Assembly: GCF_900176595.1 (NCBI RefSeq)
Contig: NZ_LT838813.1
Location: 4,296,001 to 4,360,000, forward strand
Direction: 5' to 3'
DNA from: Aquiflexum balticum DSM 16537
GTDB lineage: Bacteria; Bacteroidota; Bacteroidia; Cytophagales; Cyclobacteriaceae
DNA length: 64,000 nucleotides
Position numbers and translations under genes: made by a program. Below the pieces are notes generated by a model. The model had not been told where the DNA came from, ran no database searches, and worked only from the letters and a program-made list of their open reading frames with translations. This document shows positions 1 through 64,000 of the stretch, in pieces. Positions within the stretch are counted from its first letter, which is position 1; each line of letters starts with the position of its first letter.

Positions 1-300
1 GATAAATACCTTACCTCCCCTTTCATGTACAGCTTCGGTCACTTTTTTCCAACCATCAATTTGGGCTTGAGAATAAATACCCGGTGTATTGATGTATCCT
101 ACTGCCTTCTTGGAAATCTGAGATCCCTCTGTAATAATAAGGCCAGCGGAAGCCCGCTGTCTGTAATACTTGGCATGAAGGTCTGTAGGTGCATTTTCCG
201 GATTATCTGATCTACTTCTTGTCATTGGGGCCATTACAACCCTGTTATTCAATTCAATGTCCCCGAGGTTTAATTTTTCTAAAAGTGGTTTGTTATTCAT
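1..300 (-). CDS. Old Yellow Enzyme family alkene reductase (partial, N-terminal 100 residues)
   Basis: Reading the minus strand from the ATG at 298-300 gives an open frame of 100 codons that runs off the window's left edge. The start MNNKPLLEKLNLGDIELNNR, followed by VVMAPMTRSR and then GLIITEGSQISKKAVGY, is the hallmark N-terminus of NemA/OYE-type FMN flavoproteins. These reduce activated C=C bonds or nitrate esters with NAD(P)H in the cytoplasm. The MAPMTR segment lines the FMN site and the ITEG segment begins the second barrel strand. The catalytic His/Asn and the C-terminus lie outside the window. The product is typically about 360 residues, so roughly a quarter is visible. The family call is firm; the substrate is unknown. 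Confidence 0.9.
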   Translation of the reverse strand, partial: MNNKPLLEKLNLGDIELNNRVVMAPMTRSRSDNPENAPTDLHAKYYRQRASAGLIITEGSQISKKAVGYINTPGIYSQAQIDGWKKVTEAVHERGGKVFI

Positions 301-543
301 ATTGGAATTTGGTTTGTCTTCAAAATTATATGTATATACAACAATCCCTTCCTGCAAATCGTTCACGAAAAATTAAGTTAATTATTTATGCCTTTTGAAT
401 ACTTATTTCATTCCCATTTTCAGACCATACAGAAAAGAAATCTTAAAAATTAGGCATAAACTATCCCTTCAACTGATTTTGCGCCTTTGGAATTTTTGAC
501 CTAAAGAGCTTCTGCAAGAATTTAAAGTTATTGAGGAGGATTG

Positions 544-1929
544 TCAAACCAACTTCATCTCCACCGGATCCCAAAGAATCTGTCTTCCCTGTTCGATACT
601 CAAGTTGCAGGCCAAGGACGGTGCTGCTGCCCTTAAGCCAAAGGAAGCATCTTCCAATACTTGGTTGTTATTCCGTACGGCGTTAAAGAAAACCACCATA
701 TGATCCATACGGTCATCGTAGCCAATCGGTGCACTGTAAACCTTCTGTCGGCCAATATGATAGCCGCTTTGCTCTGATCCATAGGTTTGCTTGTACCACT
801 TCTGGAATTCGGTTTTTTGGGCTTTTGAGAAGCTTTCAAATGCATCGTAACCACCAAATCCAGGTGCTTTGCCGCGCTTGACCGTAGAAACCTTGAATTC
901 ATGCCAACCAATATCAATCACGCCTTCCGTGCCAAACATCTTCATACCGAATCCACCTTTTCCTTCCCCATCAGCCAAATTTGCCCGGGTATAGAGCTGA
1001 AAGGATTTATGTTTTTCGGAAGCGGGATAATCCATCAATGCATTTACGATATCGTAGGCTTCACGACCATCTTGCCAATATTTCAAGTCCCCAAGGCTGA
1101 AAATCCTGGTGGGGCCTTGTGATTCTGTAATGGTATGAATGCCTGTCAATAGGTGTACTATCAAATCCCCGGCAGCCCCTGTTCCGTAGTCCTTATAGTT
1201 TCTCCACCTGAAAAACCGTGTCGCATCGAATGGCACCTTTGGCGTATCTCCTAAAAATGTGTCAAAATCCACAGTTTCCGGTGAAGCATCAAGAGGTATT
1301 GAATAATTCCATGCCCCGCGGAAATCAGTTCGGTCACAGTAAGCTTGAATATAAGTCAATTCACCAATCATCCCGCTTTCCAAAACCTTTTTTGCTTCCA
1401 AAATCGCTAATGCACTCGCCCTTTGGCTACCAACCTGAAACACCTTTTTGGATTCCTTTTGGGCATCAATGATCGCTTTTCCCTCTTCAATCTTATGGAC
1501 CATAGGTTTCTCACAGTAAACATGTTTGCCTGCATTGAGGGCATCTATGGAAATCCGCTGATGCCAATGGTCCGGTGTGCAAATCAATACTGCATCTATA
1601 TCTTCACGATCAAGCACTTCCCGGTAGTCCCTTGTGGTGAACATATCCTTTCCCCATTTTTCTTTGGCAAATTCGAGGCGTCCTGTATAAAGGTCACAAA
1701 CCGCAGCCAGCTCAACTCCGACTATTTTCAGAGCAGCTTCCGCATCATAATGCCCAATGATTCCAGCACCAATCAAACCGATCCTGATACGATCATTGGC
1801 ACTTGGTTTGATTTCGCTTCTTAGTATGTTTAAGTCCTCATCAGCTCCTGCTTCAAGTACTCCTCCAAAGCCTGCCAATGCTAATGAGCCACCGACTTTT
1901 TTTAAAAACTGTCTGCGTTGATTTTTCAT
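544..1929 (-). CDS. Gfo/Idh/MocA family oxidoreductase with Tat signal
   Basis: 461 residues. A twin-arginine signal (RRQFLKK at residues 5-11 plus a Gly/Ala-rich hydrophobic stretch) indicates folded export to the periplasm. A Rossmann NAD(P)-binding motif follows (GLIGAGIIG, about residues 51-59), and the family's EKP motif (CEKPMVHK) lies near residue 140. Periplasmic Gfo/Idh/MocA enzymes of Bacteroidota act on sugars or cyclitols, often with tightly bound NAD(P); the substrate here is not evident. A second, non-exported family member lies at 39426. The ATG is clear and the gene appears monocistronic, with a palindromic possible operator about 100 bp upstream. Confidence 0.9.
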   Translation of the reverse strand: MKNQRRQFLKKVGGSLALAGFGGVLEAGADEDLNILRSEIKPSANDRIRIGLIGAGIIGHYDAEAALKIVGVELAAVCDLYTGRLEFAKEKWGKDMFTTRDYREVLDREDIDAVLICTPDHWHQRISIDALNAGKHVYCEKPMVHKIEEGKAIIDAQKESKKVFQVGSQRASALAILEAKKVLESGMIGELTYIQAYCDRTDFRGAWNYSIPLDASPETVDFDTFLGDTPKVPFDATRFFRWRNYKDYGTGAAGDLIVHLLTGIHTITESQGPTRIFSLGDLKYWQDGREAYDIVNALMDYPASEKHKSFQLYTRANLADGEGKGGFGMKMFGTEGVIDIGWHEFKVSTVKRGKAPGFGGYDAFESFSKAQKTEFQKWYKQTYGSEQSGYHIGRQKVYSAPIGYDDRMDHMVVFFNAVRNNNQVLEDASFGLRAAAPSLACNLSIEQGRQILWDPVEMKLV

Positions 1930-2025
1930 GGGTAATTATTCTTTGGGTTGAGAAAGTATCTTAAATCTGAAACTTCAGAATTGAAATTGGAGATTTGGTT
2001 ATTGTTATCCGTTGTTTTATCTGAT

Positions 2026-2038
2026 TGACCAATGGTCA
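2026..2038. promoter_or_regulatory. 13-bp palindrome TGACCAATGGTCA, possible operator
   Basis: A perfect 5-bp inverted repeat (TGACC / GGTCA) around a 3-bp centre lies about 100 bp upstream of the minus-strand Gfo/Idh/MocA gene and just past the end of the peptidase gene. The form resembles operators bound by TetR/AcrR-type dimers. No such regulator is encoded nearby, so this is inference from symmetry and position only. Confidence 0.3.
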
Positions 2039-2065
2039 GTCAAAAAACTACGTAAACCTATTTTT

Positions 2066-3703
2066 TTACCTCAATCGAAAACTCCCCACATAATAATCCG
2101 GGTCTACTGTGAGTGAACCAGACTTTTTTACCTTAGTTTGCTGCCATTGGGTAGTGGGTGAAATTCGCATTGTTTCTGTTCCAATTGCTATATCCACGGG
2201 CATATCAAATGAATTTATGCTGTTGCCCCAGCGATAATGGAGAGTCTCCTCATCCGAAAAGTAATATTCTAAAGTCGGAATTGAAACATTTCTTAGATAT
2301 TGGTTAAAGAAATTCTCTAAATTCAAGCCACTTTCTCTTGAAATATAGTTTTCCACTTGTTCTGTTGTGACAGTCTGATGGTAAAATTCACGGTTCAATC
2401 CCCTCAGGATTTGTCTCCATTTTTCATCATCATCCAGGATTTGACGGAGCATGTTCAGGATATTTCCGCCTTTGTAATACATATCGCCCGAACCTTTATG
2501 ATTCACAGAATACCTCCCGATAATAGGTAGTTTGTTTTCAATCCGGGTACGGGTGCCACGGACATACTCCTGTCCTGCTTCTTTTCCATAGAAATATTCC
2601 ACAAAGAGACTTTCGGAATAATTGGTAAAACTCTCATGAATCCACATATCTGCCACATCCTTATAGGTAATGTTGTTGGCAAACCACTCATGCCCGGATT
2701 CGTGGATGATGATAAAATCAAACTTCAGCCCCCAACCGGTACCGCTTAGGTCTGTTCCCCGATAGCCGTTTTGATAGCCGTTACCATAGGTAACCGAACT
2801 CTGATGCTCCATTCCCAAATAGGGTGCTTCCACCAATTTGTAACTGTCTTCATAAAAAGGGTACGGACCAAACCAATGTTCGAAAGCTTCCATCATGCGC
2901 CTTGCATCCTGAAACTGTACTTTAGCCTTTTCCAGGTTGTTCTTCAGGACATAGTATTCCATATCAAGTTCTCCCTTTTCTCCGGGATATTTTTCAGAGA
3001 AATGCACATAATCCCCGATATTGATATTGACACCATAGTCATTGATGGGATTACTGACAAACCAATGGTAGGTTCTCGTTTTTCCTTTCTTCTCCACTTT
3101 CCTCAACCTTCCATTGGAAATGTTCATAAGATCTTTTGGTAACGTTACACTGATCAGCATGCTGTCCACTTCGTCGGCAGGATGGTCCTTGCTTGGCCAC
3201 CAAATACTGGAACCAATTCCTTGGTTGGATGAAGCAATAAAATGCTTGCCGTTATCATCCTTTTGCCAGGTAATGCCACCATCCCAAGGTGGGCGGACAG
3301 CTTCCTTGGGTTGGCCTTCATAACTGATAATGATCTCCTCAAAAGTTCCCGGAACCTGCTTTTTGCTCAATTTGATAAAATGAGCTGCCCCTTCTTTCCT
3401 GATCATCAATTCCTGTCCATCCTGTCTTGCAGCAATGATCTTTAGAGGCTCCTGAAGGTCAATCTGCAGCACCTGATGCTCCTCTTTCACCTGATACCTC
3501 ACCGTATTTGTACCGGAAATGGATTTCGTATCAGGAAAAATTTCCACATCCAAATGGTAATAATTCAAATCCCACCAGCCTCTTTCGGGGGTAATACTTC
3601 CTCTTAAGGTATCAGCACGGGTAAACTTTTCAGTTTGGGAATAACCTATAGCCACAGTAAAAAGTAAGATTAAGGATAAGAATGGTTTTATAAAGATGTT
3701 CAT
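2066..3703 (-). CDS. M1 family zinc aminopeptidase-like protein
   Basis: 545 residues with an N-terminal signal peptide ending near ATVAIGYSQ-type residues (about 1-22), so a periplasmic or envelope protein. The gluzincin zinc site HESGHEW lies near residue 332, and the third ligand Glu sits 18 residues later in WIHESFTNYSE, the HEXXH-X18-E arrangement of M1 peptidases. The substrate-binding GxMEN motif appears as GMEHQ near residue 296, a change seen in many Bacteroidota paralogues that may alter aminopeptidase activity. The protein is shorter than classical PepN (about 870) and lacks the long C-terminal helical domain. It is likely involved in peptide scavenging. Confidence 0.88.
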   Translation of the reverse strand: MNIFIKPFLSLILLFTVAIGYSQTEKFTRADTLRGSITPERGWWDLNYYHLDVEIFPDTKSISGTNTVRYQVKEEHQVLQIDLQEPLKIIAARQDGQELMIRKEGAAHFIKLSKKQVPGTFEEIIISYEGQPKEAVRPPWDGGITWQKDDNGKHFIASSNQGIGSSIWWPSKDHPADEVDSMLISVTLPKDLMNISNGRLRKVEKKGKTRTYHWFVSNPINDYGVNINIGDYVHFSEKYPGEKGELDMEYYVLKNNLEKAKVQFQDARRMMEAFEHWFGPYPFYEDSYKLVEAPYLGMEHQSSVTYGNGYQNGYRGTDLSGTGWGLKFDFIIIHESGHEWFANNITYKDVADMWIHESFTNYSESLFVEYFYGKEAGQEYVRGTRTRIENKLPIIGRYSVNHKGSGDMYYKGGNILNMLRQILDDDEKWRQILRGLNREFYHQTVTTEQVENYISRESGLNLENFFNQYLRNVSIPTLEYYFSDEETLHYRWGNSINSFDMPVDIAIGTETMRISPTTQWQQTKVKKSGSLTVDPDYYVGSFRLR

Positions 3704-3734
3704 AAGATAAATGTCAAACTTTAAATCAAGGTTA

Positions 3735-3762
3735 CTTCCGTCTTCCGTCTACTGTCTTCCAG
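3735..3762. repeat. Heptad repeat array (4 units) downstream of the GAF gene
   Basis: Four consecutive 7-bp units read CTTCCGT, CTTCCGT, CTACTGT, CTTCCAG. The array starts 16 bp after the stop codon of the minus-strand GAF gene. On the transcribed strand it is purine-rich (GGAAGAC type). It belongs with the arrays at 4569, 9552 and 49721. Confidence 0.75.
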
Positions 3763-3777
3763 CCAAAATTTAATCAA

Positions 3778-4245
3778 CTATGAAACAATTCTCCCCGCCA
3801 AACTCTCCCCTATCCTCAACAAACCCTCACTTTCCTCCTCAGTAAAATCATAAGGCACAGGTTTTGCAATTCCCAAAGTCCCAAACAATTCGCCATCCAA
3901 CAACATGGGAACAGCAATGGAACCTTCAACCTTTGTTTCTTTTGCAGCAGGTCTTGCAACTCCGGATTCATCGGTTTGGAGATTACACATTTCCACAGGT
4001 TTTTTCCTTTCAGCTGCAATACCTGCCATACCTTTTCCAATAGGAATGGCTTCCATTTTTGGCAATAGGAAATCCGGGATTCCTTGTTGTGCCTTTAAGC
4101 GCAATAGGTTACTTTCTTTGTCCAGCACATGGATTGTTCCCGTAGTACAGTCAAATGCGGAAATGGTCTCGGACAGGAGCTCTGACCAGTTGATTTCGCC
4201 TTTGATTTCCTTAATGTTATTGATGATATTTTGTGTTTTGTTCAT
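3778..4245 (-). CDS. GAF domain protein
   Basis: 155 residues from the ATG at 4243-4245. A longer in-frame start at 4401 would add 52 residues translated from low-complexity, repeat-containing DNA, and I reject it. Nearly the whole protein is one GAF domain, including SAFDCTTGTIHVLD, a PIGKGMAGIAAE segment and the late strand GTLGIAKP. Stand-alone GAF proteins bind small ligands or redox groups, or belong to the free methionine-(R)-sulfoxide reductase group; I do not see that group's full cysteine set, so I call only the fold. Flanked on both sides by heptad repeats. Confidence 0.8.
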   Translation of the reverse strand: MNKTQNIINNIKEIKGEINWSELLSETISAFDCTTGTIHVLDKESNLLRLKAQQGIPDFLLPKMEAIPIGKGMAGIAAERKKPVEMCNLQTDESGVARPAAKETKVEGSIAVPMLLDGELFGTLGIAKPVPYDFTEEESEGLLRIGESLAGRIVS

Positions 4246-4258
4246 GTTTTTTTTTGAT

Positions 4259-4289
4259 GTACAAAGTACTAAGTACAAAGTACCAAGTA
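4259..4289. repeat. Heptad repeat array, GTAC(A/T/C)AA x4
   Basis: Units GTACAAA, GTACTAA, GTACAAA, GTACCAA and a final GTA follow with exact 7-bp spacing. This array lies just upstream of the GAF gene start. Its sequence differs from the GTCTTC-type arrays but the period is the same. Confidence 0.75.
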
Positions 4290-4568
4290 GGGGTTTGTTT
4301 ATGGATTTAGGTTTCTTGAAATAAAGACGGATTTTGTGCCTCATATCTTGAATCTCACTTTTCAATAGATTTTCATTCCGAGCAGTAGTCGGGCTAGACA
4401 TAAAAAGGAAAGGCTTTTTTCTCTATTTAATATTCTTACTTCATTTAGTGTAACCCAGTCTTGGAGCTTGTGTCTAATGTCCAACCCCCCCGTTTGTAAT
4501 AGATGTCTCCTGCCGTCGACATGACAAGGTGAAGTCTTTTTCACTAATTCAAATTATTACTTTATTTA

Positions 4569-4631
4569 ATGTCTAAGTCTTGAATCTTGTGTTTTGTGTC
4601 TCAAATCTCAAATCTCACATCTCAAATCTTA
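4569..4631. repeat. Heptad repeat array of nine units abutting a stop codon
   Basis: Nine consecutive 7-mers (ATGTCTA, AGTCTTG, AATCTTG, TGTTTTG, TGTCTCA, AATCTCA, AATCTCA, CATCTCA, AATCTTA) end exactly where the minus-strand stop codon of the serine hydrolase begins (4632). In the transcript it would form the first 63 nt of the 3' untranslated region. Confidence 0.8.
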
Positions 4632-6149
4632 TTAAGCTTTCCCCACAAATACCGGCCAATCTTCCCTATTCTCAAAACTGTTTTTGAAAATAATCTCTGC
4701 ATGATCTCCTTCAAAGGTGATCAGAATGGTTTCGGTATGAGGGCTTTCATAGTATTTCAGTTTTATTTCAATGGTCTTTTCATCTTTCCAGGCATAACTT
4801 CCGGCAACTTTAAATGGGGCCAAACCATCAAGTTGGTTTTGGGCAAAGTGGAAAAGGTTGGGACCTTTTCTGTCTGTTGTTCCCAGAAGCCAGTTTCCCG
4901 AAGCCAGGAAGAATTCGTGAGACTCCTCTCCCACCTTCAAGGAAAGTTTAATGCTGGATTTCAGAAATTTTATATTAAATTCATTTACTATATTATTTTG
5001 ATTTTCAACAATATAGGTATTATTACTTATTGTATTTTCTAGTTTTTTATTTGATTTACTTTTTAGAGGAGAAAGAGAAAGATTTTTTAAATTTCTTTCA
5101 AGGTTTTTTTCAGAAGAAGGATCATTATCAAATGCAGGAAGTAGATGCTTCCAAACCAAATCCAATAAACCCTGCATGTCACTGGTTTCAGATGTGATGA
5201 CGATCACTCCTTCCAATTCAGGCAATATCAGGATATATTGTCCAAAGGCACCATCTGCCCGGTAGGAATTATACCTGCTTCGCCACATTTGGTAGCCATA
5301 TCCCTGAACCCAATCATTGGAAGCAATCCTTTCAGGTGAAGCATCGGGTTCCTGCATGATTTTCATGGTACTGGCTTCTTCAATCCAAGATTCCGGTAAA
5401 ATCTGTTTCCCGTTCCAATTCCCCTTTTGCAAAAACAATTGTCCAAGCTTGGCCATATCTTCGGTTTTTACCCTGATACCCCATCCCCCAACGGCAATCC
5501 CTTCCAAATCTTTCTCCCAATCCGCTCCGGATATACCCAATGGATCCAACAACCTTGGCTGAAGATATTCCAATAGATTTTGTCCGGTTACTTTTTGGAT
5601 GATGGCTGATAGCATATAGCTCGCAGAGGTATTGTATAGAAACTTGGTGCCGGGCTTGTCGGCAATGGGCAAATTCAAAAAAGCCTTGACCCAATCTTCC
5701 TGCGTAAAAACTTCCTGGTTGAAACTTTTGTCATGTCCTACGGTCATCGAAAGCAGGTCTTTTATTTCCAATTCCGCCAAATGGGGGCTAACTGTTGTCG
5801 GTAATGATTCCGGGAAAAAAGATATAACCTTATCGGTGACTTTCAGCTTTCCATCTGCAACTGCCAAACCTATTGCTGAAGCAGTGAATGTTTTGCTCAC
5901 AGAATACATGGTATGCTTGGTTTTCGGACCATAAGGCGCCCACCAACCCTCAGCTGCCACCTGACCATTTCTCAAAATCATCAGGCTGTGCATTTCATGT
6001 TTGCTTTCAGAGCCTACAGCATCCAAAAACTCTTGAATCCCTTTGCTGGAAATATTCAGTGCTTCGGGGGTATTTCTAGGTAAAGCGCTTTGGGCAAAAA
6101 TCTGAAAAGGAAACACGAATAGAATTAATGTTTGAAAGGTGGGTTTCAT
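4632..6149 (-). CDS. Serine hydrolase, class C beta-lactamase/transpeptidase-like
   Basis: 505 residues with a signal peptide (about residues 1-20, ending FAQ). The nucleophile motif SxxK is S83-V-S-K86 (MYSVSK). The YxN-type second motif appears in FLYNTSASY near residue 186, and a DGAFGQY segment near residue 300 corresponds to the third (HTG/KTG-like) box. About 130 C-terminal residues form an extra domain common in Bacteroidota homologues. Such exported esterase/peptidase-like proteins act on D-Ala peptides or small esters; true beta-lactamase activity cannot be inferred. The downstream region begins directly with a heptad repeat array. Confidence 0.88.
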   Translation of the reverse strand: MKPTFQTLILFVFPFQIFAQSALPRNTPEALNISSKGIQEFLDAVGSESKHEMHSLMILRNGQVAAEGWWAPYGPKTKHTMYSVSKTFTASAIGLAVADGKLKVTDKVISFFPESLPTTVSPHLAELEIKDLLSMTVGHDKSFNQEVFTQEDWVKAFLNLPIADKPGTKFLYNTSASYMLSAIIQKVTGQNLLEYLQPRLLDPLGISGADWEKDLEGIAVGGWGIRVKTEDMAKLGQLFLQKGNWNGKQILPESWIEEASTMKIMQEPDASPERIASNDWVQGYGYQMWRSRYNSYRADGAFGQYILILPELEGVIVITSETSDMQGLLDLVWKHLLPAFDNDPSSEKNLERNLKNLSLSPLKSKSNKKLENTISNNTYIVENQNNIVNEFNIKFLKSSIKLSLKVGEESHEFFLASGNWLLGTTDRKGPNLFHFAQNQLDGLAPFKVAGSYAWKDEKTIEIKLKYYESPHTETILITFEGDHAEIIFKNSFENREDWPVFVGKA

Positions 6150-6226
6150 AGGTTAAGATGACATGTTTAGAAATTCTGAATCCTGAAAAAGGAAATGAAT
6201 ATCAAATAATTTATAGACTATAAAGA

Positions 6227-6673
6227 TTAAACTTTTTCCGTTTCTTTTTGGGAATTTCTCAAACCTGCACTTTTAAGTTGATTATTTGAAACTGATTTTA
6301 GCTCATAAGGTCTATTAAAGGCACTCTGCTGCATCTTAAATCTTTCTGACAAACTCCTGATCATATTTTTTGAAAGCCCTTTTTTATAATTTAAAATATC
6401 TGAAAGATGACCCTTTGAAATTTCTAAAGTTTCAGCCAATTCTTTCTGGTTCAGATTATTTTCCTGCATCAGAAATTTTAATAATTGAATTGGCTCTGAT
6501 TCTTCAAAAGTTGAATTGGATTCATCATAATTCTCAATCAATAAAGTGATGGTATCAATCAAATCAATTAAATCTTGATTTGGATTCTTGCTATATTCAT
6601 TTGAAAGTTTTTCCAATTCGTCACAATAGTTCAAATATTGATTTTCTGATCTGATAATTGTGAAATTTTTCAT
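6227..6673 (-). CDS. higA: HigA-type antitoxin, HTH domain protein
   Basis: 148 residues from the ATG at 6671-6673. An upstream in-frame start would overlap the toxin gene and is less likely. The helix-turn-helix of the HigA/XRE type lies at about residues 62-115 (NLNQKELAETLEISKGHLSD). The N-terminal helical part is acidic, as expected for the toxin-neutralising portion. The gene follows the toxin with a 10-bp gap, the inverted toxin-first order typical of HigBA. It should bind its own promoter and repress the operon. Confidence 0.85.
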   Translation of the reverse strand: MKNFTIIRSENQYLNYCDELEKLSNEYSKNPNQDLIDLIDTITLLIENYDESNSTFEESEPIQLLKFLMQENNLNQKELAETLEISKGHLSDILNYKKGLSKNMIRSLSERFKMQQSAFNRPYELKSVSNNQLKSAGLRNSQKETEKV

Positions 6674-6683
6674 GTCTTTATGA

Positions 6684-7010
6684 TTAATATAAATCAACAG
6701 TGTATTGTAAATTTTGCTTGCACAGCTTAGAATACTCAGAATGAGTTCCAATCCATTTCACATACAAATGAACCATCTTTGGGCCAAACCAATATGAACA
6801 TATCAGTCTGAAATTATTTCCACCAATATTAAATACAATTCTGTTGTTGTTTATAATATCAGCAGAAGCAAAAGTCTTTTGAATGTCATGTATTGAATCC
6901 CAATCCGCATATTTAATAGAAGTTTTGAATATCTCAAAGGAAACCTCAGATCGTGAGTGTTCCTTTACAAATTTCTCAATCGACCTCCATTTAATAATAT
7001 GTACTTTCAT
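6684..7010 (-). CDS. higB: HigB-type mRNA interferase toxin
   Basis: 108 residues, a RelE-superfamily HigB toxin that cleaves mRNA on the ribosome. Supporting segments are WRSIEKFVKEH at the N-terminus, the central NNRIVFNIGGNNFRLI strand pair and the C-terminal VKWIGTHSEYSKL, which matches the conserved (F)IGTHxEYD ending of the HigB family. It is the first gene of the operon, with higA downstream. The next TA locus lies immediately upstream at 7135-8213. Confidence 0.88.
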   Translation of the reverse strand: MKVHIIKWRSIEKFVKEHSRSEVSFEIFKTSIKYADWDSIHDIQKTFASADIINNNRIVFNIGGNNFRLICSYWFGPKMVHLYVKWIGTHSEYSKLCKQNLQYTVDLY

Positions 7011-7134
7011 TTCAGACGATGTAATTTAATTAAAAGTTCGCAAAAAGCGAATAAAATTGCATTTAAAGTTCAAATAGTCTTAAATAATATATCTCCCAAT
7101 AGACAGAGTCTCCAAATAAGCGTAACTGGCATTT

Positions 7135-7599
7135 TCAAGAACTCAACAAATAATCAAACCTAACCTGCCCTACAAATTCCATATACTTTTTCAGATCAGG
7201 GAATTCAGGATTGATCAAAAGGTTATGTTCCAACGGATAAAATGAAAGATTTAATCTGGCTGAAGGTACTCTTAAAAAAGGAAATTCCTTTTCCTGTAAC
7301 CAAATCTTCCCAAAGTCCTGGGTGATTTTGCCATGTGGCAATATATTCCATTGTTTTGGTAAACTTTCTTTTTCCATTGTTCCTATTAAATCCGGATTTT
7401 GGATTTCAAATTCAATCATATACCAGGATTTTCCTGAAACGGCATTGCCCTTGATACACAGGTATTCCAATAAAGATAAGGCAGGCCCACTTCCGGCGTA
7501 AATCATCCCCATGCCTTTTGGATTCCATCTCCCTGCGCTATATGAACAACCAAATGGATTTTTATAATAGGATTCTGACATGATTCTGAAATACCGCAT
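7135..7599 (-). CDS. RES domain toxin (NAD+-targeting)
   Basis: 154 residues covering a complete RES domain. Its signature residues are visible: Arg24 in GRWNPKG, Glu45 in SLLEYL and Ser113 in VPSARL. Characterised RES toxins (MbcT and relatives) deplete NAD+ by phosphorolysis or hydrolysis. The ATG at 7597-7599 lies 2 bp beyond the stop of the antitoxin gene, so the pair is almost certainly translationally coupled. It is the downstream partner of the Xre-type antitoxin at 7602. Confidence 0.87.
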   Translation of the reverse strand: MRYFRIMSESYYKNPFGCSYSAGRWNPKGMGMIYAGSGPALSLLEYLCIKGNAVSGKSWYMIEFEIQNPDLIGTMEKESLPKQWNILPHGKITQDFGKIWLQEKEFPFLRVPSARLNLSFYPLEHNLLINPEFPDLKKYMEFVGQVRFDYLLSS

Positions 7600-7601
7600 A
7601 C

Positions 7602-8213
7602 TTACATGACATTGCCAAAATGAAGGGCATCCAAGGCCTCATCTACCCACTCCAAGCCTATCATGGAGGTAATCAACTTAATGGGAGCCATATTTCCAAG
7701 AGCCATATTCGGACTGTCCAACCATTGCTTCAAAAGGGTGGTATTGCCAAATAAATCCACGCCTTTTTTGATGACCTCGTCTATTTTAAAAAACTGATAG
7801 GACCCCGGAGTACCAATCGGACTCTTATTATCCCATCGGGAAACAGTACTTGGGGACACAGAAGCAGCCTTGGCTATCTCTTGAATTTTTAGATCCAAAA
7901 AATCAACGATAGGGGAAATATCTTCTGAAAGAAGATTTTGGTCCAATATCTCCCCTACTTCGGCCATACTATTTGCTTTTGCAAACGCAGGTACAAAAAA
8001 TCCATACCCACTTGGAATATCATATGATTTTGAATGTCCGGATCTCTCCACCTGAAATGCCGTAGTATTGCCATAAGGAGCCTCATATTGAAAATCAGAA
8101 ACAATATTCTCTTCTCTTGGATGGGATTCTTCGTAAGGCTTTGTCTTTTTAGAGGCCATTTTTCTTTGATTTGTAGATTCAAAAATTTCATTTGACATTA
8201 TAAAAATATTCAT
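7602..8213 (-). CDS. Xre/MbcA/ParS-type antitoxin (DUF2384)
   Basis: 203 residues. A disordered Lys-rich N-terminus is followed by a helix-turn-helix near residues 105-132 (QEIAKAASVSPSTVSRW) and a C-terminal toxin-binding domain at about 140-203 (FGNTTLLKQWLDSPNMALG, then PIKLITSMIGLEWVDEALD). This is the standard layout of antitoxins paired with RES toxins. A second possible start, MSNEIF, lies five codons inside. It likely autoregulates the operon. Confidence 0.87.
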   Translation of the reverse strand: MNIFIMSNEIFESTNQRKMASKKTKPYEESHPREENIVSDFQYEAPYGNTTAFQVERSGHSKSYDIPSGYGFFVPAFAKANSMAEVGEILDQNLLSEDISPIVDFLDLKIQEIAKAASVSPSTVSRWDNKSPIGTPGSYQFFKIDEVIKKGVDLFGNTTLLKQWLDSPNMALGNMAPIKLITSMIGLEWVDEALDALHFGNVM

Positions 8214-8246
8214 TTGAAATTGAAAAGAAAAATTTCCATCAATTAA

Positions 8247-9347
8247 TTACTTCCCTTTGATCAACTCTTTTTCAATTTCTTCCATTTCGCCATTCAAAGC
8301 TTTGTCAAGAATGGTATTCCAGCGGTGCTGAGCATTATCTAAGCCATGCCTTGTTCTTGCATCGTAGATTTCCTGAAGTCTGTTCATTTCCCTATAAGAG
8401 TCAAAAAAAGCACTATTGACTTCAGCCTCATAATTTTCAGGGTTCAGCTCCAATGCTTTTAACTTGTTGATCAATCTATTTCCTACTATCCTAGTGACGT
8501 CAAAATGTCTTTGCTCATGATTCAATGAATAATCATTTTTGCCTTCATTCCTTACCCATGAAGAACCGGGAAGCATATAAACCTTAATTTCCAAGGGTAA
8601 AACCAAAACCCCATCTTCCATAAAAGGATCCCCCTCCATAGCCAAACTTGTAAAAATCACAGCATTGTTGCTACTGGTACGGTTCGGTTTGTCGAGGAAA
8701 TCATTCCAATTCAATGGCCGATTGGAATCATAAAAAACAGTATCCTGGTCGCTCTTTCTGGATTTTTCAATTATTTCCAACCTGATACTTTTTGCCAATT
8801 TTCGATTTTGGGTTGCATGGTCTTTTATCCAATCATTGAAAAATATAAGGGAATTGGAGACTCCCCTATTTAATATTTGATTAACCAAATCGGTACGGTG
8901 AATGGATCTTTGGTAAGTTATTCCTGCTTCATAATCCACCAAATGAACAGGTTCAAAAGAACCTTTAAGGTAATAACTGAATTTGATTTTCAATTCTCCC
9001 GAAGCTACTTTACTGCTTTGTTGTTTCTCTGAAATTTTAAAATCCACAACACGCATCTGTATAGCCCTTTCAGTTTCACTTTGTGAAAGTGAGTTATTAT
9101 AAAAGTCTTTTATTCCCTGAGAAATTGTATTTCTAATTTTTATCTTATATACCTGATTATTGGTGCTATAAATACTACCAATTGAAGCAGAATTTTCCTG
9201 GTTATCTATTACTTCTACCAATTGAAAACCGGAATTTTCAAGGGTTTTACCCTCTACTTTTGTTAATTCAAATTGTATTTCCTGTGCTATTGCTGGAAAG
9301 ATCAGAATGAGAAAAAGGATGACTAATGAAAATAATTTTCTCTGCAT
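8247..9347 (-). CDS. Exported DUF922-like putative zinc protease
   Basis: 366 residues with a signal peptide (residues 1-21, ending AIAQ). The C-terminal half carries the DUF922 pattern: RPLNWNDFLDKPN near residue 210, and HEQRHFD near residue 276, an HExxH-type motif that would bind zinc. The last 60 residues (NRLQEIYDARTRHGLDNAQH) also fit this family. The N-terminal 190 residues are not recognisable. Role unknown; the periplasm is the likely location. It sits next to the TA loci but appears to be an ordinary chromosomal gene. Confidence 0.65.
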   Translation of the reverse strand: MQRKLFSLVILFLILIFPAIAQEIQFELTKVEGKTLENSGFQLVEVIDNQENSASIGSIYSTNNQVYKIKIRNTISQGIKDFYNNSLSQSETERAIQMRVVDFKISEKQQSSKVASGELKIKFSYYLKGSFEPVHLVDYEAGITYQRSIHRTDLVNQILNRGVSNSLIFFNDWIKDHATQNRKLAKSIRLEIIEKSRKSDQDTVFYDSNRPLNWNDFLDKPNRTSSNNAVIFTSLAMEGDPFMEDGVLVLPLEIKVYMLPGSSWVRNEGKNDYSLNHEQRHFDVTRIVGNRLINKLKALELNPENYEAEVNSAFFDSYREMNRLQEIYDARTRHGLDNAQHRWNTILDKALNGEMEEIEKELIKGK

Positions 9348-9466
9348 AATGTCTTAACGCAAAGCTAAAAACAACAGTTCTAAACCCCGTTTCCTCCTGA
9401 GCCCAATATCCAATTAGAACTTTTCCTACAATTCAGATCGGGCTCCTAAGGAAACATGCTTTTCAA

Positions 9467-9510
9467 AAATTTAACCCCACATGACCTGCCGATCAAGTGG
9501 GGTTAAATTT
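9467..9510 (-). terminator. Hairpin with 14-bp perfect stem
   Basis: Arms 9467-9480 (AAATTTAACCCCAC) and 9497-9510 are perfect complements around a 16-nt loop. On the minus strand the stem ends in TTAAATTTTT, so it can end transcription of the methyltransferase gene at 9618. A second, imperfect nested inverted repeat (GTTTCCT..GAGCCC / GGGCTC..AGGAAAC) lies just left of it at about 9389-9453. Confidence 0.6.
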
Positions 9511-9551
9511 GATGAAAACAACTCTTTCAATTCATTCTGCGCATCTTTCTT

Positions 9552-9617
9552 CTTTTGTCTTCTGTCTCCTGTCTTCAGTCCTTATGCAACATCGGTCATC
9601 CGTCATCGGTCATTTAT
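9552..9617. repeat. Two consecutive heptad repeat arrays abutting a stop codon
   Basis: Units CTTTTGT, CTTCTGT, CTCCTGT, CTTCAGT occupy 9552-9579. After about 10 bp, CATCGGT, CATCCGT, CATCGGT, CATTTAT occupy 9590-9617, ending exactly at the minus-strand stop codon at 9618. Two different 7-bp motifs are therefore stacked downstream of one gene. Confidence 0.8.
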
Positions 9618-10604
9618 CTACCTCTTCTCAAAAATCAACCTCGCATGTCCCATGATTTCCCTTTCAAAACATACCCTATTCGGACGTACTCTCAAAACGG
9701 CAAGTTGATGTCTGAATTCTTTATCTGTCAGGTATTTTGGAATCAAAGAAGCAAACCAAAGGTATTTTTTCAATTGAAACCTATGAAATCTTTTGGTCCA
9801 CTCCCGGTTTGTATGGATATAATCCAACCTTCCATCAGTGTAATAAATGTTATTGAAATAGGGTTCTGCAGTCCTTACGATATGTTCATAGCCATATGGA
9901 ACCCAAGAATCAGGATTATGCTTTAATAGCAAGGCCATCATATATTGATTGGAGTCTTTGGGTGCATTGATATCTATTTCTTCAAATGGCATCATGTTTT
10001 TTTCAAAGGTCATACTTTGCATATAAAATTTCCCCCCATCCTTCAGTAAATGATAAACATGCCTAAAGTAGTCCTCATAAACAGCGTCCTGTTGGCCATT
10101 GAGATAATCTCTGACAGAAGCTACATGCTCAAAACTCCCAAAGGCAGTAATGGCATCAAATGTGCCAAAATCTTCAGGTTTGACAAATCGCGCATCTTTG
10201 ATATAAGCTGTAAGTCCATTGTCTCTGCAAGCTTGAACTTGACCGTCAGAAAGGTTTACTCCAATTCCTTCCGCTCCGACAACATCTCTTAAATATTTGA
10301 GCCAACCGCCCCAACCACATCCCAAGTCAAGGACTCTGGTACCTTTTTTTATCCCAAGATTTTCAACGACAAATTCATATTTCTTTAATTGTGCCTCTTC
10401 CAGGCTCATCGAAAAATCACCCAAATACATGGCATTGCTAAAATGAGCATTTTCTCCAAGACTCAATCTGATGAATTTGTCAATGTTGGTATAAGTGAAG
10501 TCCATTTCTTTTTTCTTATCCCATTGCTGACCTTCACGTTCACTGACACTGGATCCTATCCATTTGCCTTTTGGTGTTTCAGTTTTAAGCTCTTCAGTTC
10601 CCAT
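9618..10604 (-). CDS. Cyclopropane-fatty-acid-synthase-like SAM-dependent methyltransferase
   Basis: 328 residues. The SAM-binding motif I is clear at about residues 90-101 (RVLDLGCGWGGW), the form typical of the CFA synthase/mycolic-acid methyltransferase family. ITAFGSFEHVA follows and matches the later part of that Rossmann core. The preceding MYLGDFSMSLEEAQ segment corresponds to the family's substrate-proximal start. Members transfer methyl groups to lipid double bonds or small amines; the actual substrate is unknown. No signal peptide; cytoplasmic or peripheral membrane. Confidence 0.85.
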   Translation of the reverse strand: MGTEELKTETPKGKWIGSSVSEREGQQWDKKKEMDFTYTNIDKFIRLSLGENAHFSNAMYLGDFSMSLEEAQLKKYEFVVENLGIKKGTRVLDLGCGWGGWLKYLRDVVGAEGIGVNLSDGQVQACRDNGLTAYIKDARFVKPEDFGTFDAITAFGSFEHVASVRDYLNGQQDAVYEDYFRHVYHLLKDGGKFYMQSMTFEKNMMPFEEIDINAPKDSNQYMMALLLKHNPDSWVPYGYEHIVRTAEPYFNNIYYTDGRLDYIHTNREWTKRFHRFQLKKYLWFASLIPKYLTDKEFRHQLAVLRVRPNRVCFEREIMGHARLIFEKR

Positions 10605-10739
10605 ATGTATTTTATTTGATGTTGGATTTAAAAAAATCTTATCCTAAAATGTATTCGAATTGGATAATAATTTAAACAAAATTATCAGCAAAGCATAAGT
10701 ATGCTAAAAAAAAGAAAAAAATTCCTCTGGTAAAAAGAA

Positions 10740-10767
10740 AGAAGCCGGAGAAAAATCTCCAGCTTCT
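10740..10767 (-). terminator. Rho-independent terminator of the small lipoprotein gene
   Basis: Arms 10740-10750 (AGAAGCCGGAG) and 10757-10767 pair with one mismatch around a 6-nt loop. On the minus strand the stem runs into TTTCTTTTT. It lies 15 bp past the lipoprotein stop codon. Confidence 0.75.
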
Positions 10768-10781
10768 GTTACAAATAAACC

Positions 10782-11243
10782 CTATTTTCCAAATTCAAAA
10801 ATATGTTGACCTTCTAAAGACAAAGTCCTTCCTGAAGTAATGAAAGTTGTTTCATCCCAATCAAGACTTAATCTAAGAGACGATTCTGAAATATTTTGTA
10901 TTTCCACGCGAACTCCGTCACTTCTGACGAATGCAGTGGCTTCTGAGTTATCAAAGTTCCAAAATCCACTTGCAGGCCATACTCCTTTTCCATTTACTGA
11001 GTTATATTGGGTATTTAGAAATGTAAGAACCAAATCCCTATAAACATTGGTTTGATCAAATCCATCCACTGTAACTTTGGTCATTTTCCAGGGGGAACTC
11101 ACCAAAATCAAGCGTGTTTGCTCCTGTACGGTTGGTTGTGGATCTGAAGGATCCTCACCACATGAAGAAAACAAAAGAGAAAACGCCAGAAAAGAGCTGA
11201 AGATAAATGGTTTGATGATTTTTTGAATATGTATATTTTTCAT
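10782..11243 (-). CDS. Small lipoprotein of unknown function
   Basis: 153 residues. A signal sequence ends in a lipobox (LLFSSC, lipidated Cys28). The residues after Cys (GEDPSD) are acidic, as in the Bacteroidota surface-export signal, so display on the outer leaflet is plausible. The mature part (about 120 residues) starts with LVSSPWKMTKVTVDG, like small lipocalin-type beta proteins of this phylum, but I cannot assign a family. It sits between the T9SS repeat protein and the methyltransferase with its own terminator. Confidence 0.75.
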   Translation of the reverse strand: MKNIHIQKIIKPFIFSSFLAFSLLFSSCGEDPSDPQPTVQEQTRLILVSSPWKMTKVTVDGFDQTNVYRDLVLTFLNTQYNSVNGKGVWPASGFWNFDNSEATAFVRSDGVRVEIQNISESSLRLSLDWDETTFITSGRTLSLEGQHIFEFGK

Positions 11244-11278
11244 CTTTTTTTGATTTAATGTGAGATAATGAAAATTTT

Positions 11279-11326
11279 AACCACCCACCTCTTTTTAAAT
11301 ATTGAATTTAAGTAAGGTGGGCAGTT
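11279..11326 (-). terminator. Hairpin downstream of the T9SS repeat protein
   Basis: Arms 11279-11290 (AACCACCCACCT) and 11315-11326 pair at 10 of 12 positions, with a further AT-rich pairing inside the loop. It lies about 14 bp past the stop codon at 11340. On the minus strand a TTAAAATTTTC run follows, consistent with a terminator. Confidence 0.5.
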
Positions 11327-11339
11327 AAATACTTCAACT

Positions 11340-14300
11340 TTATTTCTTAATTATTTTCAATGAATAATTTTTATTTCCCTGCTGTAACCTTAACAGATAA
11401 ATTCCAGGAGATAGTCTTGAGACATCAGCCTGATATCCATTCTCCAACTCTTCAAATACTATGGTTGTGGAACGACCCGCCATATCTATCATTTCAGAAT
11501 TTCCTAAAGGACCACTTAATCCCCTAACATGAAGGTAGTTTTCCACTGGATTTGGGAAGGCTGTAAGTTCCCTTATCTGTTGGAATCTGGCACTGCTTAC
11601 AATCAATGTGACTTCTTCAGACAATTGACTGACACAATCATCGATAGACACCTGAACAGTATAGGTTCCTAAAGTTGAGACTACGATAGATGAGCCAGTT
11701 GCATCAGCAATCAATACACCATCAAGGAACCACTGATTTCCTGTAGCTGAACTTGAGGTCAAAGTAACTTCTTCTGAACCCTGTCCTGTTACAGAAATAA
11801 CGGGCTTGGCAGGATTTATACAGAAGCTATGGCTGACCGGAGCAGCTGGGAAAAATTCAAGATTTCCAGATTGGCTGGCAGTGATTGAGGTTCTTCCTGG
11901 ATTTACCAAAGTAGCTACACCTCCAGAAATTGAAACATTGTTATTGTCAGAACTAAATGAAATTACCAAACCTGAAGTTGAACTTGCATTTAAATTAAAT
12001 GGCGCGTCTCCTAAAGTTTTGTCTTCAATCTCCGGGAATGTGATTACTTGCTCTTCTTGAACCAACTCACCAAAAACCATATCATCCCAATAATAAGTCT
12101 GCTCCCCTGCTACAGCTCCCGTTGTTCCGAAATTGAAGAACACGGATGCCTTGTTGTAGTTTCTTGAGAAATTAATGGCCTCGGTACCTGCTGCCTGATT
12201 GGCAAAGTCAAAGATGAGCGTCTGCCATTGAGATGCCACAGTTACCGTAGCTTCGGTTTCCACACTGATAGTAGGATCATTGGAATCTTCTACTTTGATT
12301 CTTATTGGGATTCCTGCTGTAGGCGACCATACCCTAAGACTCATTTTGGTAGCACCTTCTGCAAAAGGAATCGCACTGGCAAATCCCGCTGTTCCTCCCA
12401 ATGTTGTTCCTGCCCAAAGCTCTGCTTCTGCAGACTTGACGGACTTGGCCACAATATTACCTCCATTGGTCGGATCAACAACTATCTCAGAGGCATTGCC
12501 ACCGAAATCGGTCAGTCCGTAATCAAATTCTGTATCAAACGTAACTGGCAATTCTAGTTTGGTGTCTCCACCGCCGACACCATCAACTTTCGTAAGTGAA
12601 ACGTTGCTGATAAAGACCGGATCGTTGCTCAATCCCATCTCGAAACCAAACTTCATGGCTCCATATTTGTTTCCTAGATTAAAAGGAACTTCAATGGTCT
12701 GCATTTCAGTGTTCAGGGTATGGTCCGTGACACTTACACCGGCAAAACCTCCTCCGTCTTCACCGAAGTAAAGGCGCAATGCTCTGCCTGCAACAGATGA
12801 CCTGGCATCAAATTTAGCAATATAGTCCTGCCCTACTTCAAGTGCCTCTATCTGTGCAGCTGTGAAGATCTGGTTGAACTGTACATGCCAAATTTGACCT
12901 CCTGCTCCTGCTATATTGGTAATTGAAGCTTCACCCTCAGATGCTGCTACCGTTGCACTTACTCCTGCAAAATCCGCAATGAACGGTGTCCATGAATTCA
13001 GACCAGCGGCAAAGTCCCCATTGATGATCAGGTTTTCTCCAACTTCTCCGCCTCCATTTCCATTTCCTTCACCCTGACGGATATTATCAACATACCAGGT
13101 AAATCCTGCCGATCCGTCACCCACTGTGCCCAGATCAAATATCATAACCACCTTCTTGTAAGTGAATGCCCTGTTGGCACCGCCCATATCAAAGGTGACA
13201 TCAACCCACTGATTCGATTCGGCGATTGTCAGTTCCTGTTCAAAGGCCTGAGCACCGTCATTTTCATTTTCTATCTTGAACAGCATTTTGGTATTGGCAC
13301 GCGGTGCCCATACGGCAACTGTAAATTGTGTACTGGTAGAAAGGTCAATGTTTTCACCCATCATCATAAATGAGCCGCCCCAAGGCTGTCCGGCATTTTT
13401 TACCATTCTGCCCACTTTGGCGCTTGAGTTTCCATTGGTATCCGGATTATCAACTACTGTAAGTTCACCTCCGTCAAAATTGGTGATCACCTCAGTCCAG
13501 GTAATATCCTCTTCAAAAGTAACAGGGAATACAGGACCTGAACTTCCACCGCTTCCGCCATCATCGTCCGAACCAAATACCAAATCATCCCAGTAATAAG
13601 TCTGCTCACCAGCCACGGCTCCCGTTGTTCCGAAATTGAAGAACACGGATGCCTTATTGTAGCTTCTTGAGAAATTAATGGCTTCGGTACCTGCTGCCTG
13701 ATTGGCAAAGTCAAAAGTGAGTGTCTGCCATTGAGAGGCAACAGTCACCGTAGCTTCGGTTTCCACACTAATGGTAGGATCATTGGACGCTTCTACCTTG
13801 ATTCTTACTGGGATACCCGCTGTTGGCGACCATACCCTCAGGCTCATTTTTGTTGCACCGCTGGCAAAAGGAATCGCACTTGCAAATCCTGCTGTTCCTC
13901 CCACTGTTGTTCCTGCCCAAAGTTCAGCTTCTGCTGACTTGACAGATTTGGCCACTTTGTTGGCTGCATCTGTAGGATCAACAACTATCTCAGAGGCGTT
14001 GCCACCAAAATCGGTCAGTCCGTAATCCAGGTCCTCATCAAATGTGACTGGCAGCCCAAGATTGGTGTTTCCACCACCCCCATTACCGCCACCATCAACT
14101 TTCGTGAGTGAAACATTTCTGATAAAGACCGGATCGTTGCTCAATCCCATTTCGAAACCAAACTTCATGGCTCCGTATTTGTTGCCCAAGTTGAATGGAA
14201 CTTCAATGGTCTGCATTTCAGTGTTCAGAGTATGATCAGTGACACTTACGCCGGCAAAACCTCCTCCATCTTCACCGAAGTAAAGGCGCAGAGACCTGCT

Positions 14301-16706
14301 GGCAACAGATGACCTGGCATCAAATTTGGCAATATAATCCTGCCCTACCTCAAGCGCCTCTATCTGTGCAGCTGTGAAGATCTGATTGAACTGTACATGC
14401 CAGATCTCTCCTCCTGCACCTGCAATACCGGTAATGGAAGCTTCACCCTCAGTTGCTGCTACCGTTGCACTTACTCCTGCAAAATCTGCAATGAACGGTG
14501 TCCATGAATTCAGACCAGAGGCAAAGTCCCCATTGATGATCAGGTTTTCTCCAACTTCTCCTCCTCCATTTCCATTTCCTTCACCCTGACGGATATTATC
14601 AACATACCAGGTAAATCCTGCCGATCCGTCACCCACTGTGCCCAAATCAAATATCATAACCACCTTCTTGTAAGTGAATGCCCTGTTGGCACCGCCCATA
14701 TCAAAGGTGACATCAACCCACTGATTCGATTCGGCGATTGTCAGTTCCTGTTCAAAGGCCTGTGCACCGTCATTTTCATTTTCAATCTTAAACAGCATTT
14801 TGGTATTGGCACGCGGTGCCCAAACGGCAACTGTAAATGCTGTGCCTGCGGAAAAGTCAATATTTTCACCCATCATCATAAATGAACCGCCCCATGGCTG
14901 TCCGGCATTTTTTACCATCCTACCCACTTTGGCACTTGGGTTTCCATTGGTGTCGGGATTGTCCACTACAGTAAGTTCTCCTCCGTCAAAATTTGTGATC
15001 ACCTCAGTCCAGGTAATATCCTCTTCAAAAGTAACAGGGAATACAGGTCCTGAACTGCCACTGTTTCCTCCGTCTCCGCCATCATCATCCGAACCGAAAA
15101 CCAAATCATCCCAATAATAGGTCTGCTCACCTGCCGCGGCACCGGTTGTTCCGAAATTGAAGAACACAGATGCTTTGTTGTAGCTTCTTGAGAAATTAAT
15201 GGCTTCGGTACCTTCTGCCTGATTGGCAAAGTCAAAGGTGAGTGTCTGCCATTGAGAAGCAACGGTCACCGTCGCTTCGGTCTCGACACTAATGGTAGGG
15301 TCATTGGACGCTTCCACTTTTAGTCTTACAGGAATCCCGGCTGTTGGCGACCATACCCTAAGGCTCATTTTGGTAGCACCGCTGGCAAAAGGAATCGCAC
15401 TTGCAAATCCCGCTGTTCCTCCTACTGTGGTACCTGCCCAAAGTTCTGACTCAGCTGTCTTAACAGACTTGGCCACTTTGTTGGCTGCATCTGTAGGGTC
15501 GACTATTATCTCTGAGGCGTTGCCACCGAAATCCGTAAGTCCGTAATCAAGCTCTTCATCAAAAGTAACAGGAAGGTTGAGGGTATTATTTCCGCCGTCT
15601 CCGCCTCCGTTTCCAGCAACTTGACGAATGTTATCCACATACCAGGTAAATCCTGCCGATCCGTCACCCACTGTGCCCAGATCAAATATCATAACCACCT
15701 TCTTGTAAGTGAATGCTCTGTTGGCGCCCCCCATATCAAAGGTCACATCAACCCACTGATTCGATTCGGCGATTGTCAGTTCCTGTTCGAAGGCCTGAGC
15801 ACCGTCATTTTCGTTTTCTATCTTGAACAGCATTTTGGTATTGGCACGCGGTGCCCATACTGCAACTGTAAATGCTGTGCCTGCGGATAGGTCAATGTTT
15901 TCACCCATCAACATAAAAGAACCACCCCAAGGCTGTCCGGCATTTTTTACCATCTTGCCTACTTTGGCACTTGGGTTTCCATTGGTGTCCGGATTGTCCA
16001 CAACTGTAAGTTCTCCTCCGTCAAAATTGGTGATCACCTCAGTCCAAGTAACATCCTCTTCAAAAGTAACAGGAAATACAGGTCCTGAATTTCCACTATT
16101 GCCACCATCTCCGCCATCACCTTCCGTGATGAATACCATATCATCAAAATAGTAGGTTTTTTCCCCGGCTTCGGCTCCGGTAACTCCAAAATTAAAAAAG
16201 ATGGAGGCTTTATTATAATTCAGTGAAAGATTTAAAGCCGATGTACCTGCTGCCTGATTGGCAAAATCAAAGGTAAGGATCTGCCAACCATTGGCTACAG
16301 TGGTTGTTGCTTCAGTTTCTACTGATTTTGTAGGATCAAGATGATCCTCTACTTTCAACCGGACCTGAATACCTGCATCAGGTGACCAAACCCTGACCGA
16401 CATTTTTGTTTGAGTTGCAGTAAATGGAATCCTACTTGCAAAACCTGTCTGTACATTATTTGTAACGGCTGTTACTGTCGCTCCTGCCCAAAGTTCAGCA
16501 ACAGCAGTTTTGGTAACCCTAGCTACTTTGTTGTTGGCATCTGTAGGGTCTTCTACGATGGCAGAGTCATCCGCACCTCCAAATCCTACTATGCCATAAT
16601 TGACTTCAGGATCATCAAAGGTTACGGGAAGGTTCATCTGAGACTGCGCTTTCACACTAAAAACAGCCATCATGATGAAAAAGGTAATCAATGTAAAATT
16701 TTTCAT
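11340..16706 (-). CDS. Giant secreted repeat protein with carbohydrate-binding-like modules and T9SS type A sorting tail
   Basis: 1788 residues from the ATG at 16704-16706 (a GTG two codons upstream is less likely). A signal peptide covers about residues 1-21 (ending VKAQ). The mature part is a chain of three beta-sandwich module types. Type A (LPVTFDxxxxYG) starts near residues 26, 377, 885 and 1385. Type B (GPVFPVTFEED) starts near 207, 552 and 1056. Type C (GENLIINGDF) starts near 716 and 1220. The order is A-B-A-B-C-A-B-C-A, then two Ig-like segments (about 1555-1700) and a T9SS sorting tail (AFPNPVENYLHV near 1715, ending SLKIIKK). The modules resemble galactose-binding/CBM jelly rolls. 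No catalytic domain is evident, so a surface glycan-binding or adhesive role is inferred. Confidence 0.85.
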   Translation of the reverse strand: MKNFTLITFFIMMAVFSVKAQSQMNLPVTFDDPEVNYGIVGFGGADDSAIVEDPTDANNKVARVTKTAVAELWAGATVTAVTNNVQTGFASRIPFTATQTKMSVRVWSPDAGIQVRLKVEDHLDPTKSVETEATTTVANGWQILTFDFANQAAGTSALNLSLNYNKASIFFNFGVTGAEAGEKTYYFDDMVFITEGDGGDGGNSGNSGPVFPVTFEEDVTWTEVITNFDGGELTVVDNPDTNGNPSAKVGKMVKNAGQPWGGSFMLMGENIDLSAGTAFTVAVWAPRANTKMLFKIENENDGAQAFEQELTIAESNQWVDVTFDMGGANRAFTYKKVVMIFDLGTVGDGSAGFTWYVDNIRQVAGNGGGDGGNNTLNLPVTFDEELDYGLTDFGGNASEIIVDPTDAANKVAKSVKTAESELWAGTTVGGTAGFASAIPFASGATKMSLRVWSPTAGIPVRLKVEASNDPTISVETEATVTVASQWQTLTFDFANQAEGTEAINFSRSYNKASVFFNFGTTGAAAGEQTYYWDDLVFGSDDDGGDGGNSGSSGPVFPVTFEEDITWTEVITNFDGGELTVVDNPDTNGNPSAKVGRMVKNAGQPWGGSFMMMGENIDFSAGTAFTVAVWAPRANTKMLFKIENENDGAQAFEQELTIAESNQWVDVTFDMGGANRAFTYKKVVMIFDLGTVGDGSAGFTWYVDNIRQGEGNGNGGGEVGENLIINGDFASGLNSWTPFIADFAGVSATVAATEGEASITGIAGAGGEIWHVQFNQIFTAAQIEALEVGQDYIAKFDARSSVASRSLRLYFGEDGGGFAGVSVTDHTLNTEMQTIEVPFNLGNKYGAMKFGFEMGLSNDPVFIRNVSLTKVDGGGNGGGGNTNLGLPVTFDEDLDYGLTDFGGNASEIVVDPTDAANKVAKSVKSAEAELWAGTTVGGTAGFASAIPFASGATKMSLRVWSPTAGIPVRIKVEASNDPTISVETEATVTVASQWQTLTFDFANQAAGTEAINFSRSYNKASVFFNFGTTGAVAGEQTYYWDDLVFGSDDDGGSGGSSGPVFPVTFEEDITWTEVITNFDGGELTVVDNPDTNGNSSAKVGRMVKNAGQPWGGSFMMMGENIDLSTSTQFTVAVWAPRANTKMLFKIENENDGAQAFEQELTIAESNQWVDVTFDMGGANRAFTYKKVVMIFDLGTVGDGSAGFTWYVDNIRQGEGNGNGGGEVGENLIINGDFAAGLNSWTPFIADFAGVSATVAASEGEASITNIAGAGGQIWHVQFNQIFTAAQIEALEVGQDYIAKFDARSSVAGRALRLYFGEDGGGFAGVSVTDHTLNTEMQTIEVPFNLGNKYGAMKFGFEMGLSNDPVFISNVSLTKVDGVGGGDTKLELPVTFDTEFDYGLTDFGGNASEIVVDPTNGGNIVAKSVKSAEAELWAGTTLGGTAGFASAIPFAEGATKMSLRVWSPTAGIPIRIKVEDSNDPTISVETEATVTVASQWQTLIFDFANQAAGTEAINFSRNYNKASVFFNFGTTGAVAGEQTYYWDDMVFGELVQEEQVITFPEIEDKTLGDAPFNLNASSTSGLVISFSSDNNNVSISGGVATLVNPGRTSITASQSGNLEFFPAAPVSHSFCINPAKPVISVTGQGSEEVTLTSSSATGNQWFLDGVLIADATGSSIVVSTLGTYTVQVSIDDCVSQLSEEVTLIVSSARFQQIRELTAFPNPVENYLHVRGLSGPLGNSEMIDMAGRSTTIVFEELENGYQADVSRLSPGIYLLRLQQGNKNYSLKIIKK
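12040..16650. repeat. Long near-identical internal DNA repeats (periods 1512 and 1035 bp)
   Basis: The same DNA recurs within the T9SS gene. The segment starting ACCAGGTAAATCCTGCCG occurs at 13094, 14606 and 15641, giving offsets of 1512 bp (an A+B+C module set) and 1035 bp (an A+B set). Conservation between copies extends for hundreds of bases with few changes, implying recent duplication or gene conversion. Confidence 0.85.
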
Positions 16707-16875
16707 AGGCACTATGATTCTTTTTTTGGGAAATTGTTATAAAGTTGACTTTTAACTATTTGCGAATCATTAAAAGTAATAGATTGAAAAATGGTTTGAT
16801 ATTGTGTGCCTACTTCATAAATACATCATTGCTTTTTAAAAAATACATCTTAAATACATCAAACCTGAAAATGAT

Positions 16876-17361
16876 TTATCGAAGAACTTTTTTTAATTCG
16901 TTAATTTGAAATTCATAATCATATTGAAGATCTTCATGCAATCCTGATATCAGTTTTTCAACCTTGCTTATTTGAAGGGTATAGAGGTTATTTATTACGG
17001 GGTGATTAAATTCCATAAAACCATAGAGCCTCATCTTCTCACAAAAATAAAGTATAAGTTCTATTTGGGCCGTTTTGTCCTTGGAAAGTTTGAGGTATTT
17101 GTTGAGCTTTCTTCGAATCGCCTGAATGGACTTTTTTGCAAAATGATAATGCCTGGTGTTGGCTTTCACAAATTCCATCTCAAGTTCTTCCTGAACCATC
17201 TCTACATACAGCCTGGGATTATCTCTTTCATATAGTTTAAAAAATAAATAAGATTTATTATCTGTACTGAATTTACTGAGATCAATAATCAGATTTTTTA
17301 ATTCAATTTCACTCAGATGAGATAATTCTTTTTTGATTTCAGCAAGGCTTGCGATCTTCAT
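16876..17361 (-). CDS. Conserved-looking hypothetical helical protein
   Basis: 161 residues, ATG at 17359-17361. No signal peptide or membrane segment. Predominantly helical and Lys/Glu/Leu-rich (AEIKKELSHLSEIELKNLI at the start; SIQAIRRKLNKYLKL in the middle). I do not recognise a family. Length, codon use and position suggest a real cytoplasmic protein. The gap to the cold-shock gene contains a long inverted repeat, so co-transcription with it is uncertain. Confidence 0.6.
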   Translation of the reverse strand: MKIASLAEIKKELSHLSEIELKNLIIDLSKFSTDNKSYLFFKLYERDNPRLYVEMVQEELEMEFVKANTRHYHFAKKSIQAIRRKLNKYLKLSKDKTAQIELILYFCEKMRLYGFMEFNHPVINNLYTLQISKVEKLISGLHEDLQYDYEFQINELKKVLR

Positions 17362-17370
17362 AAATTGAAA

Positions 17371-17418
17371 TTTAGAGTTTTCAGTTTGAAGTATAAAACT
17401 TAAACTAAAAACTCTAAA
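17371..17418 (-). terminator. AT-rich 17-bp inverted repeat
   Basis: Arms 17371-17387 (TTTAGAGTTTTCAGTTT) and 17402-17418 pair at 16 of 17 positions around a 14-nt centre that can pair further (AAGT/ACTT). It lies 40 bp beyond the cold-shock gene stop on the minus strand. It may act as a terminator, although the stem is AT-rich. Parts also read as 7-bp units (AAACTGA, AAACTCT), so it may be another heptad array. Confidence 0.45.
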
Positions 17419-17458
17419 ATAATATTCCTGAAATTCTTATGTTTTTTAAAATAAAAAA

Positions 17459-17908
17459 TCACTTTACCAATTTCACCTCTATAGCACTCAGTCCTTTCGG
17501 TGTTTTTTCAGTATCGTAGGTCACTTTATCATTTTCTTTTATAGGATCAATACAGGATTTGAAGTGAACAAATAGACTTTCTTGCGTTTGATCGTCTTTG
17601 ATGAATCCATAACCTTTGGACTCATTAAAAAATGTCACTTTGCCGGTTTTCGGAGCGCCATCATCTTCACCTTCAACTTGCTTGGAGGTGCCTATCTGAA
17701 TACTTTCAACATCAATCTTTCTTTTTTTGGTTGGATCTGGAGGAGTAGAAGTTATATTGCCATCTTCATCCACATAAGCAATCATATCCTCGTAGTCTGC
17801 TGTTTCATTGGACTTTCGGGCTTCTTTTTTCTCTTCCTTTTCCTTTTTCTTTTTCAGTCTTAATTTTTCTTTTTCCTTTTTGTTGAAGGTTTCTCTTGAT
17901 TTTGACAT
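17459..17908 (-). CDS. Cold-shock-domain protein with charged N-terminal extension
   Basis: 149 residues. The C-terminal 66 residues are a cold shock domain: TGKVTFFNESKGYGFI carries RNP1 and SLFVHF carries RNP2, so it should bind single-stranded RNA or DNA. The first 40 residues are almost entirely Lys/Glu/Arg and probably a coiled or disordered nucleic-acid-binding tail. A disordered linker (DEDGNITSTPPDPTKKRK) joins the two. Plain bacterial Csp proteins are about 70 residues; this extended form is common in Bacteroidota. Likely an RNA chaperone. Confidence 0.88.
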   Translation of the reverse strand: MSKSRETFNKKEKEKLRLKKKKEKEEKKEARKSNETADYEDMIAYVDEDGNITSTPPDPTKKRKIDVESIQIGTSKQVEGEDDGAPKTGKVTFFNESKGYGFIKDDQTQESLFVHFKSCIDPIKENDKVTYDTEKTPKGLSAIEVKLVK

Positions 17909-18179
17909 TCAGTAATTTATCTAATTTAACATTTTTTTATCTAAAAAATATACACTTCTAATCTCATACATTTTGGTTCAACTTCCAAAAATGAAACTTA
18001 AGATTTACAAAAATACCATGATTTTCTGTGCAATCCCTAATTTATGTTAAAAGTATTTGATTTATACCAAGAAAGTATTGATCCAAATAAAAACAAAGCT
18101 CTTGTATGGATTTTCATTGTATCTTTTGAACAGATTTATTTAGCTTAGAACAAATAATTGCAAGTATATAAATTGATTC

Positions 18180-19301
18180 ATGAAAGAGCTTCAGCAAATC
18201 ATCCAGGCATACCAAAGAAGTAAACGAAGCAACCAAAAAGCAGCTATTGCAACTGTTGTCAAGGTTGATGGATCGGCCTATAGGAGACCGGGCGCTAGAA
18301 TGTTGATCACTGAGGACGGGGAATTAACAGGTGCCATAAGCGGAGGATGCCTCGAAGGCGATGCATTGAGAAAAGCTCAATCGGTTATTTTTCAGCAAAA
18401 GTCCATGGTAGTAACTTATGATACTACTGATGAAGATGATCAGAAATTTGGGGTAGGTCTTGGGTGTAATGGAATCATTCAGGTTTTGATCGAGCCCATT
18501 GACCTAAATGAAAAAGATAATCCATTGGAATTATTGAAAATTGCCCTGGATGACAGAAGATCAAGCACTTTGATAACTGTTTTTTCTTTGAAACATTCCC
18601 GTTCAGAACAAATAGGAACAAAAATCCTGAAAAAAGGAGAAAAGATATACGGTACTCCCGAAAAAATAGATAGTGATTTATTAAATCAAATTCTCAATGA
18701 GATTAATTATTTAATTGATAAAGAGACTAATATAATAAAAAATTATCCCGACTTTGATGATGTTTTTGTGCTTTATGAAAGGATCAAACCACCTGTTCAA
18801 CTTTTTCTTTTCGGTGCAGGCAATGACACCATTCCATTGACTAAAATGGCAGCAATTTTAGGTTGGCAGATCAATTTGATGGATGGAAGAAAAAATCATG
18901 CTACAAAGGAAAGGTTTCCTGATGCATCGACAATAATAACCGGAACTCCTTCTGAAGTAGTTCAACAGCTCCACCCTGATTCCAATTCAGTTGCTTTGTT
19001 AATGACACATAACTTTGAATATGAATTAGAGGTTTTAAATCATCTCATACCATTTAACTTACCTTATATAGGGATTTTGGGACCGAAAAAGAAGACTGAA
19101 AAACTCATTTTCAGATTATCCGAGAAAGGAATTATAGTTTCTACTGAAAACATATTTGCTCCAACTGGTTTGAATCTAGGTGCCGAAGGTTCAGAGGAAA
19201 TTGCTTTGTCCATAATCGCAGAAATAAAAGCCGTGCTCAACAATAAAAAACCAATTTTTCTGAGAGATAAATCCGGTCCTATACATGAAGAAGAATTATG
19301 A
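18180..19301 (+). CDS. XdhC/CoxI family molybdoenzyme maturation protein
   Basis: 373 residues. The N-terminal XdhC_CoxI domain has the motifs VDGSAYRRPGARMLI and GAISGGCLEGD (residues about 29-60). A Rossmann-like XdhC_C domain begins at LFLFGAGNDTIPL near residue 206. XdhC binds sulfurated molybdenum cofactor and inserts it into xanthine-dehydrogenase-type enzymes, with a cysteine desulfurase as sulfur source. Both a desulfurase and a client enzyme are encoded within 5 kb, a strong context match. The last 4 bp overlap the next gene (ATGA), so the two are co-translated. Confidence 0.9.
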   Translation: MKELQQIIQAYQRSKRSNQKAAIATVVKVDGSAYRRPGARMLITEDGELTGAISGGCLEGDALRKAQSVIFQQKSMVVTYDTTDEDDQKFGVGLGCNGIIQVLIEPIDLNEKDNPLELLKIALDDRRSSTLITVFSLKHSRSEQIGTKILKKGEKIYGTPEKIDSDLLNQILNEINYLIDKETNIIKNYPDFDDVFVLYERIKPPVQLFLFGAGNDTIPLTKMAAILGWQINLMDGRKNHATKERFPDASTIITGTPSEVVQQLHPDSNSVALLMTHNFEYELEVLNHLIPFNLPYIGILGPKKKTEKLIFRLSEKGIIVSTENIFAPTGLNLGAEGSEEIALSIIAEIKAVLNNKKPIFLRDKSGPIHEEEL

Positions 19302-19894
19302 AACCGGTGAAAACAGGAATTATAATTTTGGCTGCAGGAAGTTCTTCCCGACTCGGTCAACCAAAACAGCTTTTAAAGTATCAGGGAAAGACATTGATCA
19401 GAAGGGCAATTGATACGGCCTTGGAATGTAAGTCTGATGCCAGTGTTCTAGTTATAGGAGCCAATTTTGAATTAATAAAAAAAGAAGTTCAGGATACAAA
19501 TGTTGATATTGTTATCAACCATGTTTGGGAGACGGGCATGGCTTCAGGGATGCAAATGGGTCTGAATTTTTTGGACAATAAAATTGCTCCTGATCAGGTT
19601 ATTTTAATGCTTTGTGATCAGCCCTTTGTGGATTCAGAACTCCTAAATAACATGATTGGAAAACAAACTGTAACAAGTAAAGGAATAATTGCTTGTCATT
19701 ATAATGGTACTTTTGGAGTTCCTGCTCTTTTTACAAGTAAGTATTTTCCTGAATTAATTGAATTAAGAGGTTCAGAAGGGGCCAAAAAAGTAATTTATGC
19801 CCATCTTGACGATATGGAAAAAATGGACTTCCCAAATGCCGCTATTGATATTGATACCCCGGAAGATTACTTGAGATTGACTAGAGGGGATTAG
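19298..19894 (+). CDS. MobA-like molybdenum cofactor nucleotidyltransferase
   Basis: 198 residues. The NTP-binding signature IILAAGSSSRLGQPKQLL lies at about residues 8-25, and the metal-binding LCDQPF segment lies near residue 106, as in MobA/MocA/IspD-type transferases. In this setting it most likely forms the molybdopterin-cytosine or -guanine dinucleotide cofactor for the Mo-hydroxylase at 21694. Coupled to xdhC by a 4-bp overlap. Its 3' end overlaps the convergent cysteine desulfurase gene by 14 bp. Confidence 0.88.
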   Translation: MKPVKTGIIILAAGSSSRLGQPKQLLKYQGKTLIRRAIDTALECKSDASVLVIGANFELIKKEVQDTNVDIVINHVWETGMASGMQMGLNFLDNKIAPDQVILMLCDQPFVDSELLNNMIGKQTVTSKGIIACHYNGTFGVPALFTSKYFPELIELRGSEGAKKVIYAHLDDMEKMDFPNAAIDIDTPEDYLRLTRGD

Positions 19895-21035
19895 AAGCCC
19901 TTAGTTCTTTCACCACTGCTTCAATATATTCAGCTGCGAACTCAATATCATTTTCAGTAGTGTCCTTTCCCAAGCTGAATCGGATTGAGGCCCTTCCCAA
20001 ATCTGAATCAAGCCCCATTGCTGCCAAGACATGAGAGGGCTTGGGCAAAATACTGGTACAAGCTGATCCTGAGCTAACTGCAATTTCTCTGTTTACTCTC
20101 TTGAGCAATTCCTCCCCTTCCACTCCCGAAAATGAAATATTGCTGACATGGGAAAGCCTTTGGGTTTGACTTCCATTTAAGGTGGTACCTTCTATGCCTA
20201 ATATCTTTTTTTCCAGTGCATCTCTGAGCAAACACAGCCTTTCTGCATCCTCGATCAATCTTTTGGATCTTAATTGTGCGGCTTTTCCAAAGCCTACTAT
20301 TCCAGGTACATTCAAAGTCCCACTCCTAAATCCCTTTTCATGACCTCCCCCGTCGATCAATGACAAGGGTTTAGGTAAATGATGGTTATGGCGGATATAG
20401 AGAGCGCCAACACCTTTTGGACCATACATTTTATGCGCAGAAATAGCCATTAAATGTATTCCCGATGTCGAGATCGGGATCTTTCCAGCAGCCTGAACTG
20501 CATCCGCAAAAAGTATTAAGTCATGCTCTCCTGCCAATTTTATCAAATCCGACATAGGATGAATAAGTCCGGTTTCGTTATTGGCCCACATAAAAGCAAG
20601 CATTTTAGTGTGGGGTCGAATGTTTGATTTCAATTCATTCAAATCAATCTCACCAAACTGATTTACAGGAAGATAAGTGACCTCCGCCCCTTTTGACTCC
20701 AAAGACTTTAAGGTATCCAAAACTGCTTTATGCTCAGTTTGACAGGTGATATAATGTTGTTTTTGTCCATTATAAAATTCAAAAATGCCTTTTAGTGCGA
20801 GGTTAATGGATTCAGTGGCACCGGATGTAAAAACAATTTCCTTTGTCTTCGCCCCAATCAGATTGGCAATTTGTTCTCTAGCTGTCTCCACGGCATCTTC
20901 TGCTACCCAACCGTAAGGATGACTCTTGCTGGCAGCATTGCCAAAATGTTCTCCAAACCAGGGCAACATGGCTTCAATGACTTCCTTAGCACAGGGAGTA
21001 GTTGCATTATAATCTAAATAAATGGGGTATTTCAT
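19881..21035 (-). CDS. Cysteine desulfurase, NifS/IscS-like class V aminotransferase
   Basis: 384 residues. The N-terminus IYLDYNATTPC is diagnostic. The PLP lysine is in SAHKMYGPKGVGALY near residue 200, and the active-site cysteine in SSGSACTS near residue 322 carries the persulfide. It converts cysteine to alanine and passes sulfur on to Fe-S clusters, tRNA or, as the neighbours suggest, to the Mo cofactor via XdhC. It is transcribed toward the xdhC operon and overlaps its end by 14 bp, so it is a local neighbour rather than an operon member. It could instead be the general housekeeping enzyme. Confidence 0.9.
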   Translation of the reverse strand: MKYPIYLDYNATTPCAKEVIEAMLPWFGEHFGNAASKSHPYGWVAEDAVETAREQIANLIGAKTKEIVFTSGATESINLALKGIFEFYNGQKQHYITCQTEHKAVLDTLKSLESKGAEVTYLPVNQFGEIDLNELKSNIRPHTKMLAFMWANNETGLIHPMSDLIKLAGEHDLILFADAVQAAGKIPISTSGIHLMAISAHKMYGPKGVGALYIRHNHHLPKPLSLIDGGGHEKGFRSGTLNVPGIVGFGKAAQLRSKRLIEDAERLCLLRDALEKKILGIEGTTLNGSQTQRLSHVSNISFSGVEGEELLKRVNREIAVSSGSACTSILPKPSHVLAAMGLDSDLGRASIRFSLGKDTTENDIEFAAEYIEAVVKELRASNPL

Positions 21036-21112
21036 GTTGTTGACAATGTAAAACCTTTGCCTTATTCAAGCAAGATTTTCAGGATTTACGGCTGAATTAA
21101 TTAATTTTGGGT

Positions 21113-21469
21113 ATGCAGGAAACTTGGAAGTTAGCTATTTCTCCGTCCATTCAATATAATGACCTTAAACACCTGGTTCAGGAACTACTTCTTGAAAACC
21201 AAAAAGAAATGGGAATATTTCTTTCTTATTATTATAAAAAAGAAGGAGCTGTTGTAGAAAATGTTCAATTGATAGGACCGATATTTTTTTCGAAGGAAAA
21301 GGGAGGTGATTTTATAGTGGATTTTGAATTGATACATTTCAATGCTTGTCTCAATATTCATGAGCAGAACAAAGACAAAATGAAAGTCCAATTTGAGTTT
21401 GACCAGGATTCAAATGAGCTTATCCTTATTGGGCCTTATTGGCCTGAAAGGGAAATGGATGAAATTTGA
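21113..21469 (+). CDS. Small hypothetical protein
   Basis: 118 residues from the ATG at 21113; a TTG two codons upstream is the alternative. It is divergent from the cysteine desulfurase, with a 77-bp gap. Acidic and alpha/beta in character, with no signal peptide or transmembrane segment. Ends GPYWPEREMDEI. I recognise no family. Its complete frame and normal codon use support a real gene. Confidence 0.55.
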   Translation: MQETWKLAISPSIQYNDLKHLVQELLLENQKEMGIFLSYYYKKEGAVVENVQLIGPIFFSKEKGGDFIVDFELIHFNACLNIHEQNKDKMKVQFEFDQDSNELILIGPYWPEREMDEI

Positions 21470-21652
21470 AGTAGACTTGAGATATTTGATTAAGAATTTG
21501 GATGGTAGATTTTAGATTTATCAATACCAGGTCTCTATTATAGAAAAAAATCATTTTATTCAAATGAATCTAAGTTTCCCAATACAAGGGGCGGAATTGG
21601 CTCTTGGTTCTAATAAATTATCTCACTCGCTACGGCCAGGAAAGACATAAAA

Positions 21653-21687
21653 AAACCTTCCCAGCAGCAAAGCCACCGGGAAGGTTT
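21653..21687 (-). terminator. Strong Rho-independent terminator of the Mo-hydroxylase operon
   Basis: Arms 21653-21662 (AAACCTTCCC) and 21678-21687 are perfect 10-bp complements around a 15-nt loop. On the minus strand the stem is followed by a run of T. It lies 7 bp past the stop codon of the molybdopterin-binding subunit gene. Confidence 0.88.
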
Positions 21688-21693
21688 GAAAAT

Positions 21694-23853
21694 TTAAGTT
21701 CTCTTTATCTGTAGTTTGATATCTGAGAATTCTTTTTGTTCTATAAATGGCTGCGTTCTGATCCTGCGTCCTGTGGCTGCAAAGATTGCGTTGGCAATTG
21801 CTCCACCTGTTGGCGGAAGTGCAGGCTCACCCAATCCGGTTGGGTCATATCCACTATCCACATAATGCACATCTATTTCAGGTACTTCCTTCATTCTGAT
21901 TAGTCTGTAAGTATCAAAATTCTTTTGTTTGGGAAGTCCATTTTCGAAAGTCATATTGGTAAACATGGCATGGCCCATTCCATCCACAATGCCACCACGT
22001 ACTTGCTGGTTTGCACCTGTTGGATGGACCACAGTGCCGCAATCAGTAGCTGCAGTGATTTTTTTCAGGACAGGCTGGCCATTTTCCATTTCTATATTCG
22101 CAACTTGGGCGACATAGGATCTGTGTGAGAAATAGACGCTGAATCCTTGCATCACATCTTTATTTTTACCCCAATTGGATTTTTCTGCGGCGGTTTGGAT
22201 AACACCCCGCATTCTATCAATGTCATAATGAATTTCACCTACAGGATTGTTTTTGGCTCTGTCCAAGAGGTCCAATCGCATTTTGACAGGGTCTTTTTTG
22301 GCAGCCAAAGCCACTTCATCCAGAAATGATTGCTCTGCATAGGCCAGGAAATTTGTTATTGGCGCTCTCCATGCATTAGTCGTAATTGGCGACTTGTGCT
22401 CGACATTTTCAATCAAAAGATTATCAACAGAACCTGAGGGGAAGTTATTTTCACGGGTAGAATTACCTGCATTGATACCAACACCCCGGAGTTTATATCC
22501 GATCATGTTTCCTTGATCATCCAATGCTGCCTGGAATCTATACCTGACTGCAGGTCTATATGCACCGCCTGTCATATCATCCTCTCTGCTCCAAGTTACC
22601 TTTACAGGTTTATCAAGCATTTTTGACAATTCGGCTGCTTCAACCACAAAATCAGCAGCCAGTCTTCTACCAAAACCACCACCAAGTCTTGTCAATTCCA
22701 CTGTAATGTTTTCCTTAGGAATATCGAGGAGCCTCGATGTCTCCATTCTTGCCCTATCAGGTGTTTGTGTGGGACCTATTAATTCCACCTTATCTCCTTT
22801 GACATGTGCAAAGAAATTTTGGGGTTCCATAGGTGAATGGGATAAAAACGGGCATTGATACTCACTGGTGATTACTTGGGCCGCATTTTTGAAGGCTGTT
22901 TCCACATCACCGTCTTTTCGCATGACCCTAGCGTCTTTACTTTCAAGAAGCTCTTTAAATATACGATCATGATCAAAACTGCTTTCCACAGTTCCATCAG
23001 GTTCATACTCAATTCTAAGCTTGTTTTTAGCTTTAATCAGGGGCCATGTAGACTCACCAATAACTGCTACTTTATTATTGAAGACAATTACATCGGAAAC
23101 ACCTGCAACAGATCTTGCTGCCGAATCATCCACGGATTTGATCTTCATTCCAAAAGGAGGTCGTGTAATCATTGCATTGACCATCCCCTCTCTGTAAAAA
23201 TCCAAGCCAAAAAGCGGTTGGCCTGTATAAATCTCCTTCCCCTTGACATTTTTGACCGGGGTTCCAATGATTTTAAAGTCTTTAGGATCCTTCAAACTTA
23301 CTTCCTCGGGTGCGGTTAATTTTGAAGCATCAGTCACCATTTCACCATAAGAGAATTTCTTCTTTCCATTATGAAAAATCTCCCCTTTTTCAGTGGTCAA
23401 TTCAGTAGCCGGAACTTGAAGTTTTTCAGCCGCCGCCGCAACTAATAAATGCCTTGCCGTTGCACCTGCTTTTCTCAATCTTTCCCAAGAATGAGGCATG
23501 GCCCCGGAGCCTCCGGTAAGTTGTCGGTCATATTTTTCATTGTCCAAAGCTGCCTGAAATACCCTTACCTTGTTCCAATCAGCATCAAGTTCTTCTGCAA
23601 CAATCATCGGAAATGAGGTAATGATATTTTGACCCAGTTCAGGATTGGGAGAGTATATGACGATGTCTCCAGTTGGAGAAATGGATAGATAGGCATTGAA
23701 TTCATGAACCTGCGAAAGCACTTCCGCATCGGATAGCACCTGGACTTTTGGGGAATCACAGCTGGACCAATTGAAACCTATAAATAGACCCCCTGCTGTG
23801 GTTCCAGCAATTTTTAGAAAGTCCCTCCTATTTGTTTTTGTTAGATTTGCCAT
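21694..23853 (-). CDS. Molybdopterin-binding subunit of an IorB-like xanthine dehydrogenase family enzyme, Tat-exported
   Basis: 719 residues. A twin-arginine signal (NRRDFLKIAGTTAGG, residues 8-22) with a following Cys in SSC indicates export as a folded holoenzyme. The large Mo-hydroxylase fold is shown by GGGFGRR near residue 395 and GEPALPPTGGAIANA near residue 672, where the catalytic Glu region lies. The layout matches isoquinoline 1-oxidoreductase beta subunits (periplasmic aldehyde or N-heterocycle hydroxylases). It lies 2 bp downstream of the 2Fe-2S subunit gene and is followed by a terminator. The client cofactor proteins are encoded at 18180-19894. Physiological substrate unknown. 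Confidence 0.9.
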   Translation of the reverse strand: MANLTKTNRRDFLKIAGTTAGGLFIGFNWSSCDSPKVQVLSDAEVLSQVHEFNAYLSISPTGDIVIYSPNPELGQNIITSFPMIVAEELDADWNKVRVFQAALDNEKYDRQLTGGSGAMPHSWERLRKAGATARHLLVAAAAEKLQVPATELTTEKGEIFHNGKKKFSYGEMVTDASKLTAPEEVSLKDPKDFKIIGTPVKNVKGKEIYTGQPLFGLDFYREGMVNAMITRPPFGMKIKSVDDSAARSVAGVSDVIVFNNKVAVIGESTWPLIKAKNKLRIEYEPDGTVESSFDHDRIFKELLESKDARVMRKDGDVETAFKNAAQVITSEYQCPFLSHSPMEPQNFFAHVKGDKVELIGPTQTPDRARMETSRLLDIPKENITVELTRLGGGFGRRLAADFVVEAAELSKMLDKPVKVTWSREDDMTGGAYRPAVRYRFQAALDDQGNMIGYKLRGVGINAGNSTRENNFPSGSVDNLLIENVEHKSPITTNAWRAPITNFLAYAEQSFLDEVALAAKKDPVKMRLDLLDRAKNNPVGEIHYDIDRMRGVIQTAAEKSNWGKNKDVMQGFSVYFSHRSYVAQVANIEMENGQPVLKKITAATDCGTVVHPTGANQQVRGGIVDGMGHAMFTNMTFENGLPKQKNFDTYRLIRMKEVPEIDVHYVDSGYDPTGLGEPALPPTGGAIANAIFAATGRRIRTQPFIEQKEFSDIKLQIKRT

Positions 23854-23855
23854 GA

Positions 23856-24314
23856 TTATTTAAGTTTTGCTGCCATTGCTACTGCTTCTCTGATTTTGTG
23901 GTATGTTCCACACCTACATAGATTCCTGTTCATCACATTGTCTATTTCTTCCAAAGAAGGATTGGGGTTTTTCTTTAAGAAAGCAGAAGCAGTCATAATT
24001 TGCCCTGACTGACAATATCCGCATTGGGCCACATCTATATCAGCCCATGCTTTTTGAACCGGGTGGTCTCCTTCTTCTGACAAACCTTCTATTGTTGTGA
24101 TTTTATCTGAACCAACGCTGGAAACAGGTAATGTGCAGGAATAAACTGCCTCATCATTGAGATGAACCATGCAAGCGCCGCATTGTGCTATTCCACAAGA
24201 ATATTTGGTACCTACAAGCCCCAGATGATCTCTTAAAACCCAAAGTAAAGGAGTATCATCATCGACATCCACTTGGTGTTCTTTGCCATTAATTCGAAGT
24301 TTGAAATTTGCCAT
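23856..24314 (-). CDS. (2Fe-2S)-binding subunit of the Mo-hydroxylase (IorA-like)
   Basis: 152 residues. It has both iron-sulfur sites of the family. The plant-ferredoxin-type cluster uses Cys40, Cys45, Cys48 and Cys60 ([12 protein letters not shown]). The helical C-terminal cluster uses Cys98, Cys101, Cys133 and Cys135 (QCGYCQSGQ and NLCRCGTY). It passes electrons from the Mo centre to an external acceptor. No own signal sequence, so it is presumably carried across the membrane by its Tat-bearing partner. First gene of the two-gene operon. Confidence 0.92.
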
Positions 24315-24623
24315 TGGTCTGATTTTAATGGTTAACTCCTAAATTTAATCAATATGTGCTTCCTTTCAAGCCAATTAGATTAGTATTTTAAAAGTATTTT
24401 GATAAACCTTAGAATTGTTTCCTTGAATGGGATCGGTGACTTCTTAAAATTCCAAAATTCAAAGTTGCGCAATAGCATTTCCATATTTTGATTTTTTTAT
24501 TTCTTAAAAGTAAAGTCTCCCTTTTCTTGATTATTCAGTAGTAAATTTTTAAATTTTAGCTTTATTTAGTTACTTTTTCTGCCTTTCCAAACATTGTGTA
24601 GATTCTATCTTTGAAATAGCAAC
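24315..24623. other. 309-bp divergent intergenic region
   Basis: This lies between the Mo-hydroxylase operon (minus) and the envelope operon (plus), so it should contain promoters for both. It is AT-rich with no hairpin or ORF of note. The only motif I can point to is a TAnnTTTG match close to the right-hand gene. Confidence 0.5.
24606..24613 (+). promoter_or_regulatory. Possible Bacteroidota -7 element TATCTTTG
   Basis: This matches the Bacteroidota sigma factor consensus TAnnTTTG exactly. It lies only 10 bp before the ATG at 24624, which would leave an almost leaderless transcript, and no clear TTG element sits at the expected upstream distance. Weak candidate. Confidence 0.3.
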
Positions 24624-25460
24624 ATGAAAAAATTTGCTGCACTTTTGATTATTGCGCTGGTTGCCATCCTTGTTTTGGTAGCTCTTACCAATCCTGAGGT
24701 GTTGGGTAAAGCTTGGTTGTATGTGTTGGGATTTATAGGGTATGTGGTTGTATTGGTAGAAAATGGATTTAAGAAAATTGCTGGGGCCTTTTCAGGTCCC
24801 AAAGAAAAAATACCAGATGTCCTTCCTTCACTCCCTGTTGAAAAAGGCAATTACTCAAAAGAAATTGAGCAAAAAAACCAAGAAGTTTTATCCCTGCAAC
24901 AGAAAATCAAAGAACTTGAAATAAAGCTTAAAAATTCTGAAACAGAATCAGGAAGCCATCTAGGAAAATGCACCCTGACGGTACTGAGATATATTGATGA
25001 TGGAGAAACTACATTGGGGTTGATTTTTCTTAGAAACAAATTTTTTGCCTATACCCTTGAGGATACGCATAGGGATGAAAAAATCAAGGAAAAAACAAGA
25101 ATACCAGCTGGCATTTATAATATAGGTTACAGTCCTGTAGACCCAGCTCAATCAAGGATAACCAGAGATTACCTGAAATTATATAGTCCCTGGTTTACCA
25201 AACACCTTCACCTTCAAAATGTCCCAGGGTTTGAAGGCATATACATTCATGTTGGAAACAGCCATGACAATACCGCAGGCTGTCTTTTGATTGCTGATGG
25301 CGTCTTAGCCGGAACCCAACAAAAGACTCTCCAAAACTCAAGAAATGCTTATCAAAGATTTTATAAAATTATTGCGGCCTTGCTCGATTCCAATGAGCAG
25401 GTAAATATTCAAATACTCAATGAAGACTGGTTTGATCGAAGTAAACTGACATCATTATGA
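24624..25460 (+). CDS. Membrane-anchored DUF5675 protein, possible L,D-transpeptidase-like enzyme
   Basis: 278 residues. Two hydrophobic helices (about 4-21 and 31-46) are followed by a short Pro-rich linker and a coiled coil (about 78-106), then a DUF5675 domain at about 115-268. The domain carries TLEDTHRDEK, RIPAGIYNIGY and GIYIHVGNSHDNTAGC, with His209 and Cys220. The His/Gly-Cys arrangement recalls the SHGC catalytic motif of YkuD L,D-transpeptidases; that link is my inference. DUF5675 is often found in phage and secretion contexts next to lysozymes, and a muramidase follows here with a 4-bp overlap. First gene of a four-gene operon. Confidence 0.75.
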   Translation: MKKFAALLIIALVAILVLVALTNPEVLGKAWLYVLGFIGYVVVLVENGFKKIAGAFSGPKEKIPDVLPSLPVEKGNYSKEIEQKNQEVLSLQQKIKELEIKLKNSETESGSHLGKCTLTVLRYIDDGETTLGLIFLRNKFFAYTLEDTHRDEKIKEKTRIPAGIYNIGYSPVDPAQSRITRDYLKLYSPWFTKHLHLQNVPGFEGIYIHVGNSHDNTAGCLLIADGVLAGTQQKTLQNSRNAYQRFYKIIAALLDSNEQVNIQILNEDWFDRSKLTSL

Positions 25461-27184
25461 AAGAATTGAACAACAGCTTTTACCAAATGCTGATAAAAAT
25501 CGCTGCAACAGTGATTTTAACCATTGTCGTAGGTTTTTTCCTAAGGCATTTTTTCCAGGAAGGTCAAAATGTACTTGCCTGGACTATTCCTTCCATCATT
25601 GCCTTGGGTTTGATTTATTGGATAGTGATCAGTTATTTCAAGGAAAAGGATGTAAAAAACTCCTACTATGTCAATAAATACCATGATGTGTTTTTTAAAG
25701 GGACTATAATTTTTGCCATTTCCTTAGTGGTGATTTCAATAATTTATAGTGTTCTGATGTATCTGGAACAAAAGAACATTTTTGCGATTGTTGGCCTATT
25801 GATGTTGGTAATCTGGCTTGCCGTCTTTATGATTTATTTTGTTTGGTCTGTATATCATTACAATATCAATTTTGGAATTACAGATGGTGAATGGGCGGAA
25901 ATAGCAGAAGCAAAAAGACAAGGTCGTAACCTGGAACTCGAAAATCCGGCTCTTCAGATCCGTGAACCGAAGTACAACCCTTATCGAAGTCAGACCTTCG
26001 GGCTACCCCCGGGGACTGTAAGAGGGATGATTGCTTTTACGCTATTATTTGGCGGGATTTCATTGTTGGTGGCCAGTATGGGTACGGAAGAAATTAATCC
26101 CGAAATGATGCAATTGAGAATTCAACAATTCGAATTTTTTGAGACTGCATTTTTGATGATGATCGCCTTCTACTTTGGTGATAGGTCACTGAAATATTTC
26201 AGGGATAGGTGGCGAAATCCAAATCAGGCTGGGTCTACTCCGGAATCATCTCCTGTAAAGACCCAATCTAACACTCCCGCAGATGGCATACCTGCTACAA
26301 CTCCGGGTTTCGAAGATTCTGTAGCAGAGGATGATTGGGCATTTTATGAGGAGGACAGAGAGTTTGGAATTTCTACTTCTGGAGCGGAATCAAGTCCATC
26401 ACCATTTTCGAAACTGAAAAATGACTTGAATGTAAACAGCCCAGATGCTCAAGGCTTGGTAAACACATTTGGATTTGTACAGATTAGGGATAATGCCAAT
26501 GGTAAAATCCTCAATGACGAACAATTGATTGATTCCCTTGAAAATCTTTCTAAAACAAAAAACATCAACCTTTCGCTTCCTGTGGTCAAAGCGGTAATTG
26601 AAGTCGAATCTTCGGGTCGTGGCCATCTGAAAAACGGTAATGCCAAAATACTTTTTGAAGGCCATCTCTTTTGGAGACTCCTCAAAGACAAAGGAATGTC
26701 AGATGAAGAATTGGAAAACCTTCAAAAAACCAATAAAGATATCCTTTATAAAACCTGGACAAGGGAATTCTATAAAGGCGGAATCGGAGAATATGATAGA
26801 CTTGAAAGGGCGAAAAAGATTGATCCAAAATTGGCTGTCTATTCAGCTTCTTGGGGATTGTTCCAGATTTTGGGAGAAAATCTTGAACACAATATCAAAT
26901 CCAGAATAGGTGAAGAGGAGGATAAATATAAGACCTGGGAGGAGTTTGAACTTAAACAGCACGAACATGAAAAATACCACTTCTTGGATTTCTTGGCCTT
27001 TATAATGACCAAAAAATTAAAAGGAACTCCTTTGGTGAATTTTATTTCAGAAAATGAAAACAGCAATGGAGAATACAATTGGGCAAATTTTGCATGGGGC
27101 TACAATGGCAGTGGGTATAAGGCAAACAAATATGACATCAGGCTTAAGGCAGCCTATGAAAAATATAAAAAAATCCATCAGTGA
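25457..27184 (+). CDS. Membrane-anchored N-acetylmuramidase-domain protein
   Basis: 575 residues. The N-terminal half holds four clear transmembrane helices (about 13-30, 40-60, 82-102, 108-130) and probably two more (190-208, 225-240). A disordered Ser/Pro-rich linker (about 255-320) leads to a C-terminal domain at about 330-575 of the N-acetylmuramidase type (PF11860). Supporting motifs are VIEVESSGRG with probable catalytic Glu384, AKILFEGHLFW, ASWGLFQILG and FAWGYNGSGYKANKYD. The domain is best known from phage endolysins; fusion to a multi-pass membrane anchor is unusual. Overlaps the upstream gene by 4 bp and the next by 1 bp (TGATG). Confidence 0.8.
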   Translation: MKELNNSFYQMLIKIAATVILTIVVGFFLRHFFQEGQNVLAWTIPSIIALGLIYWIVISYFKEKDVKNSYYVNKYHDVFFKGTIIFAISLVVISIIYSVLMYLEQKNIFAIVGLLMLVIWLAVFMIYFVWSVYHYNINFGITDGEWAEIAEAKRQGRNLELENPALQIREPKYNPYRSQTFGLPPGTVRGMIAFTLLFGGISLLVASMGTEEINPEMMQLRIQQFEFFETAFLMMIAFYFGDRSLKYFRDRWRNPNQAGSTPESSPVKTQSNTPADGIPATTPGFEDSVAEDDWAFYEEDREFGISTSGAESSPSPFSKLKNDLNVNSPDAQGLVNTFGFVQIRDNANGKILNDEQLIDSLENLSKTKNINLSLPVVKAVIEVESSGRGHLKNGNAKILFEGHLFWRLLKDKGMSDEELENLQKTNKDILYKTWTREFYKGGIGEYDRLERAKKIDPKLAVYSASWGLFQILGENLEHNIKSRIGEEEDKYKTWEEFELKQHEHEKYHFLDFLAFIMTKKLKGTPLVNFISENENSNGEYNWANFAWGYNGSGYKANKYDIRLKAAYEKYKKIHQ

Positions 27185-27825
27185 TGAAAGTCAAAAGCCC
27201 AATTACCTCTATTCTCACTTATACGATCATGCTATTCGTATTAGCATCAATAGCATCCTCCTGTAAAAAAAACGATAGGGCTCTTGTTGTGGGCAAAATC
27301 CAGAATGCATCAGATTTGGCCACTACAGAATTTGTGATTGACAAAATTGTCTTTGGCACAAAGACCAAAAAACTGGCATTTTTTAAAATCAATGAAGCAA
27401 GTTTTATGGCCTATTCTCAGGCAAAAGTCAAAACGGGCATTGATCTGAGTAAAATTAAGGAAAGTGATGTCAGGATTGAAGGAGATAAAATCCATCTTCG
27501 GCTTCCCCCTATTGAGGTGATCAATTTTTCCTACCCTCCTGCAAGTTTTGTAGAAGATTCCCTGATTTCCAATCCCAAAATATTCCTCAACAAAATAAAT
27601 ATCAGAGACCAGGAAGAGTTTTTCAGACTTGCTGAACTTGATATCAGAGAAAACCTGCAATACATGGGTATTGTGAAAACCACACAAAACCACACCCGGC
27701 AAATGTTCAATGTCCTTTTGGGTTCATTGGGGTATAAAGAAATATACATCAATTTTGAAAATGACAACCTTATTATTTCCCAGGTAAATTTATTGGTCAA
27801 CCCCGAAACCCTTGTAGAACAATGA
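27184..27825 (+). CDS. DUF4230 lipoprotein-like protein
   Basis: 213 residues from the ATG at 27184, which overlaps the preceding stop codon. A GTG one codon upstream is the alternative. An N-terminal signal ends near IASSCKK, an apparent lipobox with Cys at about 27, so a lipoprotein is likely. The body matches DUF4230: YSQAKVKTGIDLSKIKESDV followed by KIHLRLPPIEVINF. Function unknown. It overlaps the next gene, another DUF4230 protein, by 4 bp. Confidence 0.8.
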   Translation: MKVKSPITSILTYTIMLFVLASIASSCKKNDRALVVGKIQNASDLATTEFVIDKIVFGTKTKKLAFFKINEASFMAYSQAKVKTGIDLSKIKESDVRIEGDKIHLRLPPIEVINFSYPPASFVEDSLISNPKIFLNKINIRDQEEFFRLAELDIRENLQYMGIVKTTQNHTRQMFNVLLGSLGYKEIYINFENDNLIISQVNLLVNPETLVEQ

Positions 27826-29963
27826 TAGGAATGCTCCTCAAAAACTGGAAATTCATACTGGATATAGTCATTGTTTTGGCTGTAGTGGTACTGATTTTCC
27901 TATGGAATCCGTTTGGGATTTTTGGAGGAGGTGTAAAATTAAAAGATACTGCCAATATGGTGGCCGAGGTCAATCAGATCGGTCAACTGGTAACGGCCGA
28001 ATATTATGGGGAAGTTATTGCGTCCATTGATGAAGCCAGGTTGGATCTGATCGAAGAAGAAAATATCAGCAACAATGCCGCAATTCTATTCAGGGATATC
28101 AAATCTGCTTTGGGAAACTTAAAAACATTTCAGGAACTATCCAAAGAAGAAAAAGACCAGGAGTATAAAAAAATGACACCAATTAATGGTTGGCGTAGGA
28201 TAATCAGATTTGATGTCAATAGCCGGAATATCACCGATAAGCTCAATTATCATGGATTTATGGATGATATCGCAGCTGATCCGCTTTATGACGAGATGTT
28301 GGAATACTTATATAGATTCAAAAGCAAAAAGCCAAGAAATGTCAAATGGGAACCAAATCCAAGGCACAAAGAGGAAGCTTTAGTAATGGTGTATAATGAG
28401 CTCCCCAGTCCAAATGAAACCCTTGATGTTGAAGATTTCATGCGGTTTTATTACCAGAATAAAACCGCTGAACTTAGTAAGCGTGAAACCCGCAAAAAAC
28501 TGGCCATGGTTGGCCGGGGATGGGTAAAAGCTGGTTTTGACTTCTCTGAACTTAAAGAATCTTCCATCGTCATCAATGAAGAACGTGGCGAAATCCATAT
28601 CATGGGACTTACCCCGCAAATCCTTAATGCAGATATCAATCCTTGGTTTATTCCTGAAAAAGGAATTCCCGGATTCGAAATTTTGGATGATAATGGCAAA
28701 GTGGATTTTAAAGATGCTAAACTTGTCAAAGAATATTGTGTGGAAAAACTTTTGGCTTTTGCCCATAGGGCTGATATCCTTCAAAAGGCCGAAGATCAAG
28801 CATCCGAAACCCTTAAAAACTTGTTTACCCTGATTACCGGTAAAGAGATCAAAAAGGTGGTTTTTCATAATGACCGTATCTTTCAAATCGCAAATAGAAT
28901 AGAAAAAGAAGAAGCAGTAAGCCGTTTTGATGTGGTTCTTTTGGATTCATTGTTACAACAGGAATTTGATACTATTCAAAAACTGACCGATTCGGCAAAA
29001 ATTGATCCCCGATTAAGACAATCTCTCTTGCTTAAGGAAAATAATATCGCTTTCGTAATCAAAAACCTGAGAAATATTTCCTTAATGGGAATGGATCTGA
29101 ATTATGGATATTTTTCAAAAGAGATTTTGGCCATAGCATCAAATGGTATACTTGATAAAAATGAAATTCAAATTTTAGATTCGTTGCGTATCGATTGGGA
29201 GTTGATGGATAGAATTGATTATTTCAACAAGTCCATCCCCTATCCGATATATTATTGGTATGACAATCCAGGTGAATACATCTCTGATTTCAACGCTGCC
29301 ATTTCTTTTTTGATGAATAAAAATCTTGTATTCGGTGAATTGGAAAATGTCACAAAAAACATCGATGAGGTAGATTCTGCCTATTTGGCCGAAAATAAAG
29401 TATTGAACAGTCAAAAGATCAGTGAAACAGAAATTGTTTTGACCCAGGTTCGAAATCCTATTGATGCAAAAGATACTTTGTTCAGTCTTTTGTATCCCTA
29501 CCAATACAATAGTGAAATCATTGCTGATTTTATCAGTTCCGAAGAAATTATGGATATAAAATCAAACAAATCAAGCATTTCTGATAGCTTGATTTGGCTT
29601 CTTTATAGCAAAGACCAGGATACAGTGGTACATTGGATTCCGGAGAAATTTTTAGGCTGGGTAGAACCAAATATTAAAACTCTTTTAAAGGATGAAGGGG
29701 CGATGAATATTGCCAACAAATTTATACTTTTTAGGGATCAGAGACATTTTACCAAAGTTCATCAGGATTCAGTTAAAATGATCTCTCCAAGGCAAAGTTT
29801 GGAAATGGCTGCATTTATAGAACTATTGATCAATGCAAGATCCTCTTTCCAAACCAAGGGTCCTTTGGAGCGGGCCAACAGTTGGGTCAAAAAGAAATTT
29901 GAACAAAGGAGGTCTGAACCTACTTGGCTTACCTCCTTCCGTGAATCAGTCAGTAGACCTTGA
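27822..29963 (+). CDS. Large membrane-anchored protein with a DUF4230-like domain
   Basis: 713 residues. One transmembrane helix (about 10-28) is followed by a long soluble part. A DUF4230-like core lies at about 225-345 (GWVKAGFDFSELKESSIVI, then EIHIMGLTPQILNADI), the same pattern as the smaller upstream gene. The remaining 350 residues are helical and unrecognised, containing several DSL repeats and a C-terminal Arg/Lys-rich end. The gene closes the four-gene operon. Its stop codon directly abuts the stop of the convergent GMC oxidoreductase gene with no base between. Confidence 0.7.
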   Translation: MIGMLLKNWKFILDIVIVLAVVVLIFLWNPFGIFGGGVKLKDTANMVAEVNQIGQLVTAEYYGEVIASIDEARLDLIEEENISNNAAILFRDIKSALGNLKTFQELSKEEKDQEYKKMTPINGWRRIIRFDVNSRNITDKLNYHGFMDDIAADPLYDEMLEYLYRFKSKKPRNVKWEPNPRHKEEALVMVYNELPSPNETLDVEDFMRFYYQNKTAELSKRETRKKLAMVGRGWVKAGFDFSELKESSIVINEERGEIHIMGLTPQILNADINPWFIPEKGIPGFEILDDNGKVDFKDAKLVKEYCVEKLLAFAHRADILQKAEDQASETLKNLFTLITGKEIKKVVFHNDRIFQIANRIEKEEAVSRFDVVLLDSLLQQEFDTIQKLTDSAKIDPRLRQSLLLKENNIAFVIKNLRNISLMGMDLNYGYFSKEILAIASNGILDKNEIQILDSLRIDWELMDRIDYFNKSIPYPIYYWYDNPGEYISDFNAAISFLMNKNLVFGELENVTKNIDEVDSAYLAENKVLNSQKISETEIVLTQVRNPIDAKDTLFSLLYPYQYNSEIIADFISSEEIMDIKSNKSSISDSLIWLLYSKDQDTVVHWIPEKFLGWVEPNIKTLLKDEGAMNIANKFILFRDQRHFTKVHQDSVKMISPRQSLEMAAFIELLINARSSFQTKGPLERANSWVKKKFEQRRSEPTWLTSFRESVSRP

Positions 29964-32318
29964 CTATTCTCTTTTACCGAGCTTTTTGAAATAAGTTTCA
30001 AAAACATTCCCTCCAAAGAATTTTCCAAAAGAGCTTATAGCCCTTAATTCTTCGATTTTACTGGTACAGTTCAAAGCTTTCATCGTTGTCAGTTGCTTGG
30101 CAAAGTCTGCAGGTTGGATTATGAGTTTGCCCTTGCCCAATATTTTGCCGCTTTCAGTTTCTCCCTCATACAGGGTTATAAATAAGGTCGTAGTGTCTTT
30201 CCAAACATCAAACCCTTTATTATTATATACATCTTTGAACCCTCTGAAATAATACTTTTTACCTTCCTTGCTGATAAGAATTGCATTATATAGCATTTTC
30301 TTTCTTTCAGGATCCTGATCGTTTTCAATAAAAAGATTGAAGGTCCCCTGAATGGCTGCAAGTGGTTCAGACGAAAGCGCAGGGGCCAACATGGTACCGT
30401 ACATACCTGCTTCATGGGTAGAAACACCCACAAAAGTTTCCACATCTTCAGACCTTATGGTCAAAGTGAATTCAAATGGAGAATTGGATGTTTTTCCTTT
30501 TACAAATCCTTTGTCGTAATCTTCGGTTTCTTCCATTGAGAAATAACCTTTCATGGTTTCTGTAAACTGGACACCGAGCTTAATATCGGGAATTGCATCT
30601 TTTTCAGGAATAAGATTCAATCCATAATCCAAATCCAATCCCAAATCTTTTGCAATCAACTTGCAGCTTCTTTCGGCCAAGGCACTGATAGTCAATAGCG
30701 GATTTGTACCAACTGGTCTGGGAATGACTGCACCATCCATCACATACAAGCCTTGATGGAGTTCCGTCCCAGATGAACCGGAAAAAACCTGGCCTTTATG
30801 ATCAGTGACTCCAAGTCCTGCATGGTCGGCCATGCCACAACCTCCAAGAGGATGAACGGTTACCAATTCATAATCCATACTTTTGTTCCAAGTCGGATTG
30901 GGTACATTCGTCCCGCCCAATGCCCTTGTCGCACTCAACAACTTGTCTTCAACTTTTTTGAATATTTCCTGCTTCCCTACCCCTTTCCAATTGATCTGAA
31001 GTTGATCATTTTCAAATACCATATCTCCATTTCCATCATCATGGGTCATGACAAGATAAATCTGTGTGTGGTTGATGGCACCGTAAAAAGGTCCCCTGAC
31101 CATACTGACAATTTCCCTCCATTTTCTTTTGAAAAAACTATCAGAAAATACCCTGTCTTTATTCAAACCAAACAATCTTGAGAATGTCAATAAGGTCCCG
31201 GGCATAATACCTCTAATCGGTCCAGGAACACTACCTTCTTCCAATGTCATCCCATTTTCAAGAACAGGTTTATTCCTCATGTCGATCACAGAAGTAATAC
31301 ATGGCCCGACTTCTGCAATTTGATCATTTGCCAATTTACCTAATCCAATGCCGTTGATCTGAACGTCATTATTATATCCAAAGCCCAAGACATCGCCGTT
31401 ACCAGTGAATCTTTTACCTAACATGGAGGAAACTTTCAAACCCTTTTGGGAAGAACGGAAAAGGATTTCGGTAGAACCTAAGGACCCAGCGCTTAATATG
31501 ACATTATCTGCGTAAACAAACATTTCAGGTGCATCAAAAACCTCCCTACCCGTATTCATGGGATTGAAAAAAACTTTCCAGCCCTTACTTGATTTCTCGA
31601 CATGCCTGACATTGATTTCTGTAAATATTTCTGTCCCATGATTAAATGCATCCGGGAGGTAGTTCATGGCGGTGGTGTTTTTGGCACCGACATTACAACC
31701 TGTAACACAGTCTCCGCAATTGGTACATTTTGGTTGATTTATGCCGACATGATTGTCCGACCTATTTTCAAAGGTTACATTGATATCCAAAAGCCTGAAT
31801 TCTTCAGACATCCGTTCCGCTGATTTGCGCATGGCTTCTGTTTTTTTCAAAACCGGATAACCATTCTCATTTTCAGGATAAGGATTAGGTTGAAGCATAT
31901 CCCAGGCTCTTTGTAATCCCTCATTAAACGAGCTTAAATCTTCCCTTATCGCTTTTGGCCATTCTTTTTGTTCCATTACCCGAGGTTCAGGTTTTATCGA
32001 AACATTGGCATTGATTAGGGATGTTCCACCAAGACCACATCCTTTCAAAACATTGATACCTTTACCGAAATTGAATTCATATAACCCATTTCTTTTCTCA
32101 GCATTTTTACCTTTTTTCATGTTCATTTCCAAAGCTGCTTCCTTCAGTGTTTTTGGAAATTGACCGGGTAAGAATTCCTTCCCTTTTTCAAAAAGACAAA
32201 CAGATTTGCCTAAGCGTGACATCCTGGAAGCGGCTATACTTCCGCCGTATCCAGAACCAATTACAATGAAATCGTAATGGCTTTTAAGTTCAGATAAAGA
32301 TTTGGATAGTTTTTTCAT
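29964..32318 (-). CDS. GMC family oxidoreductase, cholesterol-oxidase-like
   Basis: 784 residues. An FAD-binding Rossmann motif lies near residues 18-35 (IVIGSGYGGSIAASRMSR). A four-cysteine cluster (KCTNCGDCVTGC, near 197-208) with NVGAKNT after it is typical of the cholesterol oxidase/ChoD branch of the GMC family. The GMC C-terminal signature HPLGGCGMADHAGLGV carries the catalytic His. A further C-terminal beta-rich part of about 220 residues (FTETMKGYFSMEE onward) is as in the long GMC proteins that are fused to an alpha/beta hydrolase in some other bacteria. Last gene of a seven-gene operon; a hydrolase is encoded at the other end (37285). Confidence 0.85.
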   Translation of the reverse strand: MKKLSKSLSELKSHYDFIVIGSGYGGSIAASRMSRLGKSVCLFEKGKEFLPGQFPKTLKEAALEMNMKKGKNAEKRNGLYEFNFGKGINVLKGCGLGGTSLINANVSIKPEPRVMEQKEWPKAIREDLSSFNEGLQRAWDMLQPNPYPENENGYPVLKKTEAMRKSAERMSEEFRLLDINVTFENRSDNHVGINQPKCTNCGDCVTGCNVGAKNTTAMNYLPDAFNHGTEIFTEINVRHVEKSSKGWKVFFNPMNTGREVFDAPEMFVYADNVILSAGSLGSTEILFRSSQKGLKVSSMLGKRFTGNGDVLGFGYNNDVQINGIGLGKLANDQIAEVGPCITSVIDMRNKPVLENGMTLEEGSVPGPIRGIMPGTLLTFSRLFGLNKDRVFSDSFFKRKWREIVSMVRGPFYGAINHTQIYLVMTHDDGNGDMVFENDQLQINWKGVGKQEIFKKVEDKLLSATRALGGTNVPNPTWNKSMDYELVTVHPLGGCGMADHAGLGVTDHKGQVFSGSSGTELHQGLYVMDGAVIPRPVGTNPLLTISALAERSCKLIAKDLGLDLDYGLNLIPEKDAIPDIKLGVQFTETMKGYFSMEETEDYDKGFVKGKTSNSPFEFTLTIRSEDVETFVGVSTHEAGMYGTMLAPALSSEPLAAIQGTFNLFIENDQDPERKKMLYNAILISKEGKKYYFRGFKDVYNNKGFDVWKDTTTLFITLYEGETESGKILGKGKLIIQPADFAKQLTTMKALNCTSKIEELRAISSFGKFFGGNVFETYFKKLGKRE

Positions 32319-32326
32319 GTTCTTTG

Positions 32327-34078
32327 CTAATGCGCTATAGTGATCGGGTTTTCTTCAATTAGGTCATATTTCACTTCGTCTCCTTGAAACAAAGGATCTT
32401 TGCCTGTTCCTTTATTAACATCCTTCCAGTTTTTTACTACTTTTTTTACCCCGATAGGATAAATTGTCAAGGATTTATTGTCCAAATGTAATCTTAGAAA
32501 ATTCTTGTAATCCTCTCCCAAAAAAGAGGAAGAAGCCTCTGTGATGTGATTGTTCAGGAAATTGCCACTGACTAGTAGGTACAGCCCAAAAAGTACCCCG
32601 CTCAAAATTCCGCCAAAAACAATCATTTCACCTGAAAACCATAAGACTTGTTCCATCCCGTCTATCTCCATTCCTCTTGTAAAAAGATTATACCTGGAAA
32701 AAACCCAGACTAGAATATAAAAATTGGCGACATGCAACAATCCATGTATGGCACCTGCAATATAATTCCAATTGCCTTTGCCGGATTTGACATCTGTAAA
32801 AACCATTAGACCTCCGAACAATAAGAGGTTCAGGGCCAAAACTGAGGGAATATGGCTTAAGGTATTACCGATTAAGGTTACATATTCCCAAAATCCATCA
32901 TCGAATAATGAAATTTTCATTGCCTCCTCCATAAATGTCGCACTGTCACTTTTGGTGCCTACCTGTAGTAACCAGGCATTGAAAAGATGGAAAATACCAA
33001 AAAACAAAAGCATGGTCACATTATAAAATGGAAAAAGTAAATTCTTAAAGCCCAAAATCTTGGAATCGCTCTTGGATGGGAAAGTAGCTATCAAATTGGC
33101 ATTGTAACCCTCAGCTGCATTGATTTCTTTTTTAAGGGTATGCGTAGTATGCATAAACGCCCCGCCACCACCGGCAGTAATCAAATGGCATTTTTTGTTA
33201 ATAATACCATTTTCTACATAATGAGAATAATGGTGTAAGTCGCCTGTGAGAATGGTAGTGATCTGAATACTTTCGTTTTTCCCACCATAAAAGCATTCTG
33301 GATCTTCTAGATGGGTTTTACCAAATATTATCTTATCAATAAAAAATTTGAAGCGGTCATGGGAAGTACTTTTTTGGCTGAATGACTTGTACACCCAAGA
33401 AGGTTCAGCTGTTACCAAAATTATCTTATCATTTGCCTTGATGTCTTCTTTGGCAATTTTTTTGAAATAATTCAACTGGGGAATGTCAATATCCGCATTC
33501 AATTGAATATCAATTCCCAATAACCAATAATTATGAGGTAATTTCAAAGCGAAATAACTCCTCGACTGTTGGGTTCTCCAATTGCCCAAAGATCTTTTTT
33601 GGAGGAAAACTTTGATGAAATTGGTCAGTCCATCATACCAATCATGATTGCCGGGAATTGCAAATAAATGCGGGGGATCAGGATCATTTCTGTTTCCAGG
33701 AAAAGCTGCATGATATGGCCCCTGTAAGCGATTTCTATATTCATGCATCTCAGGGGTGGGATATACTTCATCTCCGCCCATAATCAATAATTTGCCTCGT
33801 TTGATTTTTTCACCCTTGATTTCAAGATGATCTTTGGCAAGAAGATGGGCCATAGTATAGGTAGGATTAAATCCGTCACCTAAATCAGAAATGAAATCAA
33901 TCCAAATATCCTCTCTTTCCGAATAGTCCAAATAACCCATTTCCGGATCTAGGGCAGCCTGCATTTCCCTCCGATCTGCAAAGTTTCCAAAAACTGACGA
34001 TACCATGGTTTTCATCCCTGTTGAACCCAATTGCTTGGGGTCATACCAGTTTACCATTGGTTTTTTCTCAAATTTCAT
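32327..34078 (-). CDS. Metallophosphoesterase with C-terminal membrane domain
   Basis: 583 residues from the ATG at 34078; a TTG two codons upstream is rejected. Calcineurin-like metal motifs are visible: GGDEVYPTPE near residue 103, IPGNHDWYDGL near 144 and LTGDLHHYSHY near 280. About four transmembrane helices follow in the second half (for example YNVTMLLFFGIFHLFNAWLL). Likely acts on a phosphorylated lipid or headgroup at the inner membrane; the substrate is unknown. It overlaps the patatin gene by 11 bp and is 8 bp from the GMC gene, so it is in the same transcript. Confidence 0.85.
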   Translation of the reverse strand: MKFEKKPMVNWYDPKQLGSTGMKTMVSSVFGNFADRREMQAALDPEMGYLDYSEREDIWIDFISDLGDGFNPTYTMAHLLAKDHLEIKGEKIKRGKLLIMGGDEVYPTPEMHEYRNRLQGPYHAAFPGNRNDPDPPHLFAIPGNHDWYDGLTNFIKVFLQKRSLGNWRTQQSRSYFALKLPHNYWLLGIDIQLNADIDIPQLNYFKKIAKEDIKANDKIILVTAEPSWVYKSFSQKSTSHDRFKFFIDKIIFGKTHLEDPECFYGGKNESIQITTILTGDLHHYSHYVENGIINKKCHLITAGGGGAFMHTTHTLKKEINAAEGYNANLIATFPSKSDSKILGFKNLLFPFYNVTMLLFFGIFHLFNAWLLQVGTKSDSATFMEEAMKISLFDDGFWEYVTLIGNTLSHIPSVLALNLLLFGGLMVFTDVKSGKGNWNYIAGAIHGLLHVANFYILVWVFSRYNLFTRGMEIDGMEQVLWFSGEMIVFGGILSGVLFGLYLLVSGNFLNNHITEASSSFLGEDYKNFLRLHLDNKSLTIYPIGVKKVVKNWKDVNKGTGKDPLFQGDEVKYDLIEENPITIAH

Positions 34079-35477
34079 AAGCAATAAAGTTTTTAATGAC
34101 TGAAAGATATTTCTTTATACCGCCTTTTCTTGGCAAAACACTTGTTAATGTACTGTAATATAAAGATTTAAATCGGTCCAATATGGATTGATATAAAATG
34201 CTGTCGACTTTTAATTTACTATTTTCATCATACAATCGAAAAGATATCTGCTTAAAACTTAAGCCAAGAAGAATCTCCCAATAAGTGGTTAGTATTATAG
34301 AACATTCCATTGTATGCAAATTGGAATCAATCAAAATCTGTGACTTGATAATTAATAAATTTCCTTCCTTTACCTTTGAGTTTGAAATTTGATTGCGGAA
34401 TGTCGGAATATCCTCATTTCCATTCTTCAAAATAAGACTTGAATAAGATTCAAGAAGGTTAAAACCTTGAAATTCAGCAAATCTAAAAAAAACGGCAAAT
34501 TTAATTTTTTGCAATTTTGAACCCCATTCAACATTTCCGCTAAATATCGCACGGAAGCTGTAGATATACTGAGACTCTTGGTTTGCAGTACTGGAAACAT
34601 CCATTTTTTCCCCTTCCAAAGGCCTTTTATCCAAGTATTCCTTCGCTTGGGCATAACCCATATTGATCAGTTCTCTTGCATTAATTTTATTCATAAAAAA
34701 ATCAGGATCTAGGGGCAATGCAATTTTCGATTTGAATACAAAGAGCTTTATAAAATCAATTGAATTTTCATTCCCTGACTTTTTTTTGGTGTTTTTGCTG
34801 ATGAGTTCAATTTGTTTAAATTCTTCCAAAAGTCCCCCACTTGCACTCATTTCGATCATATGTACATATTGGTGAAAGGCACCTTGAAGATATGTGGGGC
34901 TGTTTCCAATTGCCCAAACCAACCAAAGCTCATTTGCACCTTGGCTGACTGCCTCCATCAGGTTGGCATCTTTGATCCAAACTGCATCTGTGTACCATGA
35001 TTCTCCTATTTGGATGGCCGGCATAAAAATGGGAAGGGAAATACCTGCTATCAAATGGTCCTCCGACACCCATTCATTGGGGATCGCTTCGATTGATTTA
35101 GTAGAAAAATTGCAGACGTTGAATGTTGTTTTGACTCTTTTATTCGAATTGATCTTCTCGATGTTTATACCCAGATGCGGAAAAACTTTCGTCCTGATAT
35201 TATCTGCATCAGCAAATCCCTTCATTTTAAAAGGCCTGAGGTAACTTTTTGCATTTTTTCCGGAGACAAAGTTCATTAATTTCAAAGACCTCCATCTCTT
35301 GGCAATCTCTTTTGGTTCCAAACCGCTTGCCAGCATACCTGCATTGAAAATTCCTCCGGATGTCCCATCAAGGTGATCAAATTCAATCCCTTCTTCTTGA
35401 AGTGCCATTAACACACCTGCCTGATAGGCTACTCTTAGCCCCCCTCCTGCTAAAATTAAAGACCTTTTAATTTTCAT
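34068..35477 (-). CDS. Patatin-like phospholipase
   Basis: 469 residues. The patatin oxyanion motif GGGLR lies near residue 11, the nucleophile elbow DGTSGG near residue 38, and a likely catalytic Asp in WYTDAVWIKDAN near residue 167. It hydrolyses acyl esters of lipids. About 230 C-terminal residues form an unrecognised extension. It shares a 4-bp ATGA overlap with the upstream small membrane protein gene and overlaps the phosphoesterase gene by 11 bp, which makes it a tightly coupled operon member. No signal peptide. Confidence 0.87.
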   Translation of the reverse strand: MKIKRSLILAGGGLRVAYQAGVLMALQEEGIEFDHLDGTSGGIFNAGMLASGLEPKEIAKRWRSLKLMNFVSGKNAKSYLRPFKMKGFADADNIRTKVFPHLGINIEKINSNKRVKTTFNVCNFSTKSIEAIPNEWVSEDHLIAGISLPIFMPAIQIGESWYTDAVWIKDANLMEAVSQGANELWLVWAIGNSPTYLQGAFHQYVHMIEMSASGGLLEEFKQIELISKNTKKKSGNENSIDFIKLFVFKSKIALPLDPDFFMNKINARELINMGYAQAKEYLDKRPLEGEKMDVSSTANQESQYIYSFRAIFSGNVEWGSKLQKIKFAVFFRFAEFQGFNLLESYSSLILKNGNEDIPTFRNQISNSKVKEGNLLIIKSQILIDSNLHTMECSIILTTYWEILLGLSFKQISFRLYDENSKLKVDSILYQSILDRFKSLYYSTLTSVLPRKGGIKKYLSVIKNFIAYEI

Positions 35478-35851
35478 TTGGGATTAAGGGTTTTAATATA
35501 ATATAGAAACAATAAGCCTGAGAAAAGGTCGAAAATAGCTACACCGGAAGCTAACCAGGAGAACAAGCCACTAAGAACCCCAATTCCAACAGCTACAAAT
35601 GCCCCAAGTTTTTGCATGGCACACCAAAAAACCACAATGGTGCTAGTTTGAGTACTGTAAATTGTATGCAGCATCAAACTTCCGAACAATGCCATAAACA
35701 TCCCAACAATGCCAAATAAGTGGTTTGAAATTGGTAATACCTCTGCCCCAATTATTTTCAGAACAAATGCAGGTATAAAAACCTGAAAAAGGCCAGATAT
35801 GATGGTAATGACAGAAATGGAAACTACGATGAGCGTTAGGTTTTTTTTCAT
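35474..35851 (-). CDS. Small four-helix membrane protein
   Basis: 125 residues with about four hydrophobic helices (residues 5-25, 40-62, 70-92, 98-120). No catalytic motif. Possibly a DUF4345-type protein, but I am unsure. It overlaps the patatin gene by 4 bp, placing it in the lipid operon. Confidence 0.65.
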   Translation of the reverse strand: MKKNLTLIVVSISVITIISGLFQVFIPAFVLKIIGAEVLPISNHLFGIVGMFMALFGSLMLHTIYSTQTSTIVVFWCAMQKLGAFVAVGIGVLSGLFSWLASGVAIFDLFSGLLFLYYIKTLNPK

Positions 35852-35875
35852 GGGATGAATACAAATTTTCTTTTG

Positions 35876-36358
35876 CTATTTCTTTTTGGCTTTGGCAATA
35901 AAAAAATACATGGTTATTCCCCACATTATTGTCAATATAATCCAACGTAAATCATTGAGATACATCCACTCATTCAGTAATTCCTGAAGTGTAGCTTCAT
36001 CGCTTACACCATCAATAAAATGGTTGTTTATCTTTTCGATATAAGCCTGCTGAATAATGACAGGTGCCAATAGTCCGGGAATCCAAGCAATTGGAACCCA
36101 CATCAGAGAGGTTTTCCATTCACTGATAAGCATGATTACGAGACAGACTGCCATAATAGGAATAGTTATAAAAAAGAATTGGGTAGCAAGGGTTGTTTGT
36201 GGAATAATCGCATCATAATAATTCTCCAGATTTAAGGTTGATGGATAATTGGGAAACCAGAAAAAGTGAAGAGACCAGAACATTCCGAGATATATAGACG
36301 CACAGAAGAAAATATATGCATTGCTGAGATCTACAATTGTTTGCTTGATAGGATTCAT
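35876..36358 (-). CDS. Small integral membrane protein, possibly DUF1772-like
   Basis: 160 residues with four predicted transmembrane helices and the segment WMYLNDLRWIILTIMWG near the C-terminus. The W...N..R pattern resembles DUF1772/anthrone-oxygenase-like proteins, but the match is too short to be sure. It is 24 bp upstream of the next operon gene. Confidence 0.6.
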   Translation of the reverse strand: MNPIKQTIVDLSNAYIFFCASIYLGMFWSLHFFWFPNYPSTLNLENYYDAIIPQTTLATQFFFITIPIMAVCLVIMLISEWKTSLMWVPIAWIPGLLAPVIIQQAYIEKINNHFIDGVSDEATLQELLNEWMYLNDLRWIILTIMWGITMYFFIAKAKKK

Positions 36359-36384
36359 AGTGCAGGGAGGGTTTAGATTAGTGG

Positions 36385-37272
36385 TTATCGGATTTTGTAT
36401 TTTTCGTATTCGGTAATAGAGGGATCCGGAAGCCAGTCCTCTCCAAGTCCAAGGTCTATGATACTTTCCAATCCTTCCGGCATTTCCTTTGGAAGCTCAT
36501 CATAAGTCATAAACCAGGATTCAAAATGATCATCAAGGATACCTGTGGTTTTTGGCATAAATACTGTAAAAAATGGATCCGGATTGATATCTATATCCTT
36601 AAGGAAAGAAACATTGGGATGGTCACCTATATATAAGTTGGCTTTAGCTTTTCCAAATAAATTGATCCCTGCTTTGGTATCAAAATAAATGTATGAAGCC
36701 ATGAGCATGTTTCTAAATCTACAATAATTGGTAGCTCCGACTTTCAATCTAATTGAAGGACTTTTAGGTCTTTCAATCTCAATTCTGAAAGCAAACTGTC
36801 CATCTTTTTCATATTGGCTGCTTATGGTTGTCTCTGTAATCTTAAAATCCAAGTTGGCAATATGCTTGGGCATGCCCCATATTCCTTTTCCACCTTTTAC
36901 AGATACTTCCGAGCTTACCGGTAAATCAAGGATAAATTGGCCTGTCCCATATTTTTTGAGCATCATGGAATTAAGGATACGGGGCGCGGGTTTGGCACCT
37001 TTGGTACAACCTATTGCAATGCTGTATTCAATATATTTGCCGATACTGGTTTCCACATAGTCTATTACAGTGATCAAAAGCGCAGCTTTTCCATTTGGCA
37101 ATTTCAAGGCATGAATTTCATTTCCTGGTAGCAGTGCATTGGCTTTTTCCCAGTCACAGGTAAATCCCGCCATTATCGCCGGTGAATTACGAGCACTGAC
37201 GGGCATTTGATAAGGTATTCCATCTACCAGAGCGTATCTGCCCTCATATTGTTTGATCCTTTTAGGTGGCAT
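36385..37272 (-). CDS. Acetoacetate decarboxylase family protein
   Basis: 295 residues. The ADC-fold signature VSVKGGKGIWGMPKHIANL lies near residue 122 and contains candidate Schiff-base lysines. The beginning GIPYQMPVSARNSPAIM also fits the family. Members decarboxylate beta-keto acids through an imine, but many homologues are not true decarboxylases (some are aldolases or hydratases). In this operon the substrate is likely a keto-lipid product of the GMC oxidoreductase; that is inference. Confidence 0.82.
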   Translation of the reverse strand: MPPKRIKQYEGRYALVDGIPYQMPVSARNSPAIMAGFTCDWEKANALLPGNEIHALKLPNGKAALLITVIDYVETSIGKYIEYSIAIGCTKGAKPAPRILNSMMLKKYGTGQFILDLPVSSEVSVKGGKGIWGMPKHIANLDFKITETTISSQYEKDGQFAFRIEIERPKSPSIRLKVGATNYCRFRNMLMASYIYFDTKAGINLFGKAKANLYIGDHPNVSFLKDIDINPDPFFTVFMPKTTGILDDHFESWFMTYDELPKEMPEGLESIIDLGLGEDWLPDPSITEYEKYKIR

Positions 37273-37284
37273 AATTTTTTCATA

Positions 37285-38304
37285 TTAAGGCTTGTTTAGT
37301 TCAGCAATCATAAGCGGAAATACATCTATATGGGAATTTTTGCCAAAAAACACATCCAAATGGCTATACTCTTCCAATAGATACAACCGGTGGACTCCAG
37401 GATCCAACCTCTCTAAGTACTCAAAAGTGTTTTTTTGACTTTCAGGGAGAAAACAAAGGTTTTTTATCCCTCCGAACAGAGCAATTCTTGCATCGGTATT
37501 GAAATCTTCAGGGGCATAAGAAGTCCCGTTTTTTTTATTTTTTGGAACCAAAACACCTTTGTTTATACATGCCCTGATATGCTTAAAAAATGACAAAGGA
37601 ACTTCCGCAAACTCATGCTGAATCCATTCTTTGGTTTCATCATTTAAATTCTTCAAAAGCCATAATGCCGGAAAACCTGATCCATAGGTAAAGCTGACAA
37701 ATTTCCCTACCATTGTATCATCCTCAGGATGTGTAACTTTCACCAGTTTCCTAAGTATTTTGGTTTTAAAATCAGGTGCTTCCATGCCCCATTGGGGATT
37801 GAGGTAATCAAACAATGTATTTACAATAGGTACCAAGAATTTCAATTTAAATACCGACCATTTTGGAACAACTGGATGAAGAGAAACGGCATTACTGATG
37901 ATGGTTTTGACTTCGGGTACCAATCCCATAGAAACAGAAATCATAAAACTGGTACTACCCTGACAATGAATGATAGCTTTGATTTCCTTATACCCTGTCA
38001 ATTCCACGATTTTTTTGACGGCTGCAGGATGGTCATTTTTAGCTACCACATCCAAGTCCCATTCATTGGGTTCCAAATCAATGCTTGCTCTCCAGTTTTC
38101 CAGCCAGACGTCATATCCATCTTCTGCCAAGAACTGAATGATATTTTTATCAGTTGGGGCATTAAAAATATTTGCCCTAACCCCTGCCCCATGCACCAAT
38201 AAAACCGGTCCTTTGGTAGGAGGATTATTGGATTTGAAATGCCAAAGATTCAATGGAAATCCATCCAATGCTTTAAAGTCTATAATTTCAAATTTATCCA
38301 TCAT
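37285..38304 (-). CDS. Alpha/beta-fold hydrolase
   Basis: 339 residues. The HGAG oxyanion motif (VLLVHGAGVRANIF) lies near residue 35, and the nucleophile elbow HCQGSTSF near residue 113 provides Ser. WLENWRASIDL resembles PHA-synthase and sterol-ester-lipase-like hydrolases. No signal peptide. This is the first gene of the seven-gene operon. Elsewhere hydrolases of this kind are, as I recall, fused to a GMC oxidoreductase; here the two are separate genes of one operon. Confidence 0.83.
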   Translation of the reverse strand: MMDKFEIIDFKALDGFPLNLWHFKSNNPPTKGPVLLVHGAGVRANIFNAPTDKNIIQFLAEDGYDVWLENWRASIDLEPNEWDLDVVAKNDHPAAVKKIVELTGYKEIKAIIHCQGSTSFMISVSMGLVPEVKTIISNAVSLHPVVPKWSVFKLKFLVPIVNTLFDYLNPQWGMEAPDFKTKILRKLVKVTHPEDDTMVGKFVSFTYGSGFPALWLLKNLNDETKEWIQHEFAEVPLSFFKHIRACINKGVLVPKNKKNGTSYAPEDFNTDARIALFGGIKNLCFLPESQKNTFEYLERLDPGVHRLYLLEEYSHLDVFFGKNSHIDVFPLMIAELNKP

Positions 38305-38706
38305 ATAATTTTAAAAACCACCATTAAATTAATATAAAAAATTGTTTATTGCTTGAGATACCTTCTTTAATATTTAAGTGGATCTAAAAAACCAAGATCA
38401 AAATTTAAGGATTTTGAAGAGTAAATCCTTATTTTTCCACACATTTTTAAGTCCTCACGGGCTAAATGGTTAAACAGCTATGGGTGATTTCCTGCTTGTT
38501 TTGCTCAAAGATCAAAAAGAGTTAAACTAACAATTTATTTTTAAAATGATTTTACAGGCAATAAAAAATATTTCACATATTATATTTTGTATTGTAAGTA
38601 TTTTTGCAAAAATAATTTGGATATAAATTTATTTTTACCTTATTTTCAATCAGTTAATTCACCCAACAATATTGAAATTTAGTCACCCTCTAATATCAAT
38701 AACTGC
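38305..38706. other. 402-bp AT-rich divergent promoter region
   Basis: It separates the lipid operon (minus) from a small exported protein gene (plus), so promoters in both directions are expected. A TAnnTTTG match (TATTTTTG) occurs at 38599-38606 for the plus strand but is about 100 bp from the gene. No repeat, hairpin or ORF of note. Confidence 0.5.
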
Positions 38707-39210
38707 ATGAAAAAATTATTGAAAAGCCTCTTTGCTTTTATGATTCTGGTTAGTATAACAGGTTACCCTCAATTATCAATTGCACAATCCTTGGCCCCTT
38801 TTCCGGCAAAGTATTCTTTTGTGAATGAATTAGAAAAAAGTAATTTATCCTTAGAGGGAATCAGTATAAACGAGATTCTTATCCCATCTGCAAACAGTCA
38901 ATATTCAAAAGCCGATCTTATTCCGATTCCTTTTGAGAATATTTCAAACACACTTGGAAATCTTGGATTTGAAAAAAAGCATCTGTTAATGGTAAGCATT
39001 TTTTTATCAGTATTTTTTCTTGTTTTGTCACATAAAAACAGGTTCGAAACTGAGATCTATGAATTCTATCACAGGAGCGAATCTGGAGCCGTTCTATTTG
39101 AAAATATTGAAATGGCAAAGTCACATGAATTTAAAAGTTATTTGTCCAAACTCTTAAAAGTTTTTGGCCTGATAGCAGTATTTACAAGTCTAGTTTTGGT
39201 TATTTTTTAA
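38707..39210 (+). CDS. Small exported/membrane protein of unknown function
   Basis: 167 residues. An N-terminal signal peptide (to about residue 27, ending IAQS) is followed by a short soluble stretch, then two transmembrane helices (about 98-115 and 150-167). No recognised domain. Preceded by a long AT-rich leader and followed by a terminator hairpin, so it is monocistronic. Confidence 0.6.
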   Translation: MKKLLKSLFAFMILVSITGYPQLSIAQSLAPFPAKYSFVNELEKSNLSLEGISINEILIPSANSQYSKADLIPIPFENISNTLGNLGFEKKHLLMVSIFLSVFFLVLSHKNRFETEIYEFYHRSESGAVLFENIEMAKSHEFKSYLSKLLKVFGLIAVFTSLVLVIF

Positions 39211-39285
39211 TGTAAAGGAATTGTTCAATTGTCAGGGATTGTAATAATACTTTGAAAGGTTATATTTTTTTATCATAATTGGTGG

Positions 39286-39313
39286 AAAGGCTTACTGTAG
39301 AAATACAGTAGCC
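39286..39313 (+). terminator. Rho-independent terminator
   Basis: AAAGGCTTACTGTA and TACAGTAGCCTTT pair with a single bulge around a 2-4 nt loop, followed by a run of T. It lies about 75 bp past the stop of the small exported protein gene. Confidence 0.75.
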
Positions 39314-39425
39314 TTTTTTCCTTTATATACCTTTCCTTCCATTATTTAATTGAGAATTGTTTTCAGTATTTTTTATCTTACAAACCTTGCTCTTATATTT
39401 AAATCTGATTTCAAACAAAAAACCT

Positions 39426-40574
39426 ATGACCAGAAAAATAAATGCAGCCATTGTTGGGACCGGCTTTATAGGTCCTGCCCACCTGGAAGCACTTAGAAGG
39501 CTCCCAAATGTAGATGTTGTTGCTCTTTGTGAAGTAAATATTGAATTGGCAAAAGAAAAGGCTGAAATTCTAGGAATTCCCAATGCCTATACTTTTGAGG
39601 AAATGCTTCAAAGACCGGAAATTGATGTGGTACATATTTGCACACCCAACTTCCTGCATTTTTCCCAATCAAAAGCAGCGTTATTGGCAGGAAAGCATGT
39701 AGTGTGCGAAAAACCACTGGCCACCAAAATTGAAGAAGCTATTGAATTGGTTGCCCTGGCAAAAGAAAAGGGATTGGTGAATGCTGTTCATTTCAATTTG
39801 CGTTATTATCCCATGGTGCGTCAAATGAAAACCATGAGAGAAAAAGGTGATTTGGGAGAAATTTACAGTATCATGGGATCTTATCTTCAGGATTGGCTTT
39901 TTCTACAGACAGACTATAACTGGAGACTGGAACCCGATAAATCCGGTGACTCCAGGGCGATTGCAGATATCGGCTCTCATTTATTGGATTTGACAGAGTA
40001 TGTAACCGGTCTTAAAGTGACAGAAGTTATGTCAGATTTTTCTACTGTCCACAAAACCAGACTAAAGCCACTAAAAGCCATTGAGACATATTCTGATTCA
40101 AAACTTAATAAGGAAGACTACCAGGAAGTACCCATAAATACAGAAGATCATGCTACAGTGATGTTGCGTTTTGACAATGGCAATAAAGGTTCAGTTACAG
40201 TCTCACAAGTCAATGCCGGACGTAAAAACAGATTGAACATTGAAATTGCAGGTTCCAAAGCCAATTTTGAGTGGTGTTCTGAGCGACCCAATGAAATGTG
40301 GATAGGGAAAAGAGAAACAGCCAATCAACATCTCATGAAAGATCCTTCCTTATTTACCAAAGAAGCTGCCGGACTGATCAGTTTTCCCGGAGGACACAAT
40401 GAAGGTTTTCCGGATACTTCCAAACAAATGTTCAAAGAAGTATATGCAGCCGTTCGGGAAGGTAAACAACCGGAAAAACCATCCTTCCCAACTTTCAAGG
40501 ATGGAATGAGGGAATTGTTAATTTGTGAAAGAATCATCGAAAGCCACAGAAAACAAGCATGGGTGAAGATTTAA
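39426..40574 (+). CDS. Gfo/Idh/MocA family oxidoreductase
   Basis: 382 residues from the ATG at 39426. A longer ORF beginning at 39357 would add a hydrophobic stretch encoded by leader DNA and break the usual N-terminus, so I reject it. The Rossmann motif AAIVGTGFIGPAH is at residues 6-18 and the EKP motif CEKPLATK near residue 95. Cytoplasmic; an NAD(P)-dependent sugar or inositol-type dehydrogenase of unknown substrate. Confidence 0.9.
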   Translation: MTRKINAAIVGTGFIGPAHLEALRRLPNVDVVALCEVNIELAKEKAEILGIPNAYTFEEMLQRPEIDVVHICTPNFLHFSQSKAALLAGKHVVCEKPLATKIEEAIELVALAKEKGLVNAVHFNLRYYPMVRQMKTMREKGDLGEIYSIMGSYLQDWLFLQTDYNWRLEPDKSGDSRAIADIGSHLLDLTEYVTGLKVTEVMSDFSTVHKTRLKPLKAIETYSDSKLNKEDYQEVPINTEDHATVMLRFDNGNKGSVTVSQVNAGRKNRLNIEIAGSKANFEWCSERPNEMWIGKRETANQHLMKDPSLFTKEAAGLISFPGGHNEGFPDTSKQMFKEVYAAVREGKQPEKPSFPTFKDGMRELLICERIIESHRKQAWVKI

Positions 40575-40639
40575 AATCTGATTTCACAACCAATAATTAT
40601 ATTTTGAGTTAATCTTATCAAACAAAAAATCAAATAACC

Positions 40640-41155
40640 ATGAAAAACAAGATTTTTGCAAAGGTCAGTATCATGACAATGACCTTTGCCTTAATAGCTG
40701 CATTGGCTATTGCGCAAGACGATAAGCCAAGTCCTGCCAGAACTGCAGAAGGCACAATCAAAGGTGCCAAAATCACCATCAATTACAGCAGTCCTGCTGT
40801 CAAGGGCCGGGTCATTTGGGGAGATTTGGTTCCGCTTGGACAAGTTTGGCGAGCAGGTGCTAATGATGCAACTACATTCGAAACTTCAAAAGACATTAAA
40901 GTTCAAGGAAAAACCTTACCAGCCGGAAAATATTCCATTTTCATTATTCCTAATGAGGGTGAGTCCACTTTGATTTTCAATAAAGTCGCCAAACAATGGG
41001 GTGCATATTCCTATGATGAGAGTCAGGATGCACTCCGTGTTAGCATCCCTTCCAATATGGGAGACAAACTGGAGGAACGGTTGGTTTATGAAGTGAAATC
41101 TGATGGAGTAGAAATGCGATGGGAGTATTACAAAAGTTTTGCAAAAATTGAATAA
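40640..41155 (+). CDS. DUF2911 exported protein
   Basis: 171 residues with a signal peptide (to about residue 25, ending AIAQ). The mature part is one DUF2911 domain: ITINYSSPAVKGRVIWG, PLGQVWRAGANDATTF and LPAGKYSIFIIPN. Common in Bacteroidota, periplasmic, function unknown. Monocistronic, closed by a strong terminator 20 bp after the stop. Confidence 0.9.
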   Translation: MKNKIFAKVSIMTMTFALIAALAIAQDDKPSPARTAEGTIKGAKITINYSSPAVKGRVIWGDLVPLGQVWRAGANDATTFETSKDIKVQGKTLPAGKYSIFIIPNEGESTLIFNKVAKQWGAYSYDESQDALRVSIPSNMGDKLEERLVYEVKSDGVEMRWEYYKSFAKIE

Positions 41156-41176
41156 TACATTATCTGAATAATTAGC

Positions 41177-41206
41177 AACCACTGATTCTTTTCAGAATCA
41201 GTGGTT
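41177..41206 (+). terminator. Strong Rho-independent terminator
   Basis: AACCACTGATTCT and its perfect 13-bp complement AGAATCAGTGGTT enclose a 4-nt loop, with a T-run after. It ends the DUF2911 transcript. It also sits only 24 bp before the best available start of hrpB. Confidence 0.92.
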
Positions 41207-41229
41207 TTTTGTTTTTAAACCATAATTCA

Positions 41230-43719
41230 TTGAACATCAACCCAAAAACATTTGATCTCCCTATCGTGGAAATCATTGATGAGGTAAAAGGGAAACTGGC
41301 AGAATCCAATACACTCATAGTCAATGCTCCTCCCGGTGCAGGGAAAAGTACTTTGTTGCCCCTTACCCTATTGGATGAACCATTTTTGAAAGGGAAAAAA
41401 ATTCTGATGCTCGAACCGAGAAGGTTGGCAGCCAAAACCATAGCCTGGAGAATGGCCGATTTATTGGGAGAAAAAACAGGAGAGACCATCGGATACAGGA
41501 TCAGGTTTGAAAATCAGATTTCTGAACTGACCCGCTTGGAAGTTCTTACCGAAGGTATACTGACCCGGATGCTTCATTATGACAATGCCTTGGAAAATGT
41601 AGGGCTGGTTATTTTTGATGAATTTCATGAGAGGAACATCCATGCGGATGTTGCCATGGCACTTTGCAGGGAAGTACAGCAGGTTTTAAGACCAAATCTG
41701 AGGATTTTGGTGATGTCTGCGACTTTGGACATGCCGCAGCTTCAGGTTTTGTTGAATGCACCTGCCATAAAAAGTGAGGGTAAAATTTATCCTGTGGAGT
41801 TTCATTATACTGGAGATTTTGATTTGTTTCTAATGCCCGAAATGGTAGCCAACACCGTGATCAATGCAGCTAAAAACCAACTAGGTGATATCTTGGTTTT
41901 TTTGCCCGGGCAAGGAGAAATAAAAAAAACAGAGGCAATTTTAAAAAAGCATCTAGCTGAATTCGCCATTCACCCACTTTATGGACAATTGAATCCTGTA
42001 GCTCAGCATCAGGCTCTTTTCCCAAATAAAAAGGGTAAAAGAAAGGTGGTTTTGGCCACATCCATAGCTGAGACGAGTCTGACAATTGAAGGAGTTTCTA
42101 TCGTTGTGGATTGCGGATTTGGGAGAACTTCAAAGTTTAATCCCCGAACAGGCTTATCAAAATTGGAGACCATAAGGATTTCAAAGGATTCAGCTGATCA
42201 GAGGGCCGGCAGGGCCGGTCGATTAGGCCCAGGACATTGTTACAGGATGTGGTCATCCTTCACACAGTCACAAATGGCAGCATATAGGACGCCTGAAATT
42301 CTGGAAGCTGACCTTGCATTTTTGGTTCTTGATATGGCCATATGGGGAAATAAAAATATCAAAGAGCTGACTTGGCTTACTCCCCCACCATTGGGAACCG
42401 TTTCTCAAGCAATGGACTTGTTGCATGAAATCAACGTCCTGGAAAATGGGAAATTAACCGCCCATGGTGAAAAGGTTCATCAGATTCCTGCCCATCCAAG
42501 AATAGCACATATGCTGATTATAGCGCAAGAAATGGGGAAAGCAGCATTAGCGACCGATATAGCGGCTCTTTTGGAAGAAAGAGATCCATTAGAATCGGAC
42601 ATAGGCGTCGACATCAATTTGAGAATTGAAGGGCTTAGAAGAGCAAGAAGGGAAAATCTATCTATAAAAGGATTCAATAAAATTGAAAAGGTTTGTAGAC
42701 AATATAGGAAAATGTTAAAAGTCGAGACGGACAACAGTACTGTAGATGCATTTGATACAGGATTGCTGATTGCTTATGCTTACCCTGAGAGAATCGCAAG
42801 TGCAAGGCCGGGTAATAATGCACAGTTTCAGATGGCAAACGGAAAGATTGCCATGATGGGTCATAAGGATGACCTGGCTGATGAATCCTGGATTGCGATA
42901 TCACACGTGGATGCAAGAGATGGAATTGGGAAGATTTTTATGGCTTCTCCTTTGGACCCTAAGGATTTACTGCCCATGATAAAGGAAAAAAGAATCGTAA
43001 AATGGGACAAAAAAGATGGTGAATTAAAAACCCAAAAAAACATCTGTATTGGATCAATAATACTCAAATCAGTTCCCATAACTGATGTTTCTAAAGAAGA
43101 AGTTTTTCAGGCAATTTTATCAGAATTAAAATCAGAAGGTCATCTGATGTTGAATTTCAATGATGAGGTACAGCAACTTCAAAACAGGGTCAATTCCTTA
43201 AAGGGATGGAATCCAGACCAGAATTGGCCTGATTTCAATACAGCTGCACTTTTGGAAAATGCAGCGCTTTGGCTCGGCCCATACCTTGATGGTGTCAAAA
43301 ATGAGGAGGACTTGTTTAAACTTGATCTGGAAAATATTCTTTTTCATTTCCTTGATTTTGATAAACAAATATTACTGGAAGAACTTGCCCCTTCGAAAAT
43401 TGAAGTGCCAAGTGGAAGTCATGTCAAAATAACTTACCACAAAGATGCAGGTACTCCGGTATTGGCCGTTAGGCTTCAGGAAGTGTTTGGTTGGTTGGAA
43501 AGCCCAAAAATCAACAATGGCAAACAGTCCCTGTTACTGCATCTGTTGTCCCCGGGTTTTAAACCGGTTCAAGTGACTTCAGATTTGAAAAGTTTTTGGT
43601 CCAATGCCTATTTTGAAGTAAAAAAGGAATTAAAAAGAAGGTATCCAAAACATTTTTGGCCTGAAGATCCATTACAGGCCAAAGGAGTGAAGGGAGTCAA
43701 ACCAAAATCAAAGGAATAA
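41230..43719 (+). CDS. hrpB: ATP-dependent helicase HrpB
   Basis: 829 residues if it starts at the TTG at 41230; no ATG occurs in frame before the Walker A motif, so a non-ATG start is required. DEAH-box motifs are clear: Walker A APPGAGKST near residue 38, DEFHERNIHAD near 130, SATLD near 167, ATSIAETSLTIEG near 278 and QRAGRAGRLGPG near 330. The length and the HrpB-type C-terminal region fit HrpB rather than HrpA. An RNA helicase of poorly defined role. The reading frame begins immediately after a terminator hairpin, so its promoter must lie within or after that hairpin, or some transcripts read through. Confidence 0.88.
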   Translation: MNINPKTFDLPIVEIIDEVKGKLAESNTLIVNAPPGAGKSTLLPLTLLDEPFLKGKKILMLEPRRLAAKTIAWRMADLLGEKTGETIGYRIRFENQISELTRLEVLTEGILTRMLHYDNALENVGLVIFDEFHERNIHADVAMALCREVQQVLRPNLRILVMSATLDMPQLQVLLNAPAIKSEGKIYPVEFHYTGDFDLFLMPEMVANTVINAAKNQLGDILVFLPGQGEIKKTEAILKKHLAEFAIHPLYGQLNPVAQHQALFPNKKGKRKVVLATSIAETSLTIEGVSIVVDCGFGRTSKFNPRTGLSKLETIRISKDSADQRAGRAGRLGPGHCYRMWSSFTQSQMAAYRTPEILEADLAFLVLDMAIWGNKNIKELTWLTPPPLGTVSQAMDLLHEINVLENGKLTAHGEKVHQIPAHPRIAHMLIIAQEMGKAALATDIAALLEERDPLESDIGVDINLRIEGLRRARRENLSIKGFNKIEKVCRQYRKMLKVETDNSTVDAFDTGLLIAYAYPERIASARPGNNAQFQMANGKIAMMGHKDDLADESWIAISHVDARDGIGKIFMASPLDPKDLLPMIKEKRIVKWDKKDGELKTQKNICIGSIILKSVPITDVSKEEVFQAILSELKSEGHLMLNFNDEVQQLQNRVNSLKGWNPDQNWPDFNTAALLENAALWLGPYLDGVKNEEDLFKLDLENILFHFLDFDKQILLEELAPSKIEVPSGSHVKITYHKDAGTPVLAVRLQEVFGWLESPKINNGKQSLLLHLLSPGFKPVQVTSDLKSFWSNAYFEVKKELKRRYPKHFWPEDPLQAKGVKGVKPKSKE

Positions 43720-44033
43720 ATGTGAGGTTGACTTATTTCTTATGAATTCTATAAAGGTTGGACTATTTATTTTAAATGAATTGTGCAAATCTTTTCTTTT
43801 GAAATAATGAAAAACTACTACAATAAATTTCTTTGATGTACCTAAAGGGTATTTGTCGCCATTTTTTTAATCAATTAATCCAATCGAATTGAAACTTCAA
43901 AAATCCCTGCAATCCATTAAGAAAACCAATTTTTAGACGCCGTGGGTTTAAGGTAAATTCAATCAATAAATGGTTTTAGAATTGGCGTTCTTTTCGAAAG
44001 AAAGGGATCTGATTTTCACTTAAACATTGTCCG
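43720..44033. other. 314-bp intergenic region
   Basis: Lies between hrpB and an SDR gene, both on the plus strand. AT-rich; no ORF, repeat or terminator hairpin stands out. It presumably carries the SDR promoter. Confidence 0.45.
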
Positions 44034-44852
44034 ATGAAAGATTTTGCCCTTATAACCGGAGCGAGTCAGGGATTGGGAAAATCCTTTGTTTTGGAATGTG
44101 CCAAAAGAAAAATGGATATACTGATGGTATCCCTTCCCAAATCAGGACTATCTGAACTTAAAGAATTTATAGAAGAGAATTTCGGTGTTTTTATTGATTG
44201 TTTGGAAGTTGATTTAACAGATCCTAATAGCAGTTCTGCACTGATTGAATATGTTAAATGTAAAGAATACCCGGTTTCCTTACTGATCAACAATGCTGGC
44301 TTAGGCGGGAATTTTTATTTCGGGTTGGAAGATTTTTCCCTGTTTGATCGGATGATTCAACTGAATATTAAGGCCTTGACACAGATTACCCATGGAATGA
44401 TTCCCATTTTGGAAAAAAGACAAGCTTCCTATATTCTAAATGTCAGCAGTATGTCCATACATTTTGCCGGCCCTTACAAACAAGTGTATGGTGCTACCAA
44501 ATCATTCATTTTTTACTTCTCCAACAGTCTCTCTATTGAACTTGCAGAAAAAAACATCCATGTTAGTGTTCTTTGCCCGGCCGGAATTAATTCGAATCAA
44601 AAGATGATTAAAATCCATGAACAATGTAATTTTTTTCAAAAGATTTCAATATTGGATCCTGATGAAGTCGCTGAGTATTCCATTAAAAAAACATTGGAAG
44701 GAAAAACCGTAATCATTCCTGGAAAAATAGTCAACCTATATTTTTTATTTTCAAAATTGATACCTTCAAGTATCAAAAGATGGATGATAAACTCAACAAA
44801 TCAGAGATTGATTCGGTCACAGAATACTTTAAAGGAAATTCAAAAAATTTAA
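44034..44852 (+). CDS. Short-chain dehydrogenase/reductase (SDR)
   Basis: 272 residues. The nucleotide-binding TGxxxGxG motif is LITGASQGLG (residues 6-15), NNAG appears near residue 86, and the catalytic YxxxK is YGATK near residue 152, preceded by a Ser in NVSSMS. A classical SDR, NAD(P)(H)-dependent and cytoplasmic; substrate unknown. It converges with the hypothetical gene at 44860 with a 7-bp gap. Confidence 0.9.
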   Translation: MKDFALITGASQGLGKSFVLECAKRKMDILMVSLPKSGLSELKEFIEENFGVFIDCLEVDLTDPNSSSALIEYVKCKEYPVSLLINNAGLGGNFYFGLEDFSLFDRMIQLNIKALTQITHGMIPILEKRQASYILNVSSMSIHFAGPYKQVYGATKSFIFYFSNSLSIELAEKNIHVSVLCPAGINSNQKMIKIHEQCNFFQKISILDPDEVAEYSIKKTLEGKTVIIPGKIVNLYFLFSKLIPSSIKRWMINSTNQRLIRSQNTLKEIQKI

Positions 44853-44859
44853 ATCAGAT

Positions 44860-45477
44860 TTAAAGGTTGTCCAAGTAGTCAAGCAAATTCAGGAAACAGG
44901 CTACCGTAAAAGGTGTCACCTGCATCTCTTCCATTTTTGTTAAGTATAAATCCCTTACCTCTTTATACCTCTTTGGATTATAAAGCTTGGCAAGTGCAAT
45001 TCCTCTAGAAGAGCGATAAGTGAAATTTTGTGTAACTATATTTCTATCGGGATCTTCATTGAAAAATCTTTCAAGATTCTTACCGTTTGAAAATTTATCC
45101 ATCCATGGGAACCCATTTTTAATCATGAAATTTTCGACTTTTTCAATGACCGGTGCAATTTCAAGGTCATTCTCCAAGAAATATCTGCGGGGCATTTTTT
45201 CGTCTATTCTGTCCATAGTTTCGATCAGGGTTATACTACGGTCCTTATAATCTCCAAGTGTGGGTAGGAATTTATGGATGATTGACTCTACCTCGTCAAA
45301 TCTAACACCTAAATGATATTCAAAATAAAGAGAATCGTTGAATTGTGTATGATGGAAGAATATAATTTGTTTCCCTTCTTGGAAATCTTTAGAATAAAGT
45401 AATTTTTTTGGCTCTAAGTGGAAGCCAAAATCTGTTAGAAAATTTTCATGGAGCAATACCATCTCGTTGATTTTCAT
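44860..45477 (-). CDS. Hypothetical cytoplasmic protein
   Basis: 205 residues, no signal or transmembrane segment. Acidic with many aromatics (LYFEYHLGVRFDEVESIIHKF). Layout resembles small DUF4304-type proteins, but I cannot confirm that. The frame is complete with normal codon use, so it is likely real. Confidence 0.5.
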   Translation of the reverse strand: MKINEMVLLHENFLTDFGFHLEPKKLLYSKDFQEGKQIIFFHHTQFNDSLYFEYHLGVRFDEVESIIHKFLPTLGDYKDRSITLIETMDRIDEKMPRRYFLENDLEIAPVIEKVENFMIKNGFPWMDKFSNGKNLERFFNEDPDRNIVTQNFTYRSSRGIALAKLYNPKRYKEVRDLYLTKMEEMQVTPFTVACFLNLLDYLDNL

Positions 45478-45753
45478 AGACTTTTTTGTTTAATATTATA
45501 ATTAACGAATGAAAATTTTTATAATGTATTCTTATTCAGTTATTTTTTGTTAATGAACATCCATTTAATAAACAACCTCAAATGTCAATACTTAATTATG
45601 CATCGGAAATGCTATCGTTGGAATTTATGAAATGGTATTAATTTTAATCTTCATTAACTCGAATAAAACAGGTCAGGAATTACCAATTAGTATTTTTCTG
45701 TATGTAAATTACAAATATTAAGCCACTTTTAACATATTGACTAAAAAAAATTT

Positions 45754-46467
45754 ATGTTTTGGAGAAAAATAAATCGAAATTCAGCCCAAAAGCTTATCAA
45801 TACCTACCAAAAAAATGAATTTAGTCTTGCGCTTGATAAGAAAAAAAGGACCATAACTTTCTATGGCTCAAATGATGACAAAATTTTTAAAATCAGATTT
45901 GCCATAAATGTGGATTTTGATCAAGAAAGCAGAAAAATTGTTGAATTAGATTTTCAGAACCATATAATTTTGATAATTAAATCAGGAATTGCTTCGATTG
46001 CCTTTTTTGAAAACCGACAATTGATTGACCATAAAGTCTTTAGAGCCTATATGGTACGCAAAAAACAAGGTAAAAGTCAAATCAAATATTTAAAGACAAA
46101 AGGAAAATCAAGGGCCGGTTCTCGGGTAAGGTTACAGGAAACCATTGATTTTTTTGAAAACATCAATCAAAGATTGCTGGGGTATTTTAATGAATACCGA
46201 ATAGACACGATTGCTTTTAGTTGTTCTCAAACCCTAATTCCTTATTTTTTTCAAAGCAAAACCTTGACTCCATTTGACAAAAAGGATGACAGGATTTATA
46301 AAATACCAAAACATATAGATTCAGGAACACATGAAAACCTAATGGCGGTGAACAGTCAGCTTTTTGAGTGTTATTTATATGTTTATGAGGAAGAAAATCC
46401 GGACTTGAATCATTCAGATCAAAATGATGAATTTGATCCAGATGAAGGTAAAGAGGAAAACTGGTAA
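45754..46467 (+). CDS. Bacterial VLRF1-like (Vms1/ANKZF1-type) release factor candidate
   Basis: 237 residues. The central part reads like the VLRF1 domain of eukaryotic Vms1/ANKZF1: strand residues IASIAFFENRQLIDHKV (about 79-95), then FRAYMVRKKQGKSQ (96-109) containing the glutamine that in Vms1 hydrolyses peptidyl-tRNA. A linker KTKGKSRAGSRVRLQET (114-130) follows, with the Ser-Ala-Gly/Arg pattern, then the helix FFENINQRLLGYF. The last 40 residues are acidic and disordered. No zinc finger or ankyrin repeats. By homology it would release nascent chains from stalled 50S-peptidyl-tRNA complexes. I recall that bacterial VLRF1 families have been described, including in Bacteroidota; the function here is inferred. 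Confidence 0.7.
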   Translation: MFWRKINRNSAQKLINTYQKNEFSLALDKKKRTITFYGSNDDKIFKIRFAINVDFDQESRKIVELDFQNHIILIIKSGIASIAFFENRQLIDHKVFRAYMVRKKQGKSQIKYLKTKGKSRAGSRVRLQETIDFFENINQRLLGYFNEYRIDTIAFSCSQTLIPYFFQSKTLTPFDKKDDRIYKIPKHIDSGTHENLMAVNSQLFECYLYVYEEENPDLNHSDQNDEFDPDEGKEENW

Positions 46468-46528
46468 TTTGAGAAAAACATAGTTTGGAATAATATTTGA
46501 TAAACACTGGATATTGTTCCTCTTTACC

Positions 46529-47140
46529 ATGAAAAATTATTCAAAAGCCGTTCTTCTCTTTTCAATACTTATGATAAGTTTTCAGGTAAAAGCCCAAAGA
46601 TATGGAACTGCAGTAGGGATAAGAACCGGAAACAACAATTACAGCAGAACATTTGGGATTTCGGGACAACAAAGAATTTTTAAGCATCTAACAATAGAAG
46701 GGATTCTACAGTCTGATTTTGATAGGAATACTATCGCACACCTGTTGTTAGAAAGCCATAAGCCAATTATTTCAAAAAGATTTAATATTTATTATGGCGC
46801 TGGTGTATCCAAGGGTTGGGAAGAGAGCTTTGTAAAAGACAAAGAAACAAATCAGATACTTCATACTTATGGAAATTCCACTACCGGAATTGATATAATT
46901 GGCGGAGTAGAGTTGACTTTGGCTAATATGGTGGTATCACTGGATTACAAACCAAACATCAACTTGGTGGGCAGAGAAGAATTTTTTAGAGGACAGGTCG
47001 GTATATCTGCCAGAATGGTTTTAGTTAAAAGTAAAGAGCAAGATAAAAAAAGAAGAAAAAAGGCAAGAGCCAAAAGAAAACGGGATAGAGAACCTTTAGG
47101 CCAAAAACTCAAAAAGACCTTCAATTTCAACTCAAAATAG
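46529..47140 (+). CDS. Exported outer-membrane-like protein with basic C-terminal tail
   Basis: 203 residues from the ATG at 46529 (a TTG start 15 bp upstream is rejected). A signal peptide to about residue 22 (ending VKAQ) is followed by alternating hydrophobic/polar strands typical of a small porin-like or beta-sandwich domain (YGTAVGIRTGNNNYS; RFNIYYGAGVSKGW). The last 40 residues are almost pure Lys/Arg (KKRRKKARAKRKR), odd for an outer-membrane barrel and perhaps a periplasmic or surface binding tail. It lies 61 bp after the VLRF1-like gene and may share its transcript. Confidence 0.6.
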   Translation: MKNYSKAVLLFSILMISFQVKAQRYGTAVGIRTGNNNYSRTFGISGQQRIFKHLTIEGILQSDFDRNTIAHLLLESHKPIISKRFNIYYGAGVSKGWEESFVKDKETNQILHTYGNSTTGIDIIGGVELTLANMVVSLDYKPNINLVGREEFFRGQVGISARMVLVKSKEQDKKRRKKARAKRKRDREPLGQKLKKTFNFNSK

Positions 47141-47276
47141 CATAGGATTTTCAGGGGCCTCTTGGCATGGGCAAATGCAAAATATTTGAATTGGTTATTT
47201 TTTTTCCGCTTAAATAAAAGTATCAAGCTTTTATAGGAATATTATCTAAAATAGGGTTCAACAAATTTTATCCTCC

Positions 47277-49157
47277 ATGAAAGCTTTCAAAATCATAGCA
47301 TTGCTGTTGCTCCTGACTGTCTCCGGTCATAGTTGGGCACAGGAAAAGAATATCCTAGAACAACTTCTGGAAATCGCCATTGTAGACCAAAAGGTGATGA
47401 TGCCAATGAGAGATGGAGTCAGATTGGCTACTGATATCTACAGACCAAAAACTGACAATCCTGTACCTATCATCTTTTCAAAGACTCCATATAATTTCAA
47501 CTCCTACCGGGATGGGGAGTTGGTAAGCAGAACAATGCAAACCGCATTAGAGGCAGTAAAAAGAGGGTATGCTTATGTGGTACAAAATGAACGCGGGAGG
47601 TTCTTTTCAGAAGGAGAATGGGATATTTTGGGCATACCCATTACTGACGGCTATGACGCCTTTACCTGGATGGCCGACCAAACCTGGAGTAATGGCAAAA
47701 TAGGTACGATAGGCTGTTCCTCTACTGCGGAATGGCAAATGGCCGTTGCTGCGCTTAACCATCCTGCACATGCTGCTATGGTGCCCCAGGGATATGGTGC
47801 TGGTGTTGGAAGAATTGGAAAATATTTTGAGCAGGGAAACTGGTACCGAGGCGGTGCCGGTCAGATGCTGTTTACGGCATGGCTTTATGGTACACAGCAT
47901 GACCCCATGGCGCCAAAGCTTCCTGAAGGAATTTCGCAGGAAGATTTATTGAGATTGCAGAAGTTTTATGATATGGCACCTAGATATCCGAGAGTAGACT
48001 GGAAAGAGGGTTTAAGTCATTTACCTGTTCAGGATATTATCCGAAATGTAGATGGTCCAAAGGGAATATATGAAGAAATGATCACCCGGAAACCCAATTC
48101 TCCGGAGTGGTATGAAGGTGGCCTTTTCCATGATGATATGGATTTTGAGAAACCTTCTTTCTGGTTTGTGTCCTGGTATGATGTTTCATCCAGTCCCAAT
48201 TTGGCTTTATATAACCATGTCAGAGAAAATGCCAAAGACCCCAAAGTTAGGGACAATCAGTTTCTGGTCATTGCCCCTACCCTGCACTGTTCATTTACAC
48301 GAGCTACAGAAAATACCATTGTAGGTGAAAGAAGCATGGGAGATGCAAGATTGCCCTACAATGATATGACTTATGCTTGGTTTGACTATTGGCTAAAAGG
48401 TGAATCCAACAATGTCACTAAGGAAATGCCAAAGGTTACTTATTTTACCATGGGTGCCAACAAGTGGCAATATTCAGATACCTGGCCACCTAAGGAAGCT
48501 CAGATGGTCACCTATTTTTTGGATAGTAAAGGAAATGCCAATTCCAGGCTTGGAGATGGTAAATTGGTCACATCAAGACCCGGTAAAGATAATCCCGATA
48601 CTTTCAAATACGATCCTATGGACCCGGTGAATTCTTATGGTGGCAACGTTTGCTGTACAGGAAATGCCGTACAGGGAGGTTCATTTGACCAACAGGAGAT
48701 GGAATTGAGAAAGGATATCTTGGTCTACACTTCAGAAGAATTGACAGAAGGTGTTGAAGTAAGCGGGTTTATTGAGTCTAAGCTTTTTCTTTCTTCTGAT
48801 GTCAAAGACACTGACCTTACCATCAAACTTATTGATGTCTATCCAGATGGAACAGCCTACAACCTGGATGAAACCATCCAAAGAGTGAGGTATAGAGAAG
48901 GATATGAAAAAGAAGTATTTATGGAAAGCGGAAAAGTCTATGAAGTCAATATGACCCCTATGTCAACTTCCAACTATTTTGAAAAAGGCCATAAAATCAG
49001 AATTGAAGTATCCTCTTCCAACTTCCCCCGATTTGATAGAAACATGAATACAGGAGGTAATAATTATGATGAAACTGAAGGAGTGATAGCTACCAATTCT
49101 ATACACCATTCCAGAAACTATCCAAGTAGTGTTAGTTTGCCTTTTGTTAAAAAATAA
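47277..49157 (+). CDS. CocE/NonD family hydrolase (S15-like), exported
   Basis: 626 residues with a signal peptide (about 1-20, ending SWAQ). The CocE/S15 domain start [17 protein letters not shown] is diagnostic. The nucleophile Ser is in [14 protein letters not shown] near residue 146. The C-terminal part has the jelly-roll/X-Pro-dipeptidyl-peptidase C-like domain ([14 protein letters not shown], near 500; [19 protein letters not shown] near 580). It hydrolyses esters or acyl-prolyl peptides in the periplasm. Followed by a strong hairpin. Confidence 0.88.
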
Positions 49158-49159
49158 AT

Positions 49160-49202
49160 GATAAAGTCATGCCATGACTCAAAGTTATGGCATGACTTTA
49201 TC
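49160..49202. terminator. 16-bp perfect inverted repeat after the CocE gene
   Basis: Arms 49160-49175 (GATAAAGTCATGCCAT) and 49187-49202 are fully complementary with an 11-nt loop. It starts 3 bp after the stop codon. There is no T-run on the plus strand, so it may be a Rho-dependent or stability hairpin rather than a classical terminator. Confidence 0.6.
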
Positions 49203-49214
49203 AACCTATCTTCC

Positions 49215-49655
49215 ATGAACAAACATCTATATTGGGCAGGAATTCTGACAGCCTTTATCGCTTTGACACATGTGGCCATGGTAATTGGAGGAGCTAAATG
49301 GTATTGATTTTTTGGAGCTGGGGAAGGAATGGCACAACAGGCTGAAGCAGGAATGGTGCAACCTGTTATAATTACTTTATCAATTGCAGTGATCTTGGGA
49401 ATCTGGTCGCTTTATGCATTTTCAGGGGCAGGCTTGGTTGGAAGACTTCCTTTATTGAAACCCGTTTTGATCCTTATAATGTCTGTATTTTTGCTGAGAG
49501 GTTTATTTGGAATACCTATAGTAATGCTAGTTGACCAGCCTTATTTAAATGAATTAAGGGATAAAATGATTTTTATGGTTGTGAGCTCCCTGATTTGTTT
49601 GGGCTTTGGAATCCTGTATGCCAAAGGAATATGGAAGTTGATTTCCCATTATTGA
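49215..49655 (+). pseudogene. Membrane protein gene interrupted by an in-frame TGA
   Basis: A single frame runs from the ATG at 49215 to the stop at 49653 with one internal TGA at 49305-49307. The first part is a 30-codon product (MNKHLYWAGILTAFIALTHV, then VIGGAKWY). The same frame resumes immediately as FFGAGEGMAQQAEAG and continues through four hydrophobic helices to the end. Together they look like one four-to-five-helix membrane protein whose codon after TGG TAT mutated to TGA. A downstream ATG at 49329 could restart translation. Either a recent nonsense mutation or a sequencing error. Confidence 0.75.
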
Positions 49656-49720
49656 AATAAGCCAATTTGTAAACTTCAGATTAACGGGCACGTTTGACCT
49701 CAATTCTTTTATCTCACATT

Positions 49721-49755
49721 TTCTGTCTTCTGTCTCCCGTCTCCCGTCTTCACCC
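49721..49755. repeat. Heptad repeat array downstream of the gluconate-DH-3 gene
   Basis: Units TTCTGTC, TTCTGTC, TCCCGTC, TCCCGTC, TTCACCC repeat at exactly 7 bp and end 3 bp before the minus-strand stop codon at 49758. This is the same GTCTTC-type motif as at 3735 and 9552. Confidence 0.8.
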
Positions 49756-49757
49756 CC

Positions 49758-50351
49758 CTACAAACTCCAAGTGTTCCCCACTTCTGACAGTGGAATACAT
49801 CCACGGAATTCCCCTGGAATGGGGTCATAACTCAAATGATTTTTTCCGATTTCCTGAGAAGTGAAATATCCCCAAAGTACCATGGATTTCAGGGAACGGT
49901 AAAAACCAACAGGCTTTTGTTCTCCGACTGCAGTTCCCCAAACTCTTGGATTGAATTTGGCGGTTTCAGATTCTGCTTTTCTTAGGACGGCTTTTTTATC
50001 TTCTTCATTCAGGTCGGCAAAAAATTTCCCAAAACCTGCCTTGGTCTCTGTATTGAATTTATCAATCTCTGAAGCCATATTTTCCTGACCTTTGGAATCA
50101 TAAGTCTTGGCAATTATCAAATCCAGAAAAATATCTGTCTTCACATCCAATCCACCTGGTGTATCTGTCCTTGGCAAAATGGTATCCACAAAAGCAGAAA
50201 CAAACTTTGCCTGTTCTTCATTGAAGAAAAGTGGCTCCCATTCCAACCTATTCTGCTGTTTACAGGATTGAAGTAAAGAAAACAAAGAAGGTGCAGCCAT
50301 GGCAGACCCTGCCATCAATACTGTTTTTCGTAATGCGTTTCTCCTGTTCAT
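49758..50351 (-). CDS. Gluconate 2-dehydrogenase subunit 3 family protein
   Basis: 197 residues. A Tat-type signal (NRRNALRKT, then a hydrophobic Ala/Gly segment) ends near SLLQSC, so it is possibly also a lipoprotein. The core FVSAFVDTILPRTDTPGGLD matches the small subunit of periplasmic FAD-dependent gluconate/sorbitol-type dehydrogenases. It serves as maturation/export partner of the GMC subunit encoded 5 bp upstream. No cytochrome subunit gene is nearby. Confidence 0.88.
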   Translation of the reverse strand: MNRRNALRKTVLMAGSAMAAPSLFSLLQSCKQQNRLEWEPLFFNEEQAKFVSAFVDTILPRTDTPGGLDVKTDIFLDLIIAKTYDSKGQENMASEIDKFNTETKAGFGKFFADLNEEDKKAVLRKAESETAKFNPRVWGTAVGEQKPVGFYRSLKSMVLWGYFTSQEIGKNHLSYDPIPGEFRGCIPLSEVGNTWSL

Positions 50352-50355
50352 ATGC

Positions 50356-52062
50356 TTAGATGTTATTTTTCTTTAATTCTGAAACTGCATGGTTGGCAGC
50401 CCTTGCGGTTATTGCCATATAAGTAAGGGATGGATTGACACAGGATGAGGAAGTCATACAGGCGCCATCTGTTACAAATACGTTTTTACAGGCATGTACC
50501 TGATTGGTAGCATTCAGAACAGAGGTTTTAGGATCTCTTCCCATTCTTGCTGTTCCCATTTCATGGATACCGAATCCGGGTTCATGCTCATTGTCAAAGT
50601 CCACAATATCTTTCAATCCTGCCCGCTCCAACATTTCTTTGGCATCGATCCGGATCTGTCTGTTCATGGCTTTTTCATTCTCCTTGAATTCACAATCAAT
50701 TGCCAAAGTTGGTTGACCCCACTTGTCCAGGTTATTTTTGTCCAAATAAACATGGTTTTCATGATAAGGCAGACATTCGGCAAATCCTGTGATAAAGAAT
50801 TCCCATGGTCCCGGCTTCATCAGGCTATCTTTGAAGTCCCCACCAAAATCTTCCAAATTGGAACCTGCGCTCCAACCCGCACGGCCACCTGAACCTTGAT
50901 AACCAAATCCTCTCAGGAACTTGTCTGTTTTGGTTTTTTCATCCAGATTGACATAGCGCGGGATGTAAATGCCATTGGGTCTTCTACCCTTGTAATATTC
51001 ATCTTCAAATCCATCCACTATTCCCATCGCACCTACCCGGTAAGTATGGTCCATGAGATTATGTCCCAATTCGCCGCTGTCATTGCCCAATCCATTTGGA
51101 AAACGGTCAGAGGTTGAATTCAGCAAAATCTGGGTGGTACTCAAGGTAGAAGCATTACAGAAAATGATTTTAGCATAGTATTCGACCACCTCACTGGTTT
51201 CTGCATCGATGATGCGTACGCCTGTAGCTTTCCCTTTTTGTTCGTCATAAATAACAGATTGTACAATCGAATAAGGTCTGATAGTCAGGTTTCCTGTTGC
51301 ATTGGCAGCTGGTAAGGTTACCGCATTACTGCTGAAATAGGCTCCATAAGGACAACCCCGACTGCATCTGTTTCTGTATTGGCAAACTCCTCTCCCATTC
51401 AATGGTTCGGTCAAGTGTGCAACTCTTCCGATAATCATATGTCTTCCCTGAAACTCTTTTTCAATACGGCTTTTGACATGCTTTTCTACACAGTTCAATT
51501 CCATTGGCGGCAGAAAATGACTGTCCGGCAAATGTGGCAAACCCATCGCTTCACCGCTGATACCTGCATATTTTTCCACATGGGTGTACCAAGGCGCAAG
51601 GTCTTTGTATCTTATTGGCCAATCTACCCCATAACCATCCTTTGCATTGGCTTCAAAATCCAGATCTGAAAAACGGTAACATTGCTTTCCCCACAATATT
51701 GACCTACCACCCATCTGATGGGCTCGGACCCACATAAAAGGCTTCACTTCTGTGTAGGGGTTTTCCAGGTCATTGGCATGAAAGTGTTCCGTATCCATTC
51801 CGATAAAGCCCGAACGCATACCTACCTTGTGTTTTTCTTTCAATTCAGGGGTCAATGAACCCCTCAATTCCGTATCCCAAGGGTCATCCATCATCGTAGG
51901 GTAATCTTTGACATGTTCTACCAGTCTGCCACGTTCCAGGACCAGGGTTTTTAATCCATTTTCACATAGTTCTTTGGCTGCCCAGCCACCGCTGATACCG
52001 GAACCGATGACAATGGCATCATAAGTCATGTCTTTTTTTGCATCAATATTAAAATTGGCCAT
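50356..52062 (-). CDS. GMC family FAD-dependent dehydrogenase
   Basis: 568 residues without a signal peptide. FAD motif IVIGSGISGGWAAKELCENG near residue 17; a CSRGCPYGAYFSS segment near 233; and the C-terminal ending HEMGTARMGRDP, then SSCVNPSLTYMAITARA. This is the layout of the gluconate/fructose/sorbitol dehydrogenase type found in Bacteroidota. It is probably exported by hitchhiking with the Tat-signal-bearing small subunit encoded 4 bp downstream. The sugar substrate is unknown. Confidence 0.9.
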   Translation of the reverse strand: MANFNIDAKKDMTYDAIVIGSGISGGWAAKELCENGLKTLVLERGRLVEHVKDYPTMMDDPWDTELRGSLTPELKEKHKVGMRSGFIGMDTEHFHANDLENPYTEVKPFMWVRAHQMGGRSILWGKQCYRFSDLDFEANAKDGYGVDWPIRYKDLAPWYTHVEKYAGISGEAMGLPHLPDSHFLPPMELNCVEKHVKSRIEKEFQGRHMIIGRVAHLTEPLNGRGVCQYRNRCSRGCPYGAYFSSNAVTLPAANATGNLTIRPYSIVQSVIYDEQKGKATGVRIIDAETSEVVEYYAKIIFCNASTLSTTQILLNSTSDRFPNGLGNDSGELGHNLMDHTYRVGAMGIVDGFEDEYYKGRRPNGIYIPRYVNLDEKTKTDKFLRGFGYQGSGGRAGWSAGSNLEDFGGDFKDSLMKPGPWEFFITGFAECLPYHENHVYLDKNNLDKWGQPTLAIDCEFKENEKAMNRQIRIDAKEMLERAGLKDIVDFDNEHEPGFGIHEMGTARMGRDPKTSVLNATNQVHACKNVFVTDGACMTSSSCVNPSLTYMAITARAANHAVSELKKNNI

Positions 52063-52472
52063 TATAGTTAAATTAGGTTTGAAGATTTCAATGGAAAGAA
52101 TATACTTCTAAGAATTAAAGTAGAAATATACTTTAGGTGAAATAGAATGGGAAATTTAACTTTATTCTTTTTTATTCCAAGGATTTTTAAATGAATGGGG
52201 GAATGACGGGATTTCCAACTCCTGTACTATTCTTGAAGTCATTATTGAAAATCCCTCCTTTGGGATGGCTATTCAATTCCAAATCATCAAAAACGAATGG
52301 ATTTAAGAAAAAATACCCTGAACAAGGTATGGTATCTAACCTTTTAATTGAAGATATTGTGAGAACAAAAATGTGATACCTGCAACAGTTGTACTGCTAA
52401 TGGTATTTTAATCAAATAACAAAATGTTTTAATGAAGAAAACCTTTGACTTCAACATCAGAAGTAATTTACT
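52063..52472. other. 410-bp intergenic boundary at the left edge of the AT-rich island
   Basis: It separates the GMC operon (minus) from the AbiJ-like gene (plus). It contains a possible 61-codon ORF at 52191-52376 (start MNGGMTGF) with no recognised family and weak support. From about 52400 the sequence becomes visibly AT-richer, as it remains to about 58680. Confidence 0.5.
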
Positions 52473-53387
52473 ATGGCAACATATAATACATATTCAAAAA
52501 GAAATAATAGTCTACCTGATGTATTTAGATATGACATTTTATCATCAAAATTAAAATCACAAATTTTTCATATTTGGAACAAATATTTTAATCAAGAATG
52601 CTATGAAGATATACGACCTTTAATTTTTAAGAATATATATCAAATAATTTGTGAAGAAGAAGGAGTGAAAAATTTACACACCAATAGTCCATTTGGAATG
52701 CGAAGTAATGAAGTCGAAATTGAAGATTATTTTGAAAAAACAAGGTATGTCGAAAAAGAACTGGATATAATTGAAATTGTTTTTCATAAAATGACAACTG
52801 CAGAAGATGTAGGAAGCCGACAGTATAATTTTAAACCTTTTTATTTCTTTAAAGATGCAGTCATCGATCTTAACCAAAGATTTAGAGAAAATGGAGTTGG
52901 GTATGAATACAGCAATGGCAAAATTATAAGGGTAGATAACAAACTTCTACACAGAGAAAGCGTGCAGGAAACTTTACAACTTCTAACTGAACCAGAATTT
53001 GAAAATGCAAATGAAGAATATTTAAATGCACTTTCTCATTGTAGGAATGGAAGGAAATCTGAAAGCTTAAATGATTGTTTAAAAGCTTTCGAATCAACAA
53101 TGAAAATTATTTGTAAAATAAAAGGTTTTTCATTTAATGATTCTTATACAGCAAAACCTTTAATTAATACTTTACTATCAAATAAATTTATTCCAGAATA
53201 CCAACAGAGTCAATTTAATGCCATTAAGCAGCTTTTAGAAAGTAGTGTACCCACAATTAGAAATAAAAATAGCGGTCACGGACAAGGAGCAAAAAAAATT
53301 AACATAAGTGAGCCATTGGTGAATTATATGATATATTTAACAGGGTCTACTATTAGATATTTAATTGAAAACCTTAAAGAAGAATGA
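52473..53387 (+). CDS. AbiJ-like abortive infection protein (STM4504/CBY_0614 type)
   Basis: 304 residues, cytoplasmic. The N-terminal part (about 15-150, from LPDVFRYDILSSKLKSQIFHI to RYVEKELDIIEIVF) resembles the AbiJ-NTD4 domain. The C-terminal part (about 185-304, ALSHCRNGRKSESLNDCLKA, then PTIRNKNSGHGQG) resembles the helical domain found in STM4504/CBY_0614 family proteins, with RNxxxxHG reminiscent of HEPN/Abi-type RNase-like proteins. Such proteins abort phage infection, probably by toxic RNA cleavage. AT-rich, unlike the genes to its left, suggesting acquisition. It is 279 bp upstream of the helicase-nuclease, so it may have its own promoter. Confidence 0.65.
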   Translation: MATYNTYSKRNNSLPDVFRYDILSSKLKSQIFHIWNKYFNQECYEDIRPLIFKNIYQIICEEEGVKNLHTNSPFGMRSNEVEIEDYFEKTRYVEKELDIIEIVFHKMTTAEDVGSRQYNFKPFYFFKDAVIDLNQRFRENGVGYEYSNGKIIRVDNKLLHRESVQETLQLLTEPEFENANEEYLNALSHCRNGRKSESLNDCLKAFESTMKIICKIKGFSFNDSYTAKPLINTLLSNKFIPEYQQSQFNAIKQLLESSVPTIRNKNSGHGQGAKKINISEPLVNYMIYLTGSTIRYLIENLKEE

Positions 53388-53666
53388 ATTACTTCAGCAA
53401 CATTGTGTTTTCTTTAAGCCGGGTTTAATTGGTTATCTCCCTATGGCTGTTAATGTTTACAGGAACTTAATGCCAGTCGTGGTGTAAAACGTATACCCAT
53501 TATTAACCTAATTAGGTTTAGGTTAAGGGAGCAAGATTTTAAAAGTAACAAACTAAAATGATAAAATAGTGACATTACATACAGGCACATTTCTTCCCTC
53601 GACACACCGGGGACCTCTTCGCAATCAAAAGAACCTGAAATTTTGCAAACGCACTTAGGATCAAGA
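53388..53666. other. Intergenic region with a 14-bp palindrome
   Basis: Between the AbiJ-like gene and the helicase. AACCTAATTAGGTT (53505-53518) is a perfect 14-bp palindrome. The overlapping ATTAACCTAATT (53502-53513) recurs at 58619-58630. Local base composition and word use differ from the coding DNA on either side. It may hold the helicase promoter or a recombination remnant. Confidence 0.5.
53502..53513 (+). repeat. Left copy of a 12-bp direct repeat flanking the helicase operon
   Basis: ATTAACCTAATT here and at 58619-58630, on either side of the helicase/EF-Tu-like gene pair. Short and AT-rich, so chance occurrence cannot be excluded. Confidence 0.35.
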
Positions 53667-56600
53667 ATGGAACTGACAGAAAAATTATTAAATGAACTTC
53701 AAAGGAGACTGAAGATAGGTAATCGCAGGGGCGTTCATCTAAATGCAATACCTGCAAATTCAAGATACAAGTTTGACTTAAACAGACTTTCTCATATTGA
53801 CAAGAATCTTCCTGATAGTTTTATAAAAAGTTTACTCTCTGAACAGCCATTAAAATTCAGAATTAGTTGGAAGGACAATGTTCCAGACTTAAATACACTT
53901 TTTGAAGAAGACCAAACCCAATTAGTTAGGATTACAAAATCCTTTGAAAATTTAATCAATCAGACGGAAGCGATTGAATCAGAAAAAGGAATCAACACCT
54001 TCGGATTCGGTTTTCCAATTCTTGTTAGACGAGACCAATCAGACAACAAACTCACGGTTGCTCCTATTCTAATTTGGTCATTGCGAATAAAAAGAACCAA
54101 AGAATTCAACACTTGGGAAATTAACAGAAATGAAGACGACCCGATTTATTTGAATGAAGTTTTAATCAATCATTTACAATCGGATTCAAATATTGAGATT
54201 GAGCAGATTCCAAGTGAAATGTTAGATGATGGGCTAATCACAAAGGATGAATTACTTGAAGTATGTGTGAAACTTATTAAGGAAATAAACACTTCCGTCC
54301 CGTCTGACATTAAAGAAGCGTTTATTAAGAAGCTTGACAACGTTGTTTCAATTGGCGATAAAAATCATTACGAAAAACTTCCTATTAATTCCACCAATGC
54401 ACTTATTGACTTTGGTGGATTGTTTTCAATTTTTGAAGTCCAAAAACAAAACATCATAAATGACTATGGTAATTTGATGGATTTAGAAGGTCTAACTATT
54501 GACCTTGACGACCTAGAAAATCATACTTTTCAACCAATTTCATCTGTAGAAACAGACCCTTCACAACAAGGGATTTTACATTCTTTAGAAGCAACAAGAA
54601 ATATTCTTATTCAAGGTCCTCCAGGAACAGGAAAAAGTCAAACATTATCTGCAATCCTTATCAATGCATTAGAGAACCAGAGAAAGACTATTGTAGTTTG
54701 CGAAAAAAGAACGGCTTTGGAAGTCTTACATAATACACTAATCGAGAAAAACCTAAATTATCAATGTGTTTTAATTCGAGACATTGTAAAAGACCGTAAA
54801 ACGGTTGTTGATTCGGTTAGAGACAGAGTTGACAACTCATCTTATCGAAGATACCGCTACACATATTCCAAGGAATCACTTGACAACCTAATTAAAAAAG
54901 CCAAAAGTCTTATTGAGTCCATTAATGGGAAGCATAAAAAGCTAGATGAAAAGTTATTAGGAGACAAATCTTGGACTGACATTGTAGGTACTCTTTTGTC
55001 TGAACTCAATGGAATTAGCGAAGACCATACTTTAAACATTGATAAATCGCAATTCAAGTATAATTCTCAAGAATTAAACGAACTTATTGAATTAGTTCAG
55101 AAGGGTCAAAGTCTCTACTCAAGTTACCAATCTTACGATTCAACTTCATTTCTCAACCCAAAAAAATTAGTTGGAGACAATCCATATGTTATTGAGCAAG
55201 GAATTAACGATTCATTTGAAGAATATGAAAAGGCTCTTCGAAAAATAAGTGAACTAGAATCCAAATATAAAAGCGAGTATTTCAAACTAAGAAAAGCTGA
55301 ACTTTCAGAGCAAATCCTAAGTGGGAAACAGATACAAGATTCAATAATTGCAATTTATACGGAGCATAAATCAAATCCTGATTTTCTTAATGAAGAAAAA
55401 ACTAATGGTTTACTGTATAAGGCGATAACAATTTTCTCTAAGCCAAAAAAGAAGGTCGTCCAAGACCAAAAGCAAATCAAAAACCTTTTTACAAGTCTTT
55501 CAAATCATTATTCAAAGTGTGCAGACCTTAAAGATTTCCAAATTTCCCAATCCATTAAAAGTAATTTGAAAAGGATTGATGAATCCAACAATCTGATTGA
55601 GCAGATTAGTTCTGATTTTCATTCCAAAATTGAAAATGAATATAATTCAATTGATGTTATAGAATTTTCAACTCCTGAATATCAAACGGAAACTCTAAAA
55701 TCTTTAAAAGAAAATTACTCGGTTTTACGAGAGAAAATCAAAGCTGATAATTGGACGCTTCATAAAATACAAGCCAATGAATTCAAAGGCTTCATTAAGG
55801 TAGTTGAAAAAATCATACAGGAGAGAAATGACTACTTCAACAATGAAAATGACATTTTCACCACAGAATTTAAATGGTTTCAATTCTACAATGGTCTTTC
55901 TAATGAAGCCAAACTTCTTGTCAATGAATTGAAAGGTAAAAAGGATTGGCGAAAGTCTTTTCTAATCCATTATTTAAATTCAATGCTCGTAAATTCCGCA
56001 AACGTTGATTTACCAACAAATGACTCTGAACACATAGAGCTAAACGGTACTTTGGGTGGTTTAGAGAAAGAGCAATTGAAATATATCCGTGAATTTTGGT
56101 TCTCAAAGCAAATTGATACAACAAGAGATTTTGAACAACGAAACTCAAACCTATCGGTTGAGAATTTATATAACAAGCGGAGTAGTAACAGATTTAAGCG
56201 TCTTTCATTACGCCAAATAGTTCAATATGATGCTGATTTGTTTACAACCTTTTTCCCGATAATCCTTACTTCGCCTGATGTTGCAAGTAACTTATTTAAA
56301 GGGATGAATGGTTATTTTGACATTGTAATGTTTGATGAAGCAAGTCAGCTACGCTTGGAAGATAACTTACCTGCAATTTTGAAAGGAAAGCAAATAATAA
56401 TTGCAGGAGATGAACACCAAATGCCTCCATCAAATTATTTTAGTAAAGTCTTTGATGGTACAATTGAAGACGAAGACGACATTGATGAAGAAGATGAAAT
56501 TGTTGTAGATAGAGATAATATCCTATTGTCTTGTGAATCCCTTTTAGACTTTGGTTCAGAACTTAATTTTGAGAAACGTCACCTTGATTTTCATTACAGG

Positions 56601-58055
56601 TCAAGACACCCCTACCTTATAGATTTTTCAAACTACGCCTTTTACAATCAAAGACTTAAACCATTACCAAATACATTTGATTATACACCAATTAAGTATA
56701 TCCAAGTAAATGGTACTTTTTCAGACCACATCAATGATGCAGAAGCTGAAATGGTCTTGTCACTTATTGAGAACAATATAAATCGACTTCCAAACGGAGA
56801 ATATCCAACAGTCGGTATTGCTACTTTTAATATTGCTCAACGGAATCATATAAAAAGTAAAATCTTAGAAAGGCAAAAATTCTCAAAGTTTGAAGAGTTC
56901 AATGCCAAAATCCAAGAATTAGAAGAAAACGGAATGTTCATTAAGAACTTAGAAAATATTCAAGGAGATGAACGAGATGTTATTATTCTCTCAACCACTT
57001 ATGGTCCGGGAAAAGACGGAAGATTTGCACAGCGTTTTGGTCCGATTAATCATTCCAAAGGCTACAAACTTTTAAACGTAATTATCACAAGAGCTAAGTA
57101 TAAAGTTTATGTATGTTCATCCGTTCCAGAAACAGCATTTATGAACTACAAAGATTTTCTAATAACGGAAGGCTCTAACAATAAACGAGCAGTTTTCTAC
57201 GCATATTTAGCATACAGCAAAGCAGTAAGTGAAGGAAATAATGATTCAAGAATAGGAATCTTAACTGCACTTAGCGAGAATTCAACCAAAAGTACATCTT
57301 TCAATGTTGGCAGTTTTGGAGAGTTAGAATCACCTTTTGAAGAAGAAGTTTATCAGCGATTAGTTGATGAAGTGGACGAATCAAAACTGATTCCGCAAAT
57401 GAAAGTGTCAGAGTTTCGAATAGATATTGTATACGACCCAAAAATTGCAGGTGTGCCAAAGATTGCAATTGAATGTGATGGAGCAAAGTATCATTCAAGC
57501 AGAGAAGCATATTTGCACGACCGACACAGACAAAAAATTCTAGAAAATCACGGTTTTGTATTCCACAGGATTTGGAGCACGAATTGGTGGCGAAATCCAC
57601 AGAAAGAAACAAAACGGTTGATTGAGTTTATAAGAAGTGTTGAATCAAGAAATGACTACAATCTGATTGACCATTCAGAAACTTCATTGGCATTTACTGA
57701 CCACATTGAAATGGTTGAAAGTTATGTTGCCCAAACACTAATTTTTGATTCAGAAAGGGAAGCTGCGACAATAAAAAACATTCAAAGATTAGAAGAAAAG
57801 TTATTACATTTCTTTAAAGACCAAATCATTTTGGGTAGCAAAGTAACGGTCAAGTATTTAAACAATGGAAAAAATATTAAGGTACATATAGTTGAAAAAG
57901 CGGACGAGAATGAATTATTTAATGGAATACAAAAAATAAGCTTTAAATCCCCATTAGCGTCATCAATTCTTGGACATACAGTTGGGGACATTGTAAAAGT
58001 TGGAAACCTTGACAATTATGTGGAAATTTTAGAATTAAATAATAAAGGAGAATGA
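53667..58055 (+). CDS. SF1 helicase with C-terminal PD-(D/E)XK nuclease and GreA/GreB-C-like domain
   Basis: 1462 residues from the ATG at 53667; a TTG start 24 bp upstream is rejected. The N-terminal region resembles DUF4011-type segments. Helicase motifs: Walker A GPPGTGKS near residue 318, Walker B MFDEASQ near 889 with GDEHQMPPSNY near 914, FHYRSRHP near 974 and IQGDERDVIILS near 1098. A Vsr/MTES_1575-like nuclease lies at about 1222-1340 (FRIDIVYD and IAIECDGAKYH carry the PD-(D/E)XK Asp/Glu, with RHRQKILENHGFVFHRIWS after). The last 80 residues (KVTVKYLNNGKNIKVHI; SPLASSILGHTVGDIVKV) match the C-terminal domain of GreA/GreB. By architecture an antiphage nuclease-helicase. The gene overlaps the next by 4 bp. 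Confidence 0.8.
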   Translation: MELTEKLLNELQRRLKIGNRRGVHLNAIPANSRYKFDLNRLSHIDKNLPDSFIKSLLSEQPLKFRISWKDNVPDLNTLFEEDQTQLVRITKSFENLINQTEAIESEKGINTFGFGFPILVRRDQSDNKLTVAPILIWSLRIKRTKEFNTWEINRNEDDPIYLNEVLINHLQSDSNIEIEQIPSEMLDDGLITKDELLEVCVKLIKEINTSVPSDIKEAFIKKLDNVVSIGDKNHYEKLPINSTNALIDFGGLFSIFEVQKQNIINDYGNLMDLEGLTIDLDDLENHTFQPISSVETDPSQQGILHSLEATRNILIQGPPGTGKSQTLSAILINALENQRKTIVVCEKRTALEVLHNTLIEKNLNYQCVLIRDIVKDRKTVVDSVRDRVDNSSYRRYRYTYSKESLDNLIKKAKSLIESINGKHKKLDEKLLGDKSWTDIVGTLLSELNGISEDHTLNIDKSQFKYNSQELNELIELVQKGQSLYSSYQSYDSTSFLNPKKLVGDNPYVIEQGINDSFEEYEKALRKISELESKYKSEYFKLRKAELSEQILSGKQIQDSIIAIYTEHKSNPDFLNEEKTNGLLYKAITIFSKPKKKVVQDQKQIKNLFTSLSNHYSKCADLKDFQISQSIKSNLKRIDESNNLIEQISSDFHSKIENEYNSIDVIEFSTPEYQTETLKSLKENYSVLREKIKADNWTLHKIQANEFKGFIKVVEKIIQERNDYFNNENDIFTTEFKWFQFYNGLSNEAKLLVNELKGKKDWRKSFLIHYLNSMLVNSANVDLPTNDSEHIELNGTLGGLEKEQLKYIREFWFSKQIDTTRDFEQRNSNLSVENLYNKRSSNRFKRLSLRQIVQYDADLFTTFFPIILTSPDVASNLFKGMNGYFDIVMFDEASQLRLEDNLPAILKGKQIIIAGDEHQMPPSNYFSKVFDGTIEDEDDIDEEDEIVVDRDNILLSCESLLDFGSELNFEKRHLDFHYRSRHPYLIDFSNYAFYNQRLKPLPNTFDYTPIKYIQVNGTFSDHINDAEAEMVLSLIENNINRLPNGEYPTVGIATFNIAQRNHIKSKILERQKFSKFEEFNAKIQELEENGMFIKNLENIQGDERDVIILSTTYGPGKDGRFAQRFGPINHSKGYKLLNVIITRAKYKVYVCSSVPETAFMNYKDFLITEGSNNKRAVFYAYLAYSKAVSEGNNDSRIGILTALSENSTKSTSFNVGSFGELESPFEEEVYQRLVDEVDESKLIPQMKVSEFRIDIVYDPKIAGVPKIAIECDGAKYHSSREAYLHDRHRQKILENHGFVFHRIWSTNWWRNPQKETKRLIEFIRSVESRNDYNLIDHSETSLAFTDHIEMVESYVAQTLIFDSEREAATIKNIQRLEEKLLHFFKDQIILGSKVTVKYLNNGKNIKVHIVEKADENELFNGIQKISFKSPLASSILGHTVGDIVKVGNLDNYVEILELNNKGE

Positions 58056-58333
58056 GAAAGGAATTAGTTATGGTTATTGATGAGGTTTTTTTCATTATTG
58101 GTAAAGGAATAATCGTCTTAGGAACTATACAAAATGAAAAAGTTGAAGTTGGTCAAAAGGTAATTGTAGATCCTGAATATTTACCAGAGTTTGAAACCAA
58201 AATTAAAGGCATTGAAGCTTTTAGAAAGAAATTAAATTTTGCCAAACAAAATGACAATGTTGGTCTTCTTTTAGATAAATTGAACAAGAATCAAATTAAA
58301 AAGAAAATGAAAATATATTCTGTTTTATTTTAA
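58052..58333 (+). CDS. Free-standing EF-Tu domain II-like small protein
   Basis: 93 residues. The order and spacing of residues follow domain II of EF-Tu: VFFIIGKGIIVLGTI, then VEVGQKVIV, then KIKGIEAFRKKLNFAKQNDN, then VGLLLDKLNKNQIKKKM. There is no G domain. A ribosome-binding-like AAAGGAG ends 1 bp before the start and the ATG overlaps the helicase stop (ATGA), so it is translationally coupled to the nuclease-helicase. The function is unknown; it could act as an EF-Tu mimic, sensor or effector in the same system. Confidence 0.7.
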   Translation: MRKELVMVIDEVFFIIGKGIIVLGTIQNEKVEVGQKVIVDPEYLPEFETKIKGIEAFRKKLNFAKQNDNVGLLLDKLNKNQIKKKMKIYSVLF

Positions 58334-58483
58334 ACTAAACTTTTCCTACTTATATAATTCACATTCTCACCTGAGGACTACAAAACAAAATTTTCGACTT
58401 AGTTTACGAGATTAAGAAAAGGAATTGAAAGCAATAGTTGGTGCCATCTAGTATATGGTAAAGTGGATTGACCGGAAAATTTA

Positions 58484-58527
58484 AAGTTTACACACTTATC
58501 GGGATAGTGTCCTTATCGGGATAGTGT
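58484..58527. mobile_element. Possible IS256-like terminal remnant with a 17-bp tandem duplication
   Basis: The word GTTTACACACTTATCGGGAT starts near 58487, and its second half is repeated with a 17-bp period. TTTACACA plus a GGGA core is common at IS256-family ends. Only one end is visible and the match is by eye. Confidence 0.3.
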
Positions 58528-58618
58528 AAGAAAAAAATTTGTGCCATTTCTAGACACTTCAAAAGTAAAGCCTCTCTTCGCTCCAAAGTAGTAAACAAAA
58601 GGCATAGTTTACCAATGG

Positions 58619-58630
58619 ATTAACCTAATT
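58619..58630 (+). repeat. Right copy of the 12-bp direct repeat
   Basis: ATTAACCTAATT, identical to 53502-53513. It lies 286 bp after the end of the EF-Tu-like gene, near the right limit of the AT-rich island. Confidence 0.35.
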
Positions 58631-58684
58631 GTTCAAAATAAGTAGATAAAACTATATACATTAAACTGTATACACATCAACCCC

Positions 58685-59017
58685 CTACTCCCTCTCAAGC
58701 TCTTCATTATCGTCACTCCCCAGACTATAAAGGTTGTTTTCTTCGTCCTCACTGCCTATTTCCTCCTGTGCATCATCCAATTCACTTCCGGGGATATCAA
58801 GGTCCTCTCCTGCAAAATCAACCTTACGTTTTCTTCTCAGCAATTCCTCATCATCTCCGCCATCCATGCTCAGGTCTTTTGGTCCGAGGGCCTTTCTGTC
58901 CTCAGGAGTTAACTCATATTCCTTATCGGGATTCTTTTCCTGTAATCGATCCAAGCTGTCTTTAGCTGCCTCTTCTTGATCTTTTGTTGTTTTTTTATTC
59001 TTATTTTGATCGCTCAT
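58685..59017 (-). CDS. Acidic, intrinsically disordered small protein
   Basis: 110 residues, nearly all charged or polar, with no hydrophobic core. DEDE-rich tail (DDEELLRRKRKVDFAGED; SEDEENNLYSLGSDDNEE). No signal peptide or family recognised; similar small acidic proteins are common in Bacteroidota. Its normal base composition marks the return to core-genome-like sequence. Confidence 0.55.
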   Translation of the reverse strand: MSDQNKNKKTTKDQEEAAKDSLDRLQEKNPDKEYELTPEDRKALGPKDLSMDGGDDEELLRRKRKVDFAGEDLDIPGSELDDAQEEIGSEDEENNLYSLGSDDNEELERE

Positions 59018-59292
59018 GATGTTTTGGTTCTTGAATTATTGTTTTCTGTTTTTTTTGACTAAGAGATTCCATCATCTTCATAAATGCCAATTTCAATTAG
59101 TCTCTACTTAACAGGAAGCAATAAATGATCCAATAAATCTTTCTCAAATTTTAATGGTAAAGTTCAGATAGATTAACTATTCCTTTGGTATGCCGATGAT
59201 TTTGGGCAAATTGGATTGAATTGTAACAATTGGCACCAATAAAGGAATCTTTTCATCACTAATTTTGCCGTACTTCCCCAATTTATTATTTC

Positions 59293-61089
59293 ATGGAAAT
59301 GGACCCTCAGATACTCATTGTTTTAGGCATTTTGATAGCAACTGTCATAATGATGGTTTTTGAGCTATTCAGAATAGATGTAGTAGCCATTATTTGTATG
59401 CTTGCCTTGGGCTGGTCGGGTGTTTTGACCACCGATGAAATGTTGGTCGGCTTTTCCAGTAATGCCGTGATTTCTATGATAGCGGTGATGATCTTGGGAT
59501 ATGGCATCACCACCACGGGAGTCATGGAAAAATTCTCTGAAGCTATTCTTTCAAAAGTCGGTCATAACAAGAATAAAATCATCGGGTTTCTATCCATTTC
59601 AGTGGGTACGCTTTCTGCATTTATGCAAAACATAGGTGCTGCAGCGCTTTTTCTTCCAGGAACATTGGAGATTTCCAGAAAAACCAAAATTCCTGTTTCC
59701 CAATTGATCATGCCGATTGGATTTGCAGCGATTTTGGGAGGCTCCCTGACTATGGTGGGATCAGGACACCTGATTCTGATCAATGATTTGCTAAAGAATG
59801 CGGATCTTGAACCCTATGGTCTGTTTGCAGTAACTCCGATCGGAGCAGTATTACTGATTGCCGGAGTACTTTATTTTTTCATATTGGGCAGTTCCGTCTT
59901 GCCAAAAGAAAGCAACTTGGAAACAAAAAAGTCGGGTCAGGAAAAATTGATGGATACCCTCAGCCTTTCTAAAAAAATCTGGTATTTATCCATACAAAAA
60001 AACAGTCCATTGATAGGTCTGACAGCCGAAAGTTCGGGTATTTGGAAAAAATTAAAGTTGAATATTATAGCCTTATCCAAAGGTGAAGACATCGTTTATG
60101 CCCCTTGGCGGGAAACTGCCTTTCAGGAAGGACAGATTTTGGCCATTCTTGGCAGAGAGGAAGATGTAAAAGCAACGATACAAGAATTTGGATTGTCCGA
60201 GATTTCGGCTCCATCCATTTTCAACAGATTGGATAAGCCTGAGGAATCAGGTTTTGCAGAGATTATTTTTCCTGCAAGTTCTGAAATGATAGGAAAATCA
60301 ATAAGGGATTTTGGCTTTAGAAGGCGATTTGGTTTAGAGCCTTTGATACTTTTCAGCAAAAGGGCGGAAATCAAAGGTGATTTTTCAGACCATATATTTG
60401 ATCTTGGGGATACCCTGATTGTCTATGGACTTTGGGACAATATCAGGGCCTTGAAAGAAACCTCTGATCTGATTGTGGCTACGCCCATCGAATCGGAGCC
60501 TAAAAACAAGCAAAAAACGATTCCGGCTGTTGCGAGTTTTACCTTCGCCATTATGCTTACTTTTTTGGGCGTTCCCATAGCTTTGGCATTTATGACCGGG
60601 GCTATGGCTATGATTCTTTCCCGTGTCATCAGCATTCAGCAAGCCTATAAGGTTATTGATTGGAAAGTGGTTTTCTTATTGGCCGGTTTGATTCCCTTAG
60701 GTGTAGCGATGCAGAAATCCGGAGCTGCCTACTTTCTGGCAGAAAATATGATGCAACTTATCAAGGGCCAATCTGTATTGGTTTTGGTGATAGCCATTAC
60801 CCTCTTGGCTACAACTTTTTCTTTGTTTATGTCCAATATCGGTGCTGTGGTAGTGTTGGCTCCTTTGGTTATCGGAATGGCCGAAATAGCAGGCTTGGAT
60901 CCCAGGCCTTTGGTATTGCTGGCCGCCATCAGTGTTTCCAATTCCTTTGTGTTGCCCACCCATCAGGTCAATGCATTGATGATGTCCTCGGGAGGATACA
61001 AAAACAGGGATTATATCAAAGCTGGAAGCGGAATGACTCTCTTGTTCATAGTCTTAACAGTTGCCTTTTTCTATACCTTTTACTTATAA
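59293..61089 (+). CDS. SLC13 family permease with two RCK-C (TrkA-C) domains
   Basis: 598 residues. About five transmembrane helices in the N-terminal third (LIVLGILIATVIMMVFELF onward; the MQNIGAAALFLPGTLEI segment resembles the SLC13 hairpin). Two cytosolic TrkA-C/RCK-C domains follow at about 225-300 and 305-400 (RDFGFRRRFGLEPLILF in the second). About five more helices follow from 420 (SNIGAVVVLAPLVIGMA near 515). This layout fits SLC13 anion/sulfate-type transporters of Bacteroidota, which import dicarboxylates or sulfate with Na+. The substrate cannot be read. Confidence 0.88.
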   Translation: MEMDPQILIVLGILIATVIMMVFELFRIDVVAIICMLALGWSGVLTTDEMLVGFSSNAVISMIAVMILGYGITTTGVMEKFSEAILSKVGHNKNKIIGFLSISVGTLSAFMQNIGAAALFLPGTLEISRKTKIPVSQLIMPIGFAAILGGSLTMVGSGHLILINDLLKNADLEPYGLFAVTPIGAVLLIAGVLYFFILGSSVLPKESNLETKKSGQEKLMDTLSLSKKIWYLSIQKNSPLIGLTAESSGIWKKLKLNIIALSKGEDIVYAPWRETAFQEGQILAILGREEDVKATIQEFGLSEISAPSIFNRLDKPEESGFAEIIFPASSEMIGKSIRDFGFRRRFGLEPLILFSKRAEIKGDFSDHIFDLGDTLIVYGLWDNIRALKETSDLIVATPIESEPKNKQKTIPAVASFTFAIMLTFLGVPIALAFMTGAMAMILSRVISIQQAYKVIDWKVVFLLAGLIPLGVAMQKSGAAYFLAENMMQLIKGQSVLVLVIAITLLATTFSLFMSNIGAVVVLAPLVIGMAEIAGLDPRPLVLLAAISVSNSFVLPTHQVNALMMSSGGYKNRDYIKAGSGMTLLFIVLTVAFFYTFYL

Positions 61090-61363
61090 GGAAAAGCGAC
61101 ATTTTTTTTTCTAAAAGTCCATTATAAAGGGATTACCAACGCTGTTTTGATAAAAATAGCTTAGGGAATTAATTTCTTTACTTTTTCCATGAAAATCCAA
61201 AGAATCCGACAACCAATTGTAATATTCTGACTTATCGGTTAAAGGACTATAAGTATCGGACAATATGGTATTATCTTCAGTTGCATATATTAGTTAGTTT
61301 TAAATTTTCCTGAGATAAGGAAAATGACAAATTCGTGATTGAACCTAAACCTCTGCTAAAGAC

Positions 61364-62767
61364 ATGATCAAAATATTTTCTAGGCTGCTCAATCATAAAG
61401 GGTTTGGATTTTTCGCCATGATGTTTTTTGGACTATATATGGCGAGCTGTACAGAAAAGGAATTACCTAAAATGCCTGGAGGCACTGAACTTGATATATC
61501 AAAAATTTATGTGCCTAAAGAATTTTCAGGAATGGATCTGTCCAATAACAACAGTACTTGGAGCTATCAGCGCAGTAGACAGTCGCAGCATTTCATTGTT
61601 TTTTGGGATAAAAAATATGGGAGAAATGACCCCAATTCATCGGAAGTTCCAGAGTTTTATCGGGTAAATATAGATGACTTATTGACCAAGGCTGAGTCCT
61701 ATTATAAACTCAATGTTGAGGAGCTTGCCTTTGCAAATACAGCGCTTGGCCAATCAAACCTGAATAAATATAAAATGATGATTTTCTTGTTTTATACAGA
61801 AGATTGGATGGCTTTTGGAGCAGGATACGATGATGTCATTGGAGCTCTTTGGATAAATCCTGCAACCTGCAAGCCTGTAGGTTCTGATATTGCCCACGAA
61901 ATCGGCCATAGCTTTCAGTATCAAGTCTTCTGTGACTTAAAGGGTGGCAGTGGTTTCCGATATGGTTTTGGCGGAAACGGTGGCAACGGATTTTGGGAAC
62001 AAACAGCTCAATGGCAGGCTTTGCAATCTTATCCAGAGCAGATCTTTACTACCAGTAACTTTCAGGTATATACAAATAACTACCATAGACATCTTTGCCA
62101 TGAATGGTATAGGTATGCCAGTTATTTCATTCATTACTATTGGACTGAAAAGCATGGAAAAGAATTTATCGGTGAGTTATGGAGAAATGCGCTCAATCCT
62201 GAAGATCCAATTCAGGCCTACATGAGACTTACCGGGATTTCTGTTACACAATTCAATGATGAAATTTTTGAAGCTGCCAGCAAAATGGTCACCTGGGATA
62301 TTAGTGGATTGAGGCAATACGGAAATGCTTATATCGGGAAACAGCAATTTAATTTTCAAACATTGGATGATGGCAGTTACCAGGTGACATATGATTTTGC
62401 ACCGGGAACTTCAGGTTATAATGTGATTCCGCTCGAAGTTCCTACCGGGGGTGTAACGGTTTCCGGTGTTTTCACAGGATTGATCAATGCCCCTGGATAC
62501 AATCTAACATTGGATCAGGGCAATGCTGGATGGAGATATGGCTATGTGGCACTTCTTGAAAATGGCCAAAGGGTTTACGGGGATATGAACCAAGGGACCA
62601 CGGGTGTAGCCAACTTCGAAGTACCACAAAATTGTAGCAAGCTTTGGTTTGTAGTCAGCGGCGCACCCAACCGGTATTTGCCTCATGCGTGGGATGAAGA
62701 TGAATCCAATGACGAACAGTGGCCATATAAGGTTAAATTCACAAATACCAAAATTTTAAGACTATAG
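61364..62767 (+). CDS. DUF6055 lipoprotein, putative zinc metalloprotease
   Basis: 467 residues. A lipobox (LYMASC, Cys29) is followed by acidic TEKE, suggesting a surface lipoprotein. The zinc motif AHEIGHSFQYQ lies near residue 177 and HLCHEWYRYASYF near 246 may provide a third ligand region. The protein starts with HFIVFWDKKYGRNDP, typical of DUF6055. A C-terminal beta domain (about 330-467) may bind substrate. Its stop is 3 bp from the convergent topoisomerase gene. A secreted protease of unknown target. Confidence 0.75.
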   Translation: MIKIFSRLLNHKGFGFFAMMFFGLYMASCTEKELPKMPGGTELDISKIYVPKEFSGMDLSNNNSTWSYQRSRQSQHFIVFWDKKYGRNDPNSSEVPEFYRVNIDDLLTKAESYYKLNVEELAFANTALGQSNLNKYKMMIFLFYTEDWMAFGAGYDDVIGALWINPATCKPVGSDIAHEIGHSFQYQVFCDLKGGSGFRYGFGGNGGNGFWEQTAQWQALQSYPEQIFTTSNFQVYTNNYHRHLCHEWYRYASYFIHYYWTEKHGKEFIGELWRNALNPEDPIQAYMRLTGISVTQFNDEIFEAASKMVTWDISGLRQYGNAYIGKQQFNFQTLDDGSYQVTYDFAPGTSGYNVIPLEVPTGGVTVSGVFTGLINAPGYNLTLDQGNAGWRYGYVALLENGQRVYGDMNQGTTGVANFEVPQNCSKLWFVVSGAPNRYLPHAWDEDESNDEQWPYKVKFTNTKILRL

Positions 62768-62770
62768 CTT

Positions 62771-64000
62771 CTAAAACAAATCCAATTGATCCTTATCCTC
62801 ATCTTCTTTTTTGATCTTAAATTCAATGGTGGAACCTATTTCTAAGTCATCATCGGATTCATGGGATTCTTCTTCAGTGGATATAATTTCTTCCTCGGTA
62901 TTTTTTGGTTCTGCCTGAATCAGGTTGATTTCGAGGATTTGATGGGAGGACAGTTTATTTCCGATGGCTTTCCAGCCTTTCACATCAATCAACATATCCA
63001 AATCGTACTCGTGTTCTTCCTGGTCCTTGCCTTTTTGCAGCAGGGCCTTAACCTGAGGTTGCTTTTCTGTGGAAACCAACTTGAGGTAGGATTGCTTATG
63101 GTCAGAAATAATGTTGAATTTCTTGTTGATGGTTGTGGTTTCAATCAAAAAACGCTTCACAAAGAAAGTCTTGCTTGCGCCATCATAGTAAATGGCTGAA
63201 AAAACCTTTCCCGGATCAAATTTCTCGATTAATTGAACATTGCCAGCTTCATATCGATTGGTCAATTCAAAGGTGGTCAGTTCGTAATCTCCGTTCTTGT
63301 AGAAAACCACTATCCTATCTTCACCCAAGAAATTACCTATTTTTTTGCCCCTTTGGTCTGTGTTGAGTCGACCGATAGATGGGTCGTAATAGATATCAAG
63401 CCCTCCAAGGGTCGAAACCCCTTCCATTTTCAATTGAATCTTCCTCACCGGATATTTGGTCAGGATATTGCCTCCTGCCGCCCTTCCCTTGATTTCTATG
63501 GTACTGAAATCAAAGTCAAAGACTTTTACCCTTGCCTTCGCCCCTTGGGTCAGATAAACTGTTACTATCTCCGCTTCTCCATTAGGGTTCGCCGTCAGGT
63601 AAAGTGTTTTGGAACCTTTGGTGCCCTTGGTCAGGTCATACTCCCTGTCCCGAGTGACTGCCAAAACCTGGAATCTTTTTACCATGGCTTTTCCTGAACC
63701 TCCATCGAGATAAATCAAATTGTAAACCATTCGTTCATCTCCTTTTCTGAAAACAGCCACATGCTGGATATCTTTTCCCACAAAGCCTTTCTCCTGTATT
63801 CTGGTCACGACGCAAACGCCATCCTTTCGAATCACGATGACATCGTCCAAATCAGAACAGTCGCAGACAAATTCATCTTTCTTGAGTCCATATCCCACAA
63901 AGCCGTCGGCCCTGTTCACATACAATTTGGCATTATTTGCAGCGACTACTGTTGCTTCAATGGTGTCAAAAGCCCTGATTTCTGTTTTTCGTTCTCTGCC
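62771..64000 (-). CDS. DNA gyrase/topoisomerase IV subunit A, C-terminal part
   Basis: 409 codons visible; the frame runs past the right edge and has no start here. The apparent start at 63925 is only a TTG inside the frame, and the upstream frame (RERKTEIRAFDTIEATVVA) is open. The C-terminal beta-pinwheel is shown by repeated strands such as DLDDVIVIRKDGVCVVT, GDERMVYNLIYLDG and FLGEDRIVVFYKNGDYEL. The acidic tail (EEESHESDDDLE) is typical of Bacteroidota GyrA/ParC-like subunits. Tail features suit topoisomerase IV (ParC-like) slightly better than gyrase; I leave it open. Confidence 0.85.
   Translation of the reverse strand, partial: GRERKTEIRAFDTIEATVVAANNAKLYVNRADGFVGYGLKKDEFVCDCSDLDDVIVIRKDGVCVVTRIQEKGFVGKDIQHVAVFRKGDERMVYNLIYLDGGSGKAMVKRFQVLAVTRDREYDLTKGTKGSKTLYLTANPNGEAEIVTVYLTQGAKARVKVFDFDFSTIEIKGRAAGGNILTKYPVRKIQLKMEGVSTLGGLDIYYDPSIGRLNTDQRGKKIGNFLGEDRIVVFYKNGDYELTTFELTNRYEAGNVQLIEKFDPGKVFSAIYYDGASKTFFVKRFLIETTTINKKFNIISDHKQSYLKLVSTEKQPQVKALLQKGKDQEEHEYDLDMLIDVKGWKAIGNKLSSHQILEINLIQAEPKNTEEEIISTEEESHESDDDLEIGSTIEFKIKKEDEDKDQLDLF

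Follow-up and report, generated by a model that had tools for sequence, protein, structure and literature searches.

Introduction

Hhe and PDC-S37 are both of the DUF4011-helicase-Vsr type; Hhe has reportedly been validated by Gao et al. in 2020, and PDC-S37 is a PADLOC candidate. We know of no mechanism by which the DUF4011-helicase-Vsr nucleases choose their DNA. PcrA and UvrD belong to another branch of superfamily 1 (SF1) and are not known to have a nuclease.

In the available text of a 2021 report (PMC8195603), GreA/GreB C-terminal (GreA/B-C) domains are predicted to be polymerase-engaging modules of conflict proteins, in the TPR-GreA/B-C-PIN proteins, where they are proposed to engage the beta-prime coiled coil of the polymerase. 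The constant core of these proteins is TPR, GreA/B-C and PIN, and some members carry REase effectors. The same text reads them as acting on polymerases that viruses have taken over for the transcription of their own DNA, with apoptosis as the fallback. According to the available part of another report (PMC8318588), the SF1 helicase PcrA is tethered to RNA polymerase via a small C-terminal Tudor domain. Among the papers listed from the open-licence part of PMC, where subscription papers are mostly missing, we found none on a DUF4011 helicase-nuclease fused to a GreA/GreB C-terminal domain (Gre-C). Here, we describe such a protein (P0001) in the window, the whole stretch of 64,000 nucleotides that was analysed.

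Results

Domain Organization and Kinship of P0001

P0001 is a DUF4011-helicase-Vsr protein in the broad sense, with DUF4011, AAA_11/AAA_12 and a Vsr-like nuclease in the expected order (Table 1). In the Vsr-like domain, D1253, E1269, D1271 and H1276 were assigned by analogy as putative catalytic residues. The best PADLOC matches were PDC-S37 (E 2.2e-143) and Hhe (6.1e-82); the PDC-S37 model aligned in three stretches, the best of which covered positions 574-1355 of 1550. The best NCBIfam matches were the anti-phage models ProA (NF058533; 442.8 bits, cut-off 1500) and Hhe (NF042953; 366.5 bits, cut-off 2000), both below their membership cut-offs. The PDC-S37 and Hhe profiles both left the C-terminal 89 residues unmatched.

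Table 1. Features of the island and of P0001 (positions in the window)
Feature	Position	Strand	Evidence
Genomic island, three genes	52211..58678		blastn synteny: conserved left flank to 52210, right flank from 58679
AbiJ_NTD4-DUF7014 protein (STM4504/CBY_0614 family), candidate abortive-infection gene, same island	52473..53387	+	Pfam 6.4e-33, 5.9e-27; NCBIfam 2.7e-82, 276 bits vs 150
P0001 gene, 1462-aa DUF4011-SF1 helicase-Vsr-like nuclease-Gre-C protein	53667..58055	+	ATG start same as in relative L058
DUF4011, C-terminal half of the profile, residues 87-170	53925..54176	+	Pfam PF13195 E 8.4e-6, 26.3 bits vs cut-off 22.2
Walker A GPPGTGKS, residues 317-324, first RecA-like domain	54615..54638	+	sequence; AAA_11 E 2.7e-13
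Helicase second half, DEASQ motif (residue 890) to AAA_12 end (residue 1150)	56334..57116	+	motif positions; AAA_12 E 5.3e-12, residues 968-1150
Vsr-like PD-(D/E)xK nuclease domain, residues 1224-1322	57336..57632	+	
Fast-evolving linker, residues 1326-1383	57642..57815	+	dN/dS 0.396; pLDDT <50 over most of the linker
GreA/GreB C-terminal-type domain, residues 1384-1462 (Pfam match 1384-1449)	57816..58052	+	
S1428-P-L-A, counterpart of the Gre SPLG motif	57948..57959	+	alignment
93-aa stand-alone EF-Tu domain II ORF	58052..58333	+	overlaps helicase stop codon (ATGA)

The C-Terminal Domain of P0001

The C-terminus matched PF01272 (GreA_GreB C-terminal domain) with 46.5 bits, against a curated cut-off of 26.9. 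By fold comparison of the predicted structure, it has the FKBP-like fold of the Gre/Gfh1 C-domain type and matches Gfh1 as solved on RNA polymerase; FKBP-type folds match too, less well. The original prediction, which staked itself on a Gre-C or FKBP-type match at the C-terminus, had thus placed Gre-C rightly on a DUF4011-helicase-Vsr protein, by profile as well as by fold. The domain follows a linker that is variable and modelled with low confidence, and the NCBIfam GreA models align with P0001 only from model position 76 onwards. Among the matches listed (25 of the 26 Pfam families), there was no GreA N-terminal family that would stand for the Gre coiled coil with its acidic tip, and neither TPR nor PIN. 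The C-terminus also matched PD-Lambda-5 in PADLOC (E 0.0031). In the available part of its description, PD-Lambda-5 is a compacted RM+Abi version labelled as a methyltransferase, and the word GreA does not occur there.

Contact Motif and Selection

In the alignment of 17 fused proteins, the Pro and Leu of the SPL motif were each present in 16 and the Ser in 11. The contact Ser was replaced in the other six by Thr (two), Ala (two), Lys (one) or Arg (one). RNA polymerase binding may therefore be altered or lost in some fused proteins. According to the available text of PMC3132773, the S127E substitution of MtbGre, at the SPL-motif Ser, abolishes RNA polymerase binding; MtbGre is also reported there to act specifically on its own polymerase.

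Gre-C is under purifying selection (dN/dS 0.056, versus 0.396 in the linker). The linker of P0001 was 8-41% identical to those of 10 relatives. In eight of the 10 relatives compared, identity was 46-55% in Gre-C versus 64-86% in RecA2 and the nuclease; the remaining two (L082 and P0009) lay below these eight throughout.

Fused Relatives and Their Distribution

The search for further fusions of Gre-C to SF1 helicases, which the original prediction had proposed, was fruitful: 16 relatives carry Gre-C at the helicase-nuclease end. Because of these relatives, an accident or annotation error behind the fusion was ruled out. Ten were in the Pfam scan, eight of them above the PF01272 cut-off of 26.9 bits and two below it (P0011, 22.5; L182, 25.6). 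The six additional ones were matched with E values from 7e-28 to 4e-13 by a profile built without those six. The fused proteins have three make-ups: P0001-like proteins, longer DUF4011 proteins (P0010, L175, L182) and helicases without a DUF4011 match (P0011, L183). L079 of Lacinutrix algicola is a homologue from the Flavobacteriia. On a tree of 146 members, the Gre-C trait required eight changes, at least six of them forced, and Gre-C seems to have been added to helicase-nucleases more than once.

The fusion was present in at least seven of 395 Bacteroidota genomes. Of 398 Pseudomonadota genomes, 48 had helicase-type matches to the nuclease profile, at 51 places in all, and fused Gre-C was found at none of the 30 loci checked among these places. 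Gre-C is absent from a Flammeovirga relative (L023), from an annotated Hhe (L184) and from a near relative (L076) that terminates within the linker. A Gre-C acting in trans was considered and rejected: the 103-aa ORF that overlaps the helicase end at L226 is a weak match (Pfam 0.0039, 17.6 bits, below the cut-off), and a second neighbour, at L221, is Rnk. In IMG/VR, nothing was found with P0001 and the Gre-C pair A3. With the broader alignment A4, eight loci were found in the viral collections, one of which (L175) has Gre-C. The core-site rule gave no support to an integron attC reading of the repeats in L058.

The Island and Its Other Genes

In a genome of the same genus (G001), the conserved flanks enclose about 1.5 kb of different sequence. 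A clean empty site was thus ruled out, and the site is variable, not empty. The GC content of the island genes is 25.5-33.1%, versus 42.0-43.9% in the flanking genes, and a gene found in another family's genome is 86.7% identical, at the DNA level, to the helicase gene with the preceding 90 nt. Judging from the sequence, the island is mobile and the helicase gene has moved horizontally.

The EF-Tu domain II ORF matched the NCBIfam EF-Tu model below its whole-protein cut-off (E 4.1e-13) and Pfam GTP_EFTU_D2 below cut-off (3e-5). As a query, it matched 264 of 295 genomes of the class; among the matches listed, it was the only stand-alone EF-Tu domain II, the others lying in frames of at least 248 aa. 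In plasmids (20 records) and phages (seven records) the matches span about three quarters of it, and the named ones are tuf; nothing was found in IMG/VR. In 154 sequences, the ORF was not found beside relatives, the window's own copies aside. It is thus unsupported as a conserved partner, and its functional link to the helicase is unproven. No AbiJ-like gene was found adjoining the relatives in the 154 sequences either. Since neither gene was found beside relatives, the two genes give no support to a multi-gene system.

Discussion

We lean towards reading P0001 as a single-gene helicase-nuclease of the defence type that has moved horizontally and is tethered to RNA polymerase. Gre-C at the helicase end suggests a nuclease that finds its target by riding on transcription. 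We infer the polymerase binding, the polymerase state sensed, the DNA substrate and the defence role of P0001 as follows. Gre-C, without the Gre N-terminal coiled coil, would be an anchor, held by the beta-prime coiled coil where the secondary channel opens, and the flexible linker would give the SF1 helicase and the Vsr-like nuclease access to the template DNA under transcription. The template would most likely be phage or plasmid, a phage target being suggested by the kinship and the mobile island. The trigger would probably be a polymerase that has stalled, backtracked or run into replication and leaves single strands or R-loops exposed. Unwinding would deliver the strands to the nuclease, which would cut them. 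Recruitment of the nuclease to RNA polymerase by Gre-C, as originally proposed, gains indirect support from the contact motif, the purifying selection, the recurrent fusion and the fold match to Gfh1 on the polymerase, while the docking itself is still predicted. PcrA with its Tudor domain is a precedent for such a tether of an SF1 helicase (PMC8318588). Against our reading count the exchange of the contact Ser in six of the 17 fused proteins, the relatives that do without Gre-C, the lack of fused Gre-C at the 30 Pseudomonadota loci checked and the small number of Bacteroidota genomes in which the fusion is shown. In an anchor kept by selection, S1428 offers a concrete one-mutation test of whether the polymerase steers some defence nucleases. 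A wider idea, RNA-polymerase-guided restriction, seems to us possible rather than probable: the target would be chosen by polymerase state and not by DNA sequence or modification, the Gre-C anchor at the secondary-channel mouth would read that state, and such systems would have arisen several times by the addition of Gre-C to helicase-Vsr nucleases.

The same fold could instead serve as an ordinary FKBP-like module, through which P0001 dimerises, inhibits itself or binds some partner that is not RNA polymerase. This would agree with the stronger divergence of Gre-C than of the catalytic parts in the eight relatives, with the Ala, Lys or Arg at the contact Ser in four of the 17 proteins and with the lesser matches to FKBP-type folds; we consider it unlikely. 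Gre-C might also sit on RNA polymerase as a guard that senses hijacking, so that phage factors which displace or alter it would release the helicase-nuclease for abortive DNA damage. The docking evidence is the same as for the tethered nuclease, and the hijacked polymerases and apoptotic fallback in the available text on the TPR-GreA/B-C-PIN proteins (PMC8195603) fit such a guard. However, the sequence of P0001 shows no sign of an inhibited resting state, and the matches listed (25 of the 26 Pfam families) include no suicide effector as a domain of its own, and we hold this reading to be decidedly unlikely.

A housekeeping helicase-nuclease that serves transcription-coupled repair or removes R-loops, like PcrA/UvrD and with no defence role, appears very improbable. 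It has a precedent in PcrA, as described in the available part of PMC8318588, and the nuclease is of the type of Vsr, a mismatch repair enzyme. Against these points stand the patchy distribution in Bacteroidota, the foreign composition of the island, its variable site, the near-copy in another family's genome and the defence families among the top profile matches.

Compared with known systems, P0001 shares DUF4011, the AAA_11/AAA_12 helicase and the MTES_1575/Vsr-like nuclease with Hhe (L184) in identical order, whereas L184, the sole Hhe checked, has no Gre-C match. GreA, GreB, Gfh1 and Rnk have the C-terminal FKBP-like domain and the SPL motif in common with P0001; in P0001, however, the domain is appended to a 1462-residue helicase-nuclease, and no Gre N-terminal coiled coil is seen. 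PcrA/UvrD, too, are SF1 helicases, and a small domain at the C-terminus recruits them to RNA polymerase, as is predicted for P0001, but in the available text of PMC8318588 this domain is Tudor, not Gre-C, and the contact is on the beta subunit. The TPR-GreA/B-C-PIN proteins, as far as the available text describes them, share with P0001 the GreA/B-C domain in a conflict-type protein, whereas P0001 has an SF1 helicase and a Vsr-like nuclease instead. The idea of Gre-C as a polymerase module of conflict proteins is thus not wholly new, and the architecture differs from that predicted; if true, our reading would extend the 2021 prediction to a second kind of protein.

Distribution of the Gre-C Fusion

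To place the C-terminal GreA/GreB-type domain (Gre-C, PF01272) of P0001, the 1462-aa DUF4011-SF1 helicase-Vsr-like nuclease of the window, further Gre-C fusions to SF1 helicases were searched for, as the original prediction had proposed. The search yielded 16 fused relatives, and thus 17 Gre-C fused proteins with the window's own counted. Eleven of these (the window protein and 10 relatives) were scanned with Pfam. Nine passed the PF01272 cut-off (26.9 bits), and two scored under it: P0011, a helicase without a DUF4011 match (22.5 bits), and the longer DUF4011 protein L182 (25.6 bits).

By the nuclease and Gre-C profile search, the fusion was detected in at least 7 of 395 Bacteroidota genomes, A. 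balticum's own counted; this is a lower bound, because the profile could miss more diverged Gre-C. G025, a genome of the same family, also bears the fusion. In a scan of the genome collection that retained the top 80 of 310 relatives, six bearers of the fusion were recognised by a profile built without them; they come from Labilibaculum, a Marinilabiliaceae, a Bacteroidales, a Flavobacteriales, Lacinutrix algicola and a Saprospiraceae. Fused Gre-C was present in one of eight IMG/VR loci (L175). It also occurred on plasmids of Rhizobium leguminosarum and Microvirga ossetica (loci L182 and L183); of 318 plasmid records that matched, these two alone covered at least 80% of the query.

The nuclease-Gre-C profile (A5) also matched in 50 of 398 Pseudomonadota genomes. 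Two of the matches were small proteins, and the other 51 places lay in 48 genomes. No Gre-C match was detected in the helicase frames of the 30 Pseudomonadota loci checked (0/30), nor was Gre-C detected in the one Hhe protein checked. The A. balticum genome has two PF01272 domains at E ≤ 0.01, those of GreA and the window's helicase-nuclease. Since both are accounted for, the other large helicase of the same kind (1316-aa frame) has no Gre-C.

At L226, a large helicase-nuclease gene is overlapped at its end by a 103-aa ORF with a weak Gre-C match (Pfam 0.0039, under the cut-off); judged from this match, the ORF is possibly the same anchor provided in trans. At L060, SNSIVQRNVVM is duplicated in frame within the linker, immediately N-terminal of Gre-C. 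The L063 protein is an SF1 helicase without a DUF4011 match, with the nuclease MTES_1575 and a terminal Gre-C; about 250 residues between the latter two gave no Pfam match at E ≤ 0.001.

Coordinates of the features discussed
Locus	Position	Strand	Feature
Window	52473-53387	+	AbiJ_NTD4-DUF7014 protein, STM4504/CBY_0614 family; GC 27.8%
Window	53667-58055	+	P0001 helicase-nuclease; GC 33.1%
Window	58052-58333	+	Stand-alone EF-Tu domain II, 93 aa; GC 25.5%; start overlaps helicase stop (ATGA)
A. balticum C1	2856708-2859575		Other large helicase
L058	347-421		Palindrome copy
L058	5153-5225		Palindrome copy
L063	264-328		Palindrome copy
L074	7194-7258		Palindrome copy
L075	4834-4911		Palindrome copy
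L060	2277-6707	-	Protein with duplication in linker
L063	352-5739	-	Helicase-MTES_1575-Gre-C protein
L175	2-13116		IMG/VR contig with Gre-C helicase-nuclease
L226	2525-2836	+	103-aa ORF

Recurrence and Conservation of the Fusion

A quick maximum-likelihood tree was built from 146 helicase-nuclease cores (446 columns, Gre-C excluded, LG+G4, one short search). The 17 Gre-C bearers required eight changes, at least six of which were forced by branches with SH-aLRT ≥95; long branches meet on this tree, L183 among them, and gain and loss are indistinguishable. Gre-C was likely lost in L076, whose protein stops within the linker and whose best segment is 61% identical to P0001. Presumably L076 is the one row lacking Gre-C among the 10 of the starred set to which the window's protein belongs, where this row is unlabelled.

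Comparison with L058, a closely similar copy from a genome of a different family, gave dN/dS values of 0.056 (Gre-C), 0.396 (linker), 0.013 (nuclease) and 0.059 (overall); these values are rough because dS is high (0.48-1.44 by part). In the alignment of the 17 fused domains, Pro and Leu of the SPL motif are among the four most conserved Gre-C columns (16/17 each). Counted by eye, 11 of the domains keep the Ser of the motif, two have Thr instead, two have Ala, one has Lys and one has Arg. The S127E mutation of this Ser in MtbGre is reported to abolish both activity and RNA polymerase pull-down (PMC3132773). The globular domains of Gre factors are described as binding the beta-prime rim helices (PMC7527559), and Gre-C as docking at the secondary channel, on the beta-prime coiled coil (PMC8195603, PMC7527559).

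Genomic Setting

The same-genus genome G001 matches the left flank up to 52210 and the right flank starting at 58679, with about 1.5 kb of different sequence in between. The flanking genes have a GC content of 42.0-43.9% (island genes, see table). The AbiJ-like protein matched PDC-S32 of PADLOC weakly (9.1e-7). The EF-Tu-like ORF is 34% identical to A. balticum's own EF-Tu, and no stand-alone relative was present among the matches listed.

The L058 match spans the helicase gene and the 90 nt preceding it (86.7% over 4468 bp). No match to the AbiJ-like or EF-Tu-like gene was detected on this contig, which stops about 436 nt past the helicase gene. Therefore, from the extent of the match, the unit common to the window and L058 looks like the single helicase gene. 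Gene neighbours vary among the relatives whose flanks were read. By eye, genes resembling type I restriction-modification directly follow the Gre-C helicase-nuclease in L175 and lie upstream of it in L061.

Four genes for Gre-C helicases, which come from different taxa and represent two helicase make-ups, are followed 13-24 nt past their stop codons by an imperfect palindrome of 65-79 nt. In L058 the gene has a further copy on its opposite side, as well as an 84-nt repeat, at a spacing of about 4.8 kb. The remaining matches in a search over 229 sequences were overlapping extracts of the L058 place. The palindrome looks like a cassette boundary.

Proposed Mechanism and Comparison with Known Systems

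The anti-phage protein Hhe has been experimentally tested. It is of the DUF4011-helicase-Vsr type and is named in PADLOC and NCBIfam. For P0001, the architecture, conservation, recurrence, selection and mobility were established computationally. Gre-C, without the cleavage-stimulating coiled coil, would act as an anchor and the linker as a leash, and the helicase and nuclease would work on the template that a stalled polymerase was transcribing. As guesses, phage and host templates might be told apart by polymerase state or by replication-transcription collisions.

The SF1 helicase PcrA is a precedent for such tethering: a small domain at its C-terminus is described as binding it to RNA polymerase, and it is described as having a role against R-loops (PMC8318588). 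The original prediction knew of no described system with the exact architecture of P0001. Among the open-licence PMC papers listed, none was on Gre-C joined to a helicase-Vsr nuclease; a word search of three further defence papers gave no mention of GreA. However, the wider idea is not wholly new: in TPR-GreA/B-C-PIN proteins, GreA/B-C had already been proposed to serve conflict proteins as a module that engages the polymerase (PMC8195603). GreA/B-C is common to both, whereas P0001 fuses it to a helicase-Vsr nuclease.
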